Part shown: positions 1 through 14,238 of the stretch, in pieces
How the letters are laid out: the number at the start of each line of letters is the position of its first letter
How positions within the stretch are numbered: position 1 is the first letter of the stretch
Assembly (NCBI GenBank): GCA_017538685.1
Contig: JAFYIK010000027.1
Coordinates: 1-14,238 of the forward strand
Direction of reading: 5' to 3'
DNA: 14,238 nucleotides
From: Bacteroidales bacterium
Lineage (GTDB): Bacteria > Bacteroidota > Bacteroidia > Bacteroidales > UBA932
Translations under genes and position numbers: made by a program
The notes under the pieces: generated by a model
What the model saw: only the letters and a program-made list of their open reading frames with translations
Told to the model about the DNA's origin: nothing
Databases searched by the model: none

Positions 1-1237
1 CCTCCGCTTTCCATTTAGCTATCAGCGCCGGGATGAAGTAAATGCCAGGTTCGTCGGTGATGACATTCCCGGGAACAAGGCGGCGCGCCATACGGAGACT
101 GCCCAGCCCGAGCTGGTCCGAACGTGACTGATCCTGGTCGTAGCCCACCAGATCCTCGCCATAGTCCTCCATATCGTGCACATCCAGGCCCATATTGTGT
201 CCAAGGCCGTGCGGGCAGAACAGTCCGGCGTAGCCTGCGGCGACCATCTCGGCCGGGTCTCCCAGGACGAGCCCGAGCTCGCGAAGCCTGAGAAGCATAT
301 GCTCCATAGTCTTAATATGCACGTCGCGATACGCCACTCCCGGCCGCGTCAGTTCGAACGCGAGCTGGTTGCATTCGTAGACTATCTGGTACACCTCGCG
401 CTGCTTCGATGTGAAACGCCCGCCGGTAGGGTAGGTGCGGGTGAAATCGGAAGCATAGTGATCGTTGCTCTCCAGACCGGCGTCAATCACGAGCAGCTTG
501 CCAGGCTCGATCGGCAGATCGTGCGAATGGCAGTGGAACACCTCGCCGTGCTGGGTGAGGATGGTCTCGAAACTTACGCCCCAGCCCTTGCCGAGCGCAA
601 CGGCTTCCATATCGCCGACTATCCTCTGCTCAATCACCCCTGGCTTGATGCCCTTACGGCCGATTGTGTGCATCTCCTGGCCAAGCACGCACGCGGCGTC
701 CAGCAGCGCAATCTCCTCGGCGTCCTTCACCAGACGCATCTTTACGAGCGCGCGGACAAGCGGTTCGGAAGCGCGGGGGCAGCCCTTCTTTCCGGCGCGG
801 AAAGCCTCTGAAGGTTTGAATCCCAGCAGCTCGCCAAGCACCACGGCGTTGTACCAGCGCGACGCGGGCACGAAATGCACCGGGCGGCCTTTAAGCGCGG
901 AGGCCAGAGCTCCGTAGTGGGCGGTCTTGGAAATTCCGCTCGACGCAGCGTGGTCCGCGATCGAGGGGGTCGGCCCGTTCCAGATTATGTCGTCTATGTC
1001 GCAGTCGTCGCCGAACAGCGTCGTCTCACCGCTCTCCAGGTCGATGGTGGCGGCCAGACGCGGCTCGTCGATGCCGAACAGGTACAGCCAAGTGCTGTCC
1101 TGCCTCCATTTGTAACAGCATTCCTGATACTGGGCCGCCGAAGCGACGTTACCGATGAAGAGAGCCACGCCTTTTTCGCCCTTAAGAAGGCGAAGCAGTT
1201 CCGCGCGGCGGCGCATATATGTGTCCTTACTAAGCAT
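1..1237 (-). CDS. Xaa-Pro aminopeptidase (aminopeptidase P, M24B family), C-terminus beyond the window
   Basis: Metallopeptidase expected to remove an N-terminal residue that precedes proline, in the cytoplasm. Translating the minus strand from the ATG at 1237 gives about 412 open codons running off the left edge. The first ~165 residues fit the creatinase/AMP_N N-terminal domain (WLYLFGIDEP). The pita-bread catalytic domain follows: VIDAGLE and SDFTRTYP carry the two metal-binding Asp, HGLGHNMGLDVHD the metal-binding His, and DEPGIYFIP the first Glu. The last Glu ligand lies beyond the window. Family members in Bacteroidales are about 455-465 residues, so roughly 50 are missing. The start MLSKDTYMRRRAEL matches the usual N-terminus of that group; a second ATG at 1216 is less likely. 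The gene is divergent from the signalling operon and probably unrelated to it. The family call is firm; substrate range is inferred. Confidence 0.93.
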   Translation of the reverse strand, partial: MLSKDTYMRRRAELLRLLKGEKGVALFIGNVASAAQYQECCYKWRQDSTWLYLFGIDEPRLAATIDLESGETTLFGDDCDIDDIIWNGPTPSIADHAASSGISKTAHYGALASALKGRPVHFVPASRWYNAVVLGELLGFKPSEAFRAGKKGCPRASEPLVRALVKMRLVKDAEEIALLDAACVLGQEMHTIGRKGIKPGVIEQRIVGDMEAVALGKGWGVSFETILTQHGEVFHCHSHDLPIEPGKLLVIDAGLESNDHYASDFTRTYPTGGRFTSKQREVYQIVYECNQLAFELTRPGVAYRDVHIKTMEHMLLRLRELGLVLGDPAEMVAAGYAGLFCPHGLGHNMGLDVHDMEDYGEDLVGYDQDQSRSDQLGLGSLRMARRLVPGNVITDEPGIYFIPALIAKWKAE

Positions 1238-1383
1238 AATCCTGCATTTTGATCCGAATACAAATATAACAATTTAGGGCGTATCTATGCGGAAGATACC
1301 GGAGGGAGGGTGATAAAAGAGTCCGAAAAAATTATTAAATTGCAACACTATAACGATTAACCAACAATTAACAATTCAACATT
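1238..1383. promoter_or_regulatory. Divergent intergenic region with short inverted repeat and AT-rich leader
   Basis: This is the only real non-coding gap in the window (146 bases), and it separates the aminopeptidase gene from the plus-strand operon, so it should hold both promoters. A perfect 6-bp inverted repeat, GTATCT at 1281-1286 and AGATAC at 1294-1299 with a 7-base spacer, sits between them and could be an operator or a small hairpin. Before the ATG at 1384 lies an AT-rich leader with tandem AACAATT copies (1363-1369 and 1370-1376) and no Shine-Dalgarno sequence, as is usual in Bacteroidota. I could not place a convincing plus-strand -33/-7 pair. Confidence 0.5.
1261..1268 (-). promoter_or_regulatory. 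Candidate Bacteroidota -7 box (TATATTTG) for the aminopeptidase gene
   Basis: Read on the minus strand, these eight bases are TATATTTG, an exact fit to the TAnnTTTG -7 consensus of Bacteroidota primary sigma factor promoters. It lies 23 bases upstream of the ATG at 1237, which leaves a short leader. I see no clear TTTG -33 element at the usual 19-21 base spacing, so this is a one-box match only. Confidence 0.4.
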
Positions 1384-1752
1384 ATGAGAGGACCATCAAC
1401 ATTCGAAGACCTTGCTGCCGTCATCGCAGTGTGTCTTGCAACGGCCCGTGAAGACGGAAACTTTGAAGAGATCGAGTTCAAGGCAATACTGGACGGACTC
1501 AGGGCGCAGTATAATTTCGAAGGACGCGACGACCTTCTCGCGGACTATATCAAGTATGCCGATCAAATGGATCTCAACGAAGCAGTCGAGCGCATCAAGA
1601 GGTTCGATGCGGACGAGAAGCAGTTTGCCTCCGATATGCTCTTTATGGTGATCGCATCGGACGGCAAGCTCGACCCTACGGAGGAGGAGATCTACAAAGG
1701 AATGATCGACGTGTGCGGACTTCCGCTTTTCACAGGCGCAGCCCAGCTTTAA
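1384..1752 (+). CDS. TerB-like domain protein, first gene of the operon
   Basis: Small acidic, all-helical protein (122 aa) that looks like a stand-alone TerB-like domain, the family named after a tellurite-resistance gene and often found in stress operons. Two helical halves each carry the characteristic acidic turn: REDGNFEEIE around residues 22-31 and ASDGKLDPTEEE around 91-102, where Asp24 and Asp93 are candidate metal-binding positions. There is no signal peptide or membrane segment, so it should be cytosolic. The segment ending in VCGLP recurs as LCGLP in the next gene, which suggests paralogy. It follows the divergent intergenic region and is 6 bases from the next ATG, so it probably opens the operon. 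Metal binding is known for relatives; a role as a sensor or adaptor here is inference. A direct tellurite-resistance role should not be assumed. Confidence 0.78.
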   Translation: MRGPSTFEDLAAVIAVCLATAREDGNFEEIEFKAILDGLRAQYNFEGRDDLLADYIKYADQMDLNEAVERIKRFDADEKQFASDMLFMVIASDGKLDPTEEEIYKGMIDVCGLPLFTGAAQL

Positions 1753-1758
1753 AGAGTT

Positions 1759-2577
1759 ATGACAGTCACATTCGAAACCCTCGGCGCGATCTACAGAATC
1801 GCAAAGTACTTCATTTTCGTCGACGGCGAACTCACGGAAGAGGAAGTAAAACCCATCTTCGACTGGTTCCAGACTTTCCCGGACATAGACAAGGAAAAAC
1901 TGGACTACATAATAGATCTCGGCGAGAATAAGATTACTGACGAGCGTGCGATCGAGCTTATCTCGAAACTCGAGCCGGACGGAAAGCAGCAGATGTCCAA
2001 TCTCTTTGCGAAGATAATCTGCGCTGACGGAGAACTCACTGAAGGTGAGAAGAATATGTTCTTCAAGGTGCAGGATCTTTGCGGTCTTCCCGATCCCGTA
2101 AGCGAAGGCGCGCAGGAGGAGGAAGCCCCCGAAGAGCCGGCAGAAGAAGAGGACGACGATGATTCGATCATCCCGGCCTTCCTCGTGGCCACCTGCCAGG
2201 GAATAGTCACCGTCAAGCAGAGCGAGAATGAAAACTGGAGGGAGCTCGAAGACGACCTGTCGTCGTGGATAGGCGCCAACGGAATTGAGATCGTGCGTTT
2301 CACCCCGGCTCTCAACCAACTCTCTGAAGATCTGCGCCTGAATGAGCGTCACCTTGTGTTTATGCTGGACCGCAACCCAGGTTTCAAAACCCGCGGAGAC
2401 AATATGACCGCCAGCATCCTCTATGGCAGGGGCTATCCCATCTACGGTGACATCATTTTCGGCCTGGAGACAGATAAGGGATACGAAATCGAAGGAGTCC
2501 GCTCCAGGTCGCTTCTTGTCGAGATCTTCGAGAAGGTGAACGCCGCTGTGAACGGCCTGCTGAGAGTGCAGCAATAA
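1759..2577 (+). CDS. TerB-like protein with acidic linker and unrecognised C-terminal domain
   Basis: A 272-residue cytosolic protein in three parts. Residues 1-112 form a second TerB-like domain, with acidic turns FVDGELTEEE (Asp22) and CADGELTEGE (Asp90), closely resembling the preceding gene. Residues 116-135 are an almost wholly Glu/Asp linker ending in four Asp. Residues 137-272 form a compact alpha/beta domain I do not recognise with confidence. Its most distinctive stretch is NMTASILYGRGYPIYGDIIFG near 211-231, which recalls DUF3846-type proteins only weakly. There is no secretion signal or membrane segment. The stop is followed after one base by the ATG of the zinc-ribbon gene, so the genes are translationally close-coupled. 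Function is unknown; an adaptor joining a TerB-like metal-sensing unit to another binding domain is an inference. Confidence 0.72.
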   Translation: MTVTFETLGAIYRIAKYFIFVDGELTEEEVKPIFDWFQTFPDIDKEKLDYIIDLGENKITDERAIELISKLEPDGKQQMSNLFAKIICADGELTEGEKNMFFKVQDLCGLPDPVSEGAQEEEAPEEPAEEEDDDDSIIPAFLVATCQGIVTVKQSENENWRELEDDLSSWIGANGIEIVRFTPALNQLSEDLRLNERHLVFMLDRNPGFKTRGDNMTASILYGRGYPIYGDIIFGLETDKGYEIEGVRSRSLLVEIFEKVNAAVNGLLRVQQ

Positions 2578-2578
2578 A

Positions 2579-3478
2579 ATGGACGAAAAAGTCAGGACTC
2601 GCGAACGAACCAAGGCTTCGGTCGCGACCGCGACGGCGGCAAACTCCGGGCCCTCCGTAAACGAGGGCTCGGGAGTCTGCCCGCACTGCGGCGCGACGAT
2701 AGAAGAAGGCCTCGAATTCTGCCCCGTCTGCGGAGCGAAGCTGGTGGATTACTGCACTTTCTGCGGCGCCACGATGCGGCCGGACGACATAGACTGCCCG
2801 GAGTGCGGAATGCCCGCTGAAGGCGTGATCTGCCCCAGCTGCCACACCCGTAATCACCGTGCTTTCTGCGGGCAGTGCGGCCAGCCGCTTTCCCGCGCCG
2901 CGCGCATCGCCGTGGACAGGGCCAAACGCGAACCTGCGGTCCAGCAAGCTGCGAAAGCCCTGATGCGCATCGCCGAGCTCGAAGCGGAGCTGGACGGTGC
3001 GGAACCGGAGCCTGGAGAGGAAACGCTCGAGCCCACGGAGGGCGAACTCCGTATGCGCGAGCTGATGGGCAAGGTCGGGTTCAAGCCCGCCGAGCTTCCT
3101 GTGTCCGGGCGCCCGGACACCAAGCGCAGCCGCGCCGAGATTCTGGCCGAGTACCAGAAAGCGGTGGAGGATGCGAACAAAGCTATGGAAGAGATGCTGC
3201 CGCCGGCAGGGATGACTCCGCAGGAGCAGCGCAATTATTACACGGCCCGCAAGGTGGCCGTGATGGAGACCGTGCAGGAAAGCTGGCGCGGTATCCCGAT
3301 GCGGGAGTCGATGGCCTGGGAGTGCAACTACTGCCACGTCCTGCACAACAACCCGCACGAATGTGCCAAGCCCGGCCTTGGCGGCAGGTGGGTGCCCTGC
3401 ACTCAGTGTGAAGTCGTGAGGAGCGGCGGGCAGATCTTCACCACCAACGTCGAACGCAAAGTCTATAAACGTGTGTGA
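2579..3478 (+). CDS. Multi-zinc-ribbon protein
   Basis: A 299-residue protein dominated by zinc ribbons. Three consecutive four-Cys ribbons can be read: Cys34/37/48/51, Cys59/62/73/76 and Cys85/88/97/100, each a pair of CxxC knuckles (CPHC, CPVC, CTFC, CPEC, CPSC, CGQC), as in double-zinc-ribbon proteins. The middle (about 105-240) is charged and helical, rich in Glu and Lys, perhaps coiled coil. A fourth Cys cluster near the end (CNYC at 249-252, Cys262, CTQC at 274-277) looks like a further zinc site. No catalytic motif is visible, so a scaffold or adaptor is most likely. The first ribbon closely resembles those at the N-termini of the AAA and FHA proteins of the same operon, suggesting a shared docking role. 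The start is the ATG one base after the previous stop. Confidence 0.8.
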   Translation: MDEKVRTRERTKASVATATAANSGPSVNEGSGVCPHCGATIEEGLEFCPVCGAKLVDYCTFCGATMRPDDIDCPECGMPAEGVICPSCHTRNHRAFCGQCGQPLSRAARIAVDRAKREPAVQQAAKALMRIAELEAELDGAEPEPGEETLEPTEGELRMRELMGKVGFKPAELPVSGRPDTKRSRAEILAEYQKAVEDANKAMEEMLPPAGMTPQEQRNYYTARKVAVMETVQESWRGIPMRESMAWECNYCHVLHNNPHECAKPGLGGRWVPCTQCEVVRSGGQIFTTNVERKVYKRV

Positions 3479-3480
3479 GT

Positions 3481-6400
3481 ATGGCAGAAGAGCCCCAGAA
3501 AACCCAGTCGATCCAGAAGACTCTGGCGGCCATCCAGAAGACGGTGGCTATCCAGAAGACGGCGGCGGCGCTGAGCAGGCCGGGAGAGCCGCTCAAGCCC
3601 TCCGTCTCCGCGCACAAACCCGGAGAGGAGGTCACCGTCGGCGGAAAGACCTACAAAATCGAGAAGGTCCTGGGAAGCGGCTCCGAGGGAGACCTGTATG
3701 TGGTCACCGACGGCTCACGCCGCTACGCTCTAAAACTCTGCCACGAAGGCTATAATACCAACAAACAGGTTCTTCAGCGCCTGGAAAAGCTGAAGGGAAG
3801 GGGGTACATAGTAGACATCTTAGACTACGGCGACGATTACGAGCTGATGGAGTATGTTCCTGAGGGCAACGCTGCCGCCGCAGGCCTTAAAGGGAACGCG
3901 GAAGCGATACTCGCGATAACCCTCAAGATCGCCATCGTCCTTGACGAGATGCACAAGGCGGGCGTGTTGCATAAAGACGTAAAGCCCGCAAACATCCTCA
4001 TTCGCCGGAAAGACGACTGGGACACGGTCCTGTGCGATTTCGGCATCGCGGATGAGATCAACTCCCGCGGCACCTGCATCACCAACCAGGTCCGTACCCC
4101 CATCTATGCCGCACCGGAGGTTTACACTGACACCGTCACACTTCCCGAGGGAGTTTTCATCGAGCTCTCGCCAAAAGCGGATTTCTACTCGCTGGGTATG
4201 ACCATACTCTCGCTCTGGATGGGAGAGGGGGCGTTCGGAGCCAGGGAGGCCGAGCTCGCGCTCGACAAGAAAAAGGGCCGCATAGTCATCCCGGCCGATA
4301 TGCCTGACCCGCTCGCGAAGATATGCCGCGGCCTGCTGATTCAGAACCCCGCCAAGCGCTGGGATTACCCGGAGATAGAGCGGACGATGGACGGCGAGGA
4401 CGTGCCAGTGGAGGAAGACGCCATCAACGAAGACCTGAACATAACCTACAACGCTTCGAAGCGTCAGATCGCGAACACCCCGCAAGAGTTGGCTATGCTT
4501 ATGCTCGAGGACGAAAGCGACCTGGCGGTCAAATACCTTTACCGCGGCCAGGTGGAGCGCTGGCTCAAACCCTACCCCGAGCTCGCGCTTGAAGTGCAGG
4601 ACATAGTGGAAAAGCGCTACCCGCAGGACCAGAGTACCGGCCTGTTCGCCACCATCTTCCTGCTGGACCCCACGATCCCGTTCCCCCTGAGCGGATATTC
4701 CAGGACCACTGGCGCGACGACGGCCGCGAGCGCGGTCACCCTGAAGGACGTCAGCAATTACTGTAACGATTCGCATCCGGATGAAGAGACTGTCAGCCGT
4801 CTCTGCCAGGATGTTTTCAAGGAATGGGTGCGCGTGCGCAGCGCCTCGATAGCGGACAGTTTTCCTCCCTCGCGCGACACTATGGACGTGTTTATGCTCC
4901 GCGTGCAGCTTCTCGACCCGCTCTCGGACATAAACCTGATAAACAACCCTTCCGACCCCGACTACGCGATGACGCAGGAGGGCCTGGGCCGTCTGTTCAA
5001 CAAAATCTACAACGCCTACTGGACCAACGGCGGGTCCCTGGACACCTTCCGTAAGGAGTGGCCGAAGCAGAAGAACGCCCCGCTGAACGGCAGGATTATG
5101 CTGGAGACGGTGGTGAACGTGGTCTGTAACTTTCTTCAGCCGGAGGACTATCACTATGTCACCGACTTTATGGACACCAAAGGCGACCGCTTCCGCAGGC
5201 AGCGTTCTTGGTTCGTCTACTGCACCGACCGCAATTCTGACGACTACCGCAAGAAATGCGGCCCGAAGGACGATACCTTCAGGGTGCAGGCGGCGTGGAT
5301 GAAAGTCATCAAGGGCTTCGGCGTCTCTCCTGAACTCCAGCTCCAAAGCGGAGCGACAGTGAAAACAAGGTCCGCGCTTTTCTCGCATTCTTCGAGGACA
5401 CTGCGCAAGGAATACAACGACGGCGGTCTGAGGGGTTTCCTGGCAGTCTGCCATCAGGAGGACCCCAATGCCGACCTCAAGCCCCAGTTCGCCTACGAAC
5501 GTCTGCTGAAAGACTATCTCGACGACCTTCGCAGGATAGACGACACGCTCCGGCCGGTGACCCGTTTCGACTATGCGGAAAAAGAGGCGGATAAGATACT
5601 TTCCTCAGGCAAAAGGCAGATAGGCGTACTCAATTTCAGGAGCGTGCTGCAGATTGTCCTCGCCGTTCTGTTCGGAGTGCTTCCTCTGCTGCTGATGCTC
5701 ACAGTGAGCGTGTTCTCGATAGTCGAACATCCCGTCCTGGAAGTAAGCTACCGCTGGGCTGAAAAAGTCGGCTGGGTGCTTGGAATAGTGATAGCGGGAG
5801 GCATATTCTTTATGATGGACACGGACGGCTGCCTGATTCCGGCGATTGGCGGAATAGTGGGCGCATTCGTGCTGACCGCGGCATTCCGGTTCTTCGGGCA
5901 GTTCATCCTCTACATCTACTCCGCGCTTCTCATCGCTATGCTGGTGCTCCTTTGCATCAAGGTGGTGTTCTTCCGCAGTCCTTTCGCGAAAGACGCGCGC
6001 AAATTCACCAAGCCAGGCTTCGACGAAAAGGTGCTCGAGCCGCTCTATTATGCCTTCTCGAACGACACTTCCTTCGATTCTTCCCTCAACGGAGCCTTCA
6101 GCGACAACGACATCACCTGGTGGAAAGACGACCTCAAGGTCCGCGGAAAACGTTTGCTCATATTTGAGGGCGCGGTGCTGATACTCGCCATTTTCAGCGC
6201 CTTCCTCCCGAAGAGCGAACGTTTCGAAAAATACACGAATCCCGTGGTGGAGAAGACCACCACCGTCGAAAAAAAGGTTGAAGACAAAGTGAAGTCTGCC
6301 ACCAAGACGAAAACCCCGGAGAAACAACCCGAGAAAAAGGCTGCCCCCGCCCCCCAGCCGAAGAAACAGGAACCGGTGAAGAAGGCCGAGGCCCCTGTGA

Positions 6401-6501
6401 CCCCGGAGCAGGATCGTTCTAATCCGACCGTGGTGAAGACCGTAAAGGCGGAAGACTTTTTCAAGACGAAGGGTAAAGAATTAAATTCCGAAACACAATG
6501 A
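3481..6501 (+). CDS. Membrane-anchored Hanks-type Ser/Thr protein kinase with long helical region
   Basis: About 1006 residues. The N-terminal ~31 residues carry four QKT motifs, three of them IQKT. The kinase domain spans about 57-285: glycine loop GSGSEG (65-70), ATP-anchoring Lys85 (ALKL), catalytic loop HKDVKPAN (Asp166, Asn170), DFG (186-188) and APE (211-213). All key residues are present; the loop is HKD rather than HRD. Residues ~290-715 form a helical region of unknown family with two LLDP motifs. Five hydrophobic segments follow (about 723-745, 764-780, 785-803, 808-829, 892-910), then a Lys/Glu/Pro-rich tail. An odd number of passes would put kinase and tail on opposite membrane faces. 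I chose the ATG two bases after the upstream stop; a GTG at 3475, with a 4-base overlap, would add two residues. The stop overlaps the AAA gene (ATGA). It should phosphorylate operon partners, reversed by the PP2C (inference). Confidence 0.93.
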   Translation: MAEEPQKTQSIQKTLAAIQKTVAIQKTAAALSRPGEPLKPSVSAHKPGEEVTVGGKTYKIEKVLGSGSEGDLYVVTDGSRRYALKLCHEGYNTNKQVLQRLEKLKGRGYIVDILDYGDDYELMEYVPEGNAAAAGLKGNAEAILAITLKIAIVLDEMHKAGVLHKDVKPANILIRRKDDWDTVLCDFGIADEINSRGTCITNQVRTPIYAAPEVYTDTVTLPEGVFIELSPKADFYSLGMTILSLWMGEGAFGAREAELALDKKKGRIVIPADMPDPLAKICRGLLIQNPAKRWDYPEIERTMDGEDVPVEEDAINEDLNITYNASKRQIANTPQELAMLMLEDESDLAVKYLYRGQVERWLKPYPELALEVQDIVEKRYPQDQSTGLFATIFLLDPTIPFPLSGYSRTTGATTAASAVTLKDVSNYCNDSHPDEETVSRLCQDVFKEWVRVRSASIADSFPPSRDTMDVFMLRVQLLDPLSDINLINNPSDPDYAMTQEGLGRLFNKIYNAYWTNGGSLDTFRKEWPKQKNAPLNGRIMLETVVNVVCNFLQPEDYHYVTDFMDTKGDRFRRQRSWFVYCTDRNSDDYRKKCGPKDDTFRVQAAWMKVIKGFGVSPELQLQSGATVKTRSALFSHSSRTLRKEYNDGGLRGFLAVCHQEDPNADLKPQFAYERLLKDYLDDLRRIDDTLRPVTRFDYAEKEADKILSSGKRQIGVLNFRSVLQIVLAVLFGVLPLLLMLTVSVFSIVEHPVLEVSYRWAEKVGWVLGIVIAGGIFFMMDTDGCLIPAIGGIVGAFVLTAAFRFFGQFILYIYSALLIAMLVLLCIKVVFFRSPFAKDARKFTKPGFDEKVLEPLYYAFSNDTSFDSSLNGAFSDNDITWWKDDLKVRGKRLLIFEGAVLILAIFSAFLPKSERFEKYTNPVVEKTTTVEKKVEDKVKSATKTKTPEKQPEKKAAPAPQPKKQEPVKKAEAPVTPEQDRSNPTVVKTVKAEDFFKTKGKELNSETQ
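3511..3560 (+). repeat. Triplicated 11-base repeat encoding IQKT motifs
   Basis: The 11-mer ATCCAGAAGAC occurs exactly three times, at 3511-3521, 3532-3542 and 3550-3560, inside the start of the kinase gene, and a fourth degenerate copy precedes it near 3493. Each copy encodes Ile-Gln-Lys-Thr, placing Thr at residues 14, 21 and 27, with Thr8 in the degenerate copy. Spacing of 21 and 18 bases keeps the reading frame. This is a protein-level repeat, not a CRISPR array. Confidence 0.8.
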
Positions 6502-8564
6502 TTTGCACACATTGCGGAAAAGAAAACAGGCCTGAAGCGAAGTTCTGCCGTTTTTGCGGCACGGCTCTCGCGGGCGAGTCGACTCAGAAGGGCCTGATAG
6601 GCAAAGACAGCATAGTCGATGAACTGGACAGGCTGGACGAAAAGCTCCGTGTCGCGAAGATAGTCACCGCGGGCGGCGCGAGGATGGGTATGGACTGCCT
6701 TGTGCTCGGCGACTCCGGCAGCGGCAAGCATTTCATCGCGCACCTCGTTGCTGACAAGATCCGCGAGAGCGGGGTGGTGAAGCAGGCTGCGAAAGAGGTG
6801 GACGCTGCGGACTGGGCCGAGTTCGCCGGCGACTTCGACAAAAACATAGCTGCGCTGAAAGACGGTATCCTCCTGATCACTAACGCGCAGAAGCTGCTGC
6901 CCACATCGAAAGCCTCCGAAGTGAACCAGTTGGACAAGCTCTTCCACCGTATGCGCAATGTGGAGGGAGCTCCGATTGTGATCCTCTGCGGCGACCACAA
7001 CGACCTCGCGAACTTTCTCGAGAACAACAAAGACGTCCACCGTCTGTTCGAATTCGATTTCAGGCTCGGCGCTTTCGGTCTCAAGGACCTCACGGACCTG
7101 ACCCTGGATCTCCTGAAGAACAAATACAAGATAGACTTCTCTGACAATCTCCCGAAGAAGCTGAACGCCCATTTCGCGTGGTTTATGCGCCAGACCAATC
7201 TCGGCCACACCAACGGCCATCTTTCCGAGATGGTGGCCGAGAGCCTCTACGTGAAAGCAATGTCGCGCGGCGGCAAGATGGTGGAGCCCCAGGACATCGA
7301 CACTTCCGAGTGCTTCATCCCTAAGACCGAAGAGCAGATACTCGCCGAGCTGGACAATTACATAGGCCTGCAGAGCGTCAAAGACGAGATCAAAGCCATC
7401 ATACGCAACGTCAAGGCGAAGAAGGAAAATGGAGTGAAGGACAAACTCATCACGGACCATTTCATCTTCACGGGCAACCCTGGCACCGGCAAGACCACCT
7501 TCGCGCGCAAGTTCGGCGAGGTGCTCAACGCCGTGGGCGCCCTGCCAACCGGCCAGTTCGTGGAAATATCGGGCAAAGACTTCATCGGCCGCTACCTCGG
7601 CGATTCGGAGGACAATGTCAAGAAATACGTGAACAAAGCAATGGGCGGCGTACTCTTCATCGACGAGGCCTACGCGCTCAACACTTCCTATGGCGACGGC
7701 CACGCCGGCTACGGCGGGGACGCGGTTAACACCCTCCTCACCCTGCTGGAGAACCGCAAGGGCGAGTTCGTCTGCATAATGGCGGGCTACACGAAGGAGA
7801 TGGGCGACTTCGTCCGTATGAACCCCGGCCTGCCGCGGCGCCTGAATGTGACCATAGAATTCCCGGACTACAGCGCCCGCGAGCTTGAGCAGCTCTTCCG
7901 CTTGCGCCTGGCGCATAACGACGAAAACGTCACCTTCACCCTCGATTCGAAGGCCGAGGAAATGCTGCCGAAGGTCTTCGACCGTATGTGGCTCAAGCGC
8001 GGCGACACCTTCGGCAATGCCGGCGAGGTCCGTAACCTATTCGACCTGGCGGTCAAGCGGCACCGCCTCCGCGGCGCTCAGGACTGCATCCTCTCGTATG
8101 CGGACATAGTGGGCGAGGATGCCACCGAAGAGATCTCGGTCGAGGACATAATGAAGGAACTCGACGGCCTCGTGGGAATGACCCAGGTCAAGGAGACCAT
8201 ACGCCGCATCGCGGGCGAAATTGCCACCCAGAAGCGCCTGATAGAGATGGGCGAGGCCTCTGAAGGCCTGACCAAATACAACTTCGTCATCACCGGTAAT
8301 CCGGGAACGGGTAAAACCACCGTCGCGCGCATCTTCGGAAAGATTTTCAAGGCGCTCGGCGTGACCGCTTCGGACAGGGTGGTGGAGAAGAAACCGGAGA
8401 ACATAATCTCCAAGTTCGTGAACGAGAGCTCGGAGAAGATGAACGATGCCATCAACGAAGCGATGGGCTGCGTACTCTTCCTGGATGAAGCCTATGGCCT
8501 CGATCCGATGGATTCACGGGCCAGAGCACCAGTTCGGAGGGCCGTGATGCAGTCCGCACTCTGA
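6498..8564 (+). CDS. Zinc-ribbon, multi-AAA (CbbX/SpoVK-type) ATPase, N-terminal part before a frameshift
   Basis: Residues 1-22 form a zinc ribbon (Cys3/6/17/20). Module 1 (about 35-265) is a degenerate P-loop unit: Walker A GDSGSGKH (71-78), but ILLITNAQ stands where a Walker B Asp-Glu is expected. Module 2 (about 290-560) is a complete CbbX-like AAA unit: YIGLQSVKDEI, GNPGTGKTT (Lys332), LFIDEAYAL (Asp389-Glu390), NPGLPRRL with candidate Arg fingers 447-448, and sensor-2-like GNAGEVRNL. Module 3 starts with LVGMTQVKETI, GNPGTGKTT (Lys606) and LFLDEAYGL (Asp663-Glu664), then the frame breaks. The last ~17 residues are out-of-frame sequence. One extra G in the GGG at 8518-8520 would restore a single ORF of about 1097 residues with the next entry. 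CbbX-type ATPases are hexameric protein remodellers; the client here is unknown. The start overlaps the kinase stop (ATGA). Confidence 0.85.
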   Translation: MICTHCGKENRPEAKFCRFCGTALAGESTQKGLIGKDSIVDELDRLDEKLRVAKIVTAGGARMGMDCLVLGDSGSGKHFIAHLVADKIRESGVVKQAAKEVDAADWAEFAGDFDKNIAALKDGILLITNAQKLLPTSKASEVNQLDKLFHRMRNVEGAPIVILCGDHNDLANFLENNKDVHRLFEFDFRLGAFGLKDLTDLTLDLLKNKYKIDFSDNLPKKLNAHFAWFMRQTNLGHTNGHLSEMVAESLYVKAMSRGGKMVEPQDIDTSECFIPKTEEQILAELDNYIGLQSVKDEIKAIIRNVKAKKENGVKDKLITDHFIFTGNPGTGKTTFARKFGEVLNAVGALPTGQFVEISGKDFIGRYLGDSEDNVKKYVNKAMGGVLFIDEAYALNTSYGDGHAGYGGDAVNTLLTLLENRKGEFVCIMAGYTKEMGDFVRMNPGLPRRLNVTIEFPDYSARELEQLFRLRLAHNDENVTFTLDSKAEEMLPKVFDRMWLKRGDTFGNAGEVRNLFDLAVKRHRLRGAQDCILSYADIVGEDATEEISVEDIMKELDGLVGMTQVKETIRRIAGEIATQKRLIEMGEASEGLTKYNFVITGNPGTGKTTVARIFGKIFKALGVTASDRVVEKKPENIISKFVNESSEKMNDAINEAMGCVLFLDEAYGLDPMDSRARAPVRRAVMQSAL

Positions 8565-9790
8565 TGGCGCGTATGGAAAACGAAGCCGGCAAGTTCGTGG
8601 TGATCTGCGCCGGCTACCCGAAGGAAATGGAGACCTTTATGAACTCCAACCCCGGACTCAAGAGGCGCTTCTCGCATTTTATGCATATCGACGATTACAC
8701 CGCCGAAGAGCTTCTCGAGATCTACGAGCGCGCGGCGAAGGCGAAGAAATACGACTTCACTTTCGCGGACGATGCAGTAAGGATGAAGGCCCTGAAGATG
8801 TTCCAGAGTATGGTGGCGATGAAGGACGACAAGTTCGGCAACGCCGGCGAAGCCATCAAGATGGTGGCGGAGACCAAGACCAACATCAACAACCGCATCG
8901 ATGCAGCTCCCTACGAGAAATGGACTCCGGAGTTCCTGCATTCCGCATACCTGGAGGATATTCCGTTCACGGAGCCGGAGAAGATATCCGTGGACGAATG
9001 CCTCGCTGAACTGAACGAACTGGTCGGCCTCGAGGGCGTGAAGACGGCGCTGACGAAGCTGGCTCACACCATCAACAACGAGATAGAGACCGCGCGGCTG
9101 GAGAACCGCAGGCCGGAAATCCCGCTCGGGCATTACCTCTTCCTCGGCAACCCTGGCACGGGCAAGACCACTGTCGCGCGCCTTATGGGCAAGATACTGT
9201 ATTCGATGGGCGCGCTGCCCAGCCCCACCGTCGTGGAGGTGGACAAGACCAAGCTGGTCGGGCGCGTGATGGGCGACACCGAAGCGATCACTCAGCACAT
9301 AATCGACACCGCTATGGGCGGCATCCTCTTTATCGACGAGGCCTACCAGCTTGCGGACGGCGGCTACGGTTCGCTGGCCCTGCAGACCCTCGTGAAGCGC
9401 CTGGAGGACGACCGGGGCAAGTTCGTTTGCATAGCCGCAGGCTATACCTACGAAATGCAGGCGTTCATCGCCGGGAACAGCGGCTTCGAAAGCCGTTTCC
9501 CTGAGCGCAACCGCATCTTTTTCGAAGACTACACCCCCGACGAGCTGTTCCAGATCTTTATGATCTATGCCCGCAAGGGAGGATATATGCTGGATCCTCG
9601 GGCGGAGAATGCCGTGCGCGGAAAGCTTACCATACTCTACAACAACCGCGGAAGGACCTTCGGAAACGGCCGCGACGCGCGCAACCTCTTCGACGAAGTG
9701 AAGAGTAACCTGGCGGCGCGCCTGGCCGAAGAAGGCCGCCCGCACACCCCCGAAGAACGTAAAACCATCAAGAGGGAGGACGTTTTATGA
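8564..9790 (+). CDS. C-terminal part of the multi-AAA (CbbX/SpoVK-type) ATPase, after the frameshift
   Basis: This frame begins inside AAA module 3, straight after its Walker B. MARMENEAGKFVVICAGYP aligns with TLLENRKGEFVCIMAGYTK of module 2, followed by NPGLKRRF and GNAGEAIKM. Codons upstream of its ATG, back to about 8519, remain open and read GQSTSSEGRDAVRTL, which fits the family (module 2 has GGDAVNTLL). The fragment is therefore the continuation of the previous entry, not a separate gene. Module 4 is complete: LVGLEGVKTAL, GNPGTGKTT (from residue 195 of this fragment, about 884 of the joined protein), LFIDEAYQL, NSGFESRF and GNGRDARNL. The ATG overlaps the upstream TGA by one base (TGATG), so coupled re-initiation is conceivable, but a product lacking the module 3 P-loop would be odd. 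The stop overlaps the FHA gene (ATGA). A sequencing or assembly error is the simplest cause. Confidence 0.83.
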   Translation: MARMENEAGKFVVICAGYPKEMETFMNSNPGLKRRFSHFMHIDDYTAEELLEIYERAAKAKKYDFTFADDAVRMKALKMFQSMVAMKDDKFGNAGEAIKMVAETKTNINNRIDAAPYEKWTPEFLHSAYLEDIPFTEPEKISVDECLAELNELVGLEGVKTALTKLAHTINNEIETARLENRRPEIPLGHYLFLGNPGTGKTTVARLMGKILYSMGALPSPTVVEVDKTKLVGRVMGDTEAITQHIIDTAMGGILFIDEAYQLADGGYGSLALQTLVKRLEDDRGKFVCIAAGYTYEMQAFIAGNSGFESRFPERNRIFFEDYTPDELFQIFMIYARKGGYMLDPRAENAVRGKLTILYNNRGRTFGNGRDARNLFDEVKSNLAARLAEEGRPHTPEERKTIKREDVL

Positions 9791-10341
9791 TACAGTGCCC
9801 CGAATGCAGAAGTCTGATTCCGGACGACAGCGCTTTCTGCGACCAGTGCGGAAAGGAATTGAAGTGGTGCCCCGAATGCCATCGCCCCAAACGCGGAACT
9901 GAGTGTCCCGTGTGTGGAAGCATTTTAGTCCCCGGAACGAAATTTCTTTCTGGTGGCGGGGATGGGGTTACCCCTGAAACCCGTGCCACCCTCGGCACCG
10001 TAAGAGGGGGGACCGCGTCAGCGGTGGGGTCGAGCGAATGCGAGACGGTTTCAGCGGCAACCCCATCCTCGCTGACATTAGTCGGCAACGGATGGAAATT
10101 GGTGTTGCGCGAGGGCGCGTTCGGTCGTGTCGGTGGAGTATGGCCCGAGCTGGGAACGTGTCCGTATGTGTCAGGTAACCACGGCCGCATAGGGAAGACG
10201 GCGAGCGGGTGGACGATTACGGACGTTGGATCCACGAATGGAACGTACATCAACGGGCAGCGAATCGCCGTGGGGGCTCCGACCCCGCTGAAGAAGGGCG
10301 ACGCGGTCCGAATAGCAACTCTTGATTTCACGGTAGAATGA
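9787..10341 (+). CDS. Zinc-ribbon and FHA domain protein (phosphothreonine reader)
   Basis: A 184-residue cytosolic adaptor. Residues 1-45 form two zinc ribbons (Cys4/7/18/21 and Cys28/31/40/43). Residues ~50-98 form a Gly/Ser/Thr-rich linker. The forkhead-associated domain spans about 100-184 with its signature residues: FGRVG (Arg114), SGNH (Ser129, Asn131, His132), GSTNGTYING (148-157, Asn151) and the final strand DAVRIATLDF. Arg, Ser, His and Asn at these places are the phosphothreonine contacts of the family, so binding should be intact. It sits between the ATPase and the phosphatase with ATGA overlaps at both ends. The likely ligand is the autophosphorylated kinase or another operon protein (inference). 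The linker DNA holds a large imperfect inverted repeat, and codon choice there (GGG, GTT, ACG) differs from the GGC/GTC/ACC preference of the neighbours. Confidence 0.9.
   Translation: MIQCPECRSLIPDDSAFCDQCGKELKWCPECHRPKRGTECPVCGSILVPGTKFLSGGGDGVTPETRATLGTVRGGTASAVGSSECETVSAATPSSLTLVGNGWKLVLREGAFGRVGGVWPELGTCPYVSGNHGRIGKTASGWTITDVGSTNGTYINGQRIAVGAPTPLKKGDAVRIATLDFTVE
9958..10070 (+). repeat. Imperfect inverted repeat inside the FHA gene linker
   Basis: Two ~27-base arms at 9958-9984 and 10044-10070 are nearly complementary. GGATGGGGTT (9960-9969) pairs perfectly with AACCCCATCC (10059-10068), and CTGAAACC (9974-9981) pairs perfectly with GGTTTCAG (10047-10054). The 4-base gaps between these blocks are equal on both arms. 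The loop is about 60 bases and contains a small ACCGC/GCGGT stem. The repeat lies wholly in the sequence for the low-complexity linker between the zinc ribbons and the FHA domain. It could be a folded mRNA element or the in-frame remnant of a small palindromic mobile element. Confidence 0.6.
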
Positions 10342-11072
10342 GACTGGACATCCAGGCGCTGTGCCATAAGGGCCTTGTGCGGGACGGCAACGAAGACGCC
10401 GTGTCCGTGGGCGGCCTGTTCCTTCGCGACGACTCCGCAGCGCTCACCGTGGACACTCCGGAAGACGGTTTCTTCTACCTTCTGGTGTCCGACGGTATGG
10501 GCGGCCACGAAGCCGGCGAGGAGGCGAGCGAATTCGCCCTCAATGAGATCAAGGAGCAGCTGAACCTGCATCAGATCCGGCCGGACAGCTTCGAGGACGA
10601 CATCCGCGAGGCGGCCCGCTACATCACGTATAAGCTGAATGGTTTCGCCGCCGAGCGCGGTCAGGCCTACCCTATGGGCTGCACCCTTACGGGCGTCGTC
10701 TGGCACTACGGCCGCACGTGGCTCGTCAATGCCGGCGACAGCCGCACCTACCGCCTGCGCGGCGGCCTGCTCCGTCAGCTCACCACCGACGAGACCGAGC
10801 GTGGTCTGACCGGCGACCCCGCAGCGGACAAGCGCCTCCTCAACTGCCTGGGCGGAGGCTCCGAAGGGAGGTTGGTCGTGGATGACATAGCCGGCAAGCT
10901 CCTTCCGGGCGACGTTCTGCTGATCTGCTCCGACGGACTGTGCGATATGGTCTCCGACGAAGACATAGAGCGCACCCTTTCCGAAGGCGGTCAGGCAAAA
11001 GACCTTCTCCGTATGGCCTGCGAGGCCGGAGGGGTCGACAACATATCGATAATAATCACTAAAATCTCATAA
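10338..11072 (+). CDS. PP2C-family Ser/Thr protein phosphatase
   Basis: A 244-residue metal-dependent phosphatase of the bacterial Stp/PppA type, expected to remove phosphate from Ser/Thr of operon proteins in the cytosol. All core motifs are present in order: RDGNEDAV (Arg15, Asp20), VSDGMGGHEAGE (metal ligands Asp52 and Gly53), GCTLTGVV, NAGDSRTY (131-138), SDGLCD (metal Asp199) and GGVDNISIIIT (Asp234, Asn235). Length matches the minimal single-domain PP2C of bacteria, with no membrane anchor or extra domain. The start overlaps the FHA stop (ATGA), and two bases separate its stop from the M48 gene. Its place beside a kinase and an FHA protein makes it the likely eraser of the same signal. 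The family call is firm; the substrate is inferred. Confidence 0.95.
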   Translation: MRLDIQALCHKGLVRDGNEDAVSVGGLFLRDDSAALTVDTPEDGFFYLLVSDGMGGHEAGEEASEFALNEIKEQLNLHQIRPDSFEDDIREAARYITYKLNGFAAERGQAYPMGCTLTGVVWHYGRTWLVNAGDSRTYRLRGGLLRQLTTDETERGLTGDPAADKRLLNCLGGGSEGRLVVDDIAGKLLPGDVLLICSDGLCDMVSDEDIERTLSEGGQAKDLLRMACEAGGVDNISIIITKIS

Positions 11073-11074
11073 TT

Positions 11075-12283
11075 ATGCAACTCAATCCCGAAATCAGTTT
11101 GGAGAAAGCCCTTGCGGGCCAGATCTACGACGCCCTTCAGGGCGACGTGGTGAAATTCGTGCTCAAGCACGCGGAATACAGCACGGACAGCGACAACTAC
11201 TGGCGCAGCAAGATGGAAGGCCACTGTATGAAGGCCGACGAGAATCTGCTCGGAAGTTTCTATAAGCTCTGCCACGAAGTCCAGGACAAACTTGGATTCA
11301 AAGAGGAAGTGGATTACTTTGTGACCGGTGATTCCACCATCAACGCCTTCTCGATTGCGGCGGAAGGAGACCAGCCCCATATCATCAACGTGAACTCAGA
11401 GCTCTTCAACCTTATGAGCGAGGATGAGCTCCGCTTCGTCATCGGCCACGAACTGGGCCATCTCATCAACAAAGACACCGAGCTCAGGCGCCTGATCTAC
11501 TTCGTCTATCCGCCTCAGAGCGTGATACCTCCGGTCACTCTTCAGTACAAGATCCATCTTCACGACAACCTCGCCGAGCTGGTCGCCGACCGCTATGGTT
11601 ACCTCGCCTGCGAGAACCTCGGTGCGTGCGTGACCGCGTTCTTCAAGATGGCTTCGGGCCTCGATCTCGAGAGGATGCAGGTGGGTATCGGCGATCTGCT
11701 GATAGACAACAGCAAGCATCTTGATTACTTCCTTCGCGGCGGCGGAATGAGCCACTACGACCACCCGGTAAACCCCATCCGCGTGCAGGCCATCAACCTT
11801 TTTGCGAACGCCGAGAACCAGGTGCAGCTTGACAAGGGTATGGACGAGCTCATCCAGATACTGCTGAAAGTGGGCAATCGCCCTATCGACGGCCCTATGT
11901 CGGTGTTCATCGCCACCGCAGGCATCATTGCTGCGAACGTGGACGGCAATGTGACGAAAGAAGAGTATGAGCACGTGGTGAAAAGCCTCTCGAACGCCAA
12001 CATCTTCCCGAAGGCATTCCTCGCGGACATCCTGAAGAAGGATGTGGACGCGCTCTTCGAGCAGTCAGTGAACCAGATACTCCAGTACGACCCGTCGTTG
12101 AAGCCTGCGCTTCTGGATTATATCGTGGGAGTCGTCATCGCGGACAAGGACATCGCGGAGAAGGAAGTCAACTTCATCTACCACATCGGACAGCAGCTCG
12201 GGCTTTCCATCAAGGAGATCTCGATGGTCTTCGCTGAAAAAGTCCAGCAGAGCTACGTCCCCTCAATCGACGCTATCAGCTAG
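11075..12283 (+). CDS. Soluble M48-family metallopeptidase with C-terminal TerB-like domain
   Basis: A 402-residue protein. The N-terminal ~270 residues form an M48-type zinc peptidase: GHELGH with zinc ligands His125 and His129 and catalytic Glu126, and the third ligand Glu168 in AELVADRYGY, matching the ExxxD pattern of the family. Unlike HtpX and most M48 enzymes it has no membrane-spanning segments, so it should be cytosolic. Residues ~275-395 look like a TerB-like helical domain, with acidic turns NVDGNVTKEEYE and IADKDIAEKEVN at the positions seen in the first two operon genes. This is the last gene of the plus-strand operon, and its TAG stop overlaps the stop of the convergent gene. 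Proteolysis of damaged or phospho-marked clients, perhaps delivered by the AAA ATPase, is a reasonable inference but not shown. Confidence 0.88.
   Translation: MQLNPEISLEKALAGQIYDALQGDVVKFVLKHAEYSTDSDNYWRSKMEGHCMKADENLLGSFYKLCHEVQDKLGFKEEVDYFVTGDSTINAFSIAAEGDQPHIINVNSELFNLMSEDELRFVIGHELGHLINKDTELRRLIYFVYPPQSVIPPVTLQYKIHLHDNLAELVADRYGYLACENLGACVTAFFKMASGLDLERMQVGIGDLLIDNSKHLDYFLRGGGMSHYDHPVNPIRVQAINLFANAENQVQLDKGMDELIQILLKVGNRPIDGPMSVFIATAGIIAANVDGNVTKEEYEHVVKSLSNANIFPKAFLADILKKDVDALFEQSVNQILQYDPSLKPALLDYIVGVVIADKDIAEKEVNFIYHIGQQLGLSIKEISMVFAEKVQQSYVPSIDAIS
12280..12283. other. Shared CTAG: overlapping stop codons of convergent genes
   Basis: The palindrome CTAG supplies TAG to the plus-strand M48 gene (12281-12283) and TAG to the minus-strand YwqG-like gene (12282-12280). 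The two operons therefore end on the same four bases, with no room for an intergenic terminator. I saw no clear hairpin with a T-run nearby. Confidence 0.85.
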
Positions 12284-12909
12284 GCCGAATATAGCCAGGC
12301 TTTGACTTTATCGAACCGGCGGGCCTTCAGCTCTGCCGGTTTTATCATAAAGCAGAGCATTCCGCAGTCGAAGAAGCGCAGGCCCCAGTCGTCGTTCTCG
12401 TCAATCTGCAGAAGAGGTACGAGCCCAGGCATCGCCTCGCGCACCTCTTCGAGGAGCGGCCCACCCAAAAGCTGGGTGTAAGAATCGCCTTCATTGCTGA
12501 AAATAATTCTTTCCGGTGCGGGGCAGGCGGGGATTTCCTCTTCCTCGTCGTAGAAGAGAGTGTGCGTGTTAAGTCCCTCGCTGACAGGAGAGTACAGCAC
12601 CTTGAAAAAATCTTTCGGCCATTCGCCCATTCCGGGTGCGGTGAAGGCATCCAGGTCGCCGAGGAAATAGTCCAGCGCTCCGAAGAAGTACAGCATTCCT
12701 TCGTGCGGAAGCAACCCTTCCGGATCGAGTCCAGCGAGGTCCGCGCACTTTATCTGGCAGATGAAGGTCAGCGGGTCGTCGAAGACCTCGCCTTCATCTT
12801 CGGCCTGCACCGTCGGCCAATCCAACTCATCCGGAAGGTCCGGGAAGCCCCACCATTTGCTTTCGCCGTAGAGGACGTCCTCCGACGGCTCGGTTTTGAT
12901 CTTTATCAT
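12280..12909 (-). CDS. YwqG/DUF1963-family protein
   Basis: A 209-residue soluble acidic protein resembling the YwqG (DUF1963) family, whose biochemical role is not established. Recognisable family pieces: SKWWGFPDLPDELDWP (about 17-32), PLTFICQIKCADL near 46, LLPHEGMLYFF near 66-76, LLGGP near 145, and the C-terminal LLQIDENDDWGLRFFDCGMLCFMI followed by PAEL. The ATG at 12909 overlaps the stop of the upstream minus-strand gene (ATGA), so the two are co-transcribed. Its TAG at 12282-12280 shares the CTAG with the stop of the M48 gene. Family members often act as small cytosolic accessory proteins; no function is assigned here. Confidence 0.75.
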   Translation of the reverse strand: MIKIKTEPSEDVLYGESKWWGFPDLPDELDWPTVQAEDEGEVFDDPLTFICQIKCADLAGLDPEGLLPHEGMLYFFGALDYFLGDLDAFTAPGMGEWPKDFFKVLYSPVSEGLNTHTLFYDEEEEIPACPAPERIIFSNEGDSYTQLLGGPLLEEVREAMPGLVPLLQIDENDDWGLRFFDCGMLCFMIKPAELKARRFDKVKAWLYSA

Positions 12910-14238
12910 ACTATCTTCTCGCCGTTGATAATGAAAGGAATATTCTTGACGATAATGGTGTCTTTGTCTGCCTCTTCGGCAATCTCCTCGAACGGCGCGA
13001 TGTCCAGGTGGATAAACTCCTTCGTCTTCAGTTCCTTGAAGTTCGAACGGTCGGCGCGCACTGAAGCGGGCGCTGCGCAGTAGCCCATAAACAGCACGGA
13101 AAGCATCCAGCGGCGATGCTCCACTTCGGAAAGCGATTCAAGCACATCGGCGGCCAGGGCGTCCACGGACTGGCGGGTGGGCTCGATGCCGAAAGCGCGG
13201 AGCTTCAGCGGGATCGAGTTCGCGCTGGCGATGCTGGAGAGTTTGTGCGCGAACGGCAGCCGGGCCCACGCCTCGTCCGGGGTCGCGCTTCCGCCGCCGT
13301 ATTTCAGGTCGTACAGGTAATTCACCCTCTTTCCGCGGAGCGAGCGGCGGAGGAACAGCGCGTCGCTGTCTTCGGAGGCCTCGCCGAAACTTGTCAGCGC
13401 ACCGTACTGCCCGCTCGCGAGCGCGGCGTGAAGCACCTCCGGGTGGTCGTTCTGGTACACGGCCACGGGCACCCGGCCCTTGTACACGGCCTTCGGCAGA
13501 TGCAGCGCAGCCGAGATTCCGGCCGCCGCGTCTTCGTAGCACAGCACCATCACCAGCTTCTGCTTCGGATCGGCCGCCCATTTCTCAAGCTGCCCGCGTA
13601 CGAGTTCGGAGGACAGGTGGCTGTCTATGAACTCCCATTCCACGTCCAGGAAATCGCCGTAGCCGTTTTTCGGCACGTAGCCGGTCCGGCCGACGGGGGA
13701 TATGTAAATGTAGTGCGAAAGGTCGAACAGGCTCTGGTGGTTCGAGACGTAATTGTCCATCTTCTCCTGCATGCCGGGGTCCACGAAGGAGATGACGGTC
13801 CGGCCGCCCTTCGGGAAATGGCAGATCTGCGCGGCCACACTCGCGATCGAACGGGCGGTGCGGGTGAAACCGGCGATCACTACGTGCAGCGCCTCGCCGT
13901 CTTCCGGCACCGGCAGGAAGTCCGTGTCCACGAGCAGCTGCTCCGCGAGGTAATCGCTTGCATTGATTATTTCAACCTGCAGGCGCGAGCCTTTCTCGCC
14001 CGGGAGATAGTTGAACACATCCATGCTCGAATGCATCTCGAGCGTCACGAAGCAGGGGATGGCGGGACCGTCGCCGGCGCAAAGCGCGCGCAGCAGCCCT
14101 GTCGCGGAGACGCTCACCGAGTCGTGGGCCTCCTCATCGTCTTCGCCGATGAGGTAGATCTGGCTCGCGGCCGGCACGCACGCGCTGCGCAGATCGTCTT
14201 CGTTGTCACGCTCGCCGCGGTACCAGATCACCCGTGAG
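12906..14238 (-). CDS. Rossmann-fold (TrkA-N-like) protein with RyR-like C-terminal domain, 5' end beyond the window
   Basis: The frame stays open to the right edge. The GTG at 14231 is probably an internal Val codon, because upstream codons are in frame and no leader is seen, so the true start lies outside. Numbering from that codon, residues 15-75 (IYLIGEDDEEAHDSV, PCFVTLE) and 117-130 (VVIAGFTRTARSIA) resemble NAD-binding TrkA-N/RCK-type folds. Residues ~360-435 (SEVEHRRWMLSVLFMGY, then FIHLDIAPFEEI and DKDTIIVKNIP) fit the RyR domain, named from ryanodine receptors and also found in bacteria, where some members join TrkA-N domains. An N-terminal membrane or channel part is possible but not visible. 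The stop overlaps the YwqG-like gene by ATGA. The RyR assignment rests on pattern only. The gene holds both CATG tetramers of the window. Confidence 0.65.
   Translation of the reverse strand, partial: SRVIWYRGERDNEDDLRSACVPAASQIYLIGEDDEEAHDSVSVSATGLLRALCAGDGPAIPCFVTLEMHSSMDVFNYLPGEKGSRLQVEIINASDYLAEQLLVDTDFLPVPEDGEALHVVIAGFTRTARSIASVAAQICHFPKGGRTVISFVDPGMQEKMDNYVSNHQSLFDLSHYIYISPVGRTGYVPKNGYGDFLDVEWEFIDSHLSSELVRGQLEKWAADPKQKLVMVLCYEDAAAGISAALHLPKAVYKGRVPVAVYQNDHPEVLHAALASGQYGALTSFGEASEDSDALFLRRSLRGKRVNYLYDLKYGGGSATPDEAWARLPFAHKLSSIASANSIPLKLRAFGIEPTRQSVDALAADVLESLSEVEHRRWMLSVLFMGYCAAPASVRADRSNFKELKTKEFIHLDIAPFEEIAEEADKDTIIVKNIPFIINGEKIV

Follow-up and report, generated by a model that had tools for sequence, protein, structure and literature searches.

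Gene content of the locus

The window (the whole stretch of DNA analysed, 14,238 nucleotides) carries eight genes on one strand between positions 1384 and 12283, called as nine open reading frames since the AAA gene is split. The intergenic gaps were, in order, 6, 1, -4 and -4 nt, then -1 nt between the two AAA pieces, followed by -4, -4 and 2 nt. An earlier sequence-only reading had proposed a single same-strand operon, and this was borne out, with gaps of -4 to 6 nt between the eight genes. Its domain assignments (TerB, zinc ribbon, kinase, AAA, FHA, PP2C and M48-TerB) were backed by Pfam, with the TerB match of g2 just under cut-off (23.1 of 24.4 bits against PF05099). The features are as follows.

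1384..1752, plus strand: g1, small TerB-domain protein, accessory (PF05099, 2.4e-9; 81-89% matches in loci L001-L005)
1759..2577, plus strand: g2, TerB-like domain and conserved C-terminal domain, accessory (PF05099, 9.3e-5)
2579..3478, plus strand: g3, double-zinc-ribbon protein, core (PF12773, 2.3e-13; 52/52 testable loci)
3475..6501, plus strand: g4, transmembrane Ser/Thr kinase, core (PF00069, 3.7e-24; catalytic residues kept)
3496..3573, plus strand: N-terminal QKT repeats of the kinase, proposed phospho-Thr docking array (from sequence)
6498..8564, plus strand: g5a, first piece of the broken AAA gene, core (PF13240, PF00004, TIGR02881 1.8e-91)
8564..9790, plus strand: g5b, second AAA piece, carrying the last part of module 3 plus module 4 (TIGR02881, 6.7e-78)
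9787..10341, plus strand: g6, double zinc ribbon with FHA domain, core (PF12773, PF00498 6e-13)
10338..11072, plus strand: g7, PP2C-type phosphatase, core (PF13672 over cut-off; NF033484 2.5e-36, 125.3 of 230 bits)
11075..12283, plus strand: g8, M48 metallopeptidase with TerB domain, accessory (PF01435 3.8e-14, PF05099 8.9e-6)
12280..12909, minus strand: DUF1963 protein, convergent neighbour (PF09234, 1.3e-20)
12906..14231, minus strand: gm10, a membrane protein resembling RCK channels, whose C-terminal part lies in the window while the rest runs beyond it (profile of relatives)

For g2, the profile of alignment A6 matched the hypothetical protein PG_1108 (2h5n) at 3.6e-19. The kinase may start at an ATG 6 nt downstream of the listed GTG, where the database homologue P0121 begins, and g3 and g4 would then not overlap. 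The first AAA piece holds a zinc ribbon, a degenerate AAA module and CbbX/SpoVK-type AAA modules; it tracks its homologue to about position 8528, and the second piece picks up by 8564. The near-identical protein P0243, which matches the first piece at 99.3% and the second at 100% identity, runs unbroken over 1097 aa, so the break is not conserved and, judged by this comparison, is local to this record.

The five-gene core, its distribution and its neighbours

We collected 72 loci, of which 18 had too little flank and two (L009 and L072) had no called kinase ORF. All 52 testable loci kept the same order and strand: zinc-ribbon protein, transmembrane Ser/Thr kinase, zinc-ribbon CbbX/SpoVK-type multi-AAA ATPase, zinc-ribbon FHA protein and PP2C. 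Such agreement is far beyond chance, and that the five genes form a real unit is near certain. The order was also found in 9/9 testable loci among 12 further ones, whose kinases showed 27-50% identity to the first set. The cassette was patchy, occurring in 7/395 sampled Bacteroidota genomes, the seed (G002) among them, and the kinase C-terminal profile alone matched the same seven genomes as the full kinase profile.

Vertical inheritance would account for the synteny in close species (L024, L025, L029 and L032) if the five genes were merely co-inherited and did not act jointly. However, the order is kept at 28-35% kinase identity over the best segment (L060, L065-L068, L070 and L071), and in matches from order-, family- and phylum-wide samples despite changing flanks, and we give hitch-hiking almost no chance.

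The core was thus found together across Bacteroidota, and not as genes that rarely co-occur, the outcome against which the sequence-only reading had set its proposal. The literature searches listed no description of this phospho-signalling operon, and the claim that no such gene set had been described stood to that extent; the cassette is conserved and apparently undescribed. What is co-inherited is the core of five, while the TerB proteins and the M48-TerB protease, also counted as part of the array, are merely frequent accessories.

TerB-profile matches occurred in 28/72 loci (within the fetched stretches), and full-length M48-TerB in 20/46 searched genomes. The M48 part of g8 is well conserved, with HExxH in 13/14 aligned sequences (gapped in the remaining one) and the downstream Glu ligand, E168, in 14/14. 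Since neither M48-TerB nor TerB is constitutive, M48 cutting of AAA-remodelled proteins cannot be the general mechanism. Of the scheme first proposed, the co-inherited phospho-signalling operon was supported, and the degradation step was lost as a general feature. DUF1963 profile matches recurred near the cassette (12/72 loci), and a Sel1-type neighbour in L058 carries a TerB domain.

Ter systems (TerB, TerD, TerC, TerY) are reportedly found in the company of kinases and PP2C. The TerB domains of g1, g2, g8 and the L058 neighbour would suit a branch of these tellurite/metal stress systems. Set against this, TerB is present in just the minority of loci given above, TerD (PF02342) was matched in 0/45 cassette genomes (controls 2/14), and TerC exceeded its cut-off in 6/45, lying on a different contig from the cassette in G044, the sole one checked. 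We consider a Ter origin improbable.

The profile of 11 gm10 relatives matched a TrkA domain protein (4gx0, E 0.005) and the ion channel CASTOR (6o6j, E 0.067), and the gm10 copy in L002 showed two hydrophobic peaks. A gm10-family protein was present in 16/72 loci and a DUF4062 STAND-like protein (PF13271) in 14/72, the profile of the latter matching Telomerase protein component 1 (5.7e-25). In some loci (e.g. L016, L018, L046 and L050) these genes lie directly after the PP2C gene on the same strand. This STAND and RCK-channel-like pair, of which the channel-like gene is present here too, is an addition to the sequence-only reading.

Such neighbours, the patchy distribution and the variable accessory genes would fit an anti-phage or interbacterial conflict system, with kinase, FHA and AAA proteins as the trigger and the STAND NTPase, RCK-like channel or M48-TerB as effectors. 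In PADLOC, MADS (mad6 kinase, mad8 AAA) gave the best kinase similarity (mad6, 87.4 bits) and one weak AAA similarity, but this likeness was only generic to kinases and AAA proteins and the kinase fell far under the curated NCBIfam MAD6 cut-off (84.6 of 460 bits). Moreover, no cassette relative was found in viral contigs, flanks were stable in the related species L024, L025, L029 and L032, and most loci had neither STAND protein nor channel. We hold a conflict role to be unlikely, if less so than a Ter origin.

Kinase, reader, phosphatase and AAA protein

The kinase consists of N-terminal Thr repeats, a kinase domain with catalytic residues conserved among aligned relatives, a predicted cytosolic helical domain, about five TM segments (counted from hydropathy and the predicted model) and a K/P-rich tail. 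Its four repeat copies read QKTQSI, QKTLAAI, QKTVAI and QKTAAAL. With at least three copies and no more than 3/300 shuffles scoring equally high as the criterion, 64/71 distinct kinase N-termini carry a tandem Thr array; among the seven that do not, L110 and L112 are clearly without a regular one. When any residue was allowed as the repeat centre, T attained the top score in 59/71 N-termini and A, the next, in 36; T beat S in 69 and S beat T in two. The motifs are lineage-specific (QKTAVAP, QGTAVAP, DKTIRP, DKTTVMDG, DKTLKPDVA, GTQRP and EPTRKA), and among the ORFs called in the 72 loci none outside the kinases had two or more QKTAxAP-type copies. Alternatively, these repeats might be low-complexity tails subject to drift.

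The middle cytosolic domain was confidently modelled, and no PDB match to it was found. Among 118 kinase homologues, 88 carry PG_binding_1 (Pfam) and L113 carries SH3_3, the peptidoglycan-binding C-terminus of relatives sitting behind about five predicted membrane segments. Pfam matched no domain in the L105 and L111 tails and no PG_binding_1 in the window kinase, which has only the K/P-rich tail, so wall sensing here would be extrapolated from relatives. The Thr array, the relatives' wall-binding C-terminus and the middle domain had all gone unremarked in the sequence-only reading.

PASTA kinases (PknB/Stk1) likewise join a cytosolic kinase to extracytoplasmic wall-binding domains and have a PP2C partner. 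The cassette instead has PG_binding_1 or SH3b in relatives, about five TM segments and the N-terminal Thr array. Identity as a PASTA kinase was rejected (51.8 of 450 bits against the equivalog), and Pfam matched no PASTA family in either the window kinase or the 15 relatives scanned.

FHA residues R114, S129, H132 and N151, which belong to the phosphopeptide site, were identical in 54/54 aligned sequences, and by these residues the g6 domain qualifies as a candidate phosphothreonine reader. The PP2C residues D20, D52, D134, D199 and D234 were identical in 56/56. Pfam found zinc ribbons on g3, g5 and g6 alike.

Judged from the intact relative L002, the AAA chain carries Walker A motifs in four modules and a normal Walker B in modules 2-4 only; relatives have three to five Walker A modules per chain, an N-terminal zinc ribbon and a degenerate first module. 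The modules belong to the CbbX/SpoVK/EccA group (TIGR02880, TIGR02881, TIGR03922), but differ in their chaining, their zinc ribbon and their sub-cut-off equivalog scores: the first piece of the broken gene reached 242.9/459.25, 305.8/422.95 and 285.6/466.65 bits against CbbX, SpoVK and EccA, piece scores only, and the second piece scored lower. Four plasmid records contain distant relatives of the AAA protein, with no kinase, FHA or PP2C match alongside.

The clustering of kinase, FHA and PP2C in every testable locus recalls the T6SS PpkA-Fha1-PppA pathway, which also pairs a membrane Ser/Thr kinase with an FHA reader and a phosphatase (PMC5995506, PMC12607579), PpkA and Fha gathering partners at the membrane (PMC12607579). 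The FHA protein was weakly TagH-like (33.4 of 120.25 bits). An orphan T6SS threonine-phosphorylation module is nevertheless very improbable: the AAA modules are closest to SpoVK/EccA/CbbX, the cassette adds zinc ribbons, a multi-AAA protein and a Thr array on the kinase itself, and TssC/VipB (PF05943) was matched in 0/45 cassette genomes, a search whose only control match was E. coli (1/14), with no match in a Bacteroidota control. The sequence-only reading saw no T6SS, TerC or TerD gene here; in the 45 genomes with a related cassette, TssC and TerD went unmatched and TerC exceeded its cut-off in the six given above. This suggests a switch akin to the regulatory portion of a known secretion system, in genomes that, judged by TssC, do not have that system.

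A proposed envelope-to-cytosol phospho-switch

We propose that the five core proteins form an envelope-to-cytosol phospho-switch, and put the probability of this at about 0.5. Through its C-terminal tail the transmembrane kinase would sense the envelope, either its peptidoglycan or the state of the periplasm; once triggered, it would phosphorylate the Thr row that it carries in its cytosolic N-terminus. These phosphothreonines, several per kinase, would be read by the FHA protein, giving a graded or clustered docking site at the membrane. The zinc ribbons of the FHA, AAA and g3 proteins may keep all three in one complex, and docking of FHA would recruit and activate the CbbX/SpoVK-type AAA machine, which would remodel a putative client. 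PP2C would remove the marks and reset the switch. Outputs would be lineage-specific: here the TerB proteins and M48-TerB protease, elsewhere the STAND/RCK-channel-like pair or DnaJ-like membrane proteins.

More tentatively, the cassette may be a phylum-wide platform, in which a receptor kinase with its own variable-copy, FHA-read phosphothreonine ladder loads a chained AAA machine; the core would be fixed, sensors and outputs would be exchanged between lineages, and the repeat 'code' of each lineage would insulate parallel systems. The exchangeable sensors would be PG-binding, SH3b and other tails, and the outputs protease, TerB proteins and STAND/ion channel.

With this switch, a compact circuit of kinase, reader, eraser and remodeller would be added to those of Bacteroidota, and genomes in which TssC went unmatched would have a phospho-switch of the T6SS type. 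The kinase also brings a domain to which the PDB search gave no match. The repeated Thr motif makes the gene list testable, as repeat number could be set against FHA docking strength and AAA activation.

The five-gene core and its spread

No gap in the + strand run of genes at 1384-12283 exceeds 6 nt, and four of the junctions overlap by 4 nt. In order, the genes and their convergent neighbours are:

g1, + strand, TerB
g2, + strand, TerB-like
g3, + strand, double zinc ribbon
g4, + strand, membrane Ser/Thr kinase
g5, + strand, multi-AAA protein, two ORFs in the window
g6, + strand, zinc ribbon-FHA
g7, + strand, PP2C
g8, + strand, M48-TerB
DUF1963 gene and gm10, - strand, convergent neighbours of the run

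The closest kinase matches (loci L001-L005) were from Bacteroidales MAGs, several of them ruminant-derived according to their titles. A gene of 247-270 aa (neighbour cluster c30), with MORN-like repeats by eye, lies immediately 5' of g1 (TerB1) in L001-L004; at this position in the window just ~146 nt (1238-1383) separate g1 from its divergent neighbour.

We anchored loci on the kinase alone (alignment A2) and obtained 72 in genome contigs, of which the Acidobacteria locus L072 was excluded as a member, its match being limited to the kinase domain. Searching the loci with the window proteins by tblastn showed g3-g4-g5-g6-g7 in the same order on one strand. Core counts were based on tblastn rather than the ORF map because the crude ORF caller at times picked antisense ORFs over FHA or PP2C. 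A kinase ORF was called in 70 loci, and all five genes were present in order in 52/52 with enough flank (1 kb or more upstream and 6.2 kb or more downstream). In L060, g3-type zinc-ribbon genes form an adjacent pair 5' of the kinase.

In wider samples (kinase profile, E <= 1e-40), matches were found in 4/199 genomes of the family, 6/344 of the order and 7/395 of the phylum (Bacteroidota), with the seed genome G002 among the matches of all three and G045 of the family sample already known. The kinase C-terminal profile, without the kinase domain, matched the same 7/395 phylum genomes and 0/149 Acidobacteriota, the latter in a search without a positive control. We examined the DNA of twelve wider-sample matches, seeds left out, and found the core five in order in 9/9 further loci with sufficient flank; L106, L112 and L114, truncated by contig ends, are outside the nine. 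Some carried an extra ORF within the core (between g3 and g4 in L105; a second AAA ORF in L111). The kinases of these further loci share 27-50% identity with the nearest first-set kinase, so the loci are not recounts. Of the genes in the sequence-only reading, the five core ones were borne out as co-occurring elsewhere, at all testable loci (52/52 and 9/9). The signalling cassette is real and conserved, and it is nearly certain that its five genes are one unit.

Core proteins and the threonine array

Lys87, Asp168, Asn173, Asp188 and Glu215 were invariant in 64 aligned kinases, barring one or two gaps. Ahead of the kinase domain stand short Thr-centred repeats in a row. The anchor motif was absent from 13 of 118 homologues. 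Of the 105 scored, 91 had two or more [QEG][KPN]T copies (maximum 11); copies were spaced 7 apart in 315 pairs, and position +1 was mostly A and position +4 mostly P. Motifs of distant relatives were EKTMRP, DKTIRPQNP, DKTTVMDG, DKTLKPDVA, GTQRP, EPTRKA and QYTAQGSAIDPNAV. After removal of 10 contig-cut kinases, 71 distinct N-termini entered a T-centred test with 300 shuffles. This test (at least 3 copies, no more than 3/300 shuffles as high) was passed by 64/71, with up to 12 copies, and by the window kinase with its four QKT copies. L044, L005, L056, L107, L110, L112 and L114 failed, although short arrays are visible in L044, L056, L107 and L114. When the repeat centre was left free, T was at top score in 59/71 N-termini, followed by A (36), K (31) and P (30); T scored higher than S in 69 and S higher in 2. 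No non-kinase ORF called across the 72 loci had two or more QKTAxAP-type copies.

Kinase residues 325-692 (window 4447-5550) were modelled as a helical domain (pLDDT 94.3, pTM 0.90) for which no PDB match was found, making it a candidate unseen fold. About five hydrophobic segments follow. PG_binding_1 was listed for 88/118 homologues and present in 8/16 kinases rescanned, SH3_3 ends the L113 kinase, and the L105 and L111 tails had no Pfam match. The window kinase has neither a PG_binding_1 nor an SH3_3-type domain, its tail being K/P-rich only. With the kinase domain inside and an odd crossing number, the tail would be periplasmic.

Clustered AAA relatives are single proteins with a median of 1099 aa (68 ORFs, partial ones counted). 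The near-identical database homologue P0243 is unbroken at 1097 aa and aligns with the first window piece over 677 residues (99.3%) and with the second over 408 (100%), so the break is confined to the window record; judging by these alignments, it is a local assembly error or recent mutation. The AAA protein begins with a zinc ribbon (PF13240), and its first module has a Walker A and lacks a normal Walker B, followed by two to four canonical modules. Walker A motifs numbered 3 in L053, 4 in L002 and 5 in L105, L108, L109 and L116; the last four proteins are ~1390 aa, and family module number is three to five. FHA residues R114, S129, H132 and N151 were invariant (54/54 aligned), as were D20, D52, D134, D199 and D234 of PP2C (56/56), where E19 was replaced by D once. 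The zinc ribbons predicted on the g3, AAA and FHA proteins suggest one complex.

Accessory genes and neighbours

Full-length M48-TerB (E <= 1e-91) was found in 20 of the 46 genomes searched, which cover 46 of the 72 loci and include the Acidobacteria outlier G046. It lay within ~11 kb of the kinase gene in 11/20 (L002-L004, L016, L019, L046, L053, L054, L056, L057, L062), for an estimated chance expectation of ~1% in 2 Mb genomes, and elsewhere in the other nine. HExxH was present in 13/14 aligned M48 sequences, the remaining one being gapped. TerB-profile matches occurred in examined stretches of 28/72 loci, with an iterated profile that also detects the TerB domain in M48-TerB and in Sel1-type proteins. 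The proposed eight-gene set therefore stood for its five core genes (52/52) and not for M48-TerB (20/46 genomes) or TerB (28/72 loci).

Among the 72 loci, a DUF4062 STAND-like protein was present in 14, the gm10 family in 16 (distant L044 and L048, 23% identical, included), DUF1963 in 12 and c14, a CXXCXGXG (DnaJ-like) membrane protein, in 8. The STAND-like profile matched Telomerase protein component 1 (5.7e-25). The gm10 profile matched the TrkA domain protein 4gx0 (E 0.005), which we take to be GsuK, and the ion channel CASTOR (E 0.067), a weak but coherent indication that gm10 may be RCK-channel-like. The STAND-like NTPase (~1020 aa) and channel-like membrane protein (~613 aa), often with DUF1963, form a recurrent module that looks like a stand-alone effector pair of STAND and channel-like genes. 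It is convergent in the window (12280-14238) and L002-L004, and 3' of PP2C on the same strand in L009, L013, L016, L046 and L050. Of this module, the window holds DUF1963 and a portion of the channel-like gene, and a STAND gene would fall past its end. A pair of c13 (lipoprotein-like, ~175 aa) and c14 (559 aa) lies close to PP2C in L006, L007, L008, L010, L012, L017, L044 and L048, with c14 a possible DnaJ-like zinc-domain membrane partner.

Known systems and a proposed mechanism

The closest functional analogue of the cassette is the T6SS PpkA-Fha-PppA pathway (PMC5995506, PMC12607579), in which PpkA and Fha assemble T6SS parts at the membrane (PMC12607579). TssC was found in 0/45 cassette genomes, so the cassette was not assigned to this phosphorylation pathway; Ter-system membership was likewise rejected, with TerD in 0/45. 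For TssC and TerD, these counts extend to the cassette genomes the earlier remark that no T6SS or TerC/TerD gene is visible in the window. Kinase/PP2C/vWA and STAND systems are named in the available parts of two conflict-system papers (PMC7159879, PMC8195603); no such cassette appears in these parts, and the words TerB and CbbX are absent from both main texts. The cassette is apparently undescribed.

We propose with moderate confidence that the receptor kinase would autophosphorylate its own Thr array, on which the FHA protein would dock and so recruit the AAA protein, with PP2C resetting the switch. Around this core, sensors and outputs would be exchangeable.
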